Below are positions 1-64,000 of a DNA stretch of 64,000 nt, one piece after another (position 1 is the first letter of the stretch; the number at the start of each line of letters is the position of its first letter). Source of the DNA: an uncultured Clostridia bacterium (GTDB lineage Bacteria; Bacillota; Clostridia; Oscillospirales; Ruminococcaceae); assembly GCA_947588805.1 (NCBI GenBank), contig CANPYR010000001.1, forward strand, positions 1 to 64,000, read 5' to 3'. Made by a program: the position numbers and the translations under genes. The notes beneath the pieces were generated by a model that worked only from the letters and a program-made list of their open reading frames with translations, was not told where the DNA came from and made no database searches.

Positions 1-74
1 TGGAGCGGGTGATGGGAATCGAACCCACGCGACCAGCTTGGAAGGCTGGAGTTCTACCATTGAACTACACCCGC
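1..74 (-). tRNA. tRNA-Gly (anticodon TCC)
   Basis: Read on the minus strand this is a full cloverleaf of 74 nt including an encoded CCA end. The acceptor stem GCGGGTG pairs with CACCCGC. The D-arm, the anticodon loop CTTCCAA with anticodon TCC, and the T-loop GGTTCGATTCC are all present. Discriminator base 73 is T, as is usual for bacterial tRNA-Gly. It decodes GGA and GGG glycine codons. A near-perfect promoter lies just upstream. Nothing downstream of the 3' end is visible because the window begins there. Confidence 0.97.
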
Positions 75-86
75 ATAACGTGATTT

Positions 87-115
87 ATTATAACACCTAA
101 TTTCCGAATTGTCAA
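87..115 (-). promoter_or_regulatory. SigA-type promoter of the tRNA-Gly gene
   Basis: On the minus strand TTGACA (110-115) and TATAAT (87-92) are separated by exactly 17 bp, and the -10 is preceded by TGT (extended -10). This is a full match to the housekeeping consensus, placed about 12 bp before the mature tRNA start. Confidence 0.9.
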
Positions 116-167
116 GTATTTTTTAAAAAATATTTTCAGAAAATTTTTTATTTTCGACTCGGTTCGA

Positions 168-196
168 TTGACATTTTTATATTTCCAATATATGAT
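168..196 (+). promoter_or_regulatory. SigA-type promoter of the small gene at 236
   Basis: TTGACA (168-173), a 17 bp spacer and TATGAT (191-196). The start codon follows about 40 bp downstream behind a good ribosome binding site. Confidence 0.75.
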
Positions 197-235
197 TAGC
201 TTGTAAGCAAAATCTGGAAGGTGGTGATACATAAA

Positions 236-466
236 ATGACTGCTTATCGCATATTTGAAGAAAGTATCATTATAGAAGACAAGGAAGCGAAGGTATTCGG
301 TATCGCCGCATTTGATATTTCGGGCGAAATCATAGCGCTTGTTCCGAATATAACGGCTGTGCGTGAAAAAGCTGAGATTCTTCTTGAAAAATGCAGACGG
401 CTTGAAGCTTCTCCATGTCAGCTTCGCGATATAGCCGAAGACTATATTATTTCGGATGAATATTGA
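236..466 (+). CDS. Small conserved-looking protein of unknown function (76 aa)
   Basis: I do not recognise this with certainty; it resembles short clostridial proteins of the DUF6514 kind. The ORF track starts at the GTG at 221, but the sequence GGAAGGTGGTG (218-228) is the ribosome binding site for the ATG at 236, so that ATG is the better start. The protein is soluble, with no signal peptide or membrane segment. It has a beta-rich first half (EESIIIEDKEAKVFGIAAFD) followed by a helix rich in Glu, Lys and Leu. It has its own promoter, and the promoter of the downstream esterase overlaps its stop codon. Function is unknown. Confidence 0.7.
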   Translation: MTAYRIFEESIIIEDKEAKVFGIAAFDISGEIIALVPNITAVREKAEILLEKCRRLEASPCQLRDIAEDYIISDEY

Positions 467-491
467 CATATCCTCAAAAAAGGTTTATACT
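463..491 (+). promoter_or_regulatory. SigA-type promoter of the esterase gene
   Basis: TTGACA (463-468), 17 bp, TATACT (486-491). The -35 box overlaps the stop codon of the preceding small gene, and the GTG start lies 49 bp downstream. This suggests the esterase is transcribed separately. Confidence 0.75.
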
Positions 492-540
492 TATCTTATC
501 ATCTTAAGAATAAATATAAACCGAGAAAGGACTGTCAGAT

Positions 541-1317
541 GTGGAAACAAAGCTAATAACCCTGAATGAAGAAAAAAACGTAACGCTTACGGCATATATC
601 CAGCCTGTGGGAGGAGAATTCTGGGGAATGACAAAGCGCCCGGCGATGGTGATACTTCCCGGCGGCGGTTATCAGTACTGCTCCGCAAGAGAAGCCGACC
701 CTGTGGCGTTTCCCTATCTTAAAGCGGGATATCAGGTGTTTATCTTAAGATATTCCGTGAACGGTAATATCGAGGGATGCGAAAACGCCAAATGGGACGC
801 GCCTTTAAGGGATTACGATCAGGCTGTGGATATTATCAAAGAAAACGCCGAGGATTGGCATGTCGATACTTCGCGTATAGCGGTTATCGGATTCTCCGCA
901 GGAGGTCATCTTGCAGCCTGCGCCGCGACCTCTGCAAGAAACAAGCCCCGCGCTGCGATTTTAGGCTATCCGGTGATATCGACGACTATCCCTTGGAATG
1001 ATACCGCTCCCGACGCTTCAAAGCTGGTGGATGAAAACACCTGCCCCTGCTTTGTCTTTGCGTCGCGAAACGACGGAACGGTTCCTATCCGTGACAGTCT
1101 CGACTTTATAAACGCTCTGAACGCCCACGGTATAGGATTCGAGGTCCACATCTACTCCTACGCAAATCACGGTTTTTCGACCTGCGAGCCGCAGCTTAAT
1201 AACCGCGACTGGTGCTGCAACCGCACCGCGGACTGGGTAAGCGACAGTATAGAATGGCTGCGCGAGACGGTGGGAGATTTTACAGACGGCGTTTTAGGAG
1301 ATAAAAAGCGCTGGTAA
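541..1317 (+). CDS. Alpha/beta hydrolase, acetyl-esterase type
   Basis: A 258-residue alpha/beta hydrolase of the esterase/lipase group often annotated as acetyl or xylan esterase. The nucleophile elbow GFSAGGH puts the catalytic Ser near residue 119. The oxyanion loop is PGGGY near residue 40. The likely Asp is in SRNDGTVP (about 178) and the His in NHGFS (about 210). There is no signal peptide, so it should act in the cytoplasm on imported acetylated sugars. The start is GTG at 541 because an AGAAAGGA site sits 9 bp upstream; the overlapping ATG at 539 meets a stop after five codons. It converges on a GH27 glycosidase, with a shared terminator between them, which fits a role in plant-glycan use. 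The exact ester substrate is inference. Confidence 0.9.
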   Translation: METKLITLNEEKNVTLTAYIQPVGGEFWGMTKRPAMVILPGGGYQYCSAREADPVAFPYLKAGYQVFILRYSVNGNIEGCENAKWDAPLRDYDQAVDIIKENAEDWHVDTSRIAVIGFSAGGHLAACAATSARNKPRAAILGYPVISTTIPWNDTAPDASKLVDENTCPCFVFASRNDGTVPIRDSLDFINALNAHGIGFEVHIYSYANHGFSTCEPQLNNRDWCCNRTADWVSDSIEWLRETVGDFTDGVLGDKKRW

Positions 1318-1330
1318 TTTTAATTTTAAA

Positions 1331-1372
1331 AAATAACGGGGAAGCCTTACTCGGATTCCCCGCTTATTTTTT
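1331..1372. terminator. Bidirectional terminator between convergent genes
   Basis: CGGGGAA and TTCCCCG form a stem (1337-1362) with an A-rich run on the left and TTATTTTTT on the right. It can therefore end both the plus-strand esterase and the minus-strand GH27 transcript. Confidence 0.85.
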
Positions 1373-1376
1373 GTAT

Positions 1377-2717
1377 TCAGATAAACTTCTGGACCTTGAG
1401 CTTGCGCTTGAAGCTGTAAACTCTTACGCCGTGCGGCGGCACTATAGCCGATACCGACGTATCTGTTACCTTGCAATTTTCCTCGCCCCAAAGCTCTTTT
1501 ACCGAGCTGTAGTCAAGTTCAAAGTGAGTATCGTTTGTACGTCCGTCCTCAAAGAATTCGCAGCGTTTTAGGGATATCTCCCTCTCGGAATCCGAAAGAT
1601 TGAACAGCGCAAGCTTAATGCTGCTGCCGCCTACGCTCGTCCAGACGGCTTCGTCGTCGTTTCTTCTTATCTCCACTCCCCTGCCGTCTCTCAGCATTTC
1701 AAGCACGTCTTCATTTGTCAGAAGCTTCAAGGTCTTTTTGTCAAGCTGAGGAAGATCGGTTCCTATCATAAGCGGCGAGCGGAATACGCACCACAGAGTC
1801 ATCATAGTTTTAAGCTCGTCGTCGGTGAAGTTAGAGTACCACTCATGCCCGTGACCCTTTCCGAGCTTTCCTATCGGGAGCATATCGCAATCCGGCCAAC
1901 AGCCTTCTCTGACATGATTCTGCCACTGCTCGCAACGCCGGAACATATTTTTAAGAAGATCCCACCTGTCCCAGAAATCGTCGGTAATTCTCCACATATT
2001 TGCATTAGAGGTGTAGTGGAAAGCGTTATCGACATGAGCGGGTCCGGGAGAAAGACTCAAAACTATCTCGCGGCGTGATTTATCTATCGCGCGACGAAGC
2101 ATTCTTGTTTCCTCCCAGCCCGAAAAGCCGGGGTGAGGATAAAGCCAGCTGTCGCAGATATCGTCGCACTTGATAAAATCTACGCCCCAATCCGCGTACA
2201 TTTCGATAATCGAATCGTAGTACGCCTGTCCGTCGGAGTTATGCCGAACGCCGTACATATCGGGATTCCAGCCGCAGATAGAAGACGGATCGGCTATATC
2301 GGAAGCGAGCGCGTCGGTTCCTAAGACCTTCATATGCCTATGAGCGGCGTTTCTCGGGATCCCGCGCATGATATGAATACCGAACTTAAGGCCGAGAGAA
2401 TGAATATAATCGGCAAGCGGCTTGAAGCCCTTTCCTCCCGCCGAGCTCGGAAATCTCACCGGAGACGGCTGGAGTCTTGAATATTCATCCATAACTACGT
2501 CCTCGAAAGGAATATACTGGAATCTGTCTCTCTTGGTACCGGCTTCGTTACAGTACCACTCGATATCTATAACTACATACTCCCAGCCGTATTTTTTAAG
2601 TTTTTTCGCCATATATTCGGCGTTTGCCCTTACGTCCGTTTCGGTCACTGTAGTATCGTAGTAGTCGTAGCTGTTCCAGCCCATAGGCGGCGTTACCGCG
2701 AATTTGTTCTTATCCAT
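1377..2717 (-). CDS. Glycoside hydrolase family 27 (alpha-galactosidase-like)
   Basis: A 446-residue GH27 protein. The N-terminus has the family opening PMGWNSY. The nucleophile Asp lies in FIKCDD (about residue 185) and the acid/base Asp in WRITDD (about 246). A beta-sandwich C-terminal domain follows from about residue 350. The family cleaves terminal alpha-D-galactose, and some members cleave beta-L-arabinopyranose or alpha-N-acetylgalactosamine, so the exact sugar is open. There is no signal peptide, which predicts cytoplasmic action on imported oligosaccharides. The ATG start has AGAGGT upstream. It lies 40 bp downstream of the YitT gene on the same strand and may be co-transcribed with it. 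Confidence 0.93.
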   Translation of the reverse strand: MDKNKFAVTPPMGWNSYDYYDTTVTETDVRANAEYMAKKLKKYGWEYVVIDIEWYCNEAGTKRDRFQYIPFEDVVMDEYSRLQPSPVRFPSSAGGKGFKPLADYIHSLGLKFGIHIMRGIPRNAAHRHMKVLGTDALASDIADPSSICGWNPDMYGVRHNSDGQAYYDSIIEMYADWGVDFIKCDDICDSWLYPHPGFSGWEETRMLRRAIDKSRREIVLSLSPGPAHVDNAFHYTSNANMWRITDDFWDRWDLLKNMFRRCEQWQNHVREGCWPDCDMLPIGKLGKGHGHEWYSNFTDDELKTMMTLWCVFRSPLMIGTDLPQLDKKTLKLLTNEDVLEMLRDGRGVEIRRNDDEAVWTSVGGSSIKLALFNLSDSEREISLKRCEFFEDGRTNDTHFELDYSSVKELWGEENCKVTDTSVSAIVPPHGVRVYSFKRKLKVQKFI

Positions 2718-2757
2718 AATTATACCTCTGCTTATATAAAGTCTTTGAGATCGGCAG

Positions 2758-3636
2758 CTATTCTATGGTGGAATTGATCTCTCTCGGATATCTGAAGCTT
2801 CCTATAGTATAGCTGACGTTTGAAACATTTGCGAACGTCGCGGGGTATTTTGCGAGTATCAGCTTCATCTGTACTATCTGGTGCTTGTTTACGATGCAGA
2901 TAAGAATATTTTTCTTATTATGCGTATAGCACCCCTCGGCGTTTATCAGCGTGCAGGAATGACCGAGCTTTTCGATCACCTCGTCGGCTATCTCCTGCGG
3001 GTTGTCGGTAACTATCTCGAACCTCACCGCTTCCTTATTTCCCTTGAGCATTTTTTCACTTACTACGCTCTGAGAATAGCAGTAGAGGATGCAAAGTATT
3101 ACCGGCTCGAATCTGAATTCAAACACGAAGAACGACAGTACCGCCACGGCCGAATTCAGAATAAACGTCACCCATACAAAGTCGTACGACGGCTTATACT
3201 TATGGATAAGCGCGGCGACAAGCTCGGTTCCACCCGAGCAGCAGTTGTTCATAAACGCAAGTCCGAGTATTCCTCCGTTCAGGATCCCCGCGACAAGCGG
3301 TCCCAAAATAGTTGAAGTCCCGGTATCGGTCTGATACATAAGCGTCGAGAGATCCACTCTGTCAAGAATAATAAGGCTTATCGAAAACGTCAGGATATAC
3401 ACAAGCGTTTTCACCGCGAAGTCCTTATTAACAAGCAGAAATACCGCGATAATGAGCGGGATGTTGAAAATCAGCGAGAGATATCCAACGCTTATCCCGA
3501 AGATATGCTGGATCATCGTGGCGATACCGTTAAAGCCCGCGGGAGCAAAGCTATTCGGGAAAATAAACAGCTGATACGAAAGCGCAGAAAGAAACGCAAG
3601 ACCTATAAAAACAAAATACCCGAGAATTTTTTTCAT
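2758..3636 (-). CDS. YitT family membrane protein with DUF2179 domain
   Basis: A 292-residue integral membrane protein. The first 200 residues hold five to six hydrophobic segments typical of the YitT family, including the motif NSFAPAGFNGIA near the N-terminus. The last 90 residues form a soluble DUF2179 domain (from about AVRFEIVTDNPQEIADEV to YTIGSFRYPRE). The family is common in Firmicutes and its transport role is still unclear. The gene sits between MscS and GH27 in the same direction. Start ATG at 3636; the upstream stretch is very AT-rich with no strong ribosome binding site. Confidence 0.92.
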   Translation of the reverse strand: MKKILGYFVFIGLAFLSALSYQLFIFPNSFAPAGFNGIATMIQHIFGISVGYLSLIFNIPLIIAVFLLVNKDFAVKTLVYILTFSISLIILDRVDLSTLMYQTDTGTSTILGPLVAGILNGGILGLAFMNNCCSGGTELVAALIHKYKPSYDFVWVTFILNSAVAVLSFFVFEFRFEPVILCILYCYSQSVVSEKMLKGNKEAVRFEIVTDNPQEIADEVIEKLGHSCTLINAEGCYTHNKKNILICIVNKHQIVQMKLILAKYPATFANVSNVSYTIGSFRYPREINSTIE

Positions 3637-3696
3637 AGACCGATGTTAAACCCCTATTAAAATGTAAAATTCAAATTTTAAATTTTTAAATTTTTG

Positions 3697-4434
3697 TTAT
3701 TCCGAAACCGGAAGCGCAGCCTTGATACTGTCGGAAAGCTCGGATACGGCCTTAGCGTAGTCCGCGCTGCGTGCAAATGCGGTGAGCTTTACAGTTACCT
3801 TGTCAGCGACATGAGAAGAAACGGCAGCGGAAGCCGAGCCGTTAAGAACAAGGGCGTTTTTGCCTGCGATATCCAAAACGGCGTTCTTAGCCGCGGCGGA
3901 GTCCGCGTCGAACGGAAGAGCGAATTCAAGGCAGATCCTTCTTGCGTCCTCAACTGAGGTGTTTACAATAGGAGCGTTGGTAAGAGTTCCGTTAGGAAGC
4001 GTTACAACCGTGTTATCGTCGGAAAGAATGGTAGTATAGAAAATAGAGATGTTCTGCACGACTCCGGTCTGGCCGCTCACGGAGATATGGTCGCCGATCC
4101 TGAACGGGTGGAAGACTACGATAAGGATACCTCCCGCAAAGTTAGCAAGAGCGCCCTGCATAGCAAGACCGATAGCAAGACCTACGGAGCCTAAGACCGT
4201 GACGAAAGTCGCGGCGGGGATCCCGAGCGCCATAAGAGCCGTGATAACAGTCAGGATCTTGATAGCTAAAGACGCGAAGCTTGCAAAGAAGCCCTTAGCG
4301 GTCTCGTCAAGCTTTCTGCTACTTCTAATGACCTTTGCAACGACGCTTGCGATCACAAGACCCGCGATAATGATGATAATCAGCTTCAGAACGACTGTAG
4401 CCGCTGCGGTGAGAAGAGATAGAATGTTTGCCAT
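3697..4434 (-). CDS. mscS: Small-conductance mechanosensitive channel (MscS family)
   Basis: A 245-residue MscS-type channel that releases solutes on hypo-osmotic shock. It has three predicted membrane helices. The pore-lining helix carries the alternating Gly/Ala pattern GLAIGLAMQGALANFAGG (about residues 85-102), followed by the conserved FHPFRIGD and LPNGTLTNAPIVN of the beta domain. It lacks a large N-terminal extension, so it is the minimal MscS form. Start ATG at 4434 follows GAGGAAT. It is 60 bp upstream of the YitT gene and 79 bp downstream of the acyltransferase gene. Confidence 0.94.
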   Translation of the reverse strand: MANILSLLTAAATVVLKLIIIIIAGLVIASVVAKVIRSSRKLDETAKGFFASFASLAIKILTVITALMALGIPAATFVTVLGSVGLAIGLAMQGALANFAGGILIVVFHPFRIGDHISVSGQTGVVQNISIFYTTILSDDNTVVTLPNGTLTNAPIVNTSVEDARRICLEFALPFDADSAAAKNAVLDIAGKNALVLNGSASAAVSSHVADKVTVKLTAFARSADYAKAVSELSDSIKAALPVSE

Positions 4435-4513
4435 TTTAATATTCCTCGCTTTTCTTAAATTTTTTATTTTATTGCTTCACGCAATTAAAACCGTCATTGA
4501 TACGCGCCTGTTT

Positions 4514-5713
4514 TCAGTAAAGTCTTACTCCCCTCTTTTCGGCGCAGATCTTATCTATAAAGGTGACGTACTTTACAACGCTCTTTTTATTAGGCGGCTG
4601 TATGTAAAGAAGCTTACCTTTACAGTAAATATCAAATTCCTTGTTCGGAGTATAAGGAGTCCCGCCGAGAACAGTAAGCTCGGATGAATAATCAATTTCT
4701 TCGCCGAAGACTTCGCCCGTCACAGTAAGCTTTTCCTTATCGAGCCGAACATGCCCTCTCCCCGCCTCAAGGTCCATCTTCCCGTCTTTTCCTACGGCTC
4801 CGATCTGTATGTCCTCATCAAATACAAGATCTTCATCAAGACAGTCTATCTGCCAGTAGAACCAGCCGTTGATTGTATCAAATTTTCCGGAGCTGAATCT
4901 GTAGCTGTCGGAAAGCTCGGTCTCAAATCCGCAGGAAAGGCATTTTACTTTACAGCTTTCCGCTCTCAGATTAAATTCTTCACCGCATTCCGGGCATTTA
5001 TACAGCACCCCGTCAAGGCCCTTTACCGTATCCTTAGCGGGATATCTTCTTCCGCTTGCCGAAATCTCGTCGTCATGAAAAACAGCTTCGGAAAGAATTT
5101 TATCTATTTCGCTTATTTCAAGAGAGGATATTTCCTCTTCGGATAAAATTTTCGACGTTTCAACGGTGACGAGACCCTTTCTGAAGCCCTTATACCACTT
5201 TGGGTCCGCAAGCGCGGCTCCCGTGGCCTTAACGCAGTACACGGGGATATTAAGCCGCTTTACAAGCTCCGCTGTGCCCTGAGTTATCGGGTAGGTATGC
5301 GCCACGGCGTTCATTCTTCCCTCGGGAAAAAGTACGATCGCATTCCCCTCGTTTTTCGCTCTCATTATACCCATGATCGTTCCCGCGTCGGGATAAAACA
5401 TTTTTTTCGGTATAACGTGGCCGAGCTTAGTAAGTATGAATTTAAGATAAGGCTTTGCAAAGAGGTGCTCTGATAAAACGAAGGTCGGGAGATATTTTCT
5501 GCACGCCCAGCCGACGGAAATATGATCTATTCCTGAGATGTGCGGAGAAATTATCAGAGCGGGTCCGGACTTAAGCTCACTAAGTCCCGAGCGGTCGAAG
5601 CGAAATTTCGTGCCGACGAAAAGACGGAAATACAAAAGAAGGATCCCGAAGCCGAGATAATATATTATCCGGTTCGGTCTGCCGATTTTCTTTTTACGCC
5701 TTTTTCGGTCCAC
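4514..5713 (-). CDS. 1-acylglycerol-3-phosphate acyltransferase (PlsC-like) with C-terminal zinc-ribbon region
   Basis: A 399-residue protein. Residues 1-215 are a PlsC-type acyltransferase: a membrane segment near the N-terminus, the HX4D catalytic box (H58, D63 in SPHISGID), the FPEGRMN box and an IPVYCVK block. The family transfers an acyl chain to lysophosphatidate in membrane lipid synthesis. Residues about 230-265 carry two CXXC pairs (CPEC and CLSC), a likely zinc ribbon. A beta-rich tail of about 130 residues follows with no known role. Ordinary PlsC is about 200-250 residues, so this is a long two-domain variant. The start is GTG at 5713. Confidence 0.87.
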   Translation of the reverse strand: MDRKRRKKKIGRPNRIIYYLGFGILLLYFRLFVGTKFRFDRSGLSELKSGPALIISPHISGIDHISVGWACRKYLPTFVLSEHLFAKPYLKFILTKLGHVIPKKMFYPDAGTIMGIMRAKNEGNAIVLFPEGRMNAVAHTYPITQGTAELVKRLNIPVYCVKATGAALADPKWYKGFRKGLVTVETSKILSEEEISSLEISEIDKILSEAVFHDDEISASGRRYPAKDTVKGLDGVLYKCPECGEEFNLRAESCKVKCLSCGFETELSDSYRFSSGKFDTINGWFYWQIDCLDEDLVFDEDIQIGAVGKDGKMDLEAGRGHVRLDKEKLTVTGEVFGEEIDYSSELTVLGGTPYTPNKEFDIYCKGKLLYIQPPNKKSVVKYVTFIDKICAEKRGVRLY

Positions 5714-5749
5714 ACGATCACCGCCTATTCTTTACAGGTTTATAAGAAT

Positions 5750-5778
5750 ATAATACCATATCTTTTATAAAATTTCAA
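5750..5778 (-). promoter_or_regulatory. SigA-type promoter of the PlsC-like gene
   Basis: On the minus strand TTGAAA (5773-5778), 17 bp, TATTAT (5750-5755), with TGG before the -10 (extended -10). The GTG start is 36 bp downstream. Confidence 0.75.
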
Positions 5779-5837
5779 TAGCAAAGAGAAAAAATCAGAG
5801 AGCAAAACAAAATTCCGGCGAGATATCTTTTTAAAAC

Positions 5838-5867
5838 ATAAAAATCCCTCCCGCTAAGGAAGGGATT
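5838..5867 (-). terminator. Terminator after the bactofilin-like gene
   Basis: On the minus strand a hairpin AATCCCTTCC/GGGAGGGATT is followed by TTTTTA. It ends the three-gene operon that begins at 7219. Confidence 0.8.
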
Positions 5868-5883
5868 ATACTGATTTTAATGC

Positions 5884-6627
5884 TTAAATCTTAATCTTTT
5901 CGGTTACCTGCGAACCGTCGTCTACAATAAGAGATTCGGTGTATTCGACTCTTCCGATATTGCACCCGGGACCTATTTCAACGGTCGCGCCCCTTACTGT
6001 CTCGGCTTCGGTGCATTCAAGGTAGATATTATCCCCTTCGATTATCTTTGAATGCAGCTTTCCTCTCCCCTTGTCCTTGTTTACCGAGAACAGAGTAAAA
6101 TTGAAAATTTTAACGTTGACGTCGTTCGTCTGATTTCTTGAGACTTTGAGATTTGTGCATCCTATCTCGTTAATGTTGCAGTCGTTGTAAAGAGATACGG
6201 AAACGGATTCCGCGTTTAATAGTCCGGATATATTTACCGCTCCCCTGATATCCGCTTCGACCTCAGCAGATATGTTTGAAATGCTTGCGGAGCCCGAGAT
6301 CTTGATTTTTTTGCAGTCGATATCCCCCGCTATCTTTGAAGAGCCTGCGATCTTAAACTCGTCGCACTTTATGTTTTTTTCAAACCCTGAAGAGCCCGCG
6401 GTATAGATCCTCGCGGCTCTCACTTCGCCCATGACCTTTCCCGAACCGGAGATCGAGATTTCTTCGTCGCAGGTGATATTACCGTTGATTTTTCCGCTTC
6501 CGCTTATCTTTAATTCCCTGCAGAGCAGATCCCCGTTTATCACGCCCGAGCCGGATATCCCGACGTACTCGTAATATTCGTTTCCCGCGTTTAATGTTCC
6601 CGATCCTGAAATTCTTAAATCTGACAT
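5884..6627 (-). CDS. Bactofilin-like polymer-forming protein with ISGSG repeats
   Basis: A 247-residue protein whose first 130 residues are built from about seven units of roughly 17 residues, each starting with ISGSG or a close variant (IAGSS, ISGSA). This is the pattern expected of a right-handed beta-helix, as in bactofilins and Bacillus YhbE/YhbF. Bactofilins polymerise without nucleotides into cytoskeletal filaments or patches. The last 100 residues are less regular, with a second beta-rich segment. It has no signal peptide or membrane helix. It lies 2 bp after a YhbD homologue, matching the Bacillus yhbD-yhbE order. Assignment to the polymer-forming class is strong; the specific role is inference. 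Confidence 0.85.
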   Translation of the reverse strand: MSDLRISGSGTLNAGNEYYEYVGISGSGVINGDLLCRELKISGSGKINGNITCDEEISISGSGKVMGEVRAARIYTAGSSGFEKNIKCDEFKIAGSSKIAGDIDCKKIKISGSASISNISAEVEADIRGAVNISGLLNAESVSVSLYNDCNINEIGCTNLKVSRNQTNDVNVKIFNFTLFSVNKDKGRGKLHSKIIEGDNIYLECTEAETVRGATVEIGPGCNIGRVEYTESLIVDDGSQVTEKIKI

Positions 6628-6629
6628 AA

Positions 6630-7031
6630 TTATTCGTCCTCCGTAATATTATTATTTTTTAAAATTCCCATTACGCCGCTAAAAATACTTATTCTTTCTT
6701 TTCCATTGCTTACGCTCATATCGCTTATATCGGATATCGCGAAAACCTTTTCTCCGAAGTTTGTGTTTATTATAAGCTTCGGCACATCCTTTTCCTTTGC
6801 TCCGAGCTCTTTAGCGATCTGTTCAAGCGATTCGCTGTCCTTTCTTGAAAGGATCTCCTCCACTCTTTTGCAAATCAGCTCGCGGCTGAAAAAAGTTTCC
6901 TGACCTGTAAAGGTGGATTTCTTTACAAGCCATTCCTCCGGAATAAGCCCCATGCGCTTCCAGCGGTAAAGCGTTCCGTAGCTTATGCCGTATTTCTCCA
7001 AAATTTCCTTTTTGGAAATAAGTTCGCTCAC
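6630..7031 (-). CDS. yhbD: YhbD-like protein (DUF4004), DNA-binding-like
   Basis: A 133-residue soluble protein. The N-terminus ([20 protein letters not shown]) is a winged helix-turn-helix of MerR type, followed by MGLIPEEWL and a Glu/Lys-rich region. This matches the YhbD/DUF4004 family, which in Bacillus sits directly upstream of bactofilin genes. The gene overlaps the preceding 63-codon gene by 4 bp (ATGA), pointing to translational coupling. A plausible role is regulator of the operon through the palindromes at 7239-7286; this is inference from context. Confidence 0.85.
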
Positions 7032-7219
7032 CTGCTCGCCTCCTTTTTTATATGTCTTCTGCTGTGCGCCTGCGTTGTTTTGAGATGCTTTCTCACTGTT
7101 CCTTTTCCGGGATCAAGAAGTCTTTCGGTATTTATCCCCATTCTCCTCCAGCGCTCTATCGTCTCCCCGTTCACGCAGAATTTTTTTGAAATATCGCCGT
7201 CTCTTGAGATTATATTCAT
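7028..7219 (-). CDS. Small HTH-like protein (63 aa) heading the bactofilin operon
   Basis: I recognise no named family. Residues 8-35 ([20 protein letters not shown]) look like the DNA-binding helix pair of the next gene's YhbD product ([12 protein letters not shown]), so this may be a short paralogue. The C-terminus is basic ([10 protein letters not shown]). Its ATG at 7219 has AAAGGAGT 7 bp upstream, so it is very likely translated. It is the first gene after the promoter with twin operators, and it overlaps yhbD by 4 bp. It could be a mini-regulator or a modulator of YhbD. Confidence 0.7.
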
Positions 7220-7238
7220 AGCACAAACTCCTTTCTTC

Positions 7239-7286
7239 GTAACATAACATTGTTACTATGCTTATAGTGTAACATAACATTGTTAC
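7239..7286. repeat. Twin palindromic operator (2 copies, 30 bp apart)
   Basis: The 18-mer GTAACATAACATTGTTAC occurs twice, at 7239-7256 and 7269-7286, identical and exactly 30 bp apart start to start (about three helical turns). Each copy has the outer palindrome GTAACA/TGTTAC. The upstream copy fills the space between the -35 and -10 boxes of the operon promoter; the second lies just past the expected transcription start. This is the classic layout of a repressor site. Confidence 0.8.
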
Positions 7287-7294
7287 GTTGTCAA
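7266..7294 (-). promoter_or_regulatory. Promoter of the bactofilin/YhbD operon
   Basis: On the minus strand TTGACA (7289-7294), 17 bp, TACACT (7266-7271), with TGT before the -10 (extended -10). The spacer and part of the -10 box belong to one copy of the palindrome, so a bound protein would block RNA polymerase. Confidence 0.75.
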
Positions 7295-7351
7295 GTACTT
7301 TTTGAAAAATTTTTAAAAAATTTTTTTGATAAAGTATCAGCGTCCCGAATA

Positions 7352-7382
7352 TATAAAAAATCACCCGAAAAACGGGTGATTT
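7352..7382 (-). terminator. Terminator after the anti-sigma factor gene
   Basis: On the minus strand AATCACCCG and CGGGTGATT form a 9 bp stem around a short A/T loop, followed by a run of T. It ends the sigma/anti-sigma operon and separates it from the bactofilin operon. Confidence 0.85.
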
Positions 7383-7394
7383 AGATATAGCATA

Positions 7395-8360
7395 TTATCC
7401 GACCTTTACAACCCAGTTCCCGTGAAGCTCCAGCCTTTTACCGTTCTTAAGAAGCAATCCAACCGAGCGAAGCCTTACCCAAAGCTTTTCATCCTGCCCG
7501 AAGCCCGAGATCTCGACGGTATTATTTTCGTTGTCGATAATCATCTTCCCGCCTTTGCCGTCGTCAAGCTCCAGCTTCGGGCCGCCGGTTCCGAGAAGGT
7601 ATGAAGCTCCTGAGCCGCCCAGAGACTCCAAAGATTCTCCCTTAAAGCCGGATATCGCGTCGGGATGATACTCGCTCGCTTCGCTGAACGGATACTTTTC
7701 TTCATCCTTGGGCGTGAAGACGAAGCTGTACTGTCCGTCCGAAGTCTTTTCAAGACTTATTTCAAGCTCCCCTTCCGATGTATCGTATCCCGTCCCCTCT
7801 TCTTCGCTTCCCAAAAAGCTTGCGGCGGGATCAAATATTATCCTGTCTCCGAAGTCATCGCTGTTAAAGTTTATAAGCTCGTAGCTGCTACCGTCAAGAT
7901 CCGTCTCGACTAAATAACCTCCGACCGGGATATCGGTAAACTGCAGATCTCCGTTTTCATCAAGCCAGTAGGTAGACAAAAGAAAGATACCGTCCGGATC
8001 TACCGTTTCACCGGTCTCGCTTTTTAGTGAAACGCTGTCTGCGTCCAATTTACCGATAATACTCCCCTCCTCGCTCAACGCTACGACCACAGGTTCGGTC
8101 GTTCCCGTCCTGAAGCCCATGAATTTATACTCAGCCGCTCTTTGTATTACTCCCCTGCCGTTTCTTGCAAATATAATCCCCGCGCCCGCAGCGATAACCG
8201 CTGCCATAAATATAGCCGCAACCGCTGTGATCTTTCTCAGCATTTTTATTTCATGTTGCTTTTCTTCCATGGCTCTTAACACTCCTTTTTCTATATCTTC
8301 TGAAAGACCTTCGGGTATTTCTATAATTCCCACAGCTTCTCTGAGCTCATCCTTCATCAT
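7395..8360 (-). CDS. Membrane-anchored anti-sigma factor (DUF4179-like)
   Basis: A 321-residue protein with a short cytoplasmic N-terminus of about 40 residues (KDELREAVGIIEIPEGLSEDIE), one membrane helix (about residues 45-66), and a large extracellular part with DUF4179-like beta-rich sequence. The gene starts inside the end of the ECF sigma gene (14 bp overlap), the usual layout for an anti-sigma factor that holds its sigma factor at the membrane. Two ATGs in tandem (8360 and 8357) follow AAAGGAGTG; either can serve. The extracellular part presumably senses an envelope signal, which cannot be named from sequence. Confidence 0.82.
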   Translation of the reverse strand: MMKDELREAVGIIEIPEGLSEDIEKGVLRAMEEKQHEIKMLRKITAVAAIFMAAVIAAGAGIIFARNGRGVIQRAAEYKFMGFRTGTTEPVVVALSEEGSIIGKLDADSVSLKSETGETVDPDGIFLLSTYWLDENGDLQFTDIPVGGYLVETDLDGSSYELINFNSDDFGDRIIFDPAASFLGSEEEGTGYDTSEGELEISLEKTSDGQYSFVFTPKDEEKYPFSEASEYHPDAISGFKGESLESLGGSGASYLLGTGGPKLELDDGKGGKMIIDNENNTVEISGFGQDEKLWVRLRSVGLLLKNGKRLELHGNWVVKVG

Positions 8361-8853
8361 AAAAACACTCCTTTTTTAGTTTTTTTAATGTCCTGTACAG
8401 AACCGATTTAACCGTAGAAAGAGGAATTTTCACCGTTTCCGAGATCTCCTTCAGGCTGAGTCCGTACAGCTCATGAAGTAAAAGAACGGTTTTTTCCTTT
8501 TCATCAAGTTCTCCGAGTATCGCTTCAAGAAGAATCCTTGCGTCCGCTGAAGCTTCCGGAGACGGAAGATAAGCGATATCCTCACCGGTATCCTCTATTG
8601 AAACCGTTCTTTTTCTCTTTTTCAGGATATCCTGAGAGCAGTTTATCGCGATCCTTATCGCCCAGGTCTTAAAATATCTTATTTCCTTGAGCTTTTTTCT
8701 TTCCTTGAAGCATCTGTATGCGGTTTCCTGGACAACGTCGCGGGAATCTTCGCGGTTTTTGAGATAAATGAATGCGATCCTGTAAAGCTCGTCCGAAATC
8801 TCGGAAAATCTTCGGCAGAAATCCTCTTTATCCTCAAACATCCGTTCGTTCAC
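8347..8853 (-). CDS. ECF-type RNA polymerase sigma factor
   Basis: A 168-residue sigma-70 factor of the extracytoplasmic-function class. Region 2 spans about residues 18-85 (DVVQETAYRCFKE, RYFKTWAIRIAINC). Region 4 spans about 110-160 (LYGLSLKEISETVKIPLSTVKSVLYRTLKKLK). No region 1.1 or 3 is present. The start is GTG at 8853, 8 bp after GAGGAGG; the next in-frame ATG (codon 5) is too far from that site. It is co-transcribed with the anti-sigma gene. An ECF-type promoter about 50-70 bp upstream suggests that it drives its own expression. Confidence 0.95.
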   Translation of the reverse strand: MNERMFEDKEDFCRRFSEISDELYRIAFIYLKNREDSRDVVQETAYRCFKERKKLKEIRYFKTWAIRIAINCSQDILKKRKRTVSIEDTGEDIAYLPSPEASADARILLEAILGELDEKEKTVLLLHELYGLSLKEISETVKIPLSTVKSVLYRTLKKLKKECFYDEG

Positions 8854-8878
8854 GTTAAATTCCTCCTCTTATAGCTTT

Positions 8879-8892
8879 TGTAACGCGTTACA
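8879..8892. other. Perfect 14-bp palindrome in the sigma-gene leader
   Basis: TGTAACGCGTTACA is a perfect inverted repeat between the ECF promoter and the ribosome binding site of the sigma gene. Its half-site GTAAC/GTTAC is the same as that in the twin operator at 7239-7286 but with a different spacing. A binding site is possible; nothing proves it. Confidence 0.45.
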
Positions 8893-8899
8893 TCTATTA

Positions 8900-8926
8900 G
8901 ACGCTTTAAGCCGAGAAAAAGTTTCA
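8900..8926 (-). promoter_or_regulatory. ECF-type autoregulatory promoter
   Basis: On the minus strand TGAAAC (8921-8926), 17 bp, CGTC (8900-8903). This matches the -35/-10 pattern of ECF factors such as Bacillus SigW and SigM. It precedes the sigma gene, as expected for positive autoregulation. Confidence 0.7.
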
Positions 8927-8930
8927 TGCA

Positions 8931-8961
8931 AAATTAAAATAAAGCCGGCGAAAATGCCGGC
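8931..8961 (-). terminator. Terminator after the 65-codon ORF
   Basis: On the minus strand GCCGGC-ATTTTC-GCCGGC is followed by TTTATTTTAATTTT, a standard intrinsic terminator about 30 bp past the stop codon. Confidence 0.85.
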
Positions 8962-8990
8962 GGGGAGATTATAATATTTCGGAATAAGTT

Positions 8991-9188
8991 CTAAAGAGCC
9001 GTTAAATCAAATTTACGCAGAAACAGCATATTGTCAATTACAAGCTCCGACTTTATCCGGTTCTCTGCGATATACCATTCCTTATGGTCGTTACCCCGGT
9101 TCCAAGGCACGAAGTACTTGAATACGGCTAAATCCAAAGGTCTTGCATTCCTATAAATAAACCTGCGGGCTTTTTCAAACGTATTCAT
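8991..9188 (-). CDS. Short protein, possibly a truncated remnant (65 aa)
   Basis: The first 25 residues (MNTFEKARRFIYRNARPLDL) resemble the N-terminus of larger clostridial proteins with a terpene-cyclase-like fold, as I recall them; this comes from memory and was not searched. Such proteins are normally several hundred residues, so this may be what is left after an internal deletion. The ORF still has a good ribosome binding site (AAAAGGAG, 9 bp before ATG) and a terminator, so it may be expressed. No catalytic residues or membrane segments can be seen. Confidence 0.5.
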   Translation of the reverse strand: MNTFEKARRFIYRNARPLDLAVFKYFVPWNRGNDHKEWYIAENRIKSELVIDNMLFLRKFDLTAL

Positions 9189-9243
9189 TACATAAAACTC
9201 CTTTTCTGCTGCTGCATTTTTTTATAAGAACAATTTCTTGCAT

Positions 9244-10005
9244 TCAGATAAGCCCCGCAAGATAGGGATTTATTCTGTAGATATATTTACGTCCGTCCTT
9301 GCCGATCCGTTCTGCGGTTCCGAGATAGTCAAGAATATTAAGAGTATAGTTTGCAAGCCCGTGCGGGATTTTTGCAAGCCTTGAAAAATCGTAAGAAGTA
9401 AACTCATCCGGAAGTCCATCCGGAACAAAGACAAGATAGTCCGCGGGATTTTCAAGTATAATATTATCCCCTATCGCGAACGGAATCCTCTCATATCTTT
9501 TCGTTCTTCTAACCTTAGCGCCGGGTCTGCTTTTTATCTCGCGGTACTCCTCGACGTCAAAAAGCATAAGTCTCACTCTGAACCTGTCCCAGTCAAGAAA
9601 ATATTTTATCGAGTAAAGCTCCGGCATAGCGTCGTACCAGGTTCCCTTATGCGGGTGATTTCGCACCGAAGCCACGCTTCCGGTCGAAGGCTCGAAGCTT
9701 ATAAGCTTTCTTATTCTTGCTATCGGATGCACCACCGTAACGTCGAAGCCCTCCAAGAGATAGTATTCAAGCTTCTCGCGAAGATTCCCAAGGCTTCTTG
9801 TCTGTATCTCTATAATGCTGTTGTCGCGACGGATATCCGCTGTAAATTTTCCTGTTTTTACTTCATGACAGGCAGTATCCGGCTCAAAATAATTTTTAAG
9901 GAAAATATGAAGATACTTCTCCGAAAGCGTTCCCACTCCGTTATCGACATGAAGCTCTTCCTTAGTAAGAGCCGAAAGCTCTTCAAATCTTTGATAGTCA
10001 GTCAT
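9244..10005 (-). CDS. Unknown protein with a PD-(D/E)XK-like motif
   Basis: A 253-residue protein if it starts at the ATG at 10005 (MTDYQRFEEL). The ORF-track start at 10053 would lie inside the upstream gene. I do not recognise a named family. Residues about 45-75 contain HEVKTGKFTADIRR then NSIIEIQTRS, an arrangement (Asp, then Glu-x-Gln) like the core of restriction-endonuclease-fold nucleases with Lys replaced by Gln. The C-terminal 90 residues look winged-helix-like (LAKIPHGLANYTLNILDYLG). It overlaps the C_GCAxxG_C_C gene by 8 bp and follows GH115 in the same direction. Confidence 0.65.
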   Translation of the reverse strand: MTDYQRFEELSALTKEELHVDNGVGTLSEKYLHIFLKNYFEPDTACHEVKTGKFTADIRRDNSIIEIQTRSLGNLREKLEYYLLEGFDVTVVHPIARIRKLISFEPSTGSVASVRNHPHKGTWYDAMPELYSIKYFLDWDRFRVRLMLFDVEEYREIKSRPGAKVRRTKRYERIPFAIGDNIILENPADYLVFVPDGLPDEFTSYDFSRLAKIPHGLANYTLNILDYLGTAERIGKDGRKYIYRINPYLAGLI

Positions 10006-10447
10006 TCGCGCTCCCGGATTTATTAACATATTCATCCAAAATATCGGCCGCAAGAGCTATAAGCTTAACGCAGGGCCTTGTCTTATAAAAATTTTCATCC
10101 CTCGGCGGGGAATACGGCTCGCTTGCGCCCTTTAATCCTAAAAGCTCCCGGCAGACAATCGCTCCCGCGCGCTCTTTAAAGCGCCCGCAAAGCTCCTGAA
10201 TTAGCTTATAGTGCTCGGATTTTTTTGACGGATCGGTATATCCGTAAAGCATATCCGCAGCCATTATCATGCCCGAAACTGCTCCGCATATTTCCCGAAG
10301 TCTTGATACTCCCCCGCCGAAGCCGCAGGATATCTTCATCGATGTTTCCCTGTCAAGACCTGTCAGGTCGTCGAAGGCGCAAAGAACCGCCTGAGAACAG
10401 TTGCATCCCTCATAAAACAGTTCCACGGCTTTCTCAGAACGGTTCAT
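9998..10447 (-). CDS. C_GCAxxG_C_C family protein (putative redox or metal-binding)
   Basis: A 149-residue protein with spaced cysteines and glycines of the C_GCAxxG_C_C family: GCNCSQAVLCAF near the N-terminus, CGFGGGVSR, then CGAVSGM, and further cysteines later (CGRF, CREL, CVKL). The family is widespread in anaerobes and is thought to be redox-active or metal-binding; its reaction is not established. It lies 19 bp downstream of the GH115 gene. Starts at ATG 10447 with a weak ribosome binding site (GGAGTGATATT). Confidence 0.85.
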   Translation of the reverse strand: MNRSEKAVELFYEGCNCSQAVLCAFDDLTGLDRETSMKISCGFGGGVSRLREICGAVSGMIMAADMLYGYTDPSKKSEHYKLIQELCGRFKERAGAIVCRELLGLKGASEPYSPPRDENFYKTRPCVKLIALAADILDEYVNKSGSAND

Positions 10448-10466
10448 AATATCACTCCGATAAAAA

Positions 10467-13421
10467 TTATTTTACTTTGTAGCTTTCCGGCGCGCCGAAA
10501 TATGTCTTCGGCGGCTCCTTGCCCTCGGGATAAATTACAAGCTTCTCTAAAATTATATTCGGGTCGCCGCCGTATATCCTAAGCGTGTTTACTCCTTCGT
10601 TCACGGTTATAGCGGTATTAACTATCCTGATCTTCGCAAGTACCTCTTCTCCCCACTTGGAAGAGCCGTGCATGCCCGGCTTATATCCCTTCGGCACGGT
10701 ATAAATAACCTCCGGCTCCGAGCCGTTTACGCCGACTCCCAATCTGAGCTTGGCATAAATAGCTACGGGATTGCGGTTTGAAAGATACATCGAAAGCTCG
10801 TATTTTCCGGCTTTTTTCGCGGCGAATTTATACTCCATGTACGGCGCGCCGTCGGAAATATATCTGTCGGTTTCAAGATCTATAAAGCGCGAATCAGCCG
10901 GGAATACCTTCATCGCCGGAGTATCGAGCCTTGAAAGATGATCTACATTCTTCCAGCCCGCGTTTTTACTGTCGCCAAGCGAAGCGTAGCCCGAAGCTTC
11001 CATAGAAATAAATCCTTCGGTATCGACGTATGTTCCTGCGGGATATTTATTATACACCCCGTCCGCTGCCGCGAATACCTTCATCTTTGCAAACGTGCGG
11101 CCTATAGGCTTATCGTACATCACGTCGTTATCCTTTTCGGCCATGTTCTCCGTCTTGAACACGCAGTTCACGGCGATATCCGCAACGTCCTCTCCCGAAA
11201 GCTTAGAGCGGTCGCAGTATACGTCCACCGAAGCTATCCCCTCGCTCGGAGTCAGTATCCCCTCGGCGCGCTCGAATTTCAGCCAGTCTTTATTGCACTT
11301 TATTACGTAGTGAAGCTCGGCCGAGGAACCGGTCTCGATATTTATGGTTATTTTTTCGGTATCAGGTCTTAAGAATTCCCTGTTTTCCAAAACCGGACTC
11401 GATACCCAGTATGTTCCTATAGAATAGGTCTCCCTGCCCGCAAAGGAAACGTACGACTTGCAGGAAGGCACCGGAACGACCTCGCTGACCGTAGGATATC
11501 TCCAGTCCTCGTTATTCCAGCTTCTGAAACCGTGATGCGCGGAATCGGCCATATGCGTCCACTTACCGTCAAGAATGCGGTCATATTCCTCCCTGAGCTT
11601 ATAGTCGAGCGCGACTCGCTTTTTCACGCAGTCAAGATATCTGTTCGCGGCAAGACTTCCGTGCGAAGCATAAAAAGTATTAAGTCCCGCTTCCACCGAC
11701 ATCTGAACGAAATTCAAAGAAGCCACGGTCGGATAATATATCTCATAGAAAATCGAAGGCTTGATAGGCTCGGGGGCGTTCTCATAAAGCCGCGTCGCAG
11801 TCGAAATAAGCTTTTCGCACTCGGAATATACCCTCTCGCCCTCTCTGAAATTGATAGGCGCGTAGATATACTGGTTCATAGATTCCGGAGAGCGGGCGTT
11901 ATTGAATTTTGTGTATCCGTTCAGGACTTCATATATATCCTCAAGCTCGGCGTCGTCGAACCAATCCCCGTACTGCTTTCTTACCCAGCTCTTTACATAC
12001 CCCTCTACGGAGTTTCTTGCATTCGTTCCGTATTTATCAAAGTCGTATGCAAGGTCCATGAAATAGCAAAGAGGATATTCAAGCCCTTTAATATCTCCGA
12101 GGTTCACTATCCACAGATCACGAATGTTATATTCGTACGCCATCGACATCTGTTCCCAGGTCTTTGAAAGGCGGTTAGTATTCATCCACTCATAGGAAAT
12201 AGAGGAGCCGTGGTAGTCGTAGTGGTAATACATCCCGAAGCCGCCGTTATGATCGCGGTCGGAATCGTCCGGGATAAAGCGCAGGTTTCCGTAGGTATCG
12301 TCGCAGAGCATAAGAATTACTCCGTCAAGAGCGTCCCAGTTTTTAAGACCCTTAGCCGTCTTGTCTCCGTGATAGAAGTCCTCCACCTCGTAATAAAGCG
12401 CGAGCATACGCGGAATTTCTTTAAGATCGGGATTTACAATCTCCTTCATCAGCTCGTTCTGAGTAAGTATAACGTTTCTTAAAACGTTTATATTATCCTC
12501 TAAAGTCGCGTTCTTTCCAAGCAAAAGGCTGTCGTTTTCGCCGCGCATCCCTATCGTTATGACGTTTTCAAAGTCCTTGTTTCGCTTAAGACCGTCGCGC
12601 CAGAATTCCGTTATAGCTTCCTTATTTGAGATAAAGCTCCATGTGTTGTCATCGCCGTAATTTTTATAAATCTTCTGCCACTCCGCTCCTGCGCGGCACA
12701 TGGGTTCGTGGTGCGAAGCGCCCATAACTATTCCGTATGTATCTGCAAGCTGCGCGTTAAGAAGTCCCGGACCCTCTTCCGAGAATATCCCGGTCCACAT
12801 CGCCGGCCAGAGATAGTTACCCTTGAGTCTTAAGATAAGCTGAAATACCGGCTCGTACGCTTTGGCGTTATATCCCCCGAAGCGCTCGTGGCACCAGCCC
12901 CCGAATGCCGGCCAGTCGTCGTTTATAAAAAGACCCCTGTATTTTACCGACGGCTCCTTAGATACAAACCCGCCCTCCGGGATATCGGCATAAACGCTGT
13001 CTCTTAACTTAGGAATAACGTCTCCCCAATATACCAAAGGAGAAACTCCGATCTTTTCCGATATATCAAAGATCCCGTAAATCGTTCCCCTCTTGTCGCT
13101 TCCTGCTATCAGAAGCGCTTCGTTGACGCCTTCAAACGGGTTCATGATATGTAAAAGTTTATAAACCTCGCGCTTTCCCTCTATGTCCGAGGTATCTATT
13201 CCGAGCGAACGTAATATATCGCTTTTACCTGCCGTGGCGGCGATAATAACGCTTTTCGCGGTTATGCTCTCGGGCTCCGAAACTATCTTCGGCATTTTCC
13301 CGCAGCAAAGCTTAATATCCTCGGCGTGAGCCTGAGCTACAAGCTTAACGCCCTCGTACGCAGATTTTTCAACCAAGATCTCACAGATCCCGCTGTCCGA
13401 ATATATACTGAATTTTGACAT
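10467..13421 (-). CDS. Glycoside hydrolase family 115, xylan alpha-1,2-glucuronidase
   Basis: A 984-residue GH115 enzyme, full length for the family. It shows the family blocks YRGLFINDDWPAFGGW, LRLKGNYLWPAMW, GASHHEPM and IGMRGENDS in the first 330 residues, then the catalytic barrel. A C-terminal region from about residue 800 has the GH115 carbohydrate-binding-like fold. The family removes 4-O-methyl-glucuronic acid from xylan and xylo-oligosaccharides. There is no signal peptide, so it most likely acts inside the cell on imported aldouronic acids. It heads a three-gene unit with the C_GCAxxG_C_C gene and the PD-(D/E)XK-like gene. Start ATG 13421 follows AAAGGAGAATAATA. Confidence 0.93.
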   Translation of the reverse strand: MSKFSIYSDSGICEILVEKSAYEGVKLVAQAHAEDIKLCCGKMPKIVSEPESITAKSVIIAATAGKSDILRSLGIDTSDIEGKREVYKLLHIMNPFEGVNEALLIAGSDKRGTIYGIFDISEKIGVSPLVYWGDVIPKLRDSVYADIPEGGFVSKEPSVKYRGLFINDDWPAFGGWCHERFGGYNAKAYEPVFQLILRLKGNYLWPAMWTGIFSEEGPGLLNAQLADTYGIVMGASHHEPMCRAGAEWQKIYKNYGDDNTWSFISNKEAITEFWRDGLKRNKDFENVITIGMRGENDSLLLGKNATLEDNINVLRNVILTQNELMKEIVNPDLKEIPRMLALYYEVEDFYHGDKTAKGLKNWDALDGVILMLCDDTYGNLRFIPDDSDRDHNGGFGMYYHYDYHGSSISYEWMNTNRLSKTWEQMSMAYEYNIRDLWIVNLGDIKGLEYPLCYFMDLAYDFDKYGTNARNSVEGYVKSWVRKQYGDWFDDAELEDIYEVLNGYTKFNNARSPESMNQYIYAPINFREGERVYSECEKLISTATRLYENAPEPIKPSIFYEIYYPTVASLNFVQMSVEAGLNTFYASHGSLAANRYLDCVKKRVALDYKLREEYDRILDGKWTHMADSAHHGFRSWNNEDWRYPTVSEVVPVPSCKSYVSFAGRETYSIGTYWVSSPVLENREFLRPDTEKITINIETGSSAELHYVIKCNKDWLKFERAEGILTPSEGIASVDVYCDRSKLSGEDVADIAVNCVFKTENMAEKDNDVMYDKPIGRTFAKMKVFAAADGVYNKYPAGTYVDTEGFISMEASGYASLGDSKNAGWKNVDHLSRLDTPAMKVFPADSRFIDLETDRYISDGAPYMEYKFAAKKAGKYELSMYLSNRNPVAIYAKLRLGVGVNGSEPEVIYTVPKGYKPGMHGSSKWGEEVLAKIRIVNTAITVNEGVNTLRIYGGDPNIILEKLVIYPEGKEPPKTYFGAPESYKVK

Positions 13422-13447
13422 ATTATTCTCCTTTACATTTTTGTTTT

Positions 13448-13476
13448 AGTATATCACAGCTTTCCCACGATTTCCA
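13448..13476 (-). promoter_or_regulatory. Promoter of the GH115 gene
   Basis: On the minus strand TATACT (13448-13453) is preceded by TGA (extended -10), with a weak -35 TGGAAA (13471-13476) 17 bp upstream. The start codon is 26 bp downstream of the -10. No clear operator is seen. Confidence 0.55.
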
Positions 13477-13547
13477 CTGTTTTTAGAAATTTTGGATTTA
13501 TCGCAAGTAAAAAATGCTTTTTGCAAGAAAAGCGCCGGCTAAAAAGA

Positions 13548-13590
13548 CAAAGCCCCGGAAAAAATTACGCCCCGGACCTGCCGGGGCTTT
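13548..13590 (-). terminator. Terminator after the VTT-domain gene
   Basis: On the minus strand GCCCCGG and CCGGGGC form a stem (13569-13587) followed by GTAATTTTTT. A second CCCCGG block (13550-13557) can pair with the same arm, giving two competing hairpins. Confidence 0.75.
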
Positions 13591-13593
13591 ATT

Positions 13594-14316
13594 CTATTTA
13601 GCGATATGCTTGCTTTTTTTCGCTGATTTAAAGAGGTTTATTATTTTATCTCGGTACCATATGCATATAAGTCCTATTATCGCTACAATTATAAAAAGAA
13701 TTATCGCTATCATCCTGTTTCCCTCGCTCAGGGAGGAGCCGAAGACGTTTGAGAGGATAAGTCCGGGAGAACGCGCAAGCATCGAAAGCAAAAAGAAGGT
13801 CGAGGGCTTAATTTTTGTGAGCGGCGCAAGATATGTCAGCGCGTCCTTCGGCATGACCGGAAGAAGAAAAAGTATAAATACCGCAAGCTCGCACTTTTTT
13901 TCGTCCTGTAAAAACGACAGCTTCTTTATCCCCTTCTGATCTACGACGGCTTCTACAAACGGCATCCCAAGAAGCCTAACTACATAAAATACCGCGATTT
14001 CACCCGCAAGAGTTCCTAAAAGGCAAAGGACGGCGCCCCAAAAACCTCCGAAAATAACGCCGCCGAGGATCTGGATAAGCCCGCCTGGAATAAGCGCTAC
14101 TACCACCTGCAAAACCTGAAGCAGCAAAAAGGCTCCGACTCCTAAAATCAGATTTTCCTTAACTATCCCGCCCACTATCGCTTCAAGCTGCAGCCTACCC
14201 TCCTCGCTTGTCAGCATAGGTATCATCGGTATGCAGATAACGGTCAGCGCCGCGGTGACGACAAGAAAAATTATCAGCGCCGAAAGCCTTATTATTTTCT
14301 TTGTTTTTTCAGACAT
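13594..14316 (-). CDS. TVP38/TMEM64 (VTT/DedA-like) membrane protein
   Basis: A 240-residue membrane protein with five to six hydrophobic segments and the VTT core GGLIQILGGVIFGGFWGAVL followed by FYVVRLLG. A loop carries the conserved MPKDALTYLAPLTKIKP. Members are linked to membrane lipid scrambling and homeostasis. A basic cytoplasmic tail (YRDKIINLFKSAKKSK) ends the protein. It starts 2 bp after the stop codon of the upstream membrane gene, so the two are co-translated. ATG 14316. Confidence 0.88.
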   Translation of the reverse strand: MSEKTKKIIRLSALIIFLVVTAALTVICIPMIPMLTSEEGRLQLEAIVGGIVKENLILGVGAFLLLQVLQVVVALIPGGLIQILGGVIFGGFWGAVLCLLGTLAGEIAVFYVVRLLGMPFVEAVVDQKGIKKLSFLQDEKKCELAVFILFLLPVMPKDALTYLAPLTKIKPSTFFLLSMLARSPGLILSNVFGSSLSEGNRMIAIILFIIVAIIGLICIWYRDKIINLFKSAKKSKHIAK

Positions 14317-14318
14317 CC

Positions 14319-14849
14319 CTATTTTCTCCTGAAAAGCTTTTTTCTGTATACTTTAATATATTTTTCTGTCAGCTTTCTGAACATAAATTCATAAAGCACC
14401 AGCAAAACGTTTCCCATCGCAAGAAGTATGAGCATAGAATACTTGGTGAATTCCTCGCTGTCAACAGCCACAAGTACTTTCAGAAGGATATAATACGCCG
14501 CGGTCATCGAGGCGTTGAAGAGTAAAAACCTGAGTATCCATCTTACAGCTTTTGAGCGTATCCTGTCTATCGATACCGAAAAAATCGGATAGTAACCGAA
14601 GAAGAAAGCGAACATGAACGCCGACTCCTTTTCGGGAGACAGAATCAAAAGAAGCGCGGAAACGCTTATATAGGCCCCGATTCCGGTCTTTTTTCCGCAT
14701 TCGTACCCGACGGCGTAAATCAAAAGCCCGGCTATCATCGGAGCGGCATAGGTAAGAAACGGTATTATCGCCGTCAGAAGCATTATAAGTACGCAAAGAG
14801 CCGAGGCGATCCCGCCGAAAGCAATTTTAAAACTCATCTTGCCCTGCAT
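14319..14849 (-). CDS. Multi-pass membrane protein of unknown function
   Basis: A 176-residue protein with about five membrane helices and a basic C-terminus (EKYIKVYRKKLFRRK). No catalytic motif is visible. The N-terminal pattern (FGGIASALCVLIMLLTAIIP) is similar to small S-component or DUF2232-like membrane proteins, but I cannot assign it. It is translationally linked to the VTT-domain gene (2 bp gap), which suggests a shared membrane role. ATG 14849; a weak ribosome binding site GGCGGTGAG lies upstream. Confidence 0.75.
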   Translation of the reverse strand: MQGKMSFKIAFGGIASALCVLIMLLTAIIPFLTYAAPMIAGLLIYAVGYECGKKTGIGAYISVSALLLILSPEKESAFMFAFFFGYYPIFSVSIDRIRSKAVRWILRFLLFNASMTAAYYILLKVLVAVDSEEFTKYSMLILLAMGNVLLVLYEFMFRKLTEKYIKVYRKKLFRRK

Positions 14850-14960
14850 CTCACCGCCGCCTTAAAGTATAGTATAAAAAATATTAAGAATCAATATTAA
14901 AATTATTAAAAAATTATTAAGATTTCGCCGCCGTGAGCGTTTTCGGAAGCGGCAGAACTC

Positions 14961-16406
14961 TTACGCTCTCTCGCTCAGAAGCTTCTGCTTTATGTTCCAA
15001 AGCTTCTCGGAAAGATCGACATAGTATGTGTGCGGATTTTCAAATCTTGTCACCGAATCCCACATAGAAGCCACTTCTCTTAGGCAGTGCTCCTGAATTT
15101 CCTTGAGAGTCGGGCTTTCGTATACGCACTTTCCGTTTTTGAATATCGGGATAAGAAGCTCTCGGGCGGTGAAATTTTCTACCGTTCTTCGCTTCCAGGT
15201 GAAATCGGGATCAAACAGCTCCAGCGGCTCGGAATGATCGACCGTTTCGTCGTGAGTGCAAATAAGATCCGCGATCGCTACGAAGCGGGAATTGTCGTAA
15301 ATTCTGTAAACCTTCTTGAAACAGGGATTTGTGATCTTAGCGACGTTTTCCGAGATCTTAATCTTCGGAGTGATCGTTCCGTCGTCGTTTTCCACAGCTA
15401 CAAGCTTATAAACCCCGTCGAACACAGCGGAGGATTTCGACGTTATAAGCCTTTCCCCCACGCCGTAAAGATCAACTTTAGCGCCCTGCAAAAGCATATC
15501 GCGTATAAGATATTCGTCCAAAGAGTTTGAAGCTACGATCTTGCAGTCGGGATACCCAGCCGCGTCGAGCATTTCCCTCGCTTTTACAGAAAGATATGTT
15601 ATATCGCCCGAGTCGAGCCTTATTCCGACCGGTCTGCACCCCTTAGGCTTCAAAACCTCGTCAAAGACTCTTATAGCGTTAGGTACGCCGCTTTTAAGTA
15701 CGTTATAGGTATCGACAAGAAGAGTCGCGGAGTTGGGATATACCTCGCAGTATGCCTTGAAAGCTTCGTATTCCGAATCAAACATCTGGACCCACGAATG
15801 CGCCATGGTTCCTGTTGCGGGAACTCCGAAGTCCTCGTCGGTAATGGTGCAGGCTGTAGCCGAACAGCCGCCTATATATGCGGCTCTCGCGCCTAAAACA
15901 GCCGCGTCCGGTCCGTGAGCTCTTCTTGAGCCGAATTCGCTCACTGCTCTTCCGTTCGCCGCTCTGAATATCCTGTTCGCTTTGGTAGCGATAAGAGACT
16001 GGTGATTAAGCGTTAAAAGAACAAAGGTCTCGATAAGCTGCGCCTGTATCGCCGGAGCGCGCACTGTCATCATCGGCTCGTTCGGGAAAATCACCGTCCC
16101 CTCCGGGGCCGCCCAGATATCCCCCGTGAACCTGAACCCTTCAAGATATTTCAAAAAGCCGTCGGAAAAGATCCCCTTCGAGCGAAGGTATGTAATATCC
16201 TCTTCTGAAAAGCTGAGATTTTTAATATAGTCGATTACCTGCTCGAGACCGCACGCTATCGCGAAGCCGCCGTTATCGGGGACGTTTCTGTAAAAAACGT
16301 CAAAATAGCATATCCTGTCCTTATATCCCTTTTCAAAATAACCGTTGCCCATTGTAAGCTCATAAAAGTCGCAGAGCATTGTAAAGTTTTGCGAATCCTT
16401 ATACAT
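14961..16406 (-). CDS. pncB: Nicotinate phosphoribosyltransferase
   Basis: A 481-residue enzyme of NAD salvage that joins nicotinate and PRPP to make nicotinate mononucleotide. Family marks are LCDFYELTMGNGYF at the N-terminus, the active-site block FGSRRAHGPDAAVLGARAAYIGG near residue 160, and VGIRLDSGDITYLS near 250. The length fits the clostridial form. It lies 31 bp downstream of the small GNAT-like gene, and before that rluB, in one direction. A weak GC-rich hairpin with trailing T residues lies just past the stop codon. Confidence 0.95.
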   Translation of the reverse strand: MYKDSQNFTMLCDFYELTMGNGYFEKGYKDRICYFDVFYRNVPDNGGFAIACGLEQVIDYIKNLSFSEEDITYLRSKGIFSDGFLKYLEGFRFTGDIWAAPEGTVIFPNEPMMTVRAPAIQAQLIETFVLLTLNHQSLIATKANRIFRAANGRAVSEFGSRRAHGPDAAVLGARAAYIGGCSATACTITDEDFGVPATGTMAHSWVQMFDSEYEAFKAYCEVYPNSATLLVDTYNVLKSGVPNAIRVFDEVLKPKGCRPVGIRLDSGDITYLSVKAREMLDAAGYPDCKIVASNSLDEYLIRDMLLQGAKVDLYGVGERLITSKSSAVFDGVYKLVAVENDDGTITPKIKISENVAKITNPCFKKVYRIYDNSRFVAIADLICTHDETVDHSEPLELFDPDFTWKRRTVENFTARELLIPIFKNGKCVYESPTLKEIQEHCLREVASMWDSVTRFENPHTYYVDLSEKLWNIKQKLLSERA

Positions 16407-16437
16407 TTTATCCTCTTATCCTCCGAACGTCGAATAA

Positions 16438-16809
16438 TTACTTATTTTTGCAGTCCTCGCAGCCGCCGAATATATCCGAGATTGGCTCGAGCACATTTCC
16501 GTCGCGTATAAGCTTAAGCCTTTTCGGAAGCTCGTCGCTTCCGTTTAAAAATTCCGCTTTCTCTATCCCCTTAAGCGCAGCAAGAAACAGCACGCTCCTT
16601 ATTATCCCGTCGCCCAAGACAAGATCGTCTCCGTAGGAGAAGCTGTAAATTTTAATCTCCTCCGGCGTAATTTCATATATCCCGTACCCGTCGACCTTGT
16701 CTCCGTCTTTGGCTTCGGAGACGCTCGCTGCGGGATTATCCGTAAGACTCAGCGACTCAAATATCTCCTCATACCCTTCACGGCCGTCTTTTTTTATTAT
16801 CTGAAGCAT
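16438..16809 (-). CDS. Small GNAT-like protein of unknown function
   Basis: A 123-residue protein. The block GDGIIRSVLFLAALKGIEKAEF (about residues 65-87) resembles the acetyl-CoA binding helix of GNAT N-acetyltransferases, although the full fold is not obvious. The last residues contain GGCEDCKNK with a CXXC pair. The start ATG 16809 lies inside the end of rluB (32 bp overlap), behind AAAGGAAG, so translation is likely coupled. Substrate unknown. Confidence 0.7.
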   Translation of the reverse strand: MLQIIKKDGREGYEEIFESLSLTDNPAASVSEAKDGDKVDGYGIYEITPEEIKIYSFSYGDDLVLGDGIIRSVLFLAALKGIEKAEFLNGSDELPKRLKLIRDGNVLEPISDIFGGCEDCKNK

Positions 16810-17542
16810 TGCTTTCTTCCTTTCTCAGCGCGTTTTTAAAAGCAGAGATCTCGGCCTGAGTCAGCTCTCGGTATTCCCCCGGCTTAAGCATTCCCAGCTT
16901 CAGCGGACCGATCGAAATTCTTTTCAGTCTCGCCACTTCAAGACCTACTGCTTCGCACATTTTTCTTATCTGTCTGTTTCTTCCTTCGCGTATCGTGAGC
17001 TGCAATACGACTCTTCCCTCTTCCTTAGTTAAGACCTGAGCCGTAGCCGGAAGAGTCTTGACTCCGTCAATAACTACGCCTGTTTCAAGCTCCAAAAGCT
17101 GCTTTTCGGTTATATCCGGGCGAACGGTCACGCGATATGTTTTCGCGATATGTCCGCTCGGATGCATAATTTTATTCGCAAAATCCCCGTCGTTTGTAAA
17201 GAGCAAAAGCCCCTCGGAATTCCTGTCGAGCCTGCCTACCGGAAAAACTCTTTCATTAACGCCGTCAAGAAGATCCATTACGCAGCGGCGGTCAAGCTCA
17301 TCCGATACCGTGACGACGTATCCCCTCGGCTTATTGAGCATAATATAAATATGCTCCTTTTTTACCGGCGTATCGATATTCACCCCGTCTACGCTTATAA
17401 CATCCTTTGAGATATCCGCTTTGTCGCCTAATTTGCAGCTTCTGCCGTTTACCTTCACGCGCCCGGAGGAAATAAGCTCCTCGGCCTTTCTCCGCGAGCA
17501 GTACCCGCATTCGCTCAAAATCTTCTGAAGTCTTGCTTCCAT
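16778..17542 (-). CDS. rluB: Pseudouridine synthase, RluB/RsuA family
   Basis: A 254-residue RNA pseudouridine synthase that modifies 23S rRNA. Residues 1-60 are an S4 RNA-binding domain (RLQKILSECGYCSRRKAEELI). The catalytic Asp lies in VGRLDRNSEGLLLFTNDG (about residue 103). The block REGRNRQIRKMCEAVG follows near 185. In clostridia this gene commonly follows dacF, as here (52 bp gap). ATG 17542; the upstream AGCGGGAGACGG acts as ribosome binding site. Confidence 0.93.
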   Translation of the reverse strand: MEARLQKILSECGYCSRRKAEELISSGRVKVNGRSCKLGDKADISKDVISVDGVNIDTPVKKEHIYIMLNKPRGYVVTVSDELDRRCVMDLLDGVNERVFPVGRLDRNSEGLLLFTNDGDFANKIMHPSGHIAKTYRVTVRPDITEKQLLELETGVVIDGVKTLPATAQVLTKEEGRVVLQLTIREGRNRQIRKMCEAVGLEVARLKRISIGPLKLGMLKPGEYRELTQAEISAFKNALRKEESNASDNKKRRP

Positions 17543-17594
17543 ATATTCCGTCTCCCGCTCTTAAATTACGTCGTTTTTTGCAGTTTTTTATCTG

Positions 17595-18656
17595 TTATCT
17601 GACTTTAAGCTCCGATATCGCTATAACCCCGCCATCAAGATAATATATGACCTTACCGACGCTTTTTCCGCGCTCGTTTTCGTATACAAACTGCGGAATG
17701 ATAACTCTTTTTTCGATCCTTTCCGCTTCTCCCTTTTCAAGAGTCACGCAGATATCTGACGAATACAGCTCCGCTTTGAGATCTCCTCCCGCCATGTCTA
17801 CTTTGAAGCTCTCGCCGCCGAGTTCCACCCTTTCGAGCCTTGAATATCCGTACTCAATAAGCTTTTCATGGTCTATCCAGTCGGTAGAATCCCCGAGCGT
17901 GACGCAGATAAGAGTTATCCCTCCGCGCTCGCATGCGGATATTAAGCATCTTCCGGCTTTATCGGTAAAGCCCGTCTTAACCCCGAAAACGCCCTCGCAG
18001 GTCTTAAGGAGCTTGTTCGTATTATTAAGCCATACGCTCCTGCCGCCGAGATCAAGACTTATCGACTGAGCGGAGCATATGCTTTTAAACGTCTCGTTTT
18101 TGATTGCATACGCCGTGAGCTTCGCCATATCCGAAGCGGTAGAGTAGTGCCCGTCGGTAAAATCGTCGAGCCCTGACGGAGTAACAAAATGAGTAGCGCC
18201 GAGAGACAGCTCCTTTGCTTTAGCGTTCATTTTCTCCACAAAAGCTTCAACGCTTCCAGATACCGCGACTGCCGCGGCGTTTGCGGCGTCGTTTCCGCTC
18301 GGTAACAGCATCCCGTAGCAAAGCGCCCGTTTAGTCACAGTATCGCCCTCTAAAAGCCCCATAGACGAGCCTTCGACTTTAATGGCTTCGCTGTCAACCT
18401 CAAACGGCTTATCCAAATCCCCAGACTCTATCGTCAGTATCGCCGACATTATCTTAGTCGTGCTCGCCATCTGGAGCCTTCTGTCGGGATTTTTTGAGTA
18501 TAATACCCTGCCGCTGTCGGCTTCTATAAGGATCGAAGCCTTGGCGTTTGTAACGATTTCCCCCGCAGGCTCGGCTGCATTTATTCTTATACAGATGACC
18601 GTCGCCATAACTGCGAAGCATATCAGGCAAACGACCATTTTTCTGATATATTCCAT
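17595..18656 (-). CDS. dacF: D-alanyl-D-alanine carboxypeptidase (DacF-type PBP)
   Basis: A 353-residue low-molecular-weight penicillin-binding protein that trims the terminal D-Ala of peptidoglycan. A signal peptide or N-terminal anchor covers residues 1-28. The three motifs are SXXK (S65 to K68 in ASTTK), SGN at about 120-122, and KTG at about 225-227. The C-terminal beta domain is short and ends without an obvious amphipathic anchor. In spore-formers DacF-type enzymes act on the forespore cortex, and the neighbouring gerW supports that. ATG 18656 follows GGAGGATAGTTTT. Confidence 0.93.
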   Translation of the reverse strand: MEYIRKMVVCLICFAVMATVICIRINAAEPAGEIVTNAKASILIEADSGRVLYSKNPDRRLQMASTTKIMSAILTIESGDLDKPFEVDSEAIKVEGSSMGLLEGDTVTKRALCYGMLLPSGNDAANAAAVAVSGSVEAFVEKMNAKAKELSLGATHFVTPSGLDDFTDGHYSTASDMAKLTAYAIKNETFKSICSAQSISLDLGGRSVWLNNTNKLLKTCEGVFGVKTGFTDKAGRCLISACERGGITLICVTLGDSTDWIDHEKLIEYGYSRLERVELGGESFKVDMAGGDLKAELYSSDICVTLEKGEAERIEKRVIIPQFVYENERGKSVGKVIYYLDGGVIAISELKVR

Positions 18657-18721
18657 AAAACTATCCTCCGAAAAAGATTTCAGGGATAGTTTATGCCGCC
18701 GTCTCAGAAAAATACGCGGAA

Positions 18722-19144
18722 TTATTCCTCAGCTTCCGCAGCGATCCCGTCGTCGGGTTCGGAAGCCGCTTTCTTACCGGAAATTACCGCCGTGACCTTA
18801 TCTACAAGATCAGGAATTATCGCAAGCGCGGCGTTTTCCTTTGAAGCGTTCACGGTGAGCTGTAAAAGTTTTACGTTTCCGTCCGGCATTATTACTATAA
18901 ACGCGATCGGCTGGATGGAAACGCCGCCGCCCGCGCCGCCGCCGAAGAAATTCGCGGCCTGCTTAGTGGGAAGATCCGAACCGCCCGAGCCGAATCCCAC
19001 CGAAACCTTTGAAACAGGAATTATCGTGGTACCGTTTCCAGTAACTATCGGCTTGCCGATTATTGTCTCAACATCTACCATTTCCTTGATCTTTTCAATG
19101 GCAGTTTTTACTAAGATTTCCAGATTTGTGTTCTTCTCATTCAT
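18722..19144 (-). CDS. ytfJ: Spore protein GerW/YtfJ family
   Basis: A 140-residue GerW/YtfJ-type protein, linked to spore germination in Bacillus. The glycine-rich core GFGSGGSDLP and FGGGAGGGVSIQPIAFIVI is diagnostic. The ORF-track start at 19177 lies inside the upstream gene; the ATG at 19144 (MNEKNTNLEI) follows GGAGAATATCA and overlaps the DUF2953 gene by 8 bp, so the two are coupled. The C-terminus is acidic. Confidence 0.93.
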   Translation of the reverse strand: MNEKNTNLEILVKTAIEKIKEMVDVETIIGKPIVTGNGTTIIPVSKVSVGFGSGGSDLPTKQAANFFGGGAGGGVSIQPIAFIVIMPDGNVKLLQLTVNASKENAALAIIPDLVDKVTAVISGKKAASEPDDGIAAEAEE

Positions 19145-19970
19145 TGATATTCTCCTTTGCCTTTGCAATATTATCAAGCTTTTTCATGCTCTTGCGTATC
19201 TTTAAGTAGTATATCCCGATATATGCAGCCAATGCGACTACCGCGCTCGGGCGAACATATACGGCGGTTTTTAAATAAAAATCAAAGACCTTTTTCTCGT
19301 AATCGCATTTTATCTCGGTGTGATCGACTGTAACGGTGAACAACGTGCACAAAAGTCCTAAAATCGAATAAAACACCGCGTTTATTCTTCCGAAATTCAG
19401 TCCGGCTTTATACGGGTCGCTGTCGCCGAAGGTAAGGCTTATATTAAGATGATAGAACCTTATCAGCTTAAGAAGCTTCCTGAACGCCTTCTTTCCTGCG
19501 GGAATATATTTTTTATATTCGTTCCACATATCAAGTAAAGACGGCTTCGGCTCCTTTTGATCATCCGGTACATCGTCATTTTCTTCGCTGCCGTCCTGCT
19601 CCGGCTTCTTATCGTCCTTATCCTCGCTCGGCTCCTTTATTTCATCGCTTTGCGCGGATTCCGCGATTTTTTTATCTATTTCCTCCTGCTCCTCCGCGTC
19701 CGTAGAAGCTGTCGGCTGTATCTCGCTTATATATATCTTCGGGCTTTCATCCTTAAGCTCTTCGGTTTTTTCGGGTTCATCCGAAACGGTTTCGGGCGTT
19801 TCCTCTTTAGGGATCTTTAATCTGTACACCGTAAAGCCGAAATACTTTACGATTATATCCACACGCTTTTTATCCGCTTCTATATAAGCCTTGACCGAAA
19901 AGTGCAGGAGAACGGTTATAAGTATTATTATCCCGGCAAGTATGCCTAAAATGATAAGAAATACTTTCAT
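19137..19970 (-). CDS. ytfI: DUF2953 protein (YtfI-like), partner of GerW
   Basis: A 277-residue protein with an N-terminal membrane helix and a second hydrophobic segment near the C-terminus (VVALAAYIGIYYLKIRK). Between residues about 55 and 145 lies a long Glu/Asp/Pro-rich linker. The DUF2953 domain (LTFGDSDPYKAGLNFGRINAVFYSILGL) follows. In Bacillus and clostridia ytfI sits directly before ytfJ, as here, so a role in spore envelope or germination is likely although unproven. ATG 19970 follows GGAGAATGAA. Confidence 0.88.
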   Translation of the reverse strand: MKVFLIILGILAGIIILITVLLHFSVKAYIEADKKRVDIIVKYFGFTVYRLKIPKEETPETVSDEPEKTEELKDESPKIYISEIQPTASTDAEEQEEIDKKIAESAQSDEIKEPSEDKDDKKPEQDGSEENDDVPDDQKEPKPSLLDMWNEYKKYIPAGKKAFRKLLKLIRFYHLNISLTFGDSDPYKAGLNFGRINAVFYSILGLLCTLFTVTVDHTEIKCDYEKKVFDFYLKTAVYVRPSAVVALAAYIGIYYLKIRKSMKKLDNIAKAKENINE

Positions 19971-20090
19971 TTCATTCTCCTTTCAGGATAAAGCGAGCGG
20001 TCGCCGAACGGTAATACGGCAATTTGATAATTCGGTAATTTTAAACTGCGCGATTTAATGAAAACTTTGATTTTTTACGAAAAATATAAT

Positions 20091-20666
20091 CTATTCTTTA
20101 TCGTCGGAAATATCTTCCTGCATCTCCGGCATGTCTTCAAAGGTCATTTGCGGGTTTTCGCTCGGAAGCGGCGGTAGGTCTTCTATTGAACTAAGCCTAA
20201 AGCATCTTAAGAAATTCGCAGTCGTTTTGAATGTCACCGGCCTTCCGGGAACGTCAAGCCGTCCCGCTTCCTCTATGAGCTCCTTTTCAAGAAGGTTTGT
20301 AATAACTCCGCTCGAGTCCACTCCCCTTACATCCTCTACAAATCCCCTTGTTACCGGCTGGTTATAGGCGATAACGGTAAGAGTCTCCATAGCCGCCGGA
20401 GAAAGAGTCGCCGAGCGCTTTGATTCAAGCGCGGCGCGGATATACGGCGCGTATTCCTCGCGAGTGGCCAACTGATAGGAATTTTCGAGCTTTATTACCT
20501 CAAGAGACGACGTCATGACGTTAAGATTGGAATTCAGCATCGAGACAAGCTTATGAAGGTCGGTAAGCTCTACTCCGGCTCCGTATGCGAGCCTGTCAAA
20601 CTCCACCGGCTCGCCCGAAGCGAACAGTATAGCTTCTATTACCGCTATTTTTTCGTTAATCTGCAT
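20091..20666 (-). CDS. scpB: Segregation and condensation protein B
   Basis: A 191-residue ScpB, part of the SMC-ScpA-ScpB condensin that organises the chromosome. It has two winged helix regions: IEAILFASGEPVEF at the start and LTVIAYNQPVTRGFVEDVRGVDSSGVI near the middle. An acidic C-terminal tail follows (MPEMQEDISDDKE). The start is ATG 20666 (MQINEKIAV); the ORF-track start at 20711 lies inside scpA, and the true overlap is 11 bp. Standard neighbours are scpA upstream and the sporulation genes downstream. Confidence 0.95.
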   Translation of the reverse strand: MQINEKIAVIEAILFASGEPVEFDRLAYGAGVELTDLHKLVSMLNSNLNVMTSSLEVIKLENSYQLATREEYAPYIRAALESKRSATLSPAAMETLTVIAYNQPVTRGFVEDVRGVDSSGVITNLLEKELIEEAGRLDVPGRPVTFKTTANFLRCFRLSSIEDLPPLPSENPQMTFEDMPEMQEDISDDKE

Positions 20667-21396
20667 ATTCTTCCTCTTCCTGCTTTCTGCGGCGTTTGAC
20701 TGTCCTGTCAAAAGTTATTTCGGTGTTGTCGTCGTTAAGCCTTATCCTTCCGGACTTTGTAAGCTCTAATACAGCCAAAAAAGTCGCTATTTTTTCGGAT
20801 CTGTCCGTCATTCCCTCATAAAGCTCGTTCATCCCGCAGCTTCCGCTCTTATAAAGTCTTCTTAAGACATAAAGTATCTTCGAGCCGACGGAGACTATTC
20901 TTTTTGAAACGATAGGTCTGAATACCGAAGCCTGTACCGGAGCGTTTCTCAGTCTCTGCGAGGATATCCCGAAATACGCCGAAATAAGATCCTCGGGGTC
21001 GTGGGTATGGGTATAGGTCTTTACTATCTGAATCTCCGACGGCTTTTTTACATAAATCACGTCGCCCTTATACATATCCCGAAGCTTCGCCGCCGCCTGC
21101 TTGCAAAGAGAATACTCGATAAGTCTTCCCTGCAGCTCCTTTTTCATCTCTAAAGCTTCCTCGTGCTTAGGAAGCAGCGAAAGAGTCTTTATCAGGATAA
21201 GCCTTGCGGCCATTTCAAGAAATTCGCCCGCATACTCAAAATCCTGCTCCTCCACGCCGTCGATATATTCAAGATACTGCTCCAAAAGAAGCGAGATCTG
21301 TATATCGTAGATGTTGAGCTTATGCTTGGTAATAAGAAACAGCAAAAGGTCGAGAGGTCCTTCAAAGCTGTCGAGCCGATAGGAATATGAATTCAT
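20656..21396 (-). CDS. scpA: Segregation and condensation protein A
   Basis: A 246-residue ScpA kleisin. The N-terminus YRLDSFEGPLDLLLFLITKHKLNIYDI is the family signature, the middle part has helices rich in charged residues, and the C-terminus is a winged helix that binds SMC. It bridges the SMC heads in chromosome segregation. It overlaps scpB by 11 bp and starts 2 bp after the M50 protease gene, in the usual clostridial order. ATG 21396 follows TGAGGTAAAA. Confidence 0.96.
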   Translation of the reverse strand: MNSYSYRLDSFEGPLDLLLFLITKHKLNIYDIQISLLLEQYLEYIDGVEEQDFEYAGEFLEMAARLILIKTLSLLPKHEEALEMKKELQGRLIEYSLCKQAAAKLRDMYKGDVIYVKKPSEIQIVKTYTHTHDPEDLISAYFGISSQRLRNAPVQASVFRPIVSKRIVSVGSKILYVLRRLYKSGSCGMNELYEGMTDRSEKIATFLAVLELTKSGRIRLNDDNTEITFDRTVKRRRKQEEEEYAD

Positions 21397-21398
21397 TT

Positions 21399-22082
21399 TT
21401 ACCTCAGAATTAACTTGAATATAATATCAACCCAGAAGAAGAGAAGATTGAACAGGCTGTAGAACTTATCTATAAGCCATGAAAGCGGTCCGCTTAAAAT
21501 GCCTAAGAAGATGGCGAGATATAGAATTATCTGTATAACTCCCGTGTGCTTATAAAGAAACGCGTTAGCCTTCGCAGGGAGAAAATACGCTAAGATATTC
21601 GAGCCGTCAAGCGGACGTATCGGCAAAAGATTGAACACCGCAAGGTTCAGGTTTATAATCGAGAAGTAATAAACTGCAAGATAAGCAAAGCTTGCGGCGG
21701 TAAGCGCGGATTCCGGAAGAACAAGATTCCCGAGGATCTTGTTTATGAAAATTCCGACTATCGCGCAGATGAAATTTGATATAGGCCCCGCCGCAGATAC
21801 GAGCGCGTTATCGCGCCTGAAGTTTGAAAAGTTTCTCGGGTTGACCGGCACCGGCTTCGCCCAGCCGAAGCCGAATATCAAAAGAAGTATAGCTCCTATC
21901 GGGGCTACATGAGCAAGAGGATTCAGAGTGAGCCGCCCCGCGATAAGCGCGGTATTGTCACCGAGCTTTCTTGCCGCCCAGGCGTGAGCGTATTCGTGGA
22001 TCGGCAGAATAGTGAAAACGATAAGAAGCCTTATACATATAAGTATGACCGTTTCGGGTCCGAATGAGCGGAATAAGAACAT
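21399..22082 (-). CDS. Site-2 protease family (M50) membrane metalloprotease
   Basis: A 227-residue membrane protease of the M50 family. HEYAHAWAARKLGD carries the zinc-binding HEXXH (about residues 29-33), and NLLPIRPLDGSNIL the third ligand Asp. Four to five membrane helices surround them. It is the gene normally found ahead of scpA in clostridia; its substrate is unknown. The ATG at 22082 (MFLFRSFGP) follows AAAGGTGATC and is a better start than the track's 22121. Its promoter is at 22137-22165. Confidence 0.92.
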   Translation of the reverse strand: MFLFRSFGPETVILICIRLLIVFTILPIHEYAHAWAARKLGDNTALIAGRLTLNPLAHVAPIGAILLLIFGFGWAKPVPVNPRNFSNFRRDNALVSAAGPISNFICAIVGIFINKILGNLVLPESALTAASFAYLAVYYFSIINLNLAVFNLLPIRPLDGSNILAYFLPAKANAFLYKHTGVIQIILYLAIFLGILSGPLSWLIDKFYSLFNLLFFWVDIIFKLILR

Positions 22083-22136
22083 ATGATCACCTTTCAAATA
22101 CAAAATCAAGCTCTCAGGCATATAAATGTAAGTATA

Positions 22137-22165
22137 ATTATAGCATATATTTTCACAAATATCAA
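22137..22165 (-). promoter_or_regulatory. SigA-type promoter of the M50-scpAB-spore operon
   Basis: On the minus strand TTGATA (22160-22165), 17 bp, TATAAT (22137-22142). It stands back to back with the rpmB promoter, about 50 bp apart. Confidence 0.85.
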
Positions 22166-22214
22166 GTAACTTAGGAAAGAATTGAAAAAATCAAAACTTT
22201 TTTTCAAAAAACAC

Positions 22215-22243
22215 TTGCATTTTGGAAAAGAATTTGTTATTAT
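22215..22243 (+). promoter_or_regulatory. SigA-type promoter of rpmB
   Basis: TTGCAT (22215-22220), 17 bp, TATTAT (22238-22243). The rpmB start is 44 bp downstream of the -10. Confidence 0.75.
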
Positions 22244-22286
22244 ATATCTTGTGATTTCATGACATACTAAAAGGAGGTGCAGCCTC

Positions 22287-22472
22287 ATGGCTAAATGCGA
22301 AGTTTGCGGTAAGGGCGTTACTTTCGGAATAAAGGTTTCTCATTCACACAGAAGAACAAACAGAACCTGGAAGCCCAACGTCAAGAGAGTCAAGGTCTTA
22401 AAGAACGGCACTCCCTGCCATATCTATGTATGCTCGAAATGCCTTCGCTCCGGCAAGGTAACAAGAGCGTAA
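22287..22472 (+). CDS. rpmB: 50S ribosomal protein L28 (zinc-binding form)
   Basis: A 61-residue L28 of the large ribosomal subunit. It keeps both CXXC pairs (CEVC and CSKC), so it is the zinc-binding form. The basic segment SHSHRRTNRTWKPN binds 23S rRNA. Start ATG 22287 follows a strong AAGGAGGTG. It is a monocistronic unit with its own promoter and terminator. Confidence 0.98.
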   Translation: MAKCEVCGKGVTFGIKVSHSHRRTNRTWKPNVKRVKVLKNGTPCHIYVCSKCLRSGKVTRA

Positions 22473-22500
22473 GACCGCTTTTTATCAGCTATCAATAAAG

Positions 22501-22526
22501 AAACCCCGTCGTGGGGTTTTTTTATT
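22501..22526 (+). terminator. Terminator after rpmB
   Basis: AAACCCC-GTCG-TGGGGTTT followed by TTTTATTTT. The A-rich left side may also help end the convergent deoD transcript. Confidence 0.92.
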
Positions 22527-22535
22527 TTGCATTTT

Positions 22536-23243
22536 TTACATACGAGCAGAAATATCGAGCGCAAGCTTTATCATTTCCCCGAATCCCCTCTCTCGCTCCT
22601 CAGGTTCAAGACTCTCGCCGGTAAAAATATGATCCGATACCGTGCATACGCTCAAAGCACGCTTTCCAGCCGCCGCGGCGTTTGCATAAAGAGCCGCAGT
22701 CTCCATCTCTACCGCTAACACTCCCATATCACGCCATTTCTCGTTTTTTTCATCCTCGCCGCCGTAAAAAAGATCCGTAGAAAGAACGTTTCCGACGTGA
22801 TAACCGATCCCCGCGCTTTCCGCTTCGCTCACGGCGTATTTCAAAAGCTCAAAGTCGCATATCGGAGAATAGCTCCCGGAAAGCCCGAAAGAATTCAGGT
22901 AGTTTGAATCGGTGCATGCCGACGCAGCTATAACTATATCCCGAAGCTTTACGTCCGAAGAAAGCCCTCCGGCCGAGCCTATTCTTATAATATTTTCAAC
23001 GCCGTAGAAATTATACAGCTCGTAGGAATATATCCCCATCGACGGCATACCCATGCCCGAAGCCATTACCGAGACCGGCTTTCCCTTATACGTCCCGGTA
23101 TAGCCCTGAACACCGCGGACGTTATTCACAAGCCGTGGAGCTTCAAGATAATTTTTAGCGACAAATTCCGAGCGAAGCGGATCTCCCGGCATAAGCACGG
23201 TTTTCGCAAAATCGCCCTTTTTCGCGCTGTTGTGCGGAGTCAT
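22536..23243 (-). CDS. deoD: Purine-nucleoside phosphorylase (DeoD type)
   Basis: A 235-residue hexameric PNP that splits purine nucleosides with phosphate for salvage. Marks are TVLMPGDPLRSEFVAKNYL, RIGSAGGLS and VEMETAALYANAA, plus the acid/base Asp in TVSDHIFTGE. The length is normal. It is the last gene of a four-gene direction run (SGNH, DUF4358, solute-binding lipoprotein, deoD) with a 53 bp gap before it. ATG 23243; the ribosome binding site is weak. Confidence 0.96.
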   Translation of the reverse strand: MTPHNSAKKGDFAKTVLMPGDPLRSEFVAKNYLEAPRLVNNVRGVQGYTGTYKGKPVSVMASGMGMPSMGIYSYELYNFYGVENIIRIGSAGGLSSDVKLRDIVIAASACTDSNYLNSFGLSGSYSPICDFELLKYAVSEAESAGIGYHVGNVLSTDLFYGGEDEKNEKWRDMGVLAVEMETAALYANAAAAGKRALSVCTVSDHIFTGESLEPEERERGFGEMIKLALDISARM

Positions 23244-23296
23244 TATATCTTACCTGCCTTTTTTCGATTTTTGACCTGCCCGAAGCAGATGCAAAT

Positions 23297-24916
23297 TTAA
23301 TAGTGTTTTGCGTTTTCAAAGTACACCGTATCGGTGCAGCGATCAAATTTAATGTCCGCGCAGTCGTCGTCATATACGCAAACGGACGGAAGATGCCAAA
23401 GCGGGATGAAGTGATATCCCGACAGGATCTCGTTTTCGGCTTCGGAACAGGCATAGTCCAAAGACGCGAGCGTTTCAAACCTTCCGGAGCTAATTTCAAG
23501 CTCCTTAGCCTTATCAAATTCCATCCCGAAGCTTTTATCGCTCCCGAAAGGAAGCAGGAAATCCTGCGCGCAGCCGTCGGAGTCTATTACCGCAAGCGCC
23601 AGGTCGTATCTTCCGTTTGAGAGCCTTTCTTCATAGTCCCTTCTTGTGACGTTTTCTATGGAAATATGAGTTGCAAAGACCTTATACCAGCTGTCGGATA
23701 CCGCTTCAAGATAATCTGCGTACCCAAAATCCTCCGGAACCATCAAAGTCATGCCGATAAGAGAGGACTGCTGCTTTTGCGTGAGAAGAAATCCCCACTT
23801 ATATTCGGCCATCTTAAGATCTGTTTTTCCGACCTCCTCCGGAGTCCTCGGGGTATACCCCATAAACCCGTCGGGGATTATGCTCTTTGCTTCTATCGCG
23901 GTATCGGGTGAAGCTTCTTTAAGCGCTTCGCGGTCTATCGCCCAGGAAAATACCTGTCTTAGCTCCTCGGAGCCGAATATATCAATGTTTTCGTTAAAGA
24001 TTATCCCGGCGGTTCCGGCGCTTTCGGAGATGTATTCCTCCCCGTCTGAAGCCGCAAGCTCCCCTGCGGGAAACACTATCATATCCACAGAGCCTTCGTT
24101 ATAGTCGTTAAGCCTTTCTTCCGGATCCTTGGTTATAAGATAGTTCACGCCGCCCGCCGAAACAGGCGTTATATCGCTGTAGCCGGGATTTCTTCTTATT
24201 CTTATATAATTATTCTTCCCGTAAGGATCGTGTAGCCAGTATCTTACAAAGAACGGGCCGTTTGAACATACAGCTTCCGCTTCGAGCCCGTATTTTCCTC
24301 CTGCGGTTATGAAAAAGTCCTCGCAGCAGGGCGCCGCCGGAAGCTCGCTCAAAAGCCTTAAAAACTCTGCGTTAGGGTATTCGAGCTCAAATATCACAGT
24401 AAGGCTGTCCGGAGCCGATACTCCTATCTCCTCTACGCCTATCTCGCCTTTTCTTGCCTTTTCGGAATTTTTTATGCAAAAATATTTTTCGGAGTGCGGC
24501 GAAGCGGTTTTCGGGTCCATAAGCCTTCTGAACGCATAGACGAAATCGTCTGCCGTGACCGGATATTCATAGTTTCCGAGCGCGTGCCATTTATATCCTT
24601 CCCGAAGATAAAAGGTATACTTAAGCCCGTCTTCGGAGACGGTATAATCTTTCGCTACCTTCCCGCTCACTCTGCCGCTTCCGTCGTATTCAAGAAGCCC
24701 TGCATATAAATTTTTTGCCACCGTCACAGAAGAAGGATCGTCTGCAAGCTGAGGGTCGAGATTCTTCGGATCGCTTGAAAGCGCGATCTTGAATATATAC
24801 CCAGTGCCGTCGTCAGAGAAAAAGGATATTACCTTTTCTATAGGTTCGCATGCGACAAAGGTAAGAGTTACGCATATTATAAAACAAATAAGCCTTAAAA
24901 ATCTTCTTTTTATCAT
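23297..24916 (-). CDS. Peptide ABC transporter solute-binding lipoprotein (SBP family 5)
   Basis: A 539-residue lipoprotein. The signal peptide ends in the lipobox FVAC with lipidated Cys23. The mature part is an extracellular solute-binding domain of the OppA/DppA family (SSDPKNLDPQLADD, TADDFVYAFRRLMDP, FSWAIDREALKE). Such proteins capture oligopeptides or similar solutes for an ABC importer. No permease or ATPase genes lie nearby, so the partner must be elsewhere. It follows a DUF4358 lipoprotein by 4 bp. ATG 24916 sits at the end of the DUF4358 gene without a strong ribosome binding site. Confidence 0.9.
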   Translation of the reverse strand: MIKRRFLRLICFIICVTLTFVACEPIEKVISFFSDDGTGYIFKIALSSDPKNLDPQLADDPSSVTVAKNLYAGLLEYDGSGRVSGKVAKDYTVSEDGLKYTFYLREGYKWHALGNYEYPVTADDFVYAFRRLMDPKTASPHSEKYFCIKNSEKARKGEIGVEEIGVSAPDSLTVIFELEYPNAEFLRLLSELPAAPCCEDFFITAGGKYGLEAEAVCSNGPFFVRYWLHDPYGKNNYIRIRRNPGYSDITPVSAGGVNYLITKDPEERLNDYNEGSVDMIVFPAGELAASDGEEYISESAGTAGIIFNENIDIFGSEELRQVFSWAIDREALKEASPDTAIEAKSIIPDGFMGYTPRTPEEVGKTDLKMAEYKWGFLLTQKQQSSLIGMTLMVPEDFGYADYLEAVSDSWYKVFATHISIENVTRRDYEERLSNGRYDLALAVIDSDGCAQDFLLPFGSDKSFGMEFDKAKELEISSGRFETLASLDYACSEAENEILSGYHFIPLWHLPSVCVYDDDCADIKFDRCTDTVYFENAKHY

Positions 24917-24920
24917 TTTA

Positions 24921-25373
24921 TCATTTCGTAAATTCCGAATCTACTGTTTCCTCGGCGCTTTGGACGTCCGGAACTATCAGCAAAATCACATAGCTGTCAT
25001 AAACCAAAACTTTTCCGTTTTCTACCTTCTCGGCTTCAAGCGGCGCATATCCCTTGAAGTCCTCATATCTTGCGTTTTTATAGTCGGAAAGGAGCTTTTC
25101 AAGCTCCCCGACTTTTCCGTCACCGGCTTCAAGTATCGCCACCATATCGGCGTATGCCCCTCGGGAGCTGTATTTAACGCAGTACTGCTTAAGCTCCGAA
25201 GCTTCCGTCTTAAAAAGTATCTCTATATCCTCCCCGCTCGCTTCGCTCATCTCTTCAAGACCCTGAGAGGATATTATAAGCTCCGCAAGCTCCGAAGCCG
25301 CCGGGTGGTTATATCCCCCGCAGGCGGTAAAAAGCGTCATCGCAGTTATTATTACCAAAATAATCCTTTTCAT
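24921..25373 (-). CDS. DUF4358 lipoprotein
   Basis: A 150-residue lipoprotein (lipobox LFTAC, lipidated Cys18). The mature region carries the DUF4358 pattern: a helix pair (LAELIISSQGLEEM), YCVKYSSRGAYADMVAILEA, a Tyr/Lys-rich middle helix and YVILLIVPD at the end. Members are common in clostridial envelopes, often next to SGNH or acyltransferase genes, and their function is unknown. It lies 15 bp after the SGNH gene and 4 bp before the solute-binding lipoprotein. Confidence 0.85.
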   Translation of the reverse strand: MKRIILVIITAMTLFTACGGYNHPAASELAELIISSQGLEEMSEASGEDIEILFKTEASELKQYCVKYSSRGAYADMVAILEAGDGKVGELEKLLSDYKNARYEDFKGYAPLEAEKVENGKVLVYDSYVILLIVPDVQSAEETVDSEFTK

Positions 25374-25388
25374 CTTCGTTTCGCTTTC

Positions 25389-26228
25389 CTATCCTGCGGT
25401 ATGCGTGAGAATATAGTTTATGAACGTCTCGTAGGTGGATTTTTTAAAGTGAATACCGTCGTTTTCGGCGCTGTCTTTAGGCAGCCGTCCGTTTTCATCC
25501 TTAAGCGCGGAGCTGAGGTCGAGATAATATATTCCGTTTGAATTGCAGTATTCAAGAAGCTGAGCGTTTAAGTCGTCAAGATCGGAATTTTTTACCGGAG
25601 ACTCTGCGGAATTCTCCTTTTCCTCCGTAACGGGAGGAGTTGAAACTACATATATTTTTGAATCCGGGCAGGCTATACGAAGCTTATTCACAAACGACGA
25701 GCATCCAAGATAAATTTCGGATGAAGACATATAAGCCGCGCCGTTTGAGCCGAGCATCACATATATATTCTCAGGCTTCATCTCGGTAACTGCTTCCAAA
25801 ACCGTCATGGTTCCGTAGGCGGTATCGATCTGAGCGGAATCTATCTTTGAAACGCTCAAAGAAGCGCTCGCTAAGACGTTTGAGCCGGGAACGATTCCGT
25901 AAGAGCTGAGACCGTAGGTGATATTGTCGCCTATGAACGCGCAGCTGTCAAGATAAGAGCTGTCTACGGCTTCGCTTTCGGGTACGGGATTTATTATTCC
26001 CGCAGAATTTCCGGGCTCCGTCTGAGCGCCTTCCGCGCCGTCTTCGGAATCCTCTCCCTTTTGGGAGGTGTTTTCATGAAACACCGTAATGGTCCTTGAT
26101 TCGGACAGAACGTCCTCAAGGGATGTATTTTTCATATATCGGTAAAACATAAGTCCGAAGATGAGCACAGTCCCGAAAAATACTATGCTCAGGCGGTATC
26201 TGACTTTTCTTATTTTCTTCTTTTCCAT
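25389..26228 (-). CDS. SGNH/GDSL hydrolase-like protein, catalytic Ser replaced by Asn
   Basis: A 279-residue protein with one N-terminal membrane helix (VFFGTVLIFGLMFYRYM) and an extracellular Glu/Ser-rich linker before the SGNH fold. Block I reads FIGDNITYGL where the family has GDS, so the nucleophile is missing. Block III reads VMLGSNG instead of GXND. Block V, DGIHF, keeps the Asp-His pair. The codon is AAT, one base from AGT. It is likely an inactive binding protein or uses another mechanism. First gene of the operon with DUF4358, a solute-binding lipoprotein and deoD. Confidence 0.85.
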   Translation of the reverse strand: MEKKKIRKVRYRLSIVFFGTVLIFGLMFYRYMKNTSLEDVLSESRTITVFHENTSQKGEDSEDGAEGAQTEPGNSAGIINPVPESEAVDSSYLDSCAFIGDNITYGLSSYGIVPGSNVLASASLSVSKIDSAQIDTAYGTMTVLEAVTEMKPENIYVMLGSNGAAYMSSSEIYLGCSSFVNKLRIACPDSKIYVVSTPPVTEEKENSAESPVKNSDLDDLNAQLLEYCNSNGIYYLDLSSALKDENGRLPKDSAENDGIHFKKSTYETFINYILTHTAG

Positions 26229-26249
26229 TATATCACCCTAAACCGAGAC

Positions 26250-26279
26250 ATTATAATAATTTTAATATACAGTATACAA
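26250..26279 (-). promoter_or_regulatory. Promoter of the SGNH-like operon
   Basis: On the minus strand TTGTAT (26274-26279), 18 bp, TATAAT (26250-26255), 22 bp before the start codon. Confidence 0.6.
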
Positions 26280-26379
26280 TAAAACTCCGACTTTTTCAAG
26301 AAGATATTCAAATTTTAATAATTTGTAACCTTTACGTAACCTTTTACTGTTCAAACTGCCGGAGATTTTTAAAAAAGGG

Positions 26380-26408
26380 TTGAATTCCGGGAAAAATTAG
26401 TTTATAAT
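26380..26408 (+). promoter_or_regulatory. SigA-type promoter of asnB
   Basis: TTGAAT (26380-26385), 17 bp, TATAAT (26403-26408). The leader of about 70 nt shows no T-box or other clear riboswitch. The rest of the 257 bp gap holds only the divergent SGNH promoter. Confidence 0.75.
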
Positions 26409-26485
26409 AAAGAAGCGGAATTTTATAGGCAGCTCCGATTTTTATCTTTAATATAATCACCATTACATACCAAGGAGAGATTTTT

Positions 26486-28321
26486 ATGTGCGGAATTGTA
26501 GGTTTTACAAATAGGATCAGCGACGCGGACGGCGTAGTTGAAAGGATGATGGAAGCTATTCGCCACCGCGGGCCGGACTCGGGCGGGAAATATGTTGACG
26601 GCGATATAGCTATGGGATTCAGACGGCTTTCAATAATCGATCTTTCTAACGGCTCCCAGCCTCTCTTTAACGAGGACGCGTCGATGGTCCTTACTTTTAA
26701 CGGGGAGATATATAACTATCAGTCTTTAAGAGAAGAGCTTATAAAGGCCGGGCACCGCTTCTCAACTGCCACCGATTCCGAGGTTTTGCTGCACGGTTAT
26801 GAGGAGTGGGGAAAGGATATGCTCCCGAAGCTTCGCGGAATGTTTGCGTTCGTTATCTGGGACAAAAACAAAAAAGAACTTTTCGGCGCACGCGACTTTT
26901 TCGGAATAAAGCCGCTTTACTATGCCGAAATGGACGGGACGTTCATGTACGGCTCGGAAATAAAGAGCTTTCTTCTGCATCCGGCCTTCAAAAAAGAGCT
27001 TAATACTACCGCGCTTGAAAACTATCTGACATTTCAGTACTCGCCATGCGTTGAGACTTTTTTCAAGGGCGTATTCAAGCTTCTTCCGGCTCACTGGTTC
27101 GCCTATAAGGACGGAAAGCTCTCTACGGGCCGTTACTGGGATATAAACTTTGATCCGGACTGCGAGCCTACTCTCGATCAGTGGGTAGACAGTATCTCCG
27201 AAACCTTCAAAAATTCCGTGGAAGCGCATAAAATCGCCGACGTGGAGGTAGGGAGCTTTCTTTCGAGCGGCGTGGATTCAAGCTACGTCGCAGCCGTCGC
27301 CAACGTTGACAAGACCTTTACCGTGGGGTTCGGAGAGGATGAAAAATACAACGAGATAGGATACGCGAAGGAATTTTCAAAATATATCGGCAAAGAAAAC
27401 ATCTCTAAGATAATTACTCCCGAGGAGTACTGGGATAACTTCCCGAAAATACAGTACCACATGGACGAACCTCTCGCAGACCCTGCGGCTATCGCGCTTT
27501 ATTTCGTTTGCAAGCTTGCTTCCGAGAGGGTGAAGGTAGTGCTTTCGGGAGAGGGCGCGGACGAGATATTCGGAGGATATAATATCTACAAAGAGCCGGA
27601 CGACGTGGCGATATATAATCTTATCCCCCGCCCGATAAGGCGCTGCATTGGAAAATGCGCGGAAAAGCTGCCCGCGCATCGCGGTCTCAACTTCCTTATA
27701 AGGCGCGGAAAGGATCTTGAAGAGAGATTTATCGGTAACGCATATATATTCTCCGAAAAAGAGCGCAAAGCGCTTCTTAAAATAAAAACCGACGCGCCGG
27801 ACGCTAAAGAGATCACCAAGCCGTTTTACGACAAGGTGAAGGACTGCGACAACGTGACTAAGATGCAATATCTCGATCTTAATATGTGGATGACCGGAGA
27901 TATACTATTAAAAGCCGACAAAATGTCGATGTCAAATTCCTTGGAGCTAAGAGTCCCGTTTTTGGATAAGGAGGTCATGGCGCTCGCGGAGAGGATCCCG
28001 AAGAAATACCGCGTGAATAAAGAAAACACCAAATTTGCGATGCGTAAAGCCGCTCTCAGAGCATGTCCCCCGCTTACCGCCAATAAGAAAAAGCTCGGCT
28101 TCCCGGTGCCGATAAGAGTCTGGCTCAAAGAAGACGAGTATTATAACAGGGTCAAGAAGATGTTTTTAAGCGAAAGAGCCGAAAAATTCTTTAACACCGA
28201 AAGATTAGTCGCGCTTTTAGACGACCACAGAGTCGGAAAGCATGACGCTTCAAGAAAGATCTGGACCGTTTATACCTTCCTTGTCTGGCATGAGGTTTAT
28301 TTTAAGGACGATTTGAAATAA
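26486..28321 (+). CDS. asnB: Asparagine synthetase (glutamine-hydrolysing)
   Basis: A 611-residue enzyme making asparagine from aspartate, ATP and glutamine. The N-terminus MCGIVGF gives the amidotransferase nucleophile Cys. The glutaminase domain spans to about residue 190. The synthetase PP-loop is SSGVDSSYVA, and LSGEGADEIFGGY follows. Length is normal for AsnB. Start ATG 26486 follows AAGGAGAG. It stands alone with its own promoter. Confidence 0.97.
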   Translation: MCGIVGFTNRISDADGVVERMMEAIRHRGPDSGGKYVDGDIAMGFRRLSIIDLSNGSQPLFNEDASMVLTFNGEIYNYQSLREELIKAGHRFSTATDSEVLLHGYEEWGKDMLPKLRGMFAFVIWDKNKKELFGARDFFGIKPLYYAEMDGTFMYGSEIKSFLLHPAFKKELNTTALENYLTFQYSPCVETFFKGVFKLLPAHWFAYKDGKLSTGRYWDINFDPDCEPTLDQWVDSISETFKNSVEAHKIADVEVGSFLSSGVDSSYVAAVANVDKTFTVGFGEDEKYNEIGYAKEFSKYIGKENISKIITPEEYWDNFPKIQYHMDEPLADPAAIALYFVCKLASERVKVVLSGEGADEIFGGYNIYKEPDDVAIYNLIPRPIRRCIGKCAEKLPAHRGLNFLIRRGKDLEERFIGNAYIFSEKERKALLKIKTDAPDAKEITKPFYDKVKDCDNVTKMQYLDLNMWMTGDILLKADKMSMSNSLELRVPFLDKEVMALAERIPKKYRVNKENTKFAMRKAALRACPPLTANKKKLGFPVPIRVWLKEDEYYNRVKKMFLSERAEKFFNTERLVALLDDHRVGKHDASRKIWTVYTFLVWHEVYFKDDLK

Positions 28322-28333
28322 TTTATACAGCCG

Positions 28334-28363
28334 CAAAAAAATCCGCTCCCTCTGAAGGAGCGG
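28334..28363 (-). terminator. Terminator after the HPr-like gene
   Basis: On the minus strand CCGCTCC and GGAGCGG form a stem followed by ATTTTTTT. It also lies past the asnB stop codon on the other strand. Confidence 0.85.
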
Positions 28364-28370
28364 ACGGCGG

Positions 28371-28601
28371 TTACTTTTCTATGAATTTGTCTACGTCCTG
28401 TAAAAACTTCCCGCACTCGTCGGTGTGGATGATCATGTTTACCGGCTGAGTAAGATCAAGGCTGAAAATTCCCATTATCGACTTTGCGTCTATAACATAT
28501 TTTCCCGATACGAGATCCACCTCGAAGTCGCAGAGCGTTACCGCGTTCACAAATTCCTTTACGTCGTTAATTGTTCCTAATTTTATTTTTACAGCAGTCA
28601 T
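28371..28601 (-). CDS. HPr-like protein lacking the phosphoryl histidine
   Basis: A 76-residue protein of HPr size and fold. The regulatory-site region KSIMGIFSLDL matches the HPr Ser46 block (KSIMGVMSL), so phosphorylation by an HPr kinase is possible. The active-site loop, normally LHARPA, reads LGTINDVKEF, so the His15 used for sugar phosphotransfer is missing. It therefore cannot act as a normal PTS carrier and may act as a regulator, as Crh does. It has its own strong promoter and a good terminator. Confidence 0.82.
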   Translation of the reverse strand: MTAVKIKLGTINDVKEFVNAVTLCDFEVDLVSGKYVIDAKSIMGIFSLDLTQPVNMIIHTDECGKFLQDVDKFIEK

Positions 28602-28635
28602 ATCGACGCCTCCGTTTAATAATACTTTTCTTTAT

Positions 28636-28664
28636 AGTATACCAGTGAGGTTACTGTCTGTCAA
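28636..28664 (-). promoter_or_regulatory. Strong SigA-type promoter of the HPr-like gene
   Basis: On the minus strand TTGACA (28659-28664), 17 bp, TATACT (28636-28641), with TGG before the -10. Confidence 0.85.
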
Positions 28665-28715
28665 GCGGTTTTTGTCATTTTTAAGTAAAAATTTTTTCGG
28701 AAGATGTGAAGATAT

Positions 28716-29984
28716 ATGTTAATTTTTTACTATACCTTCGGCTGCAAGGTGAACCAGTACGAAACCGAGCTGATGAAGCAGTCTCTGAAAGCTAAAGGTC
28801 ATACCGAAGCGCGCTCGGCTTCTCAGGCGGACTTTGCGGTAATAAACACCTGCACCGTGACAGCGCAGTCAGACCTTAAGCTGAGACAGCTGATACATAA
28901 AATAAGACGTGAAAATCCGTCGGCAAAAATCGTTCTCACAGGCTGCTACGCGCAGGTAGCTAAGGATCTTTTAGGCGCGGATATTATAATAGGCTCCGGA
29001 CAGAAAGCGGATATTTCGGATATTATCGAAAATTACACCGATAATGGATCTACTCGGATTTTCAGGGAAAATAATAATATATATCCCGAAAACGAGCTTT
29101 TAAGCCGTTCGGGGAATAAAACACGCGGGATAATTAAGATCCAGGACGGCTGCGACAGGTTCTGCTCATACTGCATAATCCCCTACGCAAGAGGAAGATC
29201 GCGCTCAAAGCCTTTGGAAGCTGTAGAGCGGGAGGCAAAGACGCTCTCGGACGGCGGGAACAAGGAGCTTGTTCTTGTCGGGATAAATCTTTCCGACTAC
29301 GGGAAGGGAACGGAATTTGACCTTTCTGACGCGGTAAGAGCGGCTTCAAAACACTCCGGAAGGATTCGGCTCGGCTCTCTTGAGCCGGAGGAATTCGGGG
29401 AGGATATTATAAAAAAGCTGTCGGAGATCCCGGAGCTTTGCCCGCATTTTCATCTTGCGCTTCAGTCCGGATGCGACAAAACGCTTAGGGAAATGCGCAG
29501 AAAATACAGCTTTTCGGAATACGCGGAAACTGTAAATTGCCTGAGAAAATATTTTAACGGCTGCGCTGTGACCACGGATATAATGGTCGGCTTCCCCGGA
29601 GAGTCGGATGAGGACTTTTCGGAATCCCTAAGAGCTGTAAAGGAAATAAGCTTTGCAGATATGCACGTCTTCCCCTATTCCGCAAGAGAAGGAACAGCAG
29701 CTGCAAAAAGATCCGATCAGATTCCGAAAAAGGTCAAAGAGGAGCGCGCGGAGATAATGGCGAAAGCGGCTGAGGAAGGGAAAAGCTCCTATCAGAGATC
29801 TCAGGTCGGAAGCGTTTTGGAGGTGCTTTTTGAAAGAGAAAAAAGCCCCGATTTTCATCAGGGGCATTCAAGAAATTATCAAGTAGTAAGGGTAAAGCGC
29901 TTTACAGATTCGCTTTTTCGCGAGATAAGAAATGTGATGATAGAAGAGGTCTCGGACGGAGTTTTATGGGGAAAAATCGTTTGA
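28716..29984 (+). CDS. mtaB: tRNA t6A37 methylthiotransferase
   Basis: A 422-residue radical SAM enzyme that turns t6A37 of tRNA into ms2t6A. The N-terminal domain starts YTFGCKVNQYETELM with three cysteines for the auxiliary cluster. The radical SAM cluster motif is CDRFCSYC (about residue 145). The C-terminal TRAM-like segment (QVGSVLEVLFER) is short. ATG 28716 lies 12 bp after GGAAGATGTG. It converges on the RlmL-like gene with only 4 bp between stop codons and no visible terminator. Confidence 0.94.
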   Translation: MLIFYYTFGCKVNQYETELMKQSLKAKGHTEARSASQADFAVINTCTVTAQSDLKLRQLIHKIRRENPSAKIVLTGCYAQVAKDLLGADIIIGSGQKADISDIIENYTDNGSTRIFRENNNIYPENELLSRSGNKTRGIIKIQDGCDRFCSYCIIPYARGRSRSKPLEAVEREAKTLSDGGNKELVLVGINLSDYGKGTEFDLSDAVRAASKHSGRIRLGSLEPEEFGEDIIKKLSEIPELCPHFHLALQSGCDKTLREMRRKYSFSEYAETVNCLRKYFNGCAVTTDIMVGFPGESDEDFSESLRAVKEISFADMHVFPYSAREGTAAAKRSDQIPKKVKEERAEIMAKAAEEGKSSYQRSQVGSVLEVLFEREKSPDFHQGHSRNYQVVRVKRFTDSLFREIRNVMIEEVSDGVLWGKIV

Positions 29985-29988
29985 GCGC

Positions 29989-31092
29989 TCAGAGGAAATA
30001 CATATAAAGATTGCATTTGATCATTCCGTTATAGAGCTTTCTCTTTTTATCGGCCTTTTTCCCGAAATATTTTTCAAATTCCTCGTCGGGTGAAATTATA
30101 TAGCAGGGATTTGTCTTTGACGGCTTTAATACGTCCCCCATCTTTTTATACAGCTCCTCTGCCTGTCTAAGCTCTAAAAGCCTTTCGCCGTACGGCGGGT
30201 TGCAGATCGTAACGGAATTTTCTATTATAATATGTTCTTTTATATCACGATTTTTAACTTCGATATACTTATCGACTCCCGCGTTCCGGGAGTTTCTTTT
30301 TGAAAGCTCGACCGCTGAGATATCCGAATCGAAACCGTAGGCTTTGAATTCTCCGGTTCTTATTTCGCTTATCGCCGACTTGCGTTCTCTTCGCCATATT
30401 CCCTCTTCGATCTGCGGCCACGACTCCGCTGAGAAGCTTCTTTTAAGTCCGGGAGCTATATTAAGCGCTTTATATGCGCTCTCTATCAAAAACGTTCCGC
30501 TCCCGCACATCGGATCGCATACAACGCTGTTTTCTCTTACCCTCGCAAGATCTACTATCCCCGCCGCGAGAGTCTCTCTTATCGGCGCTTCGTTTGAAAC
30601 CTTTCTGTATCCGCGCTTGTGAAGGCCTTCGCCCGACGTATCGAGATATATTACCGCCCTGTCTTTTAGGATATTGAAGGAAAGCTGACGCTTTATCCCG
30701 GTCTCCTCGAATCTTTCAATATGATAAACACTTTTAAGCCGTTCTACCGCGGCTTTTTTTATTATCGACTGGCAGTCGGGAATGGAATGAAGAGCGGATT
30801 TAAGGCTGTGACCCTTGACCGGAAAAGCGTCCTTTTTATCTATATATTCCTCGAGCGGAAGCGCTTTTACGCCTTCAAAGAGCTCGGTAAAGGTCTCGGC
30901 TCTGAAGCTTCCGAGCTCGATCAGAACTCTTTCCGCTGTCGCAAGCCGGATATTCGCACGGGCAAGAACGCTGTAATCTCCGTCAAAAGATATCCTTCCG
31001 TCGGTGACTTCAAGATTCTCCCCACCTATCTTTCTTATTTCATATCCGAGCACGCTTTCTATCCCGAAATGACATGGGCAGCAAAGCCGCAT
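29989..31092 (-). CDS. Class I SAM-dependent RNA methyltransferase (RlmL/YpsC-like)
   Basis: A 367-residue methyltransferase. An N-terminal THUMP RNA-binding domain spans about residues 45-150. The SAM-binding part has CDPMCGSGTFLIES and the catalytic motif NPPYGERL typical of N2-methylguanine enzymes. In Gram-positives the family (YpsC) is thought to methylate 23S rRNA like RlmL. No C-terminal RlmK domain is present. The gene starts at ATG 31092; the class A PBP gene upstream has its own terminator between them. Confidence 0.92.
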   Translation of the reverse strand: MRLCCPCHFGIESVLGYEIRKIGGENLEVTDGRISFDGDYSVLARANIRLATAERVLIELGSFRAETFTELFEGVKALPLEEYIDKKDAFPVKGHSLKSALHSIPDCQSIIKKAAVERLKSVYHIERFEETGIKRQLSFNILKDRAVIYLDTSGEGLHKRGYRKVSNEAPIRETLAAGIVDLARVRENSVVCDPMCGSGTFLIESAYKALNIAPGLKRSFSAESWPQIEEGIWRRERKSAISEIRTGEFKAYGFDSDISAVELSKRNSRNAGVDKYIEVKNRDIKEHIIIENSVTICNPPYGERLLELRQAEELYKKMGDVLKPSKTNPCYIISPDEEFEKYFGKKADKKRKLYNGMIKCNLYMYFL

Positions 31093-31123
31093 AATATCAA
31101 GCTCCTTCTCTTTAACGCTTTAA

Positions 31124-31160
31124 TTTAAAAGCCGCCGGATGAAAATATCGCAGCGGCTTT
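31124..31160 (-). terminator. Terminator after the class A PBP gene
   Basis: On the minus strand AAAGCCGC and GCGGCTTT pair around a 17 nt loop and are followed by TTTAAATT. Confidence 0.75.
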
Positions 31161-31182
31161 ATCTGTGCCGGTTTTAACTTGA

Positions 31183-33510
31183 TCAGCTAAGAATTTCAAA
31201 CCTGTAGTTATAGTGCTCGTGCGTAAGCTCCTCGTAGTAATCGGTATCTATCCCGTCGGTTACTATTACCGTCGTGCCGGACGGAATATCGTCTCCGAGA
31301 TGTTCGCCGGAGCATACGCCGGGGATATTGGTTCGCTTATAGTATCCTATGTTTTTAGACGAGCAGTTATCCCCCGCTACAAGTCCGGTCACTGTGCAGT
31401 ATTCTCTCGTAACGACCTGACTTGAAGGCTTAAAGGTCTTTATCTCCTCGTTTTCTGCTATGTCCTTGAAGATATTAGACCACATATCCGGAGAACCGTA
31501 GCAGTTGTCGGTATCTATCTCGGTCGGGGTATCGTGACCTATCCAAAGACCGGTCACATACTCCGGCGTGCAGCCCATGAACCAGAGGTCGTTCCAGTCC
31601 TGAGTCGTACCTGTTTTCGCGATAAGCTCGACTCCGTCAAGCTTCGCCTTTCTTGCGGTACCTCTCGAACCCGATACTACCGTCTCCATCATCCTGTTCA
31701 TCACATAGGACGAGCCCTCGCTAATTACCATTTCGCCTGTATAGCGGTGGTTATATACTATCTCTCCGGTGTTGTCTATTATCCTTGAAATGAAGGTCGG
31801 TTCATAATAGTACCCGCCGTTTCCGAATATCTGATACGCCGCCGCCATATCAATAAGCCTTACGCCGTCGGTGAGCGCTCCTACGGACATAGGCGAGCGC
31901 GCAACGTCGGTGCTTCCGTCGCGATATAGTACAAGGCTGTCAAGATGAAGCTTATAATAGAGCTGCTCGAAGCACGCGGACGGCGTAAGAAGCTCCACTA
32001 TCTGCGCGGCGGTGGTATTAAGAGAGCGCTGCAGGCACTGATAAGTGAAGTTGAATTCCTTGCTCCATGAAGTCCTGTACGCTCCGGTAGTCGAATAGTT
32101 TCTCGGCCATGGACCTCCGTAGCCGTTTTCAAGCGAACTGTCCTTTATAAGAAGCGGAACGTCAAGAAATCTTGAGGACCAGGTGATTATATCCTTATCG
32201 ACTGCAAGAGAATAGGACGCGAGCGGCTTGATAGCCGAACCCGGCTGACGGGTGGACTGAGTAGCGCGGTTAAGGCAGAGCGGCGCTTCCTTCTCGCCTA
32301 TTCCTCCTACGACTCCAAGGACGCGCCCGGAATAGTCCATTACTATAAACGCGCTCTGAGGCACCTCGTGGTTTCCGTCCTCGGAAAAAGTATAGTAATC
32401 GAGATATTTTTCCTCTATTTTCTTCTGTATATCGAGATCCACGCAGGTGTAGACCTCGTAACCTCCCGAGCGAAGCTTTTCATACGCGTCCTCCCAGGTA
32501 ATTCCGTACTTGTCCATGAATATGTCGCAGCACTGATTTATTACCGAGTCGACATAATAGGACGATACGTCGTCGAAGTTTTCATACGCAGAAAGCTGAG
32601 AAGAATCGATCTTCTGATTATCCTCGGTCTTTGCATAGGACATGGAGCCGATAAGATTAAGCTCCTCGTTCATGGCTTCGTTATATTCGACCGTTGAAAT
32701 AGCGCCGTTATCAAGCATAATATCAAGTATTATCTTGAATCTCTTGCGGTTGTTGTCGGGATGCTTTATAGGATCGTTATTGGTCGGGGATCTTGTTATA
32801 GCCGCTATGCTGACCGCTTCCGCAAGACTCAGCTCGTCGCAGTCCTTGTTGTAATAATAGTTAGCCGCCGCCTGAACCCCGTAGATATTGTTATTCAGCG
32901 GCACGATATTAAGATAAGTTTCAAGAATATCGTCCTTTGTGTATTTCTTTTCAAGCTGTACCGCGCGGTACAGCTCTCTTAACTTTCTTGCGATTCCTGC
33001 AAATCTGTCCGCTTCATTATCTCCGGTCAGATTTTTTACCGTCTGCTGAGTTATCGTCGAACCGCCGCGCTTGAAGCCGGTGAGAGTATCGCGGAGCGCT
33101 GAAAGTATTCCCTGATAGTCCACTCCGTCATGACTGTAAAAACGCTCGTCCTCGGAATATACAAACGCGTCCTGAACCATCTGAGGGATATCCTCAAGAT
33201 TGCACCAGATTCTCTTTTCTCCTTCGCTTGTAAGGATATCGTAGGGTATCCACTCGTTTTTCTCGTTCTGGGCGTAGATATAAGTAGTATAGTTTGAAGA
33301 AACGTTATCAAGCACAACCTCCGAAGTTCCTTCCATCAGGTTGACGATATAAACCGTGAACGCCGAGCCGATTATCGTCACCGACAAAACGGCTACGAGA
33401 ATAATGCAGAGAAGAGCCGTACAAACCGTTCCAATAGTTTTTTTGATCGGCCGCAATATTTTTCTTACCGTTCTGCGGATTTTTTTAAGAGTCTGTAAAA
33501 AATTCTGCAA
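31183..33510 (-). CDS. Penicillin-binding protein 1A (transglycosylase/transpeptidase)
   Basis: A 775-residue class A PBP that polymerises and cross-links peptidoglycan. A cytoplasmic basic N-terminus and one membrane helix are followed by a GT51 domain (EDERFYSHDGVD, GGSTITQQTVKNL) and a transpeptidase domain with SXXK in QPGSAIKP, SLN in RSLNTT and KTG in AKTGTTQDW. The ORF-track start at 33594 coincides with the promoter -10, so it cannot be right. The TTG at 33510 (MQNFLQTL) has AAAGGAG 7 bp upstream and is chosen. Length is normal for the class. Confidence 0.94.
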   Translation of the reverse strand: MQNFLQTLKKIRRTVRKILRPIKKTIGTVCTALLCIILVAVLSVTIIGSAFTVYIVNLMEGTSEVVLDNVSSNYTTYIYAQNEKNEWIPYDILTSEGEKRIWCNLEDIPQMVQDAFVYSEDERFYSHDGVDYQGILSALRDTLTGFKRGGSTITQQTVKNLTGDNEADRFAGIARKLRELYRAVQLEKKYTKDDILETYLNIVPLNNNIYGVQAAANYYYNKDCDELSLAEAVSIAAITRSPTNNDPIKHPDNNRKRFKIILDIMLDNGAISTVEYNEAMNEELNLIGSMSYAKTEDNQKIDSSQLSAYENFDDVSSYYVDSVINQCCDIFMDKYGITWEDAYEKLRSGGYEVYTCVDLDIQKKIEEKYLDYYTFSEDGNHEVPQSAFIVMDYSGRVLGVVGGIGEKEAPLCLNRATQSTRQPGSAIKPLASYSLAVDKDIITWSSRFLDVPLLIKDSSLENGYGGPWPRNYSTTGAYRTSWSKEFNFTYQCLQRSLNTTAAQIVELLTPSACFEQLYYKLHLDSLVLYRDGSTDVARSPMSVGALTDGVRLIDMAAAYQIFGNGGYYYEPTFISRIIDNTGEIVYNHRYTGEMVISEGSSYVMNRMMETVVSGSRGTARKAKLDGVELIAKTGTTQDWNDLWFMGCTPEYVTGLWIGHDTPTEIDTDNCYGSPDMWSNIFKDIAENEEIKTFKPSSQVVTREYCTVTGLVAGDNCSSKNIGYYKRTNIPGVCSGEHLGDDIPSGTTVIVTDGIDTDYYEELTHEHYNYRFEILS

Positions 33511-33596
33511 AGCCAAATCTCCTTTCAGAAAAACCGAAATGTCATAAACCACCCTGTCGGCAAAGTCTCGCGCTTTTTTGAGCCTTCGCCGCAATA

Positions 33597-33625
33597 ATTA
33601 TAACATAATCCCCCGGCAAATTAAA
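33597..33625 (-). promoter_or_regulatory. Extended -10 promoter of the class A PBP gene
   Basis: On the minus strand TATAAT (33597-33602) with TGT before it; the -35 TTTAAT (33620-33625) at 17 bp is weak. This position rules out the TTG at 33594 as start codon. Confidence 0.65.
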
Positions 33626-33678
33626 GGGGAAAACGGAAACTGTAACTAAATTTTAATATTTTATCGCTCGGTATCTTT

Positions 33679-34269
33679 TCAGTGCGTCTTCTTAAGAAAG
33701 CTCTGCCTGTGCACGGGGCAGGGACCGTACTTTCTTATCATCTCGTAGTGAAGCGCGGTGCCGTAGCCCTTATGCTTTGAAAATCGGTACTCGGGATATT
33801 TTTCGTCAAGCTCTATCATGTATCTGTCCCTCGCCACCTTTGCAAGTATCGAAGCCGCGGCTACGCTCAAAGACGTGCCGTCGCCCTTAATTACCGCGCG
33901 GGGATTATAAATATCCGGAGTCTTATTTCCGTCTATCAAAGCTATGTCGTATCTTTTTCCGAGTCCCTCAGCCGCACGCTTCATAGCGAGCATAGCGGCG
34001 TTGAGAATATTTATTTCCTCTATCTCTTCTACCGTCGCAGTTGCGATACAGTAAGCCTCGGCGGTGTTTATGATAACGTCGAAAAGCTGCTCGCGCTTTT
34101 TTTCGCTGAGCTTTTTCGAGTCGTTTACTCCGGGTATATCCGCGTCCTTCGGAAGAATTACCGCCGCTGCGTAAACGTCTCCCGCAAGAGGTCCCCTACC
34201 CGCTTCATCAAGCCCGGCTATGACCGGAAAATCTTTCCGAAGCGCAAGATCGTATTCAAATAAAGTCAT
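33679..34269 (-). CDS. rnhB: Ribonuclease HII
   Basis: A 196-residue RNase HII that removes ribonucleotides from DNA and RNA from hybrids. Motifs: VIAGLDEAGRGPLAGDVYAAAVIL holds the first two acidic residues, VNDSKKLSEKKRE follows, and ALIDGNK and ASILAKVARDRYM carry the other Asp residues. It sits 12 bp downstream of rbgA, the usual Firmicute order rplS-(lepB)-rbgA-rnhB. ATG 34269; the ribosome binding site is weak. Confidence 0.96.
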   Translation of the reverse strand: MTLFEYDLALRKDFPVIAGLDEAGRGPLAGDVYAAAVILPKDADIPGVNDSKKLSEKKREQLFDVIINTAEAYCIATATVEEIEEINILNAAMLAMKRAAEGLGKRYDIALIDGNKTPDIYNPRAVIKGDGTSLSVAAASILAKVARDRYMIELDEKYPEYRFSKHKGYGTALHYEMIRKYGPCPVHRQSFLKKTH

Positions 34270-34281
34270 AAATTTATATCT

Positions 34282-35100
34282 TCAAGGCGCTTCAAGCGTT
34301 ATCCTTCCTAATTTTCCCGCGCGGTATTCATCCAAAAGGATCGCCGCCGCGCGCTCGGTATCTATCTCGCCGCCGGAAATAAGAAATCCTCTTCTGCGCC
34401 CTATCCTTTCAAGTATATCAAGATCCAAGTCTTCATCCGTGAATTTAATTCCGTACCTCGTCTCCAATGCCCCCGGAGCGGAACGACGTAAAACGCTTAT
34501 AAATGCAAGCGATAACGTCTCGGTATCAAGTATCTGGTCCTTGACCGCGCCGGTAACGGCAAGGGCGATCCCGACCGTTCGGTCCTCAAATTTCGGAGCG
34601 AGCACCCCGGGGGTATCCAAAAGCTCGAAATCTGATTCAAGCTTTATCCACTGCTTAGTTCTCGTAACGCCCGGCCTGTCCTCGACCTTAGCGCTTTTCG
34701 AGCCGCTTAAACGGTTTATGAGCGCGGATTTTCCTACGTTTGGTATCCCGACCGTCATAATTCTTGCCGAGCGGCCGACCATCCCCTTTTCGCGCCATTT
34801 CTCGGTTTCATCCTTTAAAAGCTCCCTTAACGCCGGAAGCACTCTCTTACAGCCCTTCCCGCTCTTGCAGTCTGTAGCGACCGCAGCGATCCCGTCGCTT
34901 TTATAATATCCTATCCACCTGTCGGTCATTTCCTCCGAAGCCGCGTCGGATTTATTCAAAACTATCAGTCTCGGCTTATTTCCCAAAAGCCCCGCTATCT
35001 CCGGATTTTTGGAAGAGCGGGGAATTCTTGCGTCTGTAACTTCTATAACCGCGTCCACAAGACTAAGGTTTTCGGATATGAGCCTTCTCGTTTTGGACAT
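34282..35100 (-). CDS. rbgA: Ribosome biogenesis GTPase (RbgA/YlqF)
   Basis: A circularly permuted GTPase needed for late 50S assembly. The order of motifs is G4 (NKSD), then G1 (GIPNVGKSALIN), G2 (RPGVT) and G3 (DTPG), as in YlqF. The ORF from ATG 35100 gives 272 residues, but the conserved family N-terminus NIQWFPGHM is encoded in frame just upstream (35100-35124) and would be lost. No ATG, GTG or TTG lies in frame between it and the TGA at 35152. The codon ATA at 35143-35145 is about 10 bp from an AAGGA site and could be a rare start; a base error is the other explanation. Confidence 0.93.
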   Translation of the reverse strand: MSKTRRLISENLSLVDAVIEVTDARIPRSSKNPEIAGLLGNKPRLIVLNKSDAASEEMTDRWIGYYKSDGIAAVATDCKSGKGCKRVLPALRELLKDETEKWREKGMVGRSARIMTVGIPNVGKSALINRLSGSKSAKVEDRPGVTRTKQWIKLESDFELLDTPGVLAPKFEDRTVGIALAVTGAVKDQILDTETLSLAFISVLRRSAPGALETRYGIKFTDEDLDLDILERIGRRRGFLISGGEIDTERAAAILLDEYRAGKLGRITLEAP

Positions 35101-35293
35101 ATGTCCCGGGAACCACTGTATATTAAGATTTTCGTAATTTTCTATCTCAGATCATTCCTTTTTTAAGCGTTACAGGGGCGCTCCCGTTACGCGCATATCA
35201 TTTCAAATATTTAAATTCTTCGCCGAAAGTAAGCGCCTGAAATTCCGAGTCAGATTTCCGACTTCTTGTCCGGAACGTACGAGCGATCCTGCA

Positions 35294-35848
35294 TTACAGC
35301 CTTCCGAATTTTTCAAGCGGCAAAATCCTGAAGACCGCCCTTCCGAGGATATCGTCCCTTGATACGAAGCCGACAAAGCTGCTTCTTGAATCGGTGGAGT
35401 GCTGACGGTTATCGCCAAGGACGAAATAATAACCCTGCGGCACCGTAAGGGGATATTCAAAACCGCTCTCAGAGTCGGTCGTTATATTCTCTATCCCGTC
35501 CACGGTAAATTCTTTCCCGTCTACATATACCTTCCCGGCTTCAAAATCTATATCTACCTGCTGTCCTCCGACCGCAGCAACTCTTTTTACAATTACCTCG
35601 CCCAGTCCCTCGCAGTTGCATGCTACCACGTCGCCCTGCGCAGGTTCCCTTCCTACGGACAGAAGTATCAGCATATCGTCCTCGTAAAGGGTGGATTCCA
35701 TCGAGCGGCCGTTTACTATCGCAGTCCGTCCGACGTATGTAAAGCAGAGTATCACAAAAAGCATCGTTATACAGACCGTTTTGAGCCAGTCAAGCAGCTC
35801 GTCCCAGAAAGCGTCGTGATTTCTGTGAATTTTAAAATCGGAAAACAT
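35294..35848 (-). CDS. lepB: Signal peptidase I (second copy)
   Basis: A 184-residue type I signal peptidase that removes signal peptides at the membrane. One N-terminal membrane helix; catalytic Ser in SMESTLYEDDMLIL (about residue 50), catalytic Lys in VIVKRVAAVGG, and GDNRQHSTDSR near the C-terminus. It lies 16 bp downstream of another lepB with about 55-60 percent similar sequence by eye, so this is a tandem pair. Start ATG 35848 with GGAGGCATAT upstream. Confidence 0.95.
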   Translation of the reverse strand: MFSDFKIHRNHDAFWDELLDWLKTVCITMLFVILCFTYVGRTAIVNGRSMESTLYEDDMLILLSVGREPAQGDVVACNCEGLGEVIVKRVAAVGGQQVDIDFEAGKVYVDGKEFTVDGIENITTDSESGFEYPLTVPQGYYFVLGDNRQHSTDSRSSFVGFVSRDDILGRAVFRILPLEKFGRL

Positions 35849-35864
35849 ATATGCCTCCGTTTTA

Positions 35865-36419
35865 TCAGAAGGTCCTTATACTCTTAAACGGATAAAGTCT
35901 GATTACCGCCTTCCCGAGAATGTCCTCGCGGTCGATGAGCCCTACTTCGGGGCTTCTTGAATCCTTTGAGTTCTGCCTGTTGTCGCCGAGCACCAGATAT
36001 TTCCCCTCCGGTACGGTAAAGTTATCATAGGTAACTCCCTCGTAAAGAGTGGTTATGTTCTCTATGCCGTCGACGATAAATTCCTCGCCGTCTACATATA
36101 CCTTCCCGGCTTCAAAATCTACCGTAACGGTCTGACCGCCCACGGCGGCGATCCTCTTTACGATAACCTTTCCAAGACTGTAGGCGTTGCAGGCGATTAT
36201 ATCCCCTTGCCTCGGCTTATAGAGGAAGGAGCGGAGTATCAGAAGATCTCCGTTCTGAAGCGTAGGCTGCATCGAAGGGCCGTTTACCCATGCGTCTCTT
36301 GCAACAAAGGTAAAAATGAGCAAAATTATAGCCATCGTGCAGCATATTACCTTCGCGTAGTCAAGAATTTCGTCGATAAGCGGCTGTTTTTTCTTTGGGG
36401 TTGTTTCTTTTTTCATCAT
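35865..36419 (-). CDS. lepB: Signal peptidase I (first copy)
   Basis: A 184-residue type I signal peptidase. N-terminal cytoplasmic basic stretch (KKETTPKKKQPL), one membrane helix, catalytic Ser in SMQPTLQNGDLLIL, Lys in VIVKRIAAVGG and GDNRQNSKDSR. First gene after a SigA-type promoter; the next genes in the unit are the second lepB, rbgA and rnhB. Two ATGs in tandem at the start; ribosome binding site AGAAGTGAT. Confidence 0.95.
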   Translation of the reverse strand: MMKKETTPKKKQPLIDEILDYAKVICCTMAIILLIFTFVARDAWVNGPSMQPTLQNGDLLILRSFLYKPRQGDIIACNAYSLGKVIVKRIAAVGGQTVTVDFEAGKVYVDGEEFIVDGIENITTLYEGVTYDNFTVPEGKYLVLGDNRQNSKDSRSPEVGLIDREDILGKAVIRLYPFKSIRTF

Positions 36420-36448
36420 ATCACTTCTTTGGTCAATTTATAATAGAT

Positions 36449-36477
36449 AGTATACCATAGCTTTACCAAAAAATCAA
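36449..36477 (-). promoter_or_regulatory. SigA-type promoter of lepB-lepB-rbgA-rnhB
   Basis: On the minus strand TTGATT (36472-36477), 17 bp, TATACT (36449-36454) with TGG before the -10. The leader is 30 nt. Confidence 0.8.
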
Positions 36478-36515
36478 GAGGTTATAATACCATTTTTAGA
36501 AGCCGTCGAATACGC

Positions 36516-36552
36516 CGAAAAAGAAAAGAAGCCCGTCTAAAATCAGGACTTC
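36516..36552 (-). terminator. Terminator after rplS
   Basis: On the minus strand GAAGTCC and GGGCTTC form a stem, followed by TTTTCTTTTT. It separates rplS from the lepB unit, which has its own promoter. Confidence 0.85.
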
Positions 36553-36581
36553 TTTTTCGTTTTCAGGATCTTTCGGCCCGA

Positions 36582-36932
36582 TTATCTCAGGGCGTCCTTG
36601 GTCTTGGCGGCCTTGCCGACGCGGTCTCTTAAGTAGTAGAGCTTTGCTCGTCTTACAGTGGCCTTTCTTACGACCTCTACCTTCTCAACTACGGGAGAAT
36701 GAAGCGGGAATACTCTTTCGCAGCCGCAGCCGTGCGCGACTCTTCTGACGGTGAAGGTCTCGCTTACGCCGCCGTGCTTGCGTGCGATAACCGTTCCTTC
36801 AAACGCCTGTATTCTCGACTTGTCGCCTTCCTGGATCCTTACCGATACCCTTACGGTATCGCCGATGGAAAATTCAGGAACATTTTCCTTCAGAGAAGAA
36901 TTGGAAATGATCTTTAAACCGTCCAATTTCAA
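36582..36932 (-). CDS. rplS: 50S ribosomal protein L19
   Basis: A 116-residue L19 at the 30S-50S interface. Family marks: [26 protein letters not shown] and [34 protein letters not shown]. It is monocistronic with a long leader (about 165 nt) and its own promoter. ATG 36932 follows AAAGGAGGTTTTGAA. Confidence 0.97.
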
Positions 36933-37095
36933 AACCTCCTTTTTTCTTCAGACATTCATTCACCCCAGCCGGCCGCAACGGGGCCGCTTTATATAGAGCA
37001 ATCCTGCTCAGTCGGGGTCAGCGGACTGTCAGCTTTAGCTTCGCAACTAAATCCTACCCCAAAACGGAAGTCATTTTCGGGCAGACTAAATGCTT
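36933..37095 (-). promoter_or_regulatory. Structured 5' leader of rplS (possible L19 leader)
   Basis: The transcript between the promoter and rplS is about 160 nt and can fold: GGCC pairs with GGCC around a short loop, CCCC of GACCCCGA with GGGG of CTGGGGTG, and GAGCAGGATTGCTC forms a local hairpin. Firmicutes are known to carry an autoregulatory L19 leader here. The fold was judged by eye only. Confidence 0.5.
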
Positions 37096-37099
37096 TAAT

Positions 37100-37128
37100 A
37101 TTATAACATATTCCAGGCTCTGAATCAA
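37100..37128 (-). promoter_or_regulatory. SigA-type promoter of rplS
   Basis: On the minus strand TTGATT (37123-37128), 17 bp, TATAAT (37100-37105), with TGT before the -10 (extended). Confidence 0.85.
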
Positions 37129-37187
37129 TAGTGGAAAACGTAAAATTTTAATTTAAAAACAGCGGCAAAAATGTAAAAAATGTACAA

Positions 37188-37736
37188 TCAGCCGTCAAGA
37201 AAGCAGGACAGAGCCATGAAAAAGAAGGTCATGACCGACGACGGTGAAAAGACTTCCGAAGAAACCGCCGCATAATACGCCGCAGCCGATAATATCAGCA
37301 TTACGGAAACGATAGATACCGTTCCCGAGATTTTTCTCCCGACTAAGGCTTCAAGGATCTTCCCGCCGTCGAAATACGATACCGGCAGAAGATTAAAAGC
37401 TCCGAGCGCAAGGTTTACGGCGCGAGCTTCGTTTTTTAACAGCGCCGCTAAAATAAAATTCACCGCCGGGCCGGAAAGATAAATAATTATCCCGGTAATC
37501 TTCGGCATAAAGTCAAGCCCGCGCGCGGATATTTTTATCCCGCCGCCGTAGAGCCTTATCCCCTCAAATCCTATCCCCGATATCTTCATCGCCGCTATAT
37601 GCCCGAGCTCGTGCAAAATGCAGAAAATCAGCGACATGACTCCGAGATCGTTGTCTTTTAAAGACGTAAGCGCGAGGGTGAAAAAGAATCCGAAAGTGAT
37701 TTCAAAATCAAAGCCCTTTATATCAATTTTAAGCAT
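37188..37736 (-). CDS. M50 site-2 protease, SpoIVFB-like
   Basis: A 182-residue membrane metalloprotease. ILHELGHIAAM carries the zinc-binding HEXXH (about residue 47), and NLLPVSYFDGGKIL the third ligand. Four to five membrane helices and no CBS domain. It resembles SpoIVFB, which activates a sporulation sigma factor, but the short length and lack of the C-terminal domain leave the role open. The gene lies about 100 bp downstream of the spoVM-like gene, which fits a sporulation setting. Confidence 0.87.
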   Translation of the reverse strand: MLKIDIKGFDFEITFGFFFTLALTSLKDNDLGVMSLIFCILHELGHIAAMKISGIGFEGIRLYGGGIKISARGLDFMPKITGIIIYLSGPAVNFILAALLKNEARAVNLALGAFNLLPVSYFDGGKILEALVGRKISGTVSIVSVMLILSAAAYYAAVSSEVFSPSSVMTFFFMALSCFLDG

Positions 37737-37767
37737 GATAAATTATATTTATCCGAAAATCAAAAAA

Positions 37768-37820
37768 TTCCGGGTAATTTATGCGGGCAGGACCGGAAAA
37801 GATCCGATTCGCCCGCATAC
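37768..37820 (-). terminator. Probable terminator after spoVM
   Basis: On the minus strand ATGCGGGC (37811-37818) and GCCCGCAT (37781-37788) form an 8 bp GC-rich stem with a 22 nt loop; the run ATTTTTT follows 14 nt later. The distance to the T run is longer than usual. Confidence 0.5.
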
Positions 37821-37840
37821 GGCGTTGAATTTAAAATAAA

Positions 37841-37927
37841 CTACGCCTTATGTTCCTTAGATACGCCGAAAATAAGGCGCAACAATCCCGCGACAAGTCC
37901 GCAGGGCTTCTTAACGATTACCTTCAT
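37841..37927 (-). CDS. spoVM: Stage V sporulation protein M-like peptide (28 aa)
   Basis: Not in the ORF track because of its size. The frame reads MKVIVKKPCGLVAGLLRLIF, then GVSKEHKA. Bacillus SpoVM (26 residues) has the same shape: a Lys-rich start, Lys-Pro, a Gly, and an amphipathic helix with Leu-Arg before a Gly and a charged end. SpoVM binds the curved forespore membrane and anchors the spore coat base. ATG 37927 follows GGGAGG, 5 bp away. Synteny supports it: in Bacillus spoVM lies downstream of prkC and rsgA, as here. Cys at position 9 is unusual. Confidence 0.78.
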   Translation of the reverse strand: MKVIVKKPCGLVAGLLRLIFGVSKEHKA

Positions 37928-38075
37928 GGCTTCCTCCCGAATATGTAATATTGCGGCAATTTTCTCCGCTTCTATATTGTATTCCTATTCGGCAGTTTAG
38001 GTGAGAATAAAAAAGAGATGTTCGGGAATGCTTTGCAAAATATAAATAAAGGACTTCAGACAAATAAACGGCAAT

Positions 38076-38657
38076 CTATCTTTTTCTTCCAAAATATCTG
38101 AAGACTTTTTTCTTGTATTCCGTATACTCGTCTCCGAATGTTTCAAGCAAAAATTCTTCCTCAACATATACTATCTGCAAATGATACATGATAACCGCAA
38201 AAGCGGTCAGAACGCAGAGTATCGGGTTAAAATACATCAACAACATCCCGATATCAAAAAGGTCAAATCCTAAAAAAGCAGGATTTCGGCTGAATCGGTA
38301 AATGCCGTTTGTTACAAGCTCGGTTTTATCGCTTTTGGAAACTCCCGCGCGCCGGTTGTCCCGCATAGTCAGCATTGCGATAATAAATATAATTATTCCC
38401 GCGGCGCACATCGCAGCTCCGATGATTCTGACGGCGAAAGGACTGTGATTTGCGTCGTGAATAATACTTATGATTTCCGCTGCTACAACAAGTATAGCAG
38501 CTATCTTCATGGCGACTTCCACAAATTTTGAAAATCCGGATTTGTCCTTGCCGATCTGGTCGGTCCGAATCCCCTGCATTTTTTGAGAAAGCATTTTTGC
38601 ATAATAACAGACGTAGTGAACAATTAAAGCCGCCATGGATATTATTTTAAATACCAA
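38076..38657 (-). CDS. Isoprenylcysteine carboxyl methyltransferase-like membrane protein
   Basis: A 193-residue membrane protein with four to five helices and the ICMT/PEMT C-terminal signature: GIYRFSRNPAFLGFDLFDIG, then HLQIVYVEEEFLLETFGDEYTEYKKKVFRYFG. Bacterial members methylate small lipids or unknown substrates with SAM. The start is TTG 38657 with AAAGGAGAAAATCG upstream. It sits between rsgA and spoVM, a place where Bacillus has rpe and thiN. Confidence 0.87.
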   Translation of the reverse strand: MVFKIISMAALIVHYVCYYAKMLSQKMQGIRTDQIGKDKSGFSKFVEVAMKIAAILVVAAEIISIIHDANHSPFAVRIIGAAMCAAGIIIFIIAMLTMRDNRRAGVSKSDKTELVTNGIYRFSRNPAFLGFDLFDIGMLLMYFNPILCVLTAFAVIMYHLQIVYVEEEFLLETFGDEYTEYKKKVFRYFGRKR

Positions 38658-38724
38658 CGATTTTCTCCTTTTAGAAATCCTTCTTACACAATCCGTCCGT
38701 CAAGCGTCGAATCGCTTAATAACG

Positions 38725-39603
38725 TCACTTTTTAAAATTCCAAGGCTTAAGCTTTTCGGCTTCTGCGTACATCTCGACATAAGAGCGATGTCTTGACTCA
38801 CAAATGATCCCCTCTCTGAGCGCTTCTAAAATCGCGCAGCCCTGCTCGGTCCTGTGGGAGCAGTCGTTGAATCTGCACTTACCGATAAACTGCTCAAATT
38901 CCGGGAAGCAGTCCTGCAAGCTGTCCTTATATATAACGTCGTAGCGATCTGTGGAGAAAGCCGCGAAGCCCGGCGTATCGGCCAAAAAACCGCCGCCGGG
39001 AAGCGGGAAGATATCCGTCCTTCGCGTGGTGTTTTTACCGCGCCGAAGCTTTCTGCTGATATCCCCGGTCTTAGCGCCCGCGCCGGGGATGAGATTGTTT
39101 AATAAAGATGATTTCCCTACTCCGGAATTTCCGCAAAGCGCGGAAAATTTCCCGCTGAGGGCTTTTTTCACATCCTCAGCGCCCTCTCCCGTGACGTTAT
39201 CGACCGAGAAGGTCGGAAAGATATCGCGGTAAAGCCCGACGTATTTCTCAGCGTCGCCAAGGTCGGATTTTGTGAAAACCATTACCGGCAGTATCCCTTT
39301 AAATACCGATACCGCCGTGAATTTATCAAGATTTAATATATTCGGCGGCGGGGAGACGGCGGAGGATACGAACACTATCTGATCAAGATTTGCAAGCGGC
39401 GGGCGAACGATCTCGTTTTTACGCGGGAGTATGTCTTTGATCACATACTCCCCCGCCGCGATTTCCGTTTCGACCGTATCTCCGCAGTACGGCGACTTAT
39501 CCTTTGCCCTAAGCGCTCCGCGCGCCGTGCAGGTAAATTCCTCGCCGCTCTCCGAAAGCACCTTGAAGCTCCCGCCGTATGCGCTTATTACCCTTCCTCT
39601 CAT
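38725..39603 (-). CDS. rsgA: Small ribosomal subunit biogenesis GTPase RsgA
   Basis: A 292-residue circularly permuted GTPase that checks maturation of the 30S subunit. N-terminal OB-fold (GRVISAYGGSFKVL), G4 FTKSDLGD, G1 GNSGVGKSSLLNNL, G3 DTPGF and the zinc motif CRFNDCSHRTEQGC. The ATG at 39603 overlaps the prkC stop codon (TAATG), so translation is likely coupled; the track's 39609 start is an upstream GTG. Standard neighbour of prkC and stp. Confidence 0.95.
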   Translation of the reverse strand: MRGRVISAYGGSFKVLSESGEEFTCTARGALRAKDKSPYCGDTVETEIAAGEYVIKDILPRKNEIVRPPLANLDQIVFVSSAVSPPPNILNLDKFTAVSVFKGILPVMVFTKSDLGDAEKYVGLYRDIFPTFSVDNVTGEGAEDVKKALSGKFSALCGNSGVGKSSLLNNLIPGAGAKTGDISRKLRRGKNTTRRTDIFPLPGGGFLADTPGFAAFSTDRYDVIYKDSLQDCFPEFEQFIGKCRFNDCSHRTEQGCAILEALREGIICESRHRSYVEMYAEAEKLKPWNFKK

Positions 39604-41855
39604 TACCACATCGAGAAGGTGTCGAGACTTCTTAAGGCTGAAGCCGAATAGTCGTCGGTCACATATGTCCCGTCCTCAAAGTTAAGAGTATATGTCGCAA
39701 ACCTCATCTGCAAACCGTTGCATCTCGCCAAAACATCTATCTGGACCGTTCCGGAGCCCTCAAGCTCAAGAGCGTAGCTCTGTCCCGCCCACGACGGGCC
39801 GTTAAGGTTAAACTGCGGAACTAAAAGATCGTAGTTATCGTCAGAACGGCAGACAGTAATCAGATAAGTGTTTGCGGCGCTGCTCGGGATATCTATAAGA
39901 AGCGTGAGCTTTTTAACGCTCCCGTCGCCCTGGGTATTTGTCTCGGGCTCGTTGAATTCCGGCTCGTTGGGATTCTGCGGCGGGATATACCAATCCTCTG
40001 GATCGGTCGGGTCGTAGAAGTCGGGGATATTGGGATCTACTATTATATCGTCCGGGACCTCTTCTATTTCTCCCGAGCCGTCGGATACATATATGGTTAT
40101 AGTAGTATCTCTTGATACCGACGAGCCGCCTTCGATATTCTGGCCTATTACTATATCCCTTTCCTCGTCGGAAGCTTCGTACTGTATCTTATACTGCAAA
40201 TAAGCGTCTGTGATCTCGTTTCTTGCGGTGACTACGTCCTTTCCTACCACATACGGAACTATAGTATCCTCGGTCGTAGGTCCTAAGGAAACGAAGAGTC
40301 TTACGGTCGTTCCCTCCTCGACCTGAGTTCCTTCGGCGGGGTCTGTCCCTATTACAAAGTCCGCCGCTATCTCGTCGCTGTCCATCATTACCGGGATATA
40401 GCTCAGGTTCTGCTGTTCAAGAGCGACGCTCGCCGAGGAGACGTGATAATTCTTAAGCCCCGGGATAGTTACCATTCTTACTCCCTTAGAGACCGTGACC
40501 TTAATCGAATCCCCGATCTTAACTATTCTTCCTTCGCCCTTTTCCTGGTATATTATCTGTCCGGCGGGATATTCGTTATTATATTCCTCCGTCGCGACAA
40601 GCTGGATATCGGGATATTTTGATCTTGCGTCGTAAAAGCTCAGACCCACAAGGTTCGGCATTTCATAGTCGTTATTTGAAGAAGCGGTGGTCTTGAACGC
40701 GCTTAAGATGACGTTAGCGACAAAGAGCGTGGCTACGATTATTACCGTCACCGTCACCGCCGCAAGAATAGGCAGCGCGTAATTATGCCTTACCTCTATC
40801 TCATCTTCGTCGTCCTCGTCCTCGATATAATACTCCGGTCCCGACGTAAGAACTACCTCGCGCCTTGACGGGATCTCTTTTTCCTTCTTAGGCTTTTTTT
40901 CCTTAGGCTTAGGCTTGATAGCCGATATCGCAGCCGCAAGCTTCTCTTTTGTCGGATTAGTCTCCCGCCCGTCGTGAGAATATCCGGAGTCGGAATCAAA
41001 ATACCCGAACGTTACGGACTGATCCTGCTTGAATGCTTCTATATCCCTTATCATCCCCGAAGCGGACTGATATCTCTTAGACGGCTCCTTTTCCATAGCG
41101 TGAAGAATGATTTCTTCAAGCCCGGGATAGATAGAGCTTACAAGCTCTGTCGGCGGGACCGGCTGGTCGTTCATATGCTTAAGCGCCACCGCAACCGGAG
41201 TATCTCCGTTAAAAGGCTTTCTTCCGGTCAGCATTTCATACATCATCACGCCTACGGAATATATATCCGATCTCTCGTCGGTCATTTTACCCGCCGCCTG
41301 CTCGGGAGAAACGTAGTGGACGGAGCCCATCGTCTTCTCGGAATCGGTGTTTTCGACCTCTCTTGAAAATCTCGCGATCCCGAAGTCCATCACCTTTATC
41401 GAACCGTCGGATAAAAGCATCACGTTCTGCGGCTTGATATCGCGGTGAACTATTCCCCTGTCGTGGGCGAGCTGCAGCGCGCGTAGGATCTGGATGGTGA
41501 AGTGAACGCAGTCCCGCCACTTAAGCATCCCCTGCTGCTCGATATATTCTTTGAGAGTTATTCCGTCGATGTACTCCATGACGATATACTGCATGCTGTT
41601 TTCATACCCGACGTCGTAGATCTTTACGATGTTCGGGTGCGAAAGGACCGCTATCGCCTTAGACTCGTTTCTGAAGCGCCTTACAAATTCCTCGTTTTCG
41701 GAAAACTCGCTTTTAAGGATCTTTACCGCGACGGTCCTTGACTCCATAATATCGATCCCCTTATAGACGTTAGCCATACCGCCCACGCCGATAAGCTCGG
41801 TTATTTCGTATCTCCCATCGATCTTCAGACCTATATATCTGTCGAATGTTTCCAA
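39603..41855 (-). CDS. prkC: Ser/Thr protein kinase with PASTA domains
   Basis: A 750-residue PrkC-type kinase. Kinase domain residues about 10-275: Gly loop GVGGMANVYKG, Lys in VAVKIL, catalytic loop HRDIKPQN, DFG in DFGIAR. A basic linker, then a membrane helix (ILAAVTVTVIIVATLFV), three PASTA domains that bind muropeptides or lipid II, a Pro/Glu-rich linker and a C-terminal beta domain of about 100 residues, which is an extra compared with Bacillus PrkC. Roles are growth, wall homeostasis and spore germination. The start is TTG 41855, 8 bp after AAGGAGG. Confidence 0.95.
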   Translation of the reverse strand: METFDRYIGLKIDGRYEITELIGVGGMANVYKGIDIMESRTVAVKILKSEFSENEEFVRRFRNESKAIAVLSHPNIVKIYDVGYENSMQYIVMEYIDGITLKEYIEQQGMLKWRDCVHFTIQILRALQLAHDRGIVHRDIKPQNVMLLSDGSIKVMDFGIARFSREVENTDSEKTMGSVHYVSPEQAAGKMTDERSDIYSVGVMMYEMLTGRKPFNGDTPVAVALKHMNDQPVPPTELVSSIYPGLEEIILHAMEKEPSKRYQSASGMIRDIEAFKQDQSVTFGYFDSDSGYSHDGRETNPTKEKLAAAISAIKPKPKEKKPKKEKEIPSRREVVLTSGPEYYIEDEDDEDEIEVRHNYALPILAAVTVTVIIVATLFVANVILSAFKTTASSNNDYEMPNLVGLSFYDARSKYPDIQLVATEEYNNEYPAGQIIYQEKGEGRIVKIGDSIKVTVSKGVRMVTIPGLKNYHVSSASVALEQQNLSYIPVMMDSDEIAADFVIGTDPAEGTQVEEGTTVRLFVSLGPTTEDTIVPYVVGKDVVTARNEITDAYLQYKIQYEASDEERDIVIGQNIEGGSSVSRDTTITIYVSDGSGEIEEVPDDIIVDPNIPDFYDPTDPEDWYIPPQNPNEPEFNEPETNTQGDGSVKKLTLLIDIPSSAANTYLITVCRSDDNYDLLVPQFNLNGPSWAGQSYALELEGSGTVQIDVLARCNGLQMRFATYTLNFEDGTYVTDDYSASALRSLDTFSMW

Positions 41856-41872
41856 AATATAAAACCTCCTTC

Positions 41873-42601
41873 TTAAAGCGAAATTATCGCCACGGTTATA
41901 TTATCCTTACCGCCCTTGCCGTTCGCATAGCCGATAAGCTCTGCGGCGGCGGATTCCGGGGCCGTCTTGTAAGCTTTTGCATATATCAGCTCGTCGGGAC
42001 AGTAGTTTGTAAGCCCGTCGGTGCAGATAAGGACCGAATCGCCTTTTTCGGCTGTCAGCTCGAAATAATCCGCTTCGACTCTTTCCTCGACTCCCACCGC
42101 GCGGGTAATGACGTTTTTCATCCCACGGAGCCTAAGCTCCTCTTCGTCGACTATGCCGCGCTGCTTGAGAAGCTGCACCACGGTATGGTCGTTCGTTATC
42201 TGCCTTATGCCGGAAGCGCTTAAAAGATACGCTCTTGAATCCCCTACGCTCGCTATATGTATATCGGTACCCCGTATAAGCGCCGCGACGCAGGTGGTTC
42301 CCATTCCCGCATTCTCGGGCTCCTCGCGGCTTTTGGAATATACTATGGTATTCGCAGCGGAAACGGAGCTTATCAGGAGATTTTTAATGCTCTTAGGCTC
42401 CATATCCTCCCGGTAGCTTATAAATAACCGGTCATATATAGCGTTTATTGCTACCTCGCTCGCGATACCGCCGCCGTTAGTCCCGCCCATTCCGTCGCAG
42501 ACGATCGCCACAGCGGAGTTTTCCGAGATCTCGGATACCCTGTAACGGTCCTGATTTTCGGATCTCTGCTTGCCGATGTCCGTCTTAGCGGCTATTATCA
42601 A
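41873..42601 (-). CDS. stp: PP2C-type protein phosphatase
   Basis: A 242-residue metal-dependent Ser/Thr phosphatase that reverses PrkC phosphorylation. Motifs: KTDIGKQRSENQDRY, DGMGGTNGGGIAS, GDSRAYL and CTDGLTNYC hold the metal-binding Asp residues. It is followed by prkC after 17 bp. Start TTG 42601 with AAAGGGTGGTG 6 bp upstream. Confidence 0.95.
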   Translation of the reverse strand: MIIAAKTDIGKQRSENQDRYRVSEISENSAVAIVCDGMGGTNGGGIASEVAINAIYDRLFISYREDMEPKSIKNLLISSVSAANTIVYSKSREEPENAGMGTTCVAALIRGTDIHIASVGDSRAYLLSASGIRQITNDHTVVQLLKQRGIVDEEELRLRGMKNVITRAVGVEERVEADYFELTAEKGDSVLICTDGLTNYCPDELIYAKAYKTAPESAAAELIGYANGKGGKDNITVAIISL

Positions 42602-42661
42602 TTAAAACACCACCCTTTAGTTAATGAAAAAATATGTATATTCTGTAAAATTCGGTAATTT

Positions 42662-43714
42662 CTAAGTATTAGTATTTGTCCCATCCGCTTTTTCGTATTC
42701 CCTTCTCAGCTGTCCGCAGGCGGCGTTTATATCGCTTCCCAAGGTTCGCCTTACCGTCGCGTTCGCGCCCATACCGTTCAGGAGCTTGCAAAATCTCAGC
42801 GCGCTTTGTCTGTCGGAGCGGTAATTTCTCTCCGCTATCTTATTTACCGGGATAATATTTATATGCGACGGAGTCCCACGTAAAAGCTTAACAAGCGCAG
42901 CCGCATCCTCGCGGCTGTCGTTTTCGCCCTCTATCAGCGCGTACTCGAAGGATATCCTTCTTCCGGTCGCTTCAAAATAATCCCTGCACGCCTTCATCAG
43001 CTGATCTATATGAAATTTTCGGTTAATCGGCATAAGCTCGCTCCGTTTTTCGTCATAAGGGCTGTGGAGCGATATCGAAAGCGTAAGCCCGAAATTCAGC
43101 TTTGACAGCTCGTATATCTTATCAACAAGCCCGCAGGTCGAAAGACTTACATGCCTGAGACTGAGATTCGTCCCCTCCGGAGCTTCAAGAATTTTAAGAA
43201 ACTTTACCACGTTGTCGTAATTGTCAAGCGGCTCCCCTATCCCCATCAGAACTATGCTCGAAACCTTTCTTCCGGTCGCTCGCTCGGTTTCATAAAGCTG
43301 TCCTAAGATCTCGCAGGGCTCAAGATTTCTCTTAAATCCTGCAATAGTCGACGCGCAGAACCTGCACCCCATCCGGCAGCCCGCCTGAGTCGATACGCAG
43401 AGCGAATCTCCGTGCTCGTAGCTCATTAAAACCGTCTCGACGTGGTTTCCGTCATAAAGCTCGAAAAGAAGCTTCACCGTACCGTCCCGCTCAGACTTCA
43501 AGATCCTGACCGGCTTCGGCCTTCTGAACGTATAGAGCGTTCCTAACTTTTCTCTGAGCGAGGCCGGAACGTCGGTCATTTCTCCAAAATCAGTTACCCT
43601 CTTTACGTGCAGCCATTTATATATCTGCCCCGCGCGGAACGGCTTCTCTCCGAGAGCCGAAAGCTCGCTTCGCAGTTCGTCATAAGTAAGCGACAGGATA
43701 TCTATCGCGCTCAC
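42662..43714 (-). CDS. rlmN: 23S rRNA/tRNA adenine-C2 methyltransferase RlmN
   Basis: A 350-residue radical SAM enzyme methylating A2503 of 23S rRNA and A37 of some tRNAs. Radical SAM motif CRMGCRFC, LMGIGEPLDNYDNV, the Cys in LSTCGLVD, and the second catalytic Cys near the C-terminus (NAACGQLR). GTG 43714 overlaps the rsmB stop codon by 4 bp (GTGA). Length normal. Confidence 0.96.
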   Translation of the reverse strand: MSAIDILSLTYDELRSELSALGEKPFRAGQIYKWLHVKRVTDFGEMTDVPASLREKLGTLYTFRRPKPVRILKSERDGTVKLLFELYDGNHVETVLMSYEHGDSLCVSTQAGCRMGCRFCASTIAGFKRNLEPCEILGQLYETERATGRKVSSIVLMGIGEPLDNYDNVVKFLKILEAPEGTNLSLRHVSLSTCGLVDKIYELSKLNFGLTLSISLHSPYDEKRSELMPINRKFHIDQLMKACRDYFEATGRRISFEYALIEGENDSREDAAALVKLLRGTPSHINIIPVNKIAERNYRSDRQSALRFCKLLNGMGANATVRRTLGSDINAACGQLRREYEKADGTNTNT

Positions 43715-45024
43715 CGCTTTCTTCTGAATTTAGCTATGAAAAACCCGTCTCCCGGAGCTTCCCCGGGGAAAAGCGTTACCTTCCAATCTGTAAAGCTGTC
43801 AAGCTTTACAGGCTCGAAGTCCTGCCTTCTTCTCAAAAAATCCTCGGCTATAATGTCGTTTTCAGCTTTTCTGAGCGTGCAGGTCGAATATATAAGTATC
43901 CCGCCTGGCTTCAGATAGTCCGCGGAGGTATCCAATATTTCCTTTTGAACCTCAGGAAGCCCCTTTATTTCCTCCTCGGGACGGTATTTTATCTCCGGCT
44001 TTCGCCTTATCACACCGAGTCCCGAACATGGAACGTCAAGAAGAATTCTGTCGGCTTTAGGTATTGAACCGTTATGCCTTTTAGCGTCATTCGCCGAAGC
44101 CGTTATACAGTCTATCCCAAGCCTTTCGGCGCCGCTTTCTATCAGCTTTACGCGGTTTTTATGAAGATCGTACGCGTATATTTCAGCGCTGCCGCCGGCA
44201 ATTTCCGCAAGCGTAAACGCCTTCCCTCCCGGCGCGGAGCAAAGATCAAGAATCACTTCGCCCGGTCTTGGGTCAAGCTCGCGGCAGCATATCTGGCAAG
44301 AATAGTCCTGGATGTGAAAAAATCCATCTTTATACGATTTGAGCTCTTCAACCGAACCGCAGCCCTTTAACTCGTAGCAGCAGTCCGGGCCGCTGAGCTT
44401 CTCATAAGTAACTCCTTCCGAAGAAAGCTCGGAAAGGATCTCTTCCTCGGAGCGGTGTAAAGTATTAAGCCTTGCCACATTTGGAGCCGGGCCGAGACTG
44501 TTTTTAAGAATACTCAGAGCTCTGTTTTCGCCGTAGTCCTTCTCCCAGAGTCTGATTATCCACTCCGGGACGGAATATTTTATTTCAAGATCCTTATATT
44601 TATTTCCACACTCCGGAAGTCTGCTCCCGTCGCGTATAAAGCTTCTTAAAAGCGCGTTTACAAATCCCGCCGAGAACGGGTTTTTATTTTTAAGACCTAC
44701 GGCAAGCTTCACGCTCTCGTTTACCGCCGCGCTCTCTGGAACGGAATCCATATATAATATCTGATATATTCCCATTCTTAAGATCTGTCTCAGCTCGTCC
44801 CCGAGCCTGTCCGACGGGCGGGAGGAGTATTTTTTTATTACCGCGTCAAGAGTTATCCTTCTTTCGGTAACGCCGTAGTAAAGCGCTGAGACAAATCTTT
44901 TATCTATCGGACGAAGGGGATATTTTTTAAGCGCGGCGTCAAGCGCGATGTTTGAATATTCCTGTCCGCGCTCAGTGCCTACAAGAAGCTTCAGGCATAC
45001 CGCTCTCGGGCTTATTTCGCTCAT
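43711..45024 (-). CDS. rsmB: 16S rRNA m5C967 methyltransferase RsmB
   Basis: A 437-residue enzyme. Residues 1-140 are a NusB-like RNA-binding domain (ARAVCLKLLVG-type start, KRFVSALYYGV). The methyltransferase domain has CSAPGGKA and the two catalytic Cys in DVPCSGLG and YSTCTLRK. ATG 45024 overlaps the YugP stop codon (ATGA). Confidence 0.95.
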   Translation of the reverse strand: MSEISPRAVCLKLLVGTERGQEYSNIALDAALKKYPLRPIDKRFVSALYYGVTERRITLDAVIKKYSSRPSDRLGDELRQILRMGIYQILYMDSVPESAAVNESVKLAVGLKNKNPFSAGFVNALLRSFIRDGSRLPECGNKYKDLEIKYSVPEWIIRLWEKDYGENRALSILKNSLGPAPNVARLNTLHRSEEEILSELSSEGVTYEKLSGPDCCYELKGCGSVEELKSYKDGFFHIQDYSCQICCRELDPRPGEVILDLCSAPGGKAFTLAEIAGGSAEIYAYDLHKNRVKLIESGAERLGIDCITASANDAKRHNGSIPKADRILLDVPCSGLGVIRRKPEIKYRPEEEIKGLPEVQKEILDTSADYLKPGGILIYSTCTLRKAENDIIAEDFLRRRQDFEPVKLDSFTDWKVTLFPGEAPGDGFFIAKFRRKR

Positions 45025-45713
45025 TTGCGCCGCCTTGTTCCGCTCATCGCGATAAGAAGAAGTCTCAGAATCTGCGCAAGAGACGATATAAGCGCCGCCA
45101 CATATGTCAGAGCGGCAGCAGATAACACTTTTCTTGCATATGGGATCTCGTCTCCTTCAAGAATGAAGCTGTCCTCAAGAGTCTTAAGAGCTCTTGACGA
45201 AGCGTTGAATTCAACGGGAAGCGTTACCGCCTGAAAAACTGCTGTCGTAGAAAAGAGTATTACCCCTATCATCGCAAGGTTATAGCTTCCGAATATAAGT
45301 CCTACCGCGAATATTATCCAGCTCATGCTCGAGCCGATATTGGTTATAGGGATAAGCGCGGAGCGTATCGATATCGGAACGTATCCGGTCGCATGCTGCA
45401 CGGCGTGACCGCACTCGTGCGCCGCTACCCCTACCGCGGCGACAGATGTTGAAGAATAGGTCGCGTCGGAGAGAGATACTGTGTTTGTTTTCGGGTTATA
45501 ATTGTCTGTAAGGCTTCCCGCGATATGCGAGATCTTAGTATCGTAAAGTCCGTTCGCGTCAAGTATCCTCCTTGCGACTTCAGCGCCTGTCAGACCGCGC
45601 GAGTTCATGATTCCGGAATATTTTTTAAATGTCGAATTGACCTTCCACTGCGCGTAAAGTCCCAAAAGCAGCGCAGGGATAAGGATTATAAACGTCCAAT
45701 CGTAATAGTACAT
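45021..45713 (-). CDS. YugP-like membrane zinc metalloprotease
   Basis: A 230-residue membrane protein with the zinc motif HECGHAVQHATGY (about residues 99-111) and three to four helices. The family (YugP, DUF of Zn-peptidase type) is common in Firmicutes and its substrate is not known. It lies between fmt and rsmB, a clostridial insertion compared with Bacillus. ATG 45713 follows AAGGAGTGATTTT. Confidence 0.9.
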   Translation of the reverse strand: MYYYDWTFIILIPALLLGLYAQWKVNSTFKKYSGIMNSRGLTGAEVARRILDANGLYDTKISHIAGSLTDNYNPKTNTVSLSDATYSSTSVAAVGVAAHECGHAVQHATGYVPISIRSALIPITNIGSSMSWIIFAVGLIFGSYNLAMIGVILFSTTAVFQAVTLPVEFNASSRALKTLEDSFILEGDEIPYARKVLSAAALTYVAALISSLAQILRLLLIAMSGTRRRK

Positions 45714-45749
45714 AAAATCACTCCTTAAAGCGCCTTGGACTTTTTGACT

Positions 45750-46682
45750 TTATCCCGCTTCCATCACGTCGCTGCGGTTTACGCGTCTTCCGCGCAAAAA
45801 GTCCTCGGTCTTCATTCTTTTAGAGCCCTCGGCCTGTATTTCAAGTATCTTTACAGCTCCTTCGCCGCAGGCTATAATAAGCTCTTTTTCGTTTATTATC
45901 TCCCCCGGCTTTCCTAAAATTCCGTCCTCGCGCCAAACTGCCGCGCGGTAAAGCTTCAACCTTTTTCCGTTTAATATCGCAGTCGCGCATGGCCAGTCGG
46001 AAAGTCCGTTTATATGCGAATACACTTTTTTTGCAGATAAACCGAAATCCGTGGGGGACATATCCTTTGAAAGCATGGGCGCGGCCGAAGCTTCGGCTTC
46101 GTTCTGGGGCTTTGGAACGATCTCGGTAATATGTTCAAGCGTTTCGGCTAAAAGCTCCGCGCCGACATATGAAAGCCTGTCATAGTATTCCGCTGAGGTC
46201 TCGTTTTCATCCACCCCGACCTCTTTTTTTAATAGCATATCGCCGGTATCCATTCCCTCGGCCATAAGCATAGTAGTCACGCCGCCCGTCTTATCGCCGT
46301 TCAGCACGGTCCACTGTATCGGAGCCGCGCCTCGGTATTTCGGAAGAAGCGAGCCGTGAACGTTTATACAGCCGAATCTCGGGATCTTAAGTATCTCGGG
46401 CGGCAGAAGCTTTCCGTATGCGACTACGACTATGCAGTCGGGATGAAGAGCTTCTATTATTTCGGAATATCTTTCCGCTTCCTTTTTCAGCGACTGCGGC
46501 TGGTATACCGGGATATTCTCCTTTTCTGCAAGCTCCTTCACGGGCGGCGGCGTCAGCTTCATTCCCCTGCCCTTGGGTTTATCCGGCTGGGTGAAGACCG
46601 CGCCGACCTTATGTCCGCTTTCAAGAAGCTTTTCAAGAGTCGGGACCGCAAAATCCGGCGTTCCCATAAAAACTATGTTCAT
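45750..46682 (-). CDS. fmt: Methionyl-tRNA formyltransferase
   Basis: A 310-residue enzyme that formylates initiator Met-tRNA using 10-formyl-THF. N-terminal MNIVFMGTPDFAVPTLEKLL, folate-binding NVHGSLLPKYRGAAPIQWTVLNGD, and a C-terminal tRNA-binding domain. The length is normal. Between def and yugP; ATG 46682 follows GAGGTATTAG. Confidence 0.97.
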   Translation of the reverse strand: MNIVFMGTPDFAVPTLEKLLESGHKVGAVFTQPDKPKGRGMKLTPPPVKELAEKENIPVYQPQSLKKEAERYSEIIEALHPDCIVVVAYGKLLPPEILKIPRFGCINVHGSLLPKYRGAAPIQWTVLNGDKTGGVTTMLMAEGMDTGDMLLKKEVGVDENETSAEYYDRLSYVGAELLAETLEHITEIVPKPQNEAEASAAPMLSKDMSPTDFGLSAKKVYSHINGLSDWPCATAILNGKRLKLYRAAVWREDGILGKPGEIINEKELIIACGEGAVKILEIQAEGSKRMKTEDFLRGRRVNRSDVMEAG

Positions 46683-46714
46683 CTAATACCTCTTCGCGCC
46701 TTAAGCTTTAAAAA

Positions 46715-47191
46715 TTATTCCTGCTCCTTCGGCTCAAACGGCGCTTCTATATTGTCCGGAAGCACCCTTCCGTCAAGATGGTCGAGCTCGTGGCAAACCG
46801 CTCTTGCGAAAAGCTCCGAGACCTCCATCTCATAAAATTCGCCGTTTCTGTCCTGGGCGCGGAATTTTACCGTCTTGGGTCTCGTTACATACCCGTAAAG
46901 CTCCGGGAAGCTGAGACAGCCTTCGGTTCCGTACTGCGTCTCCTCGCTTCTTTCTATGATCTCGGGATTCACAAGCTCCACAAGCCCCGATCTGTCGGCG
47001 GAAACGTCGATAACTACCGCCCTGCGTATGATCCCTACCTGCGGCGCGGCAAGTCCGAGACCTTCGGCGTTATACATAGTATCCGCCATATCGTCAAGAA
47101 GCTGCGCGAGTCTTGCGTCAAATTTTTCTACCGGCTTGCAGTGCTTGTAAAGCACAGGATCGCCGTCGGTAACTATGTTTCTGAGTGCCAT
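46715..47191 (-). CDS. def: Peptide deformylase
   Basis: A 158-residue metal enzyme removing the formyl group from nascent proteins. The three motifs are GLGLAAPQVG, EGCLSFPE (metal-binding Cys) and the HELDH metal site. ATG 47191 follows GAAAGGAAATG. It pairs with fmt 32 bp downstream. Confidence 0.97.
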   Translation of the reverse strand: MALRNIVTDGDPVLYKHCKPVEKFDARLAQLLDDMADTMYNAEGLGLAAPQVGIIRRAVVIDVSADRSGLVELVNPEIIERSEETQYGTEGCLSFPELYGYVTRPKTVKFRAQDRNGEFYEMEVSELFARAVCHELDHLDGRVLPDNIEAPFEPKEQE

Positions 47192-47204
47192 TTTACATTT
47201 CCTT

Positions 47205-49646
47205 TCAGTTTATGCCGTCCGGATTGATATCGATAGCAATCCGGGTATTTGCAAACATCCTTCTCTTATATCCTTCAAGTATCAGAAGGTTCATGTATTC
47301 TCTGAACGCTTTGGTATTTTTGCATTTTAAAGTAAGACAGTAACGGTATCTGCGGTTCGCTCTTCCCTGTCCGGCCCTTGCGGGTCCCAAAACCCTTAAA
47401 GGAAGCTTTTCTTCGCGCTGCTTAAGGGACTGTCTCATAAGATCCAAAAAACCGTTCGCGCATCTTATCGCGTCTATTTCAAGCGCGGAGTAAAACGATA
47501 TGAGCATTATATCGCAAAACGGCGGGTATATAAGCTCCCTTCTTAACGCTATCTCCTGCTCGTAAAAGCCTTTGTAGTCCTGCTTTGAGGCGAGCTCTAT
47601 AACGTGATGATCCGGCAGGAAGGTCTGTATGTACGCCAGTCCCGGTTCCTTTCCTCTTCCTCCGCGCCCTATGACCTGAGTCAGCAGTGAAAAAGTCCTC
47701 TCGTAGCTTTTATAGCTACCCGCAAAAAGCGAGCTGTCAAGAGATATAACCCCGACAAGCGTTACCTTCGGAAAGTCAAGGCCCTTTGCAATCATCTGCG
47801 TCCCTATCATTATATCATACTTTCCGTCCTCAAAATCACGGAATTTTTCCTCGTACTGTATTCTTGACGAAGCGGTATCGGCGTCCATCCTTAAAATTCT
47901 TGCCTTGGGGAAAAATCTGTCAAGCTCCTCCTCTATAAACTGCGTTCCCGCGCCGGAAGTCCTGACTCGCGAGCCCTTGCACTGCGGGCATTTTCCGTCG
48001 AAGCTTACCGAATATCCGCACACATGGCACATAAGTCTTGAATTCTGCTTATGGTATGTAAGCGGGAGCAGACAGTTAGGACATTTTATCGCCCCGCGGC
48101 AGTTTTCGCATACGACGTATGTGTTATATCCTCGGCGGTTCAGAAGAAATATCGACTGATTCCCCTTTTCAAGATTCTCGTTCACCGCCCTGACAAGATC
48201 CTCGCAGAACATAGAACGGTTCCCCGCTTCCGCTTCTAAGGACATATCCGCGATCACTACCCGAGGAAGCGGCGAGGAATTAAATCTCTCGTTAAGCTCA
48301 AAAAGATGGAATCTGCCGCTTTTCGCGTAATAATAGGTCTCGAGCGACGGCGTCGCCGAAGCCATCAGAAGCACGCAGCTGTGATGGCCGCAGCGCTGTA
48401 TCGCCGCGTCGCGAGCGTGATATCTCGGAGAGCGGTCGGATTTATAGCTCCCTTCGCCCTCCTCGTCCATTATGATTATCCCGATATCCTTGAGCGGCGC
48501 GAAGACCGCGCTTCGGGTGCCGATAACTATCTTTGCCTTTCCGGTCTTTGCGCGCTTAAACTCGTCGAGTCTCTGACCTACCGACAGCGCGGAATGTATG
48601 ACCGCGACGGTATCTCCGAACGCGGCTTTGAATCTTCCGACGAGCTGCGGGGTAAGAGATATCTCCGGAACGAGCATTATCGCAGTTTTTCCGATTCCCG
48701 TTACATATTCTATAAGCTTTATGAAAACTGCGGTCTTGCCGCTTCCGGTCACTCCGTGAAGCAAAGCTCCCGCGGGCTTATTTTCATCTATCAGCGCTTT
48801 TATCCCTTCGTATACTCCGTACTGCTTATCGGAAAGAACTATCTCGTCGGCCCGAAGACCGCGCTCCTCGGTTTCGGGAGTCCTAAAGGTCTCGTACTTG
48901 TAAGAGCTGAGCATTTCCTTGTCGGCCATGCTTTTTATTACCGTTTTCGTCACGCCGACGTAATACATTATTTCCTTTAGAGAAGCGGCTCCGTTTTCGT
49001 CAAGAAACTGCTCTACAAGCTTCTGCCTGACGGTTTTCGCGTGTTCGGCTGTTCCGTCGAGCCATTTGTCCGAAAGCCTGTACATCGTCACAGTTTCGTC
49101 TCCGACTCGCCGCCTGATCTCGTCCTCGCGCTCTAAAAGTCCCTTATCCGCAAGAGATCTTAAGATCCCGATATCGGCAGTACCGGCTATTTCATCGAAG
49201 CTTTTTCGGTCGTTTGTCTCCAAAAGAGCGGAATACAGCTTTTCTTCATCCTCGGTAAGGCTTTCGGATTCCTCCGGCCTTTGGCTCGAAAGAACATATC
49301 TCTCGCTTACCGTTACCGAATACCCGGCCGGAACTACCGTTCTGAACGCTTCAAAATATGTGCAGAACGTAGTATCCTTGAGCCAGAATACCATATCGAG
49401 AGTCTCGCCGTCTATAAGCGGCTCGCGGTCGATGAGGGAAATGATAGGCTTTATCCCCTCTTCGTCCTCTCTGTCGTACAGACTTGCAATTACTCCGACC
49501 TGCCTGCGGTTTCCCCTTCCGAACGGAACGAGCACCCGAAGTCCCTCCATGGCAAGCGGAACGATCACCGACGGCACTCTGTATGTATACAGAGTATCGA
49601 AGCCGTAGGACGTTCCGGAGATGAAAACCTTCGCCGCGCGGATCAT
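47205..49646 (-). CDS. priA: Primosomal protein N' (PriA helicase)
   Basis: An 813-residue PriA that restarts stalled replication. N-terminal DNA-binding domain, Walker A GVTGSGKTAVF, zinc cysteines CENC, CPNC, CHVC and CPQC, and QVIGRGGRG helicase motif. The Walker B box reads DEEG where PriA proteins usually have DEEH; see the finding. It overlaps rpoZ by 4 bp (ATGA). Confidence 0.95.
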   Translation of the reverse strand: MIRAAKVFISGTSYGFDTLYTYRVPSVIVPLAMEGLRVLVPFGRGNRRQVGVIASLYDREDEEGIKPIISLIDREPLIDGETLDMVFWLKDTTFCTYFEAFRTVVPAGYSVTVSERYVLSSQRPEESESLTEDEEKLYSALLETNDRKSFDEIAGTADIGILRSLADKGLLEREDEIRRRVGDETVTMYRLSDKWLDGTAEHAKTVRQKLVEQFLDENGAASLKEIMYYVGVTKTVIKSMADKEMLSSYKYETFRTPETEERGLRADEIVLSDKQYGVYEGIKALIDENKPAGALLHGVTGSGKTAVFIKLIEYVTGIGKTAIMLVPEISLTPQLVGRFKAAFGDTVAVIHSALSVGQRLDEFKRAKTGKAKIVIGTRSAVFAPLKDIGIIIMDEEGEGSYKSDRSPRYHARDAAIQRCGHHSCVLLMASATPSLETYYYAKSGRFHLFELNERFNSSPLPRVVIADMSLEAEAGNRSMFCEDLVRAVNENLEKGNQSIFLLNRRGYNTYVVCENCRGAIKCPNCLLPLTYHKQNSRLMCHVCGYSVSFDGKCPQCKGSRVRTSGAGTQFIEEELDRFFPKARILRMDADTASSRIQYEEKFRDFEDGKYDIMIGTQMIAKGLDFPKVTLVGVISLDSSLFAGSYKSYERTFSLLTQVIGRGGRGKEPGLAYIQTFLPDHHVIELASKQDYKGFYEQEIALRRELIYPPFCDIMLISFYSALEIDAIRCANGFLDLMRQSLKQREEKLPLRVLGPARAGQGRANRRYRYCLTLKCKNTKAFREYMNLLILEGYKRRMFANTRIAIDINPDGIN

Positions 49647-49852
49647 TTCTTTTTCAGAGACGGATCCTCGACCAGCCTGTATTCATTCCTTGCAAACTGC
49701 TCTACAGCCATCTTCACGGGGTTATCCTCCGTAGGGATCTTCTCAGCCGCCGCGGCGTCCATAATATCCCTTGCCCTTCTTGCAACGGCAATAACGAGAG
49801 AATATACGCTCTCTCCGTTCTTTAAAATCTGCGAGCTTGACGGTCTTAACAT
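49643..49852 (-). CDS. rpoZ: RNA polymerase omega subunit
   Basis: A 69-residue omega subunit that helps assemble RNA polymerase. Core: ESVYSLVIAVARRARDIMD then NPVKMAVEQFARNEYRL. ATG 49852 overlaps the gmk stop by 7 bp. In Bacillus coaBC follows rpoZ; here priA follows directly. Confidence 0.93.
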   Translation of the reverse strand: MLRPSSSQILKNGESVYSLVIAVARRARDIMDAAAAEKIPTEDNPVKMAVEQFARNEYRLVEDPSLKKK

Positions 49853-50454
49853 TTTTCCAATACTCCTTCAACTGTTTCTTTATTTACTTTTCTTAAAAAT
49901 TTTGACGCTTTCATCACAAGGCTTATATCCTCTATAGCCTTTTCAAGATCGCCGTTTACAACGGTGTAATCGTATTTTCTGGATTTTTTTATTTCTCCCT
50001 CGGCTTCGGCTATCCTTCTTTCGATGACCTCCGAGGAATCGGTCCCGCGCTTTTCGAGCCTATGCCTTAAAGTCTCCAATGACGGCGGGAGAATGAAAAT
50101 AGATACCGCCTCCGGAACGTTCAGCATTACCTTATACGCTCCGACAGTCTCTATCTCCAAAATCACGTCCCTGCCCTCCTCTAACCTGTCAAAAACAGCT
50201 TTCTTGGGCGTTCCGTACATATTCCCGCAGAACTCCGCGTGCTCGAGCATCCCTCCCGAAGCTATCATATCGTTAAACTCCTTGCGGGAGATGAAGTAAT
50301 AATCTACGCCCTCGCGCTCTCCCTCTCTCGGCTCTCTTGTGGTCGCGGAAACCGAAAAGCAAATATTCGGATCGCGCTTCAAAAGCTCGCCCACTATGGT
50401 GCTCTTTCCCGTGCCAGACGGCGCGGAAATTATAAATAACGTTCCCTTTTGCAT
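49846..50454 (-). CDS. gmk: Guanylate kinase
   Basis: A 202-residue kinase turning GMP into GDP. P-loop SAPSGTGKSTIV, GMP-binding SVSATTREPREGEREGVDYYF, and FILPPS. ATG 50454 follows AAAGGAGCAGGAAA. Confidence 0.97.
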   Translation of the reverse strand: MQKGTLFIISAPSGTGKSTIVGELLKRDPNICFSVSATTREPREGEREGVDYYFISRKEFNDMIASGGMLEHAEFCGNMYGTPKKAVFDRLEEGRDVILEIETVGAYKVMLNVPEAVSIFILPPSLETLRHRLEKRGTDSSEVIERRIAEAEGEIKKSRKYDYTVVNGDLEKAIEDISLVMKASKFLRKVNKETVEGVLEKC

Positions 50455-50516
50455 TTTCCTGCTCCTTTCTTCCCGGACGGCGCATTAAACAGCGCTGTAT
50501 AAAGCTTAATTATCAC

Positions 50517-50768
50517 TCAGTCCTCTTCTACATCCTCCAATATCCCGAGGACGTATTCCACGCTGCGCGAGGAAAGTATTACATGGTCGCTGTCCATAAC
50601 AAGCACCGACTTTGTCTTTTTTCCGTATGTAGCGTCTATAAGCGTTCCTTTATCCCTCGCGTCCTGAATAAGCCGCTTTATCGGCGAGCTTGAAGGCTCG
50701 ACCGCCGCGATTATCCTGCTTTTCAGAACGTAGCAGGAATACCCTATATTTAATATGTCGTTTTCCAT
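50517..50768 (-). CDS. remA: RemA-like regulator (DUF370)
   Basis: An 83-residue protein matching Bacillus RemA: LNIGYSCYVL at the start, PIKRLIQDARDKGTLIDATYG, and MDSDHVILSS. RemA is a ring-forming DNA-binding protein that activates biofilm-matrix and osmoprotection genes in Bacillus. Placed between yicC and gmk as in Bacillus. The weak ribosome binding site may reduce its translation relative to yicC. Confidence 0.93.
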   Translation of the reverse strand: MENDILNIGYSCYVLKSRIIAAVEPSSSPIKRLIQDARDKGTLIDATYGKKTKSVLVMDSDHVILSSRSVEYVLGILEDVEED

Positions 50769-50782
50769 CTTTTTCTACCCGG

Positions 50783-51661
50783 TCATTCAATATTCTGGAT
50801 CTGTTCTCTTATCTTCTCAACGCAGTTTTTCATGTCAAGAACAGTCTTCGTGATCTCAAGATCGTTGCACTTCGATCCTATGGTATTTACCTCGCGGTTG
50901 AATTCCTGGATAAGAAAATCAAGTCGCTTTCCTATCGGCTCCTTCTCCTCAAGAAGACTTCTGTACTGCGAGATATGGCTCTTAAGCCTTACCGTCTCCT
51001 CGTCCACCGCGGTCTTATCAGCAAAAATCGCAGTCTCGGTGAGAATGCGCTGCTCGTCGATATCCTTTTCCTCTAAGATCTCGCTGAGCTTTCCGTAGAG
51101 CCTGTCGAAGTATTTCTTGGTGACTATAGGGGATCTCTCCTCGACCTTTTTCACATTTGATTCTATCTCCGAGATCTTGAGTAAAATGTCGTTTTTAAGC
51201 TTTTCGCCCTCGACCTGTCTCATCGCGACGAATTCTTTTAACGCCTCCTCGGCGGTCGATCTTACCTCTTCCCATACGGCTTCCTCGTCGGTCTCACGCT
51301 TTGTGACCGTAAACGCGTCGGGTATCCTCATGATGTGCGAAAGCGAAAGATCGTCCGTTACGCCTATTTTATCTTTTACCGACCTAAGCGCTCCGACGTA
51401 GCTTCTTATTATCTCTTCGTTCGCTTCGATCTGCTCCTCCGGCTCCGATATCGCCGTCAGCGATACGAACGCTTCGACCTTTCCTCTGTTGATCTCGGAC
51501 GAAAATAGCTTCTTCAACCTGTCCTCCATAAAGGAATACTGTCTCGGAATTCTGGAGCTGAATTCAAAAAATCTGTGGTTTACCGAGCGGAGCTCAACCG
51601 TGACCTCGAAATCGTCGAAGGTCTTCACTGCCCGCCCGTAGCCAGTCATGCTTCTTGGCAT
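50783..51661 (-). CDS. yicC: YicC family endoribonuclease-like protein
   Basis: A 292-residue YicC/YloC protein; members are endoribonucleases. N-terminus MTGYGRAVKTFDDFEVTVELRSVNHRFFEFSSRIPR, middle coiled-coil-like stretch, C-terminal EPIGKRLDFLIQEFNREVNTIGSKC. First gene of the long operon. ATG 51661 follows AGAAAGG. Confidence 0.94.
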   Translation of the reverse strand: MPRSMTGYGRAVKTFDDFEVTVELRSVNHRFFEFSSRIPRQYSFMEDRLKKLFSSEINRGKVEAFVSLTAISEPEEQIEANEEIIRSYVGALRSVKDKIGVTDDLSLSHIMRIPDAFTVTKRETDEEAVWEEVRSTAEEALKEFVAMRQVEGEKLKNDILLKISEIESNVKKVEERSPIVTKKYFDRLYGKLSEILEEKDIDEQRILTETAIFADKTAVDEETVRLKSHISQYRSLLEEKEPIGKRLDFLIQEFNREVNTIGSKCNDLEITKTVLDMKNCVEKIREQIQNIE

Positions 51662-51740
51662 AGCCCTTTCTCCTTAATTATTTTTGTCATACGGATCCAC
51701 CTTACATCTCAGACTGCATAGTTATCCATATTCAGTACTT

Positions 51741-51769
51741 ATTATACCACACTTAATTCCATAAAGCAA
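51741..51769 (-). promoter_or_regulatory. SigA-type promoter of the yicC-to-rsgA operon
   Basis: On the minus strand TTGCTT (51764-51769), 17 bp, TATAAT (51741-51746), with TGG before the -10. The leader is about 75 nt; no clear riboswitch seen. Confidence 0.8.
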
Positions 51770-51808
51770 GGTTTTTTAAAAATTTAATGGTAACAAAACG
51801 GTTAAATA

Positions 51809-51834
51809 TGAAAAAGCCAGTCCTAAGACTGACC
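51809..51834 (-). terminator. Terminator after the adaptor lipoprotein gene
   Basis: On the minus strand GGTCAGTC-TTAG-GACTGGC followed by TTTTTC. Confidence 0.85.
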
Positions 51835-51860
51835 TTTTCGGTAAAGATACGGAAATTATA

Positions 51861-52904
51861 TCATCTCAAAATAAGTGTTTCGCTGCCGTCAAGACCGTTT
51901 ACTATCTCTGCAAGGCCCTGATCCGTAACGGCGCCGACCTCGACCTGAGTCTGGACCTTTATACCGTTCATCAGAACGTTTACAAAGCTCGCGGTTTGGT
52001 TCGTAAGATCGTCCGTCGCTTCAAAAACGGCTTCAAACGGAATTATTACCGCGTCGTCGCGCCTGAGCGTCGTGAATATTACCTCTATGCCGCCGATATC
52101 CAAAAATTCAAGATCGTCGTCGTCAGGCTGTATTACATAGCTCGTGACTGTCGTAGGACCGTCGTCGCCGCCGAAGAACCCTCCCCAGCGCAATTCCTGA
52201 GTTACGGTATCGACTACCTTTCCCTCTGCTTCAAGAAGAGTCCCCTGCTTGATCTTCACCCTTGTTCCGAACGAAATATTGCTGAGCTGTCCGTTAAAGT
52301 CGCTTACAGTGAGCATCCTTCTTGAGCTGTCGGATATGGTGCATAAAGTCCTGTTCTTATCTATAGTAGAGCCTGCTCTGTAGTTTCCGACCGAAGTGAT
52401 CCTACCCGAGAACGGAGCCTTAAGTACAAGATAGTCGCGCAGCTCTACTAAATTGTCGTACTCCATCTGCTCTAAGTCAAGAGCGATCTTTGCGAATTCT
52501 ATATCGTCTGCGCTCGCGTGCTGAGCCTGAAGCGTTTCGTAGGTGGAACGTGCGCTGTTGAGCTTTATCTCCTGAACGGTGATATCCTCTTCAAGAGAGT
52601 CTGGCTTAAGAGTTGCGATAACCTCTCCCTCCTCGACCTCCTGGTCCTGGTGGACGTTCAAGGACTCTATCGTCCCTCCTATATGCGTAAACATCAGATC
52701 CACACGGTAGGGCTCGGTAAAGCTTCCTTCAAGAGATACCTCCTGCTTAAGGGTGCCTTTTGTCGCGTGGACGGTTTCATAGTTGATACCGTTTCCGGTC
52801 CTTATCGGGATGAAAATATTCCCGTCGTCGTCGGATTTACCGCATGAAGTCATAAGAGAAGCGGCAAGAGCAATACAAAGTAATAAAGAAATCGGTTTTT
52901 TCAC
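51861..52904 (-). CDS. HlyD/RND-type efflux adaptor lipoprotein
   Basis: A 347-residue lipoprotein (lipobox LMTSC, lipidated Cys21). It has biotinyl-lipoyl-like half motifs (GTIESLNVHQDQEVEEGEVIATL and LVLKAPFSGRITSVGNYRAGSTI) flanking a coiled-coil hairpin (about residues 110-160), the layout of membrane-fusion adaptors that work with MacB-type ABC exporters. No exporter gene lies beside it. The start is GTG 52904 after GGAGG; the track start at 52979 is inside the promoter. Confidence 0.88.
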   Translation of the reverse strand: MKKPISLLLCIALAASLMTSCGKSDDDGNIFIPIRTGNGINYETVHATKGTLKQEVSLEGSFTEPYRVDLMFTHIGGTIESLNVHQDQEVEEGEVIATLKPDSLEEDITVQEIKLNSARSTYETLQAQHASADDIEFAKIALDLEQMEYDNLVELRDYLVLKAPFSGRITSVGNYRAGSTIDKNRTLCTISDSSRRMLTVSDFNGQLSNISFGTRVKIKQGTLLEAEGKVVDTVTQELRWGGFFGGDDGPTTVTSYVIQPDDDDLEFLDIGGIEVIFTTLRRDDAVIIPFEAVFEATDDLTNQTASFVNVLMNGIKVQTQVEVGAVTDQGLAEIVNGLDGSETLILR

Positions 52905-52950
52905 AGTGCAGCCTCCAAGTGGTGAAAATACGAAAATACAAGATATAGAT

Positions 52951-52979
52951 ATTCTATCATATATCAACAGAAATTGCAA
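52951..52979 (-). promoter_or_regulatory. SigA-type promoter of the adaptor lipoprotein gene
   Basis: On the minus strand TTGCAA (52974-52979), 17 bp, TAGAAT (52951-52956). Confidence 0.7.
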
Positions 52980-52987
52980 GTAGTTTT

Positions 52988-54100
52988 TTAAATTTTTGTA
53001 ACTTTTTCTATAACGCTCGAAATAATGCCGTTAGAAACCAAAAATCCTTCGGGCGTAAGAGCGATCCTGTCCCCGCTTTTTATCATCAGCCCGCCGAAAA
53101 TCATTCTTGAAATCAAAGACTCAATCCCGGAAATATCTCCTCCTAAGTCCGCAATTCTGTCAAGCGATATGCCTTTACAGAGTCTCAATCCGAGCAGGAT
53201 GTATTCTTCAAGCGCGTCGGGTTCCGAATCCTCCGTCAAGGGCTCCGCGCAGGGATTTTTTATGAATTCTTCTATGTTATCGTCTGTATAAAATCTTTTG
53301 CCGCCGAAAAACGAGTGCGCCGAAGCTCCGAAGCCGATATACTCCTCTCCGGTCCAGTACTTTAAATTGTGCTTAGATTCATACCCCGGGACAGAAAAAT
53401 TCGATATTTCGTACTGCTTAAAGCCGAGCCTGTCAAGCGCTTTCACGGCTTCAAGATAGATATCCGAAACGGTATCGTCGTCAGGGATGAGCGAGCGTAT
53501 CTCTTCGCAGTCAAATCTTGTCCCGGGTTCAATCTTTAACATATACGCGGAGATATGCTTTACGCCTAAAGAAGCGATTTTTCTTACCGATTCAAGCGCG
53601 CTGTCTTTGGTTTGGTACGGTATCCCGAGCATTATGTCAGCGGAGATATTATCAATCCCGGCTTTTTTTGAAAGCTCAACCGCTTTACAGGCTTCCGAAA
53701 AGCTGTGGATTCGTCCGAGCGTGTAAAGCTCTTTTTCTTTACATGACTGGATACCGAAAGATATTCGGTTAAGTCCCATTTTTCGAAGCGACGAAAGATA
53801 ATCCTCGCTGACGGTTCCGGGATTGGCTTCAGCAGTTATCTCTGAGCCGCGTCTAACGTCGAATTTTTTTACGACAGCGTTTAAAATTCTCTCAAACTGA
53901 ACCTCGGAAAGAAGAGAAGGCGTTCCCCCGCCGAAATATATTGTATCGGATGGCACGCCGCCGACGGGAAAATTATCTATACTTTTAATAAGCGCGCTCG
54001 TATAGCTTTCTATCGCCCCTGCCTTAGGGACCGACGAGCAGAAATCGCAGTAGCTGCACCGCTTTATGCAAAAGGGTATATGGATATAAATTCCGTTCAT
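52988..54100 (-). CDS. hemW: Radical SAM heme chaperone HemW-like
   Basis: A 370-residue radical SAM protein of the HemW (HemN-like) family. The cluster motif is CIKRCSYCDFC, followed by YFGGGTPSLL and a C-terminal HemN domain. The family binds heme or acts in heme transfer; true coproporphyrinogen oxidase activity is not expected. The ATG 54100 follows AAAGGAGGAAAAGAAA; the track's 54181 start adds a non-conserved 27 residues. Confidence 0.92.
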   Translation of the reverse strand: MNGIYIHIPFCIKRCSYCDFCSSVPKAGAIESYTSALIKSIDNFPVGGVPSDTIYFGGGTPSLLSEVQFERILNAVVKKFDVRRGSEITAEANPGTVSEDYLSSLRKMGLNRISFGIQSCKEKELYTLGRIHSFSEACKAVELSKKAGIDNISADIMLGIPYQTKDSALESVRKIASLGVKHISAYMLKIEPGTRFDCEEIRSLIPDDDTVSDIYLEAVKALDRLGFKQYEISNFSVPGYESKHNLKYWTGEEYIGFGASAHSFFGGKRFYTDDNIEEFIKNPCAEPLTEDSEPDALEEYILLGLRLCKGISLDRIADLGGDISGIESLISRMIFGGLMIKSGDRIALTPEGFLVSNGIISSVIEKVTKI

Positions 54101-54202
54101 TTTCTTTTCCTCCTTTGTATATTTTAGCATACCGAACGCCAAATTGCAACCGAAATATTCTCTTTTACAGCTTTCCGTCACAATTTTTTCATCTTAAAAG
54201 TG

Positions 54203-54231
54203 TTGCAATTTTTATTTAAAAGTTGTATAAT
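54203..54231 (+). promoter_or_regulatory. SigA-type promoter of nifS-thiI
   Basis: TTGCAA (54203-54208), 17 bp, TATAAT (54226-54231). Confidence 0.8.
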
Positions 54232-54306
54232 ACTTTAGATATATAGGATTTATAACGCTTTAATTATTTTTAGCGCAATATTTTTGATCTCTTGGGAGTA
54301 TTTTAT

Positions 54307-55452
54307 ATGATCTATCTTGACAACGCCGCTACTACCGTCGTCTCCGAAAAATCGTCCGATGCGGTTTATTACGCCATGAGAAAATGCTTCGGAAATCCGT
54401 CCGCGCTTTATCGGTTCGGAATCGACGCGGAAAAGCTTCTTGACTTTTCCCGGGAAACCGTCGCCGGTGCGATAGGCGCTAAAGAAAATGAAATTATTTT
54501 CACATCCGGCGCTACCGAGTCAAACAATACCGCGATTTTCGGAGCTGCGGAGATATACGGAAAAAGAAAGAAAAAAATTGTAGTCACTGCAATCGAACAC
54601 CCCTCCGTCTCGGAAGCAGTAAAAAAACTCGGCGAGCGCGGATTTGAGGTCGCGACTGTTTATCCCGACAAAAACGGCGAAATAACTTCGGATATGCTCT
54701 TTGACGCTGTAGACGGCAACACGTTCATGATAAGCGCTATGCTTGTAAATAACGAGACGGGATATATTTTGCCGATTGAAAGCGCTTTCGGAAGGATCAA
54801 GCGGGCATATCCTCGGTGTATCGCCCACTGCGACTGCGTTCAGGGGTTTATGAAGCTTCCGATTAACGTCAAAGCCCTCGGGGCCGATCTTATATCTTTG
54901 AGCGGACATAAAGTTCATGCTCCCAAGGGGATCGGAGCGCTCTATATTAAAAAGGGAATAAGGCTCGCTCCGCTTCTTTTTGGCGGCGGTCAGCAGGGCG
55001 GCCTTCGCTCGGGGACCGAAGCCACGCCGCTGATATTTGCTTTTGCAAAATCCGTCGAAGAGCTTTATCCTACTATAGACAAAAGATTTGAAAAGGCGAC
55101 TGAGCTTAAAAATTACGCCGTGAAAAAGCTTGAAGAAATAGGCGCGAGGATAAATTCTTCTTCGGCGGCAAGTCCGTATATTTTAAGCGTATACGTCCCG
55201 GAAATTAAGAGCGAGACGGTTCTTCACTATCTTGAAAGCAAGGATATATGCGTATCAAGCGGCTCGGCATGCTCAAGGGGCAAAAAAAGCAGAGTTCTTG
55301 AAGCCTTCGGTTACGGAAGCGATATAACAGACTCCACGGTCAGATTAAGCTTCTCGCACGAAAACAGCTTTGAAGATATCGATCTTGCCGCCGAGGAAAT
55401 CGGAAACGCTATGAATACGCTTGTAAAAATAAAAAGAGAGGTAAAAAGATGA
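54307..55452 (+). CDS. Cysteine desulfurase (NifS/IscS type)
   Basis: A 381-residue PLP enzyme moving sulfur from cysteine to acceptors. YLDNAATT at the start, PLP Lys in SGHKVHAPKGIG (about 204), catalytic Cys in SSGSACSRGKKS (about 322). It overlaps thiI by 4 bp, so it most likely supplies sulfur to ThiI for tRNA 4-thiouridine. The ATG at 54307 follows GGGAG; the track's TTG 54292 overlaps that site. Confidence 0.93.
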   Translation: MIYLDNAATTVVSEKSSDAVYYAMRKCFGNPSALYRFGIDAEKLLDFSRETVAGAIGAKENEIIFTSGATESNNTAIFGAAEIYGKRKKKIVVTAIEHPSVSEAVKKLGERGFEVATVYPDKNGEITSDMLFDAVDGNTFMISAMLVNNETGYILPIESAFGRIKRAYPRCIAHCDCVQGFMKLPINVKALGADLISLSGHKVHAPKGIGALYIKKGIRLAPLLFGGGQQGGLRSGTEATPLIFAFAKSVEELYPTIDKRFEKATELKNYAVKKLEEIGARINSSSAASPYILSVYVPEIKSETVLHYLESKDICVSSGSACSRGKKSRVLEAFGYGSDITDSTVRLSFSHENSFEDIDLAAEEIGNAMNTLVKIKREVKR

Positions 55453-56624
55453 ACGAACTGATACTCTGCAAATACGGAGAGATCGTGCTCAAAGGATTGA
55501 ACCGCGGGAGCTTTGAAAACGAGCTGATGAAAAACGTCAGGCGAAGACTTAAGCCGCTCGGAAAATTTGATCTTCGCTCCGCTCAGTCAACGCTTTATGT
55601 GAGATCTCTTGACGGAAACGCAGACATGGACGAGGTCATGGACCGTCTTAAGAAGGTATACGGGATAACTAAGCTCTGCAAAGCGATAGGCGTTGAAAAG
55701 GACGTTGAAAAGATCTATTCGGTCGCCAAGGAGCGCTATTCGGAAATATTAAAAAGCGCTAAGAGCTTCAAGGTCTCCTGCAAGCGCTCGGATAAAAAAT
55801 TCCCGCTCACATCCCCTGAGCTCGCGGCCGAGCTTGGCGGCAGACTTTTGGAGGATTTTCCGGGTCTAAAAGTGGATCTGTTCGAGCCGGAGGTCACGAT
55901 AGTCTGCGAAATTCGGGACGGCGGGGCTTATATCCACGATATCCCGATAGACGGCGCGGGAGGGATCCCGGTCGGAACTTCTGGCAGAGCCCTGCTTCTT
56001 CTTTCCGGGGGAATCGATTCCCCGGTAGCCGGATGTATGCTTGCAAAGCGCGGAGTCATGGTCTCGGCGATTCACTTCGAGTCCCCTCCTTATACCTCAG
56101 AAAGAGCGCTTATGAAGGTCGAAAGGCTCGCTAAGAAAATGTCGGAGTACTGCGGGATGATCAATTTCTTCACGGTACCGTTTACGAAGATCCAGGAGGA
56201 AATAAGAAACAACTGCCCGGAAGAATTCTTTACCCTTATAATGAGACGGCTTATGATGGAGATCGCTCAGAGAATAGCCGAGAAAAATTCCATCCAGGCA
56301 ATAGCCACCGGTGAAAGTCTCGGCCAGGTCGCTTCTCAGACCATGGCGGCTATGGTTACTACCGACGCGGTTTGCAGGATGCCTGTGTTCAGACCCTGCA
56401 TAGGTCTTGACAAAAAAGAGATAATCGATATTTCCTATAAGATCGGGACGTTTGAGATATCGATAGAACCGTATGAGGATTGCTGCACGGTATTCACGCC
56501 GAAGCACCCTAAAACAAAACCTGTTCTTTCGGACGTTGAAGCCGCTCAGGGTATGTTTGACTTCGAGCCGCTTATTCGGGAAGCGGTCGAGAATACCTCC
56601 GTTAAGACGATAAGGGCGTACTGA
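55449..56624 (+). CDS. thiI: tRNA 4-thiouridine synthase ThiI (no rhodanese domain)
   Basis: A 391-residue ThiI. N-terminal ferredoxin-like and THUMP domains (residues 1-165), PP-loop LLSGGIDSPVAGCMLAKRG (about 181). The C-terminal rhodanese domain of E. coli ThiI is absent, as in other Firmicutes, where a dedicated desulfurase serves instead. ATG 55449 overlaps nifS. Confidence 0.95.
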   Translation: MNELILCKYGEIVLKGLNRGSFENELMKNVRRRLKPLGKFDLRSAQSTLYVRSLDGNADMDEVMDRLKKVYGITKLCKAIGVEKDVEKIYSVAKERYSEILKSAKSFKVSCKRSDKKFPLTSPELAAELGGRLLEDFPGLKVDLFEPEVTIVCEIRDGGAYIHDIPIDGAGGIPVGTSGRALLLLSGGIDSPVAGCMLAKRGVMVSAIHFESPPYTSERALMKVERLAKKMSEYCGMINFFTVPFTKIQEEIRNNCPEEFFTLIMRRLMMEIAQRIAEKNSIQAIATGESLGQVASQTMAAMVTTDAVCRMPVFRPCIGLDKKEIIDISYKIGTFEISIEPYEDCCTVFTPKHPKTKPVLSDVEAAQGMFDFEPLIREAVENTSVKTIRAY

Positions 56625-56630
56625 TATAAA

Positions 56631-57191
56631 ATGAGAAGATATATATATGAAGATCCGTCGAAAATAAGCGATTTTTCGGGCGACGAGCTTGACAAAATCC
56701 GCGCGGATATTGACAAAACCGCATACTTTGTGGTACAATATATGATTGAGAAGAATTTGAGCGTTTCAACTGCGGAAAGCTGCACGGGAGGAATGCTCGC
56801 TTCGGCTATAACATCAGTGCCGGGAGCTTCGGGAATTTTTGAGTGCGGGATAGTGAGCTATTCAAACCGTATCAAGGAAAAAATTCTCGGAGTTTCGGAG
56901 GAAACAATAAATAATTACGGCGTGGTGAGCGCCGAGACTTCAAGGGAAATGGCCGAGCGCGCTATGGCGCTTTCCGGAAGCGATATCTCGGTCGGAATAA
57001 CCGGTCTTGCGGGACCCGGAGGAGACGGAAAGCTGCCGGAAGGAACAGTATATGTAACGGTGCTTTATGAGCGCGGGGATAAAGCCGTAACCGAAAATCT
57101 TGATCTCGGAAGCCGCGGAAGAAGATATATAAGAGCCGCGACGGTTCTTGACGTTTTGAAGAAGTTGGAGAATATTTTATCTGCGCTGTGA
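56631..57191 (+). CDS. CinA C-terminal-domain protein (nicotinamide-nucleotide amidase-like)
   Basis: A 186-residue protein with only the CinA C-terminal domain: STAESCTGGMLASAITSVPGASGIF and GITGLAGPGGD. This domain deamidates NMN in NAD salvage. The N-terminal MoaB-like half of full CinA is missing; 40 unrelated residues precede. 6 bp after thiI. Confidence 0.9.
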   Translation: MRRYIYEDPSKISDFSGDELDKIRADIDKTAYFVVQYMIEKNLSVSTAESCTGGMLASAITSVPGASGIFECGIVSYSNRIKEKILGVSEETINNYGVVSAETSREMAERAMALSGSDISVGITGLAGPGGDGKLPEGTVYVTVLYERGDKAVTENLDLGSRGRRYIRAATVLDVLKKLENILSAL

Positions 57192-57212
57192 GCGCTTTGG
57201 GAGGTTTATGCA

Positions 57213-58352
57213 ATGGCAATGCTCGACGAAGCAAGAAGGGGCTCCCTGACGGACGACCGTGACCGCTCCTTCAAGGGCAGAATAAAGGAGATAATCCCCT
57301 GGAAGGGCGATTCCTTGCAGGAGATCTTAAGAAAGATTATTTTCATCGTCGCTGTCGGAGTCCTTATTTACAGCGCCTACACCACCTATATCTACTTCTT
57401 CGGCTCGGATAAGATGAAGGATGATCAGAGAGAGCTTGCAAGCCTTCTCGTTCCCGGAAGCCCCGATTCCGAGGAGATCCCCGCTCCGAACGAACAGCCG
57501 GGTACGCCAGACGCTCCTAACAGTAATACCGATACCCCGTCAAGCGGCGAGCAGCCGGGCGCTCAGAATCCCGAGTTTCCTGTTGAAAATCTTGAGATGC
57601 TCCACGACTTTGACAAGCTTTATGAGATAAATCCCGATATAGTCGGCTGGATATCCATCGACGGGATCTATCTTGAGGATACCGATACGCTCGCTATAAA
57701 CTATCCCGTAGTCCAGACCGACGACAACGACTATTATCTTGAGAGGGACTTTTACGGGGAAAAGCAGGACTACGGCGCATTATTTGCAGACTACAGGGCT
57801 TCGGTAAGCGGCGCCGCGCGCTCTTCTAACGTCACTATCTACGGGCATAACATGAAGACCGAATATTACTTCCATCACCTGCGCGACTATAACAGAAAGA
57901 GCCCCGATTTTATATCCGAGCACAGGCTCGTGAACTTCTGGTCGCTTTATTCAAAGGATAAATATATAATCTTCGCTTGCTTCCTGGTCTCCACCCACGA
58001 GGAGGACGACAACCAGCCGCTCTTTATGTACCACAACGTGGTCGATTTCAGATCGGACTCAGATTTTGATTACTGGTACAAAAACGTCATGTACAGAAAC
58101 TATTATACCACCGATATAGACTGCAATATCGACGACGATTATCTCACGCTCTCCACCTGCGCTTACGATATCTCGGATTCAAGATTTGTGGTCGTAGCAA
58201 GAAAATTAAGACCCGGCGAGGATCCCGACTCTTATACTTACGGCTCCAACGAGGACAGACATATGCCGGAAAAGTGGTATCACGCGTACGGGATAAAGGT
58301 TCCTAAGGACGACGGACCGGATTATGATTCCTACGTTCCGGCGCAGTCTTGA
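57213..58352 (+). CDS. srtB: Class B sortase (membrane-anchored)
   Basis: A 379-residue class B sortase that attaches proteins to the cell wall. Cytoplasmic N-terminus of about 40 residues, one membrane helix (about 42-66), a Pro/Asn/Ser-rich linker, then the sortase domain with His in IYGHNM (about 212), Cys in LSTCAYD (about 316) and Arg in DSRFVV (about 324). A 45-residue tail (PGEDPDSY to VPAQS) extends beyond the domain. Start ATG 57213 follows GGGAGGTTTATGCA. 21 bp after cinA. Confidence 0.93.
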   Translation: MAMLDEARRGSLTDDRDRSFKGRIKEIIPWKGDSLQEILRKIIFIVAVGVLIYSAYTTYIYFFGSDKMKDDQRELASLLVPGSPDSEEIPAPNEQPGTPDAPNSNTDTPSSGEQPGAQNPEFPVENLEMLHDFDKLYEINPDIVGWISIDGIYLEDTDTLAINYPVVQTDDNDYYLERDFYGEKQDYGALFADYRASVSGAARSSNVTIYGHNMKTEYYFHHLRDYNRKSPDFISEHRLVNFWSLYSKDKYIIFACFLVSTHEEDDNQPLFMYHNVVDFRSDSDFDYWYKNVMYRNYYTTDIDCNIDDDYLTLSTCAYDISDSRFVVVARKLRPGEDPDSYTYGSNEDRHMPEKWYHAYGIKVPKDDGPDYDSYVPAQS

Positions 58353-58433
58353 AAACTGCGCGGCGCGGATTTTGCCGATACTGTATTTTATTATTTTATA
58401 TTCTATATTTTATTACAGAAAGGACAGTAATAT

Positions 58434-59330
58434 ATGGAAACTTTTCTGAATAAACTTAAAAGAACGGCTGCGGCGATCACCGCGGCGGTGATTTTGGGAT
58501 GCGCGCTCACCTCCTGCGGCGCTCACGAGATAGAAGAGTCGCCGATAACTACCGAAGCCCCGCAGACCGAACCGCCGATAACCACCGTTCCGGATACCAC
58601 CACCGAAGCTGCCACTACCACCGAACCTCCTCCGGTAGAGCCTGATCCCTTGGAGAAATATCTTGACTATTACGAACAGAACAACGACTTCGTTGGATGG
58701 ATAAGAATAGACGGCATCACCCACTCAAACGGCGATCCTTGGATAGATTATCCCGTAGTACAGGCCGAGGATAACAGCTATTATCTTGATAAGAACTTCG
58801 AGCAAAAAAAATCCGCGAAGGGTACTATCTACGCCGACTACAAGGTCCCGATAACCGGGCTTGATATGGCTGACAACGTGACTCTGTACGGCCACAGCAA
58901 TAAGGACGGTTCCTTCTTCAGGCATGTTCTTGACTACAAAAAGCTCAGCACTTTAAAGGACGCTTACATAATCAATTTCGATACAAGGTGGGAGGAAGCT
59001 CAGTACATAGTCGTTTCCTGCTTCCTCATAGGGATTTACGAAAACCAGGACGATATTCCCCTCTTTGAATACTTCAAGTGCCGCAATTTCGATACCGAGG
59101 AAGATTATAACTACTTCATGGACAATATCATGCTGAGAAATTATTATACCTCCGGGATCGACTGCGAATACGGCGACCAGTTCCTCACTCTTTCCACCTG
59201 CTCCTATGAGTTCAGCGACTCAAGATTCGTGGTAGTGGCAAGAAAGGTCCGCGAGGGAGAAGACCCCACCGTTTACGAGGATACCTACGAAAAAAACCCG
59301 GACAAGCATATGCCGAAAAAAGCACGGTAA
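58434..59330 (+). CDS. srtB: Class B sortase, predicted lipoprotein
   Basis: A 298-residue class B sortase. The N-terminus is a lipoprotein signal (lipobox LTSC, lipidated Cys28) instead of a plain membrane helix. A Thr/Pro/Glu-rich linker (about 30-70) follows, then the sortase domain with His in LYGHSN (about 154), Cys in LSTCSYE (about 256) and Arg in DSRFVV (about 264). The tail has the same GEDP...HMP pattern as its neighbour, so this is an old duplication. Start ATG 58434 follows AGAAAGGA. Lipid anchoring of a sortase is unusual. Confidence 0.9.
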   Translation: METFLNKLKRTAAAITAAVILGCALTSCGAHEIEESPITTEAPQTEPPITTVPDTTTEAATTTEPPPVEPDPLEKYLDYYEQNNDFVGWIRIDGITHSNGDPWIDYPVVQAEDNSYYLDKNFEQKKSAKGTIYADYKVPITGLDMADNVTLYGHSNKDGSFFRHVLDYKKLSTLKDAYIINFDTRWEEAQYIVVSCFLIGIYENQDDIPLFEYFKCRNFDTEEDYNYFMDNIMLRNYYTSGIDCEYGDQFLTLSTCSYEFSDSRFVVVARKVREGEDPTVYEDTYEKNPDKHMPKKAR

Positions 59331-59421
59331 TGAGAATAAAATGAAATTATTGTGACAATAATTACCTTCGGAAAACCCCATTTCGGTTTTCGACTTATGA
59401 CATCTGAAAGGATATGGGCAT

Positions 59422-61116
59422 TTGAAAAAGATAACTAAGCTGTTTACAATGAGAAGAATAATTATAGTAATGTCGCTGGCGCTGGTATACTCCGTTCTTT
59501 TCACATTCGCTAAGGTCTACGCCGGGCGCTCGTTCATAAGAGACGGCGAGCCGTCCGATAAAGCGCTCGTAAGAAGCGAAGCTCCTAAGGATAACTCTCA
59601 GGACGATATTTTAGCGGGAGTTGAAAGAAAACAGGACGTTACCGACGAGGACGATGAGGAAGAACCGATGGTAATAGAGCCCGTGACCGAAGCTTCGGCC
59701 GTCACGTCCGTTCCGGAAACATCCGACTCCCTGCCTACGGGCTCTTCTTCTCCCGAACAGCTTGTTGACAAAACTGCCGCAAACCGTTCAGTGATGAAGC
59801 TTGCGGCGGGAACAAAGGTCGCAGACATTATCGCGGAAGCCGTTAAAAAGGATGAAGCGGTCGCAGTTTCCGAGGATATTAAGAGCAGTATCCAGGATAA
59901 CGCGGAAGCAAAGGTAACTCTTCCGGCTTCTGAAAGCGAAAGCAAGAAGGAAGAGACTAAGGCTTCAAAAGAAGACGGTAATAACAAAAAAAGCGAGACG
60001 TCCGAGGAGGATCTTGACGAGAGCGAATCGGTCGATGAGGACGAGAGCGAAAACGTTGACGACGATACCGAGGAGAGCGAACAGGTAGAGGATGAGAGCG
60101 AGCAGCTTGACGAGGACTCGGACGTTATTATCAGAGATACCGTTGAAGCGGACGACTCCGAGACCGAGGAAGGATATGGATTTAAAGAGCTTACCGATGA
60201 AGAGGTACAGGAGCTTTTAGAGCGTCTCGGGTTTTCATCCATGGAAGAGCTTATGACTCCGGACGGCGGCTCAGAGCCCGATCTTCCGGGCGCGGGAAAC
60301 ATAAGCGGCTCGGGAAGCTATAAAAACGAAAAGCTCACGATTTACGATACGTCAATCGGGGCCTTAAGAACAGACAACGCTTTTGATCTTGTATGCGAGA
60401 TCGTAAACCAGGAGGTCGGAGATACCTTCGAGACCGAAGCTATCAAGGCTCAGGCTGTCGCCGCTTACACCTACTGCAAGTATTATGAACAAAAGGGAGA
60501 GTACGCGGAATTAGGAACGAAGTCCGATCCTTCCAACAAGATAATCAAAGCCGTGGAAGCGGTCGACGGACTCGCGCTTTACTATGACGGAAAATATATC
60601 ATGACTCCGTTCTCCGCTTCTCAGGGAGGATTCTCAGCTTCTTCCAAAAACGTCTGGGGCGGCGATCTTCCGTATCTTCAGTCGGTGCAGAACGATTTCG
60701 ACTGGCAGGATACTAAGTACTACGGAAAAGTTACCACCTATACCGTGGAGGAAGTGAGAGACAAGATAGAATCCAAGACTAATATCAAGCTTTCGGATAA
60801 CTATTCGGAATGGATAAGGGTCTTAAGCAACAACGATCACATCTATGTCGGGCAGCTTTCTATCGACGGGCATACCTCCGCTTATATCGGCGGCAAGGAG
60901 AGGACCATCACAGGGCATATTTTCAGGACTTATATACTAAATATCAGATCGACCGCGTTCACGGTGAGCTATTCAAACGGCGTTTTCACATTCACCACCT
61001 ACGGCTACGGTCACGGAGTCGGCCTGTCGCAGATAGGAGCTAATCTCTATGCTAAGAACGGCTACACCTATGATCAGATTCTTCTGCACTACTTTACCGG
61101 GGTGACTCTGAAGTGA
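59422..61116 (+). CDS. SpoIID/LytB-domain protein with acidic linker
   Basis: A 564-residue protein. Basic start and one membrane helix (about 11-31), then about 230 residues of acidic low-complexity linker (Asp/Glu/Ser), then a SpoIID/LytB domain from about 290. The domain has EAIKAQAVAAYTYC with the likely catalytic Glu, VWGGDLPYL, and the end YGYGHGVGLSQIGANLYAKNGY. SpoIID-type proteins are lytic transglycosylases acting on glycan strands without stem peptides. Start is TTG 59422 with AAAGGA 9 bp upstream; the overlapping ATG at 59416 stops at once. Overlaps the next gene. Confidence 0.9.
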   Translation: MKKITKLFTMRRIIIVMSLALVYSVLFTFAKVYAGRSFIRDGEPSDKALVRSEAPKDNSQDDILAGVERKQDVTDEDDEEEPMVIEPVTEASAVTSVPETSDSLPTGSSSPEQLVDKTAANRSVMKLAAGTKVADIIAEAVKKDEAVAVSEDIKSSIQDNAEAKVTLPASESESKKEETKASKEDGNNKKSETSEEDLDESESVDEDESENVDDDTEESEQVEDESEQLDEDSDVIIRDTVEADDSETEEGYGFKELTDEEVQELLERLGFSSMEELMTPDGGSEPDLPGAGNISGSGSYKNEKLTIYDTSIGALRTDNAFDLVCEIVNQEVGDTFETEAIKAQAVAAYTYCKYYEQKGEYAELGTKSDPSNKIIKAVEAVDGLALYYDGKYIMTPFSASQGGFSASSKNVWGGDLPYLQSVQNDFDWQDTKYYGKVTTYTVEEVRDKIESKTNIKLSDNYSEWIRVLSNNDHIYVGQLSIDGHTSAYIGGKERTITGHIFRTYILNIRSTAFTVSYSNGVFTFTTYGYGHGVGLSQIGANLYAKNGYTYDQILLHYFTGVTLK

Positions 61117-62135
61117 AAAATATAAGCGCTAAAGCCGCAGCTAAAAGAGCCTTCGCCTGCGCGATTCTATGCCTTTCGCTGTTTGGGTGCGCGGATAATA
61201 AAGTCCCGGAAAACGGCGGCGCAACGTCCGGCACGGAAAAGACCGAGAGCGGAACGACCGCGGCGATAACTGACGGCGCGCAGACTGAGAAAAGCGAAGA
61301 AAACGAGGTCACGGAGCAGGAATTTCCGGCATATTCAAGTCTTGAAGAATTTTCAAAAGCTAAACTCGCCCCGCTTTATGACAGCGGCGCGGTGCTTGAA
61401 GCATACCGCTCGGGAGACGTATCGGAGTTATCCGAAAAGGATCTGGCGATATATGAAGCGGCGCTCGACGCTCTTTCTGAATTTTACCGCGAGGGAATGA
61501 GCGAGGTTGAAATCGTCACCGCCGCGCACGACTGGGTTACTACTCACCTCTTTTACGACGAAGGGATGATGCTTGCAATTCCTAAAAAGTCCCCCGATAC
61601 CGAGAACCCGTACGGCGGTCTTGTTTTAAGGCGAGGAATATGCACGGGATATTCTACCACCTTCCAGCTTTTTATGGACATGCTCGGGATAGATTCTCAG
61701 ATCGTTCGAGGGATAGCCTTCGGGACCGATATCTGGGAGGAGCACTCCTGGAACCTTGTATGTTTAAACGGCAAATATTATCACGTCGATACCACCTGGG
61801 ACGACTTTGTTCCGGACGAGGAGGGACGTATCCCCTTCCACACATATCTTTTGGTTGACGATTCGGCGATGGAGACGCTTCATCAGTGGGATCACAGCGC
61901 TTGGCCGGCAGCGGAATATGACGATCTCAACTATTTTGTGAAAAACGGCCTTTACGCAAGCAAAAAAAGCGAGATAGAAGCCATCCAGGAGGACGCGTAT
62001 TCTAAGGGCTGGACGTACTGCGAAGTCATGACCGACTCGGACAAGCTTATTTCATTTTCAAAGCACGCTTATGCGTACTGGACGACGGATCTCGGAGAAT
62101 ATTACGTCACGGTGTACTGGATAGAGCAGGACTGA
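61113..62135 (+). CDS. Transglutaminase-domain lipoprotein
   Basis: A 340-residue lipoprotein (lipobox LFGC, lipidated Cys26) with a transglutaminase-like domain at about 130-250: Cys in RGICTGYSTTFQ, His in EEHSWNLV and Asp in HVDTTWDDF, a complete triad. Such domains act as cysteine proteases or cross-linkers in bacteria. Start GTG 61113 overlaps the stop of the SpoIID-like gene by 4 bp (GTGA), so the two are coupled. Confidence 0.9.
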   Translation: MKNISAKAAAKRAFACAILCLSLFGCADNKVPENGGATSGTEKTESGTTAAITDGAQTEKSEENEVTEQEFPAYSSLEEFSKAKLAPLYDSGAVLEAYRSGDVSELSEKDLAIYEAALDALSEFYREGMSEVEIVTAAHDWVTTHLFYDEGMMLAIPKKSPDTENPYGGLVLRRGICTGYSTTFQLFMDMLGIDSQIVRGIAFGTDIWEEHSWNLVCLNGKYYHVDTTWDDFVPDEEGRIPFHTYLLVDDSAMETLHQWDHSAWPAAEYDDLNYFVKNGLYASKKSEIEAIQEDAYSKGWTYCEVMTDSDKLISFSKHAYAYWTTDLGEYYVTVYWIEQD

Positions 62136-62160
62136 TATATCAAGCTTAAAATTAAATTTC

Positions 62161-62184
62161 GCCCGCCGACCAAAGCGGGCTTTT
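62161..62184 (+). terminator. Terminator after the transglutaminase gene
   Basis: GCCCGC-CGACCAAA-GCGGGC followed by TTTT. The T run is short, so read-through into fabG is possible. Confidence 0.65.
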
Positions 62185-62196
62185 GAGGTGAAGGTT

Positions 62197-62922
62197 TTGA
62201 CAGCGATCGTTACAGGCTCCTCTCGCGGCATAGGCCGGGCGACGGCTATTTCTCTTTCTCGGCTCGGGTATTTTGTGATCGTAAACTACCGTTCTTCAAA
62301 AGCCGAAGCGGAAAAAACCAAAGAAGAAATTATCCGCTTAGGAGGACGGGCGGTTACCTGCATGGCCGACGTTTCCTCGGAGGAGGACGTAAAAAAGCTT
62401 TTTGAGACCGCAAGATCCTACGGCGGGGCAGACGTTCTTGTAAATAACGCCGGAGTGAGTTATATCGGGCTTTTGCAGGACATGAGCGCTGATGAAATTA
62501 AAAGAGTTTTAGACATAAACCTCACCGGAGCGATACTTTGCTCCCGTGAAGCCGCAAAGCAAATGATCCCCAAAAAAAGCGGCTGCATTATTAACATAGC
62601 TTCGATGTGGGGAGAGGTGGGCGCGTCGTGCGAAGCGGTATATTCTGCTTCCAAGGCGGGGCTTATAGGCTTTACAAAAGCACTCGCTAAGGAGCTCGGA
62701 CCTTCGGGGATAAGGGTGAACTGCGTATCCCCCGGGGTAATAAAAACGGATATGAACAAAGAGCTTACCGAAGAAACGCTTGCGGAGCTTTCGGAGGATA
62801 CTCCCCTTTTGCGGCTCGGAAGTCCAGAGGAGGTCGCAAAGGCCGCAGCGTTTTTAGCAAGCGAGGAATCGTCGTTTATCACAGGTCAGGTGCTTTCGGT
62901 GAACGGCGGGATCACAGTCTGA
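62197..62922 (+). CDS. Short-chain dehydrogenase, FabG-like
   Basis: A 241-residue SDR. TGSSRGIGRATA binds NAD(P), NNAGVSYIG follows, and the catalytic Ser, Tyr and Lys are in INIASMW and VYSASKAG. Very close to 3-oxoacyl-ACP reductase of fatty-acid synthesis, though no other fab gene is adjacent except acpS downstream. Start TTG 62197 chosen because GAGGTG lies 6 bp upstream; the GTG 62188 of the track lies inside that site. Confidence 0.9.
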   Translation: MTAIVTGSSRGIGRATAISLSRLGYFVIVNYRSSKAEAEKTKEEIIRLGGRAVTCMADVSSEEDVKKLFETARSYGGADVLVNNAGVSYIGLLQDMSADEIKRVLDINLTGAILCSREAAKQMIPKKSGCIINIASMWGEVGASCEAVYSASKAGLIGFTKALAKELGPSGIRVNCVSPGVIKTDMNKELTEETLAELSEDTPLLRLGSPEEVAKAAAFLASEESSFITGQVLSVNGGITV

Positions 62923-62934
62923 GAGGTGCAAAAA

Positions 62935-63429
62935 ATGGAAGGATTAAGGGAACAGTTAGTAAAAAGGCCGTCCTATCCCGAGGACATGATCAAAAAGATA
63001 ATAATAATTCTGAGCTCGGTGACTCTCGCGATTGTAATTATCGGAGCGCTGAGATTTATAAGCGGGATATGGCTTCTGACAGAGCTCGGGATTTTAATCG
63101 GAATCGGGATAGTCTGGGGCGGCATATGGCTCGCCGGGCGGCTCAACGTCGAGTATGAATACATAATCGCGGACGGAGAGATGCAGATAGATAAGATCTA
63201 TAACAAGCGCTCGCGTAAATCGCTTATCTCCTTCAAGCTTCGCTCCGCTGAAGCGTTTTCAAGAGGTCAGCGGGATGAAAGGGACGCTTCCGAGATAGAC
63301 GTAAGAGGAGAAGGAGAATGCTATTCGATAGTTTTCAGCGACGCCGAGCTCGGAAAAGCGGTTTTATGGTTCACGCCCGACGAGCGCACGCTTGAAGCTA
63401 TAACCCCCTACCTTCCTAAGCTGTCATGA
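62935..63429 (+). CDS. Membrane protein of unknown function (DUF6106-like)
   Basis: A 164-residue protein with two close membrane helices (about 20-65) and a soluble C-terminus with RKSLISFKLRSAEAFS and YSIVFSDAELGKAVLWFTPDE. I do not recognise it surely; it resembles clostridial DUF6106 proteins. It overlaps acpS by 4 bp (ATGA). ATG 62935 follows GAGAGGTG. Confidence 0.8.
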   Translation: MEGLREQLVKRPSYPEDMIKKIIIILSSVTLAIVIIGALRFISGIWLLTELGILIGIGIVWGGIWLAGRLNVEYEYIIADGEMQIDKIYNKRSRKSLISFKLRSAEAFSRGQRDERDASEIDVRGEGECYSIVFSDAELGKAVLWFTPDERTLEAITPYLPKLS

Positions 63430-63770
63430 GAGTCGGGATAGATTCGGTCGAGATAAAAAGAGTCGCTAAGGCTATTGAAAAACCCGCGTTTGTTAAAAGA
63501 GTCTATTCGGATGAGGAAATAGAGCTTTTAAACGGCAGGCGCGCGGAATCGTACGCCGGGAATTTTGCGGCGAAGGAAGCGTTTTCAAAGGCTTTGGGGA
63601 CGGGTATGGCGGGACTTAAGTGGAACGATATCTCGGTTTTAAGGGATGAAAAGGGCGCGCCTTATCTTAAGCTTAAAGATACCGCCGAAAAGGCTGCAAA
63701 GGGATTAAACTTTACAGTCAGCATCACTCACACGGAATTTACTGCCACTGCGATCGTAATCGCATATTGA
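63426..63770 (+). CDS. acpS: Holo-[acyl-carrier-protein] synthase
   Basis: A 114-residue enzyme that adds phosphopantetheine to ACP. MRVGIDSVEIKRV holds the metal-binding Asp, and NFAAKEAFSKALGTG the Glu and Lys. ATG 63426 overlaps the preceding gene. Confidence 0.95.
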   Translation: MRVGIDSVEIKRVAKAIEKPAFVKRVYSDEEIELLNGRRAESYAGNFAAKEAFSKALGTGMAGLKWNDISVLRDEKGAPYLKLKDTAEKAAKGLNFTVSITHTEFTATAIVIAY

Positions 63771-63774
63771 GAAA

Positions 63775-64000
63775 ATGAAAAGATTTATCACCGAAGAAAG
63801 CTTTAAAAAGGCTGAAAAAACAGCATTTGATAAAAATATCCCGATCAGGCGCGAAGTAATTAAGCGAAGCTCGCCGAACGGGGATATGGAGATAATCGAT
63901 CCGTGTAAAGTAATTAAGCTTGTCAGGCCCAGGGCTTATAACAGCCACAAGGGCGATTTCGGCAAGCTTATAATTATAGGCGGCTCGGACAGATATCCGG
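63775..64000 (+). CDS. nnrD: ADP-dependent NAD(P)H-hydrate dehydratase (NnrD), 5' part only
   Basis: The first 75 codons are present; the window ends inside the gene. After a 50-residue lead that looks unlike the usual YjeF N-domain, the sequence NSHKGDFGKLIIIGGSDRYPG matches the start of the NnrD kinase-like domain. The enzyme repairs damaged NAD(P)HX. 4 bp after acpS, a common pair. Confidence 0.88.
   Translation, partial: MKRFITEESFKKAEKTAFDKNIPIRREVIKRSSPNGDMEIIDPCKVIKLVRPRAYNSHKGDFGKLIIIGGSDRYP

Follow-up and report, generated by a model that had tools for sequence, protein, structure and literature searches.

What reads the two identical 18-bp repeats in front of the yhbD–bactofilin operon of this uncultured member of the Clostridia (Ruminococcaceae), and what would its binding do to the operon? 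The window analysed here is the whole stretch of 64,000 nucleotides from contig CANPYR010000001.1 (positions 1 to 64,000). A first-pass annotation proposed that either YhbD, described as MerR-like, or a 63-residue protein of the same operon binds both repeats on one face of the helix and represses its own genes. The features on which the argument turns are listed below.

5884..6627, minus strand: bactofilin, the putative regulated output (PF04519, 73.1 bits against a cut-off of 27.9)
6630..7031, minus strand: YhbD/DUF4004, a predicted DNA-binding protein of 133 aa with a winged helix (PF13171, 125.7 bits, cut-off 27)
7028..7219, minus strand: 63-residue protein, diverged copy of the YhbD HTH (open reading frame, hhalign; no match in Pfam or NCBIfam searches)
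7239..7256, minus strand: candidate operator O2, the second identical 18-mer (exact match), over the predicted transcription start and start of the leader
7266..7271, minus strand: -10 box TACACT with TG in front (extended -10), from a promoter scan; TACACT, TACAAT or TATnAT in relatives
7269..7286, minus strand: candidate operator O1 (exact match), in the -35/-10 spacer, its last three bases overlapping the -10 box
7289..7294, minus strand: -35 box TTGACA, from a promoter scan; conserved in relatives
7358..7382, minus strand: terminator-like hairpin of the upstream gene, from a terminator scan that gives about as many such hits in this region as in shuffles and is weak taken alone

Twin sites in the yhbD promoter

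The operon runs on the minus strand in the order 63-residue reading frame, yhbD (DUF4004) and bactofilin gene, with the stop codon of the first overlapping the GTG start of the second. Exact copies of GTAACATAACATTGTTAC lie on the plus strand at 7239-7256 and 7269-7286, with a start-to-start distance of 30 bp, just as the annotation had described them, and on the coding minus strand both read GTAACAATGTTATGTTAC. A scan of the window allowing up to three mismatches found no match beyond these two (the mean in shuffles being 0.01), and a search of the whole genome for further copies, which the annotation had suggested, returned the same two as the only exact matches, the next best carrying three mismatches. 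The repeats had also been called palindromes, which they are, but imperfectly over 18 bp; the palindrome conserved across relatives is a unit of 11-13 bp, (G)TAACA-N-TGTTA(C), to which the source genus and most Bacilli add a third overlapping half-site, TGTTAC.

The promoter scan places TTGACA (7294-7289), 17 bp and TACACT (7271-7266) around O1, in agreement with the earlier observation that one copy fills the -35/-10 spacer. O2 starts about 10 bp downstream of the -10 box and, from the geometry of the promoter, would cover the region where transcription should start. Further upstream, the hairpin at 7358..7382 may perhaps separate the preceding gene from the yhbD promoter. An Rfam scan near the promoter at 12 loci gave no riboswitch or leader RNA match at the gathering score; lowering the threshold brought up chance matches to miRNAs in one clade's leader hairpin. 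In one clade of the genus (L031, L033, L034 and L040), a GC-rich hairpin leader that belongs to no Rfam family (AAGCCGC...GCGGCTT, AAGCC...GGCTT) lies between O2 and yhbD.

Conservation of the site across Bacillota

Within the genus, yhbD, bactofilin and the site (18-mer counted with at most one mismatch) occur together in 26 of 31 genomes, and the remaining five lack all three. All genus matches to the 18-mer and to the 13-mer lie just upstream of yhbD or, in one genome (G214), at a contig end, so that the site has a single locus per genome and no regulon in the genus. The upstream regions read TTGACA-nC-GTAACAATGTTATGTTAC-ACT or -AAT throughout, followed by the second site, which in relatives is the 18-mer in direct or flipped orientation or the 13-mer palindrome GTAACAWTGTTAC.

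Beyond the genus, in other Clostridia and in draws from the family and the phylum, the site keeps the same register. From Clostridia to Bacilli the core GTAACA-N-TGTTA, usually with the third overlapping half-site, holds the same spacer position at yhbD genes, about 8 bp past the start of the -35 box. Poor conservation beside other yhbD genes had been named as grounds for abandoning the idea, and the opposite was found: AACANTGTT stands upstream of the yhbD HTH in 70 of the 72 loci tested. One exception (L016) has a single central mismatch, GTAACGATGTTATG, and the other (L020) is at a contig start in a genome that carries the site at a different contig end (L085). Conservation extends to columns beyond the search word (G at -2, 90%; T at -1, 93%; A-T-G at +9 to +11, 94-100%).

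Site and gene also occur together across at least nine families. Among 399 genomes of the phylum sample, DUF4004 was found in 20 and the strict pattern GTAACANTGTTATGNTA in 14, all of them among those 20. As a further test we took a Bacilli family not previously examined as a group (80 genomes), in which 31 genomes have DUF4004 and 27 the pattern, all within the 31, and the pattern is found in none of the 49 genomes without DUF4004. Of the four pattern-less DUF4004 genomes of this family (L127 being among their loci), three carry variant sites such as CAAAACAATGTTATGTTACATT and the fourth a weaker one, AAAACATTGTTAC. Fisher tests gave 1.6e-21 for the phylum sample and 2e-17 for the Bacilli family, with a further value of 5.9e-6; these ignore relatedness and are indicative only.

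Might such conservation reflect nothing more than promoter constraint or inherited DNA? TGTTAC does overlap the extended -10 box (TGnTAnnnT), as this explanation would have it, but O2 falls beyond the -35 and -10 boxes and recurs at changing distances as a direct copy, a flipped copy or a 13-mer, and the site persists from Clostridia to Bacilli amid random flanks; in Bacilli it has outlasted the -35 box, which has decayed there. Pure promoter constraint is refuted because the downstream element is kept in several orientations, and we give the explanation as a whole almost no credence. Judged by its sequence conservation, the pair of repeats is a real DNA docking site, an operator that almost all of the yhbD–bactofilin operons examined across Bacillota have at their promoter.

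YhbD as the candidate DNA-reading protein

Because yhbD, bactofilin and operator come and go together, co-occurrence alone cannot name the component that reads the DNA. At operator-bearing loci outside the genus, yhbD and bactofilin, with their antisense shadow reading frames, are the only genes common to all, bactofilin lying downstream of yhbD in nearly all those with enough flank, and YhbD is the only always-encoded protein with a DNA-binding domain. YhbD comes in a short form (about 130 aa) and a long form (about 210 aa), with near-identical N-terminal HTH parts and different C-terminal domains. The site is identical for both forms despite these differing C-terminal domains, and so the operator tracks the HTH. 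Both forms keep the recognition region ISYGxLYRWKR..LIPE.W almost unchanged, and within the HTH S-Y-G-x-L-Y-R-W-K-R and G-Q-E-T are almost invariant. The PF13171 match of the window's YhbD is confined to the N-terminal HTH part (profile positions 1-81 of 197); in its C-terminal region the short form is different, and this domain differs between Clostridia and Bacilli. One DUF4004 protein (L128) has lost the recognition helix of its HTH; it is accompanied by neither operator nor bactofilin and is likely a decayed copy.

The description of YhbD as MerR-like holds at the level of the predicted fold but not by profile, PF00376 scoring 14.4 bits against a cut-off of 28.2. AlphaFold2 models the window's YhbD as a winged HTH, an HTH with a two-strand wing (mean pLDDT 85.7), and a further YhbD model is likewise a winged HTH (pLDDT 89.7); helices follow the wing in these models, which are of monomers only, a point that bears on a C-terminal dimerisation coiled coil. 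The best Foldseek neighbours, TnrA, HiNmlR and GlnR, are DNA complexes of the MerR superfamily, and these matches are weak (best E 0.025), with a probability of 1.00 to TnrA and HiNmlR at an E of about 0.03. A sequence search of the PDB with the YhbD profile gave no meaningful match.

That the twin 18-mers are bound by the 63-residue protein as regulator, in place of YhbD, is very improbable. The protein is the first product after the promoter, and its helix pair does resemble that of YhbD, as the annotation had noticed: four such small proteins, compared by hhalign with the YhbD profile, scored a probability of 91% (E 1.1e-6), which makes them remote relatives of the YhbD HTH. As a diverged copy, it could compete for the sites or modulate their use. 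Its gene, on the other hand, is present in only four of the 26 genus genomes whereas the operator is present in all 26, no recognisable copy was found in any of 98 relatives searched, and the operator is unchanged where the protein is absent. It also lacks the conserved wing and most residues of the recognition helix. With a distribution of four genomes in 26 it cannot be the general regulator; in its own species it may modulate YhbD.

An unlinked or global regulator that reads the sites seems hardly more plausible. YhbD as the reader is a prediction, and the TGTNA half-sites of GlnR and TnrA look similar, but each genome has the site at one locus, and where yhbD is lost the site is lost too.

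Probable repression rather than activation

We consider it probable, on this comparative evidence, that YhbD, encoded by the operon's first conserved gene, is a dedicated local autorepressor that binds both 18-mers and holds down its own operon together with bactofilin. The winged HTH would bind GTAACA-N-TGTTA(TGTTAC) at O1 in the spacer and at O2 at the transcription start, YhbD bound there would exclude RNA polymerase, and this exclusion would keep the yhbD operon and its encoded bactofilin down. Such a switch would be local, with one target per genome as a rule, and the signal that lifts repression would be carried by the C-terminal domain. We infer the repressive effect from the anatomy of the promoter: with a 17-bp spacer at almost all loci and boxes that often approach the consensus (12 of 12 positions at L009 and L010), it needs no help, and polymerase would be shut out by a protein sitting on O1 and O2. 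The operator is also conserved at the regulator's own promoter and tied to the regulator gene.

Alternatively, YhbD might bind the sites and activate from the spacer in the manner of MerR, as its fold, close to that of MerR proteins, and the position of the site would allow. Classical MerR activators act on long spacers of 19-20 bp. Almost all loci here have a 17-bp spacer, which with near-consensus boxes suits repression and not MerR-type activation, and a protein bound at O2, on the downstream side of the -10 box, would be in a blocking position. We therefore hold activation to be improbable, if less so than a different reader of the sites.

The autorepression proposed in the first-pass annotation thus stands in part: the site is conserved at yhbD promoters and the promoter anatomy favours repression, but binding to both sites on one face of the helix does not survive comparison. 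The spacing between O1 and O2 is 27 bp at 18 loci, 28 at eight, 30 at six, 32 at 14 and 33-40 (33-36, 38 or 40) at 11, and 13 of 70 loci have a single site. The helical phase thus varies, and cooperation on one face of the helix is not general.

The third half-site (TGTT again, five to six bases on) accompanies O1 in 47 of 70 loci and O2 in 21 of 57, where it is mostly flipped. The -10 box cannot explain its presence at O2, and a third protomer or an alternative register is therefore a plausible reading of the motif. This three-half-site form does not fit a simple dimer, which counts against YhbD as the reader.

Perhaps YhbD also senses the bactofilin cytoskeleton, its C-terminal domain binding bactofilin so that the level or assembly of the polymer feeds back on the operon. 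We regard this as unlikely, though less remote than the alternatives above; if true, YhbD would be an autorepressor titrated by filaments, and a cytoskeletal polymer would be linked through it to the switch of its own gene.

Relation to known systems

The yhbD-yhbE-yhbF (bacEF) operon of Bacillus subtilis resembles that of the window in having DUF4004 followed by bactofilins, and its DUF4004 is picked up by the same profile; the B. subtilis YhbD is of the long form, with a different C-terminal domain from the short YhbD of the window. The bactofilins BacE and BacF, in a putative operon with yhbD, affect motility, for which they are required (PMC4627819). A nonsense mutation in yhbD was reported in antibiotic-selected strains in a 2026 paper, which calls the function of yhbD unknown and suggests a regulatory role from its position only (PMC12837462). 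The open-access literature yielded no description of a YhbD operator or binding site and no use of the term DUF4004, and a search for the motif brought up only papers whose titles and abstracts concern other subjects; outside the open-access literature there may be earlier reports. In B. subtilis 168 we predict GTAACANTGTTATGTTAC about 50-60 bp upstream of the yhbD coding start.

In kind, YhbD is most likely an ordinary local autoregulator. GlnR and TnrA, the closest solved structures by fold, also have AT-rich palindromic sites. They are Bacillus nitrogen regulators of the MerR superfamily and act at many promoters through TGTNA-N7-TNACA, whereas DUF4004 proteins differ from them in the site, in the C-terminal part and in usually having just one target. 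BldC of Streptomyces is a small MerR-like winged HTH protein that reads repeated half-sites (PMC5859096), and by this likeness the third half-site at the yhbD operator could mean cooperative binding. The BldC sites are head-to-tail direct repeats, AATTXXXX(C), serving a large regulon, whereas the yhbD site has a palindromic core and a local target.

The value of the proposal is that it offers a role and a binding site for an uncharacterised family (YhbD/DUF4004) tied to a cytoskeletal polymer. Across much of Bacillota, including Bacillus with its link to motility, bactofilin operons would have YhbD as their dedicated regulator, and the operator would supply both a criterion for recognising such operons and a way into the question of when the bactofilin polymer is made.

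Additional site occurrences

One Bacilli genome (L151; G619 contig C4, about 164135) carries the operator a second time, as GTAACAATGTTATGTTA, and some 40 bp from it a partner, AACAAAACAATGTTA, upstream of a small ribbon-helix-helix-like reading frame. The pair is possibly a second YhbD target; lying apart from yhbD, it counts against the main reading. In many long yhbD genes (L117-L126), a near-operator, CGNAACATTGTTTC, lies within the coding region about 231 bp past the start of the HTH motif, over the codons for R-N-I-V, and may reflect a protein constraint or an internal site. A search of the phylum for twin sites gave two other hits, both unrelated, one within a coding region and one a TAACAGTGTTAG pair. 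This different twin palindrome, present twice in another genome (L116), is just upstream of a TetR-type regulator gene. Within the window itself, an ECF-type sigma gene (8347-8853, minus strand) has upstream of it, at 8879-8926 and by eye only, an ECF-like promoter, TGAAAC-17-CGTCTA, and after this TGTAACGCGTTACA (8879-8892), a perfect palindrome with the GTAAC half-site in common.
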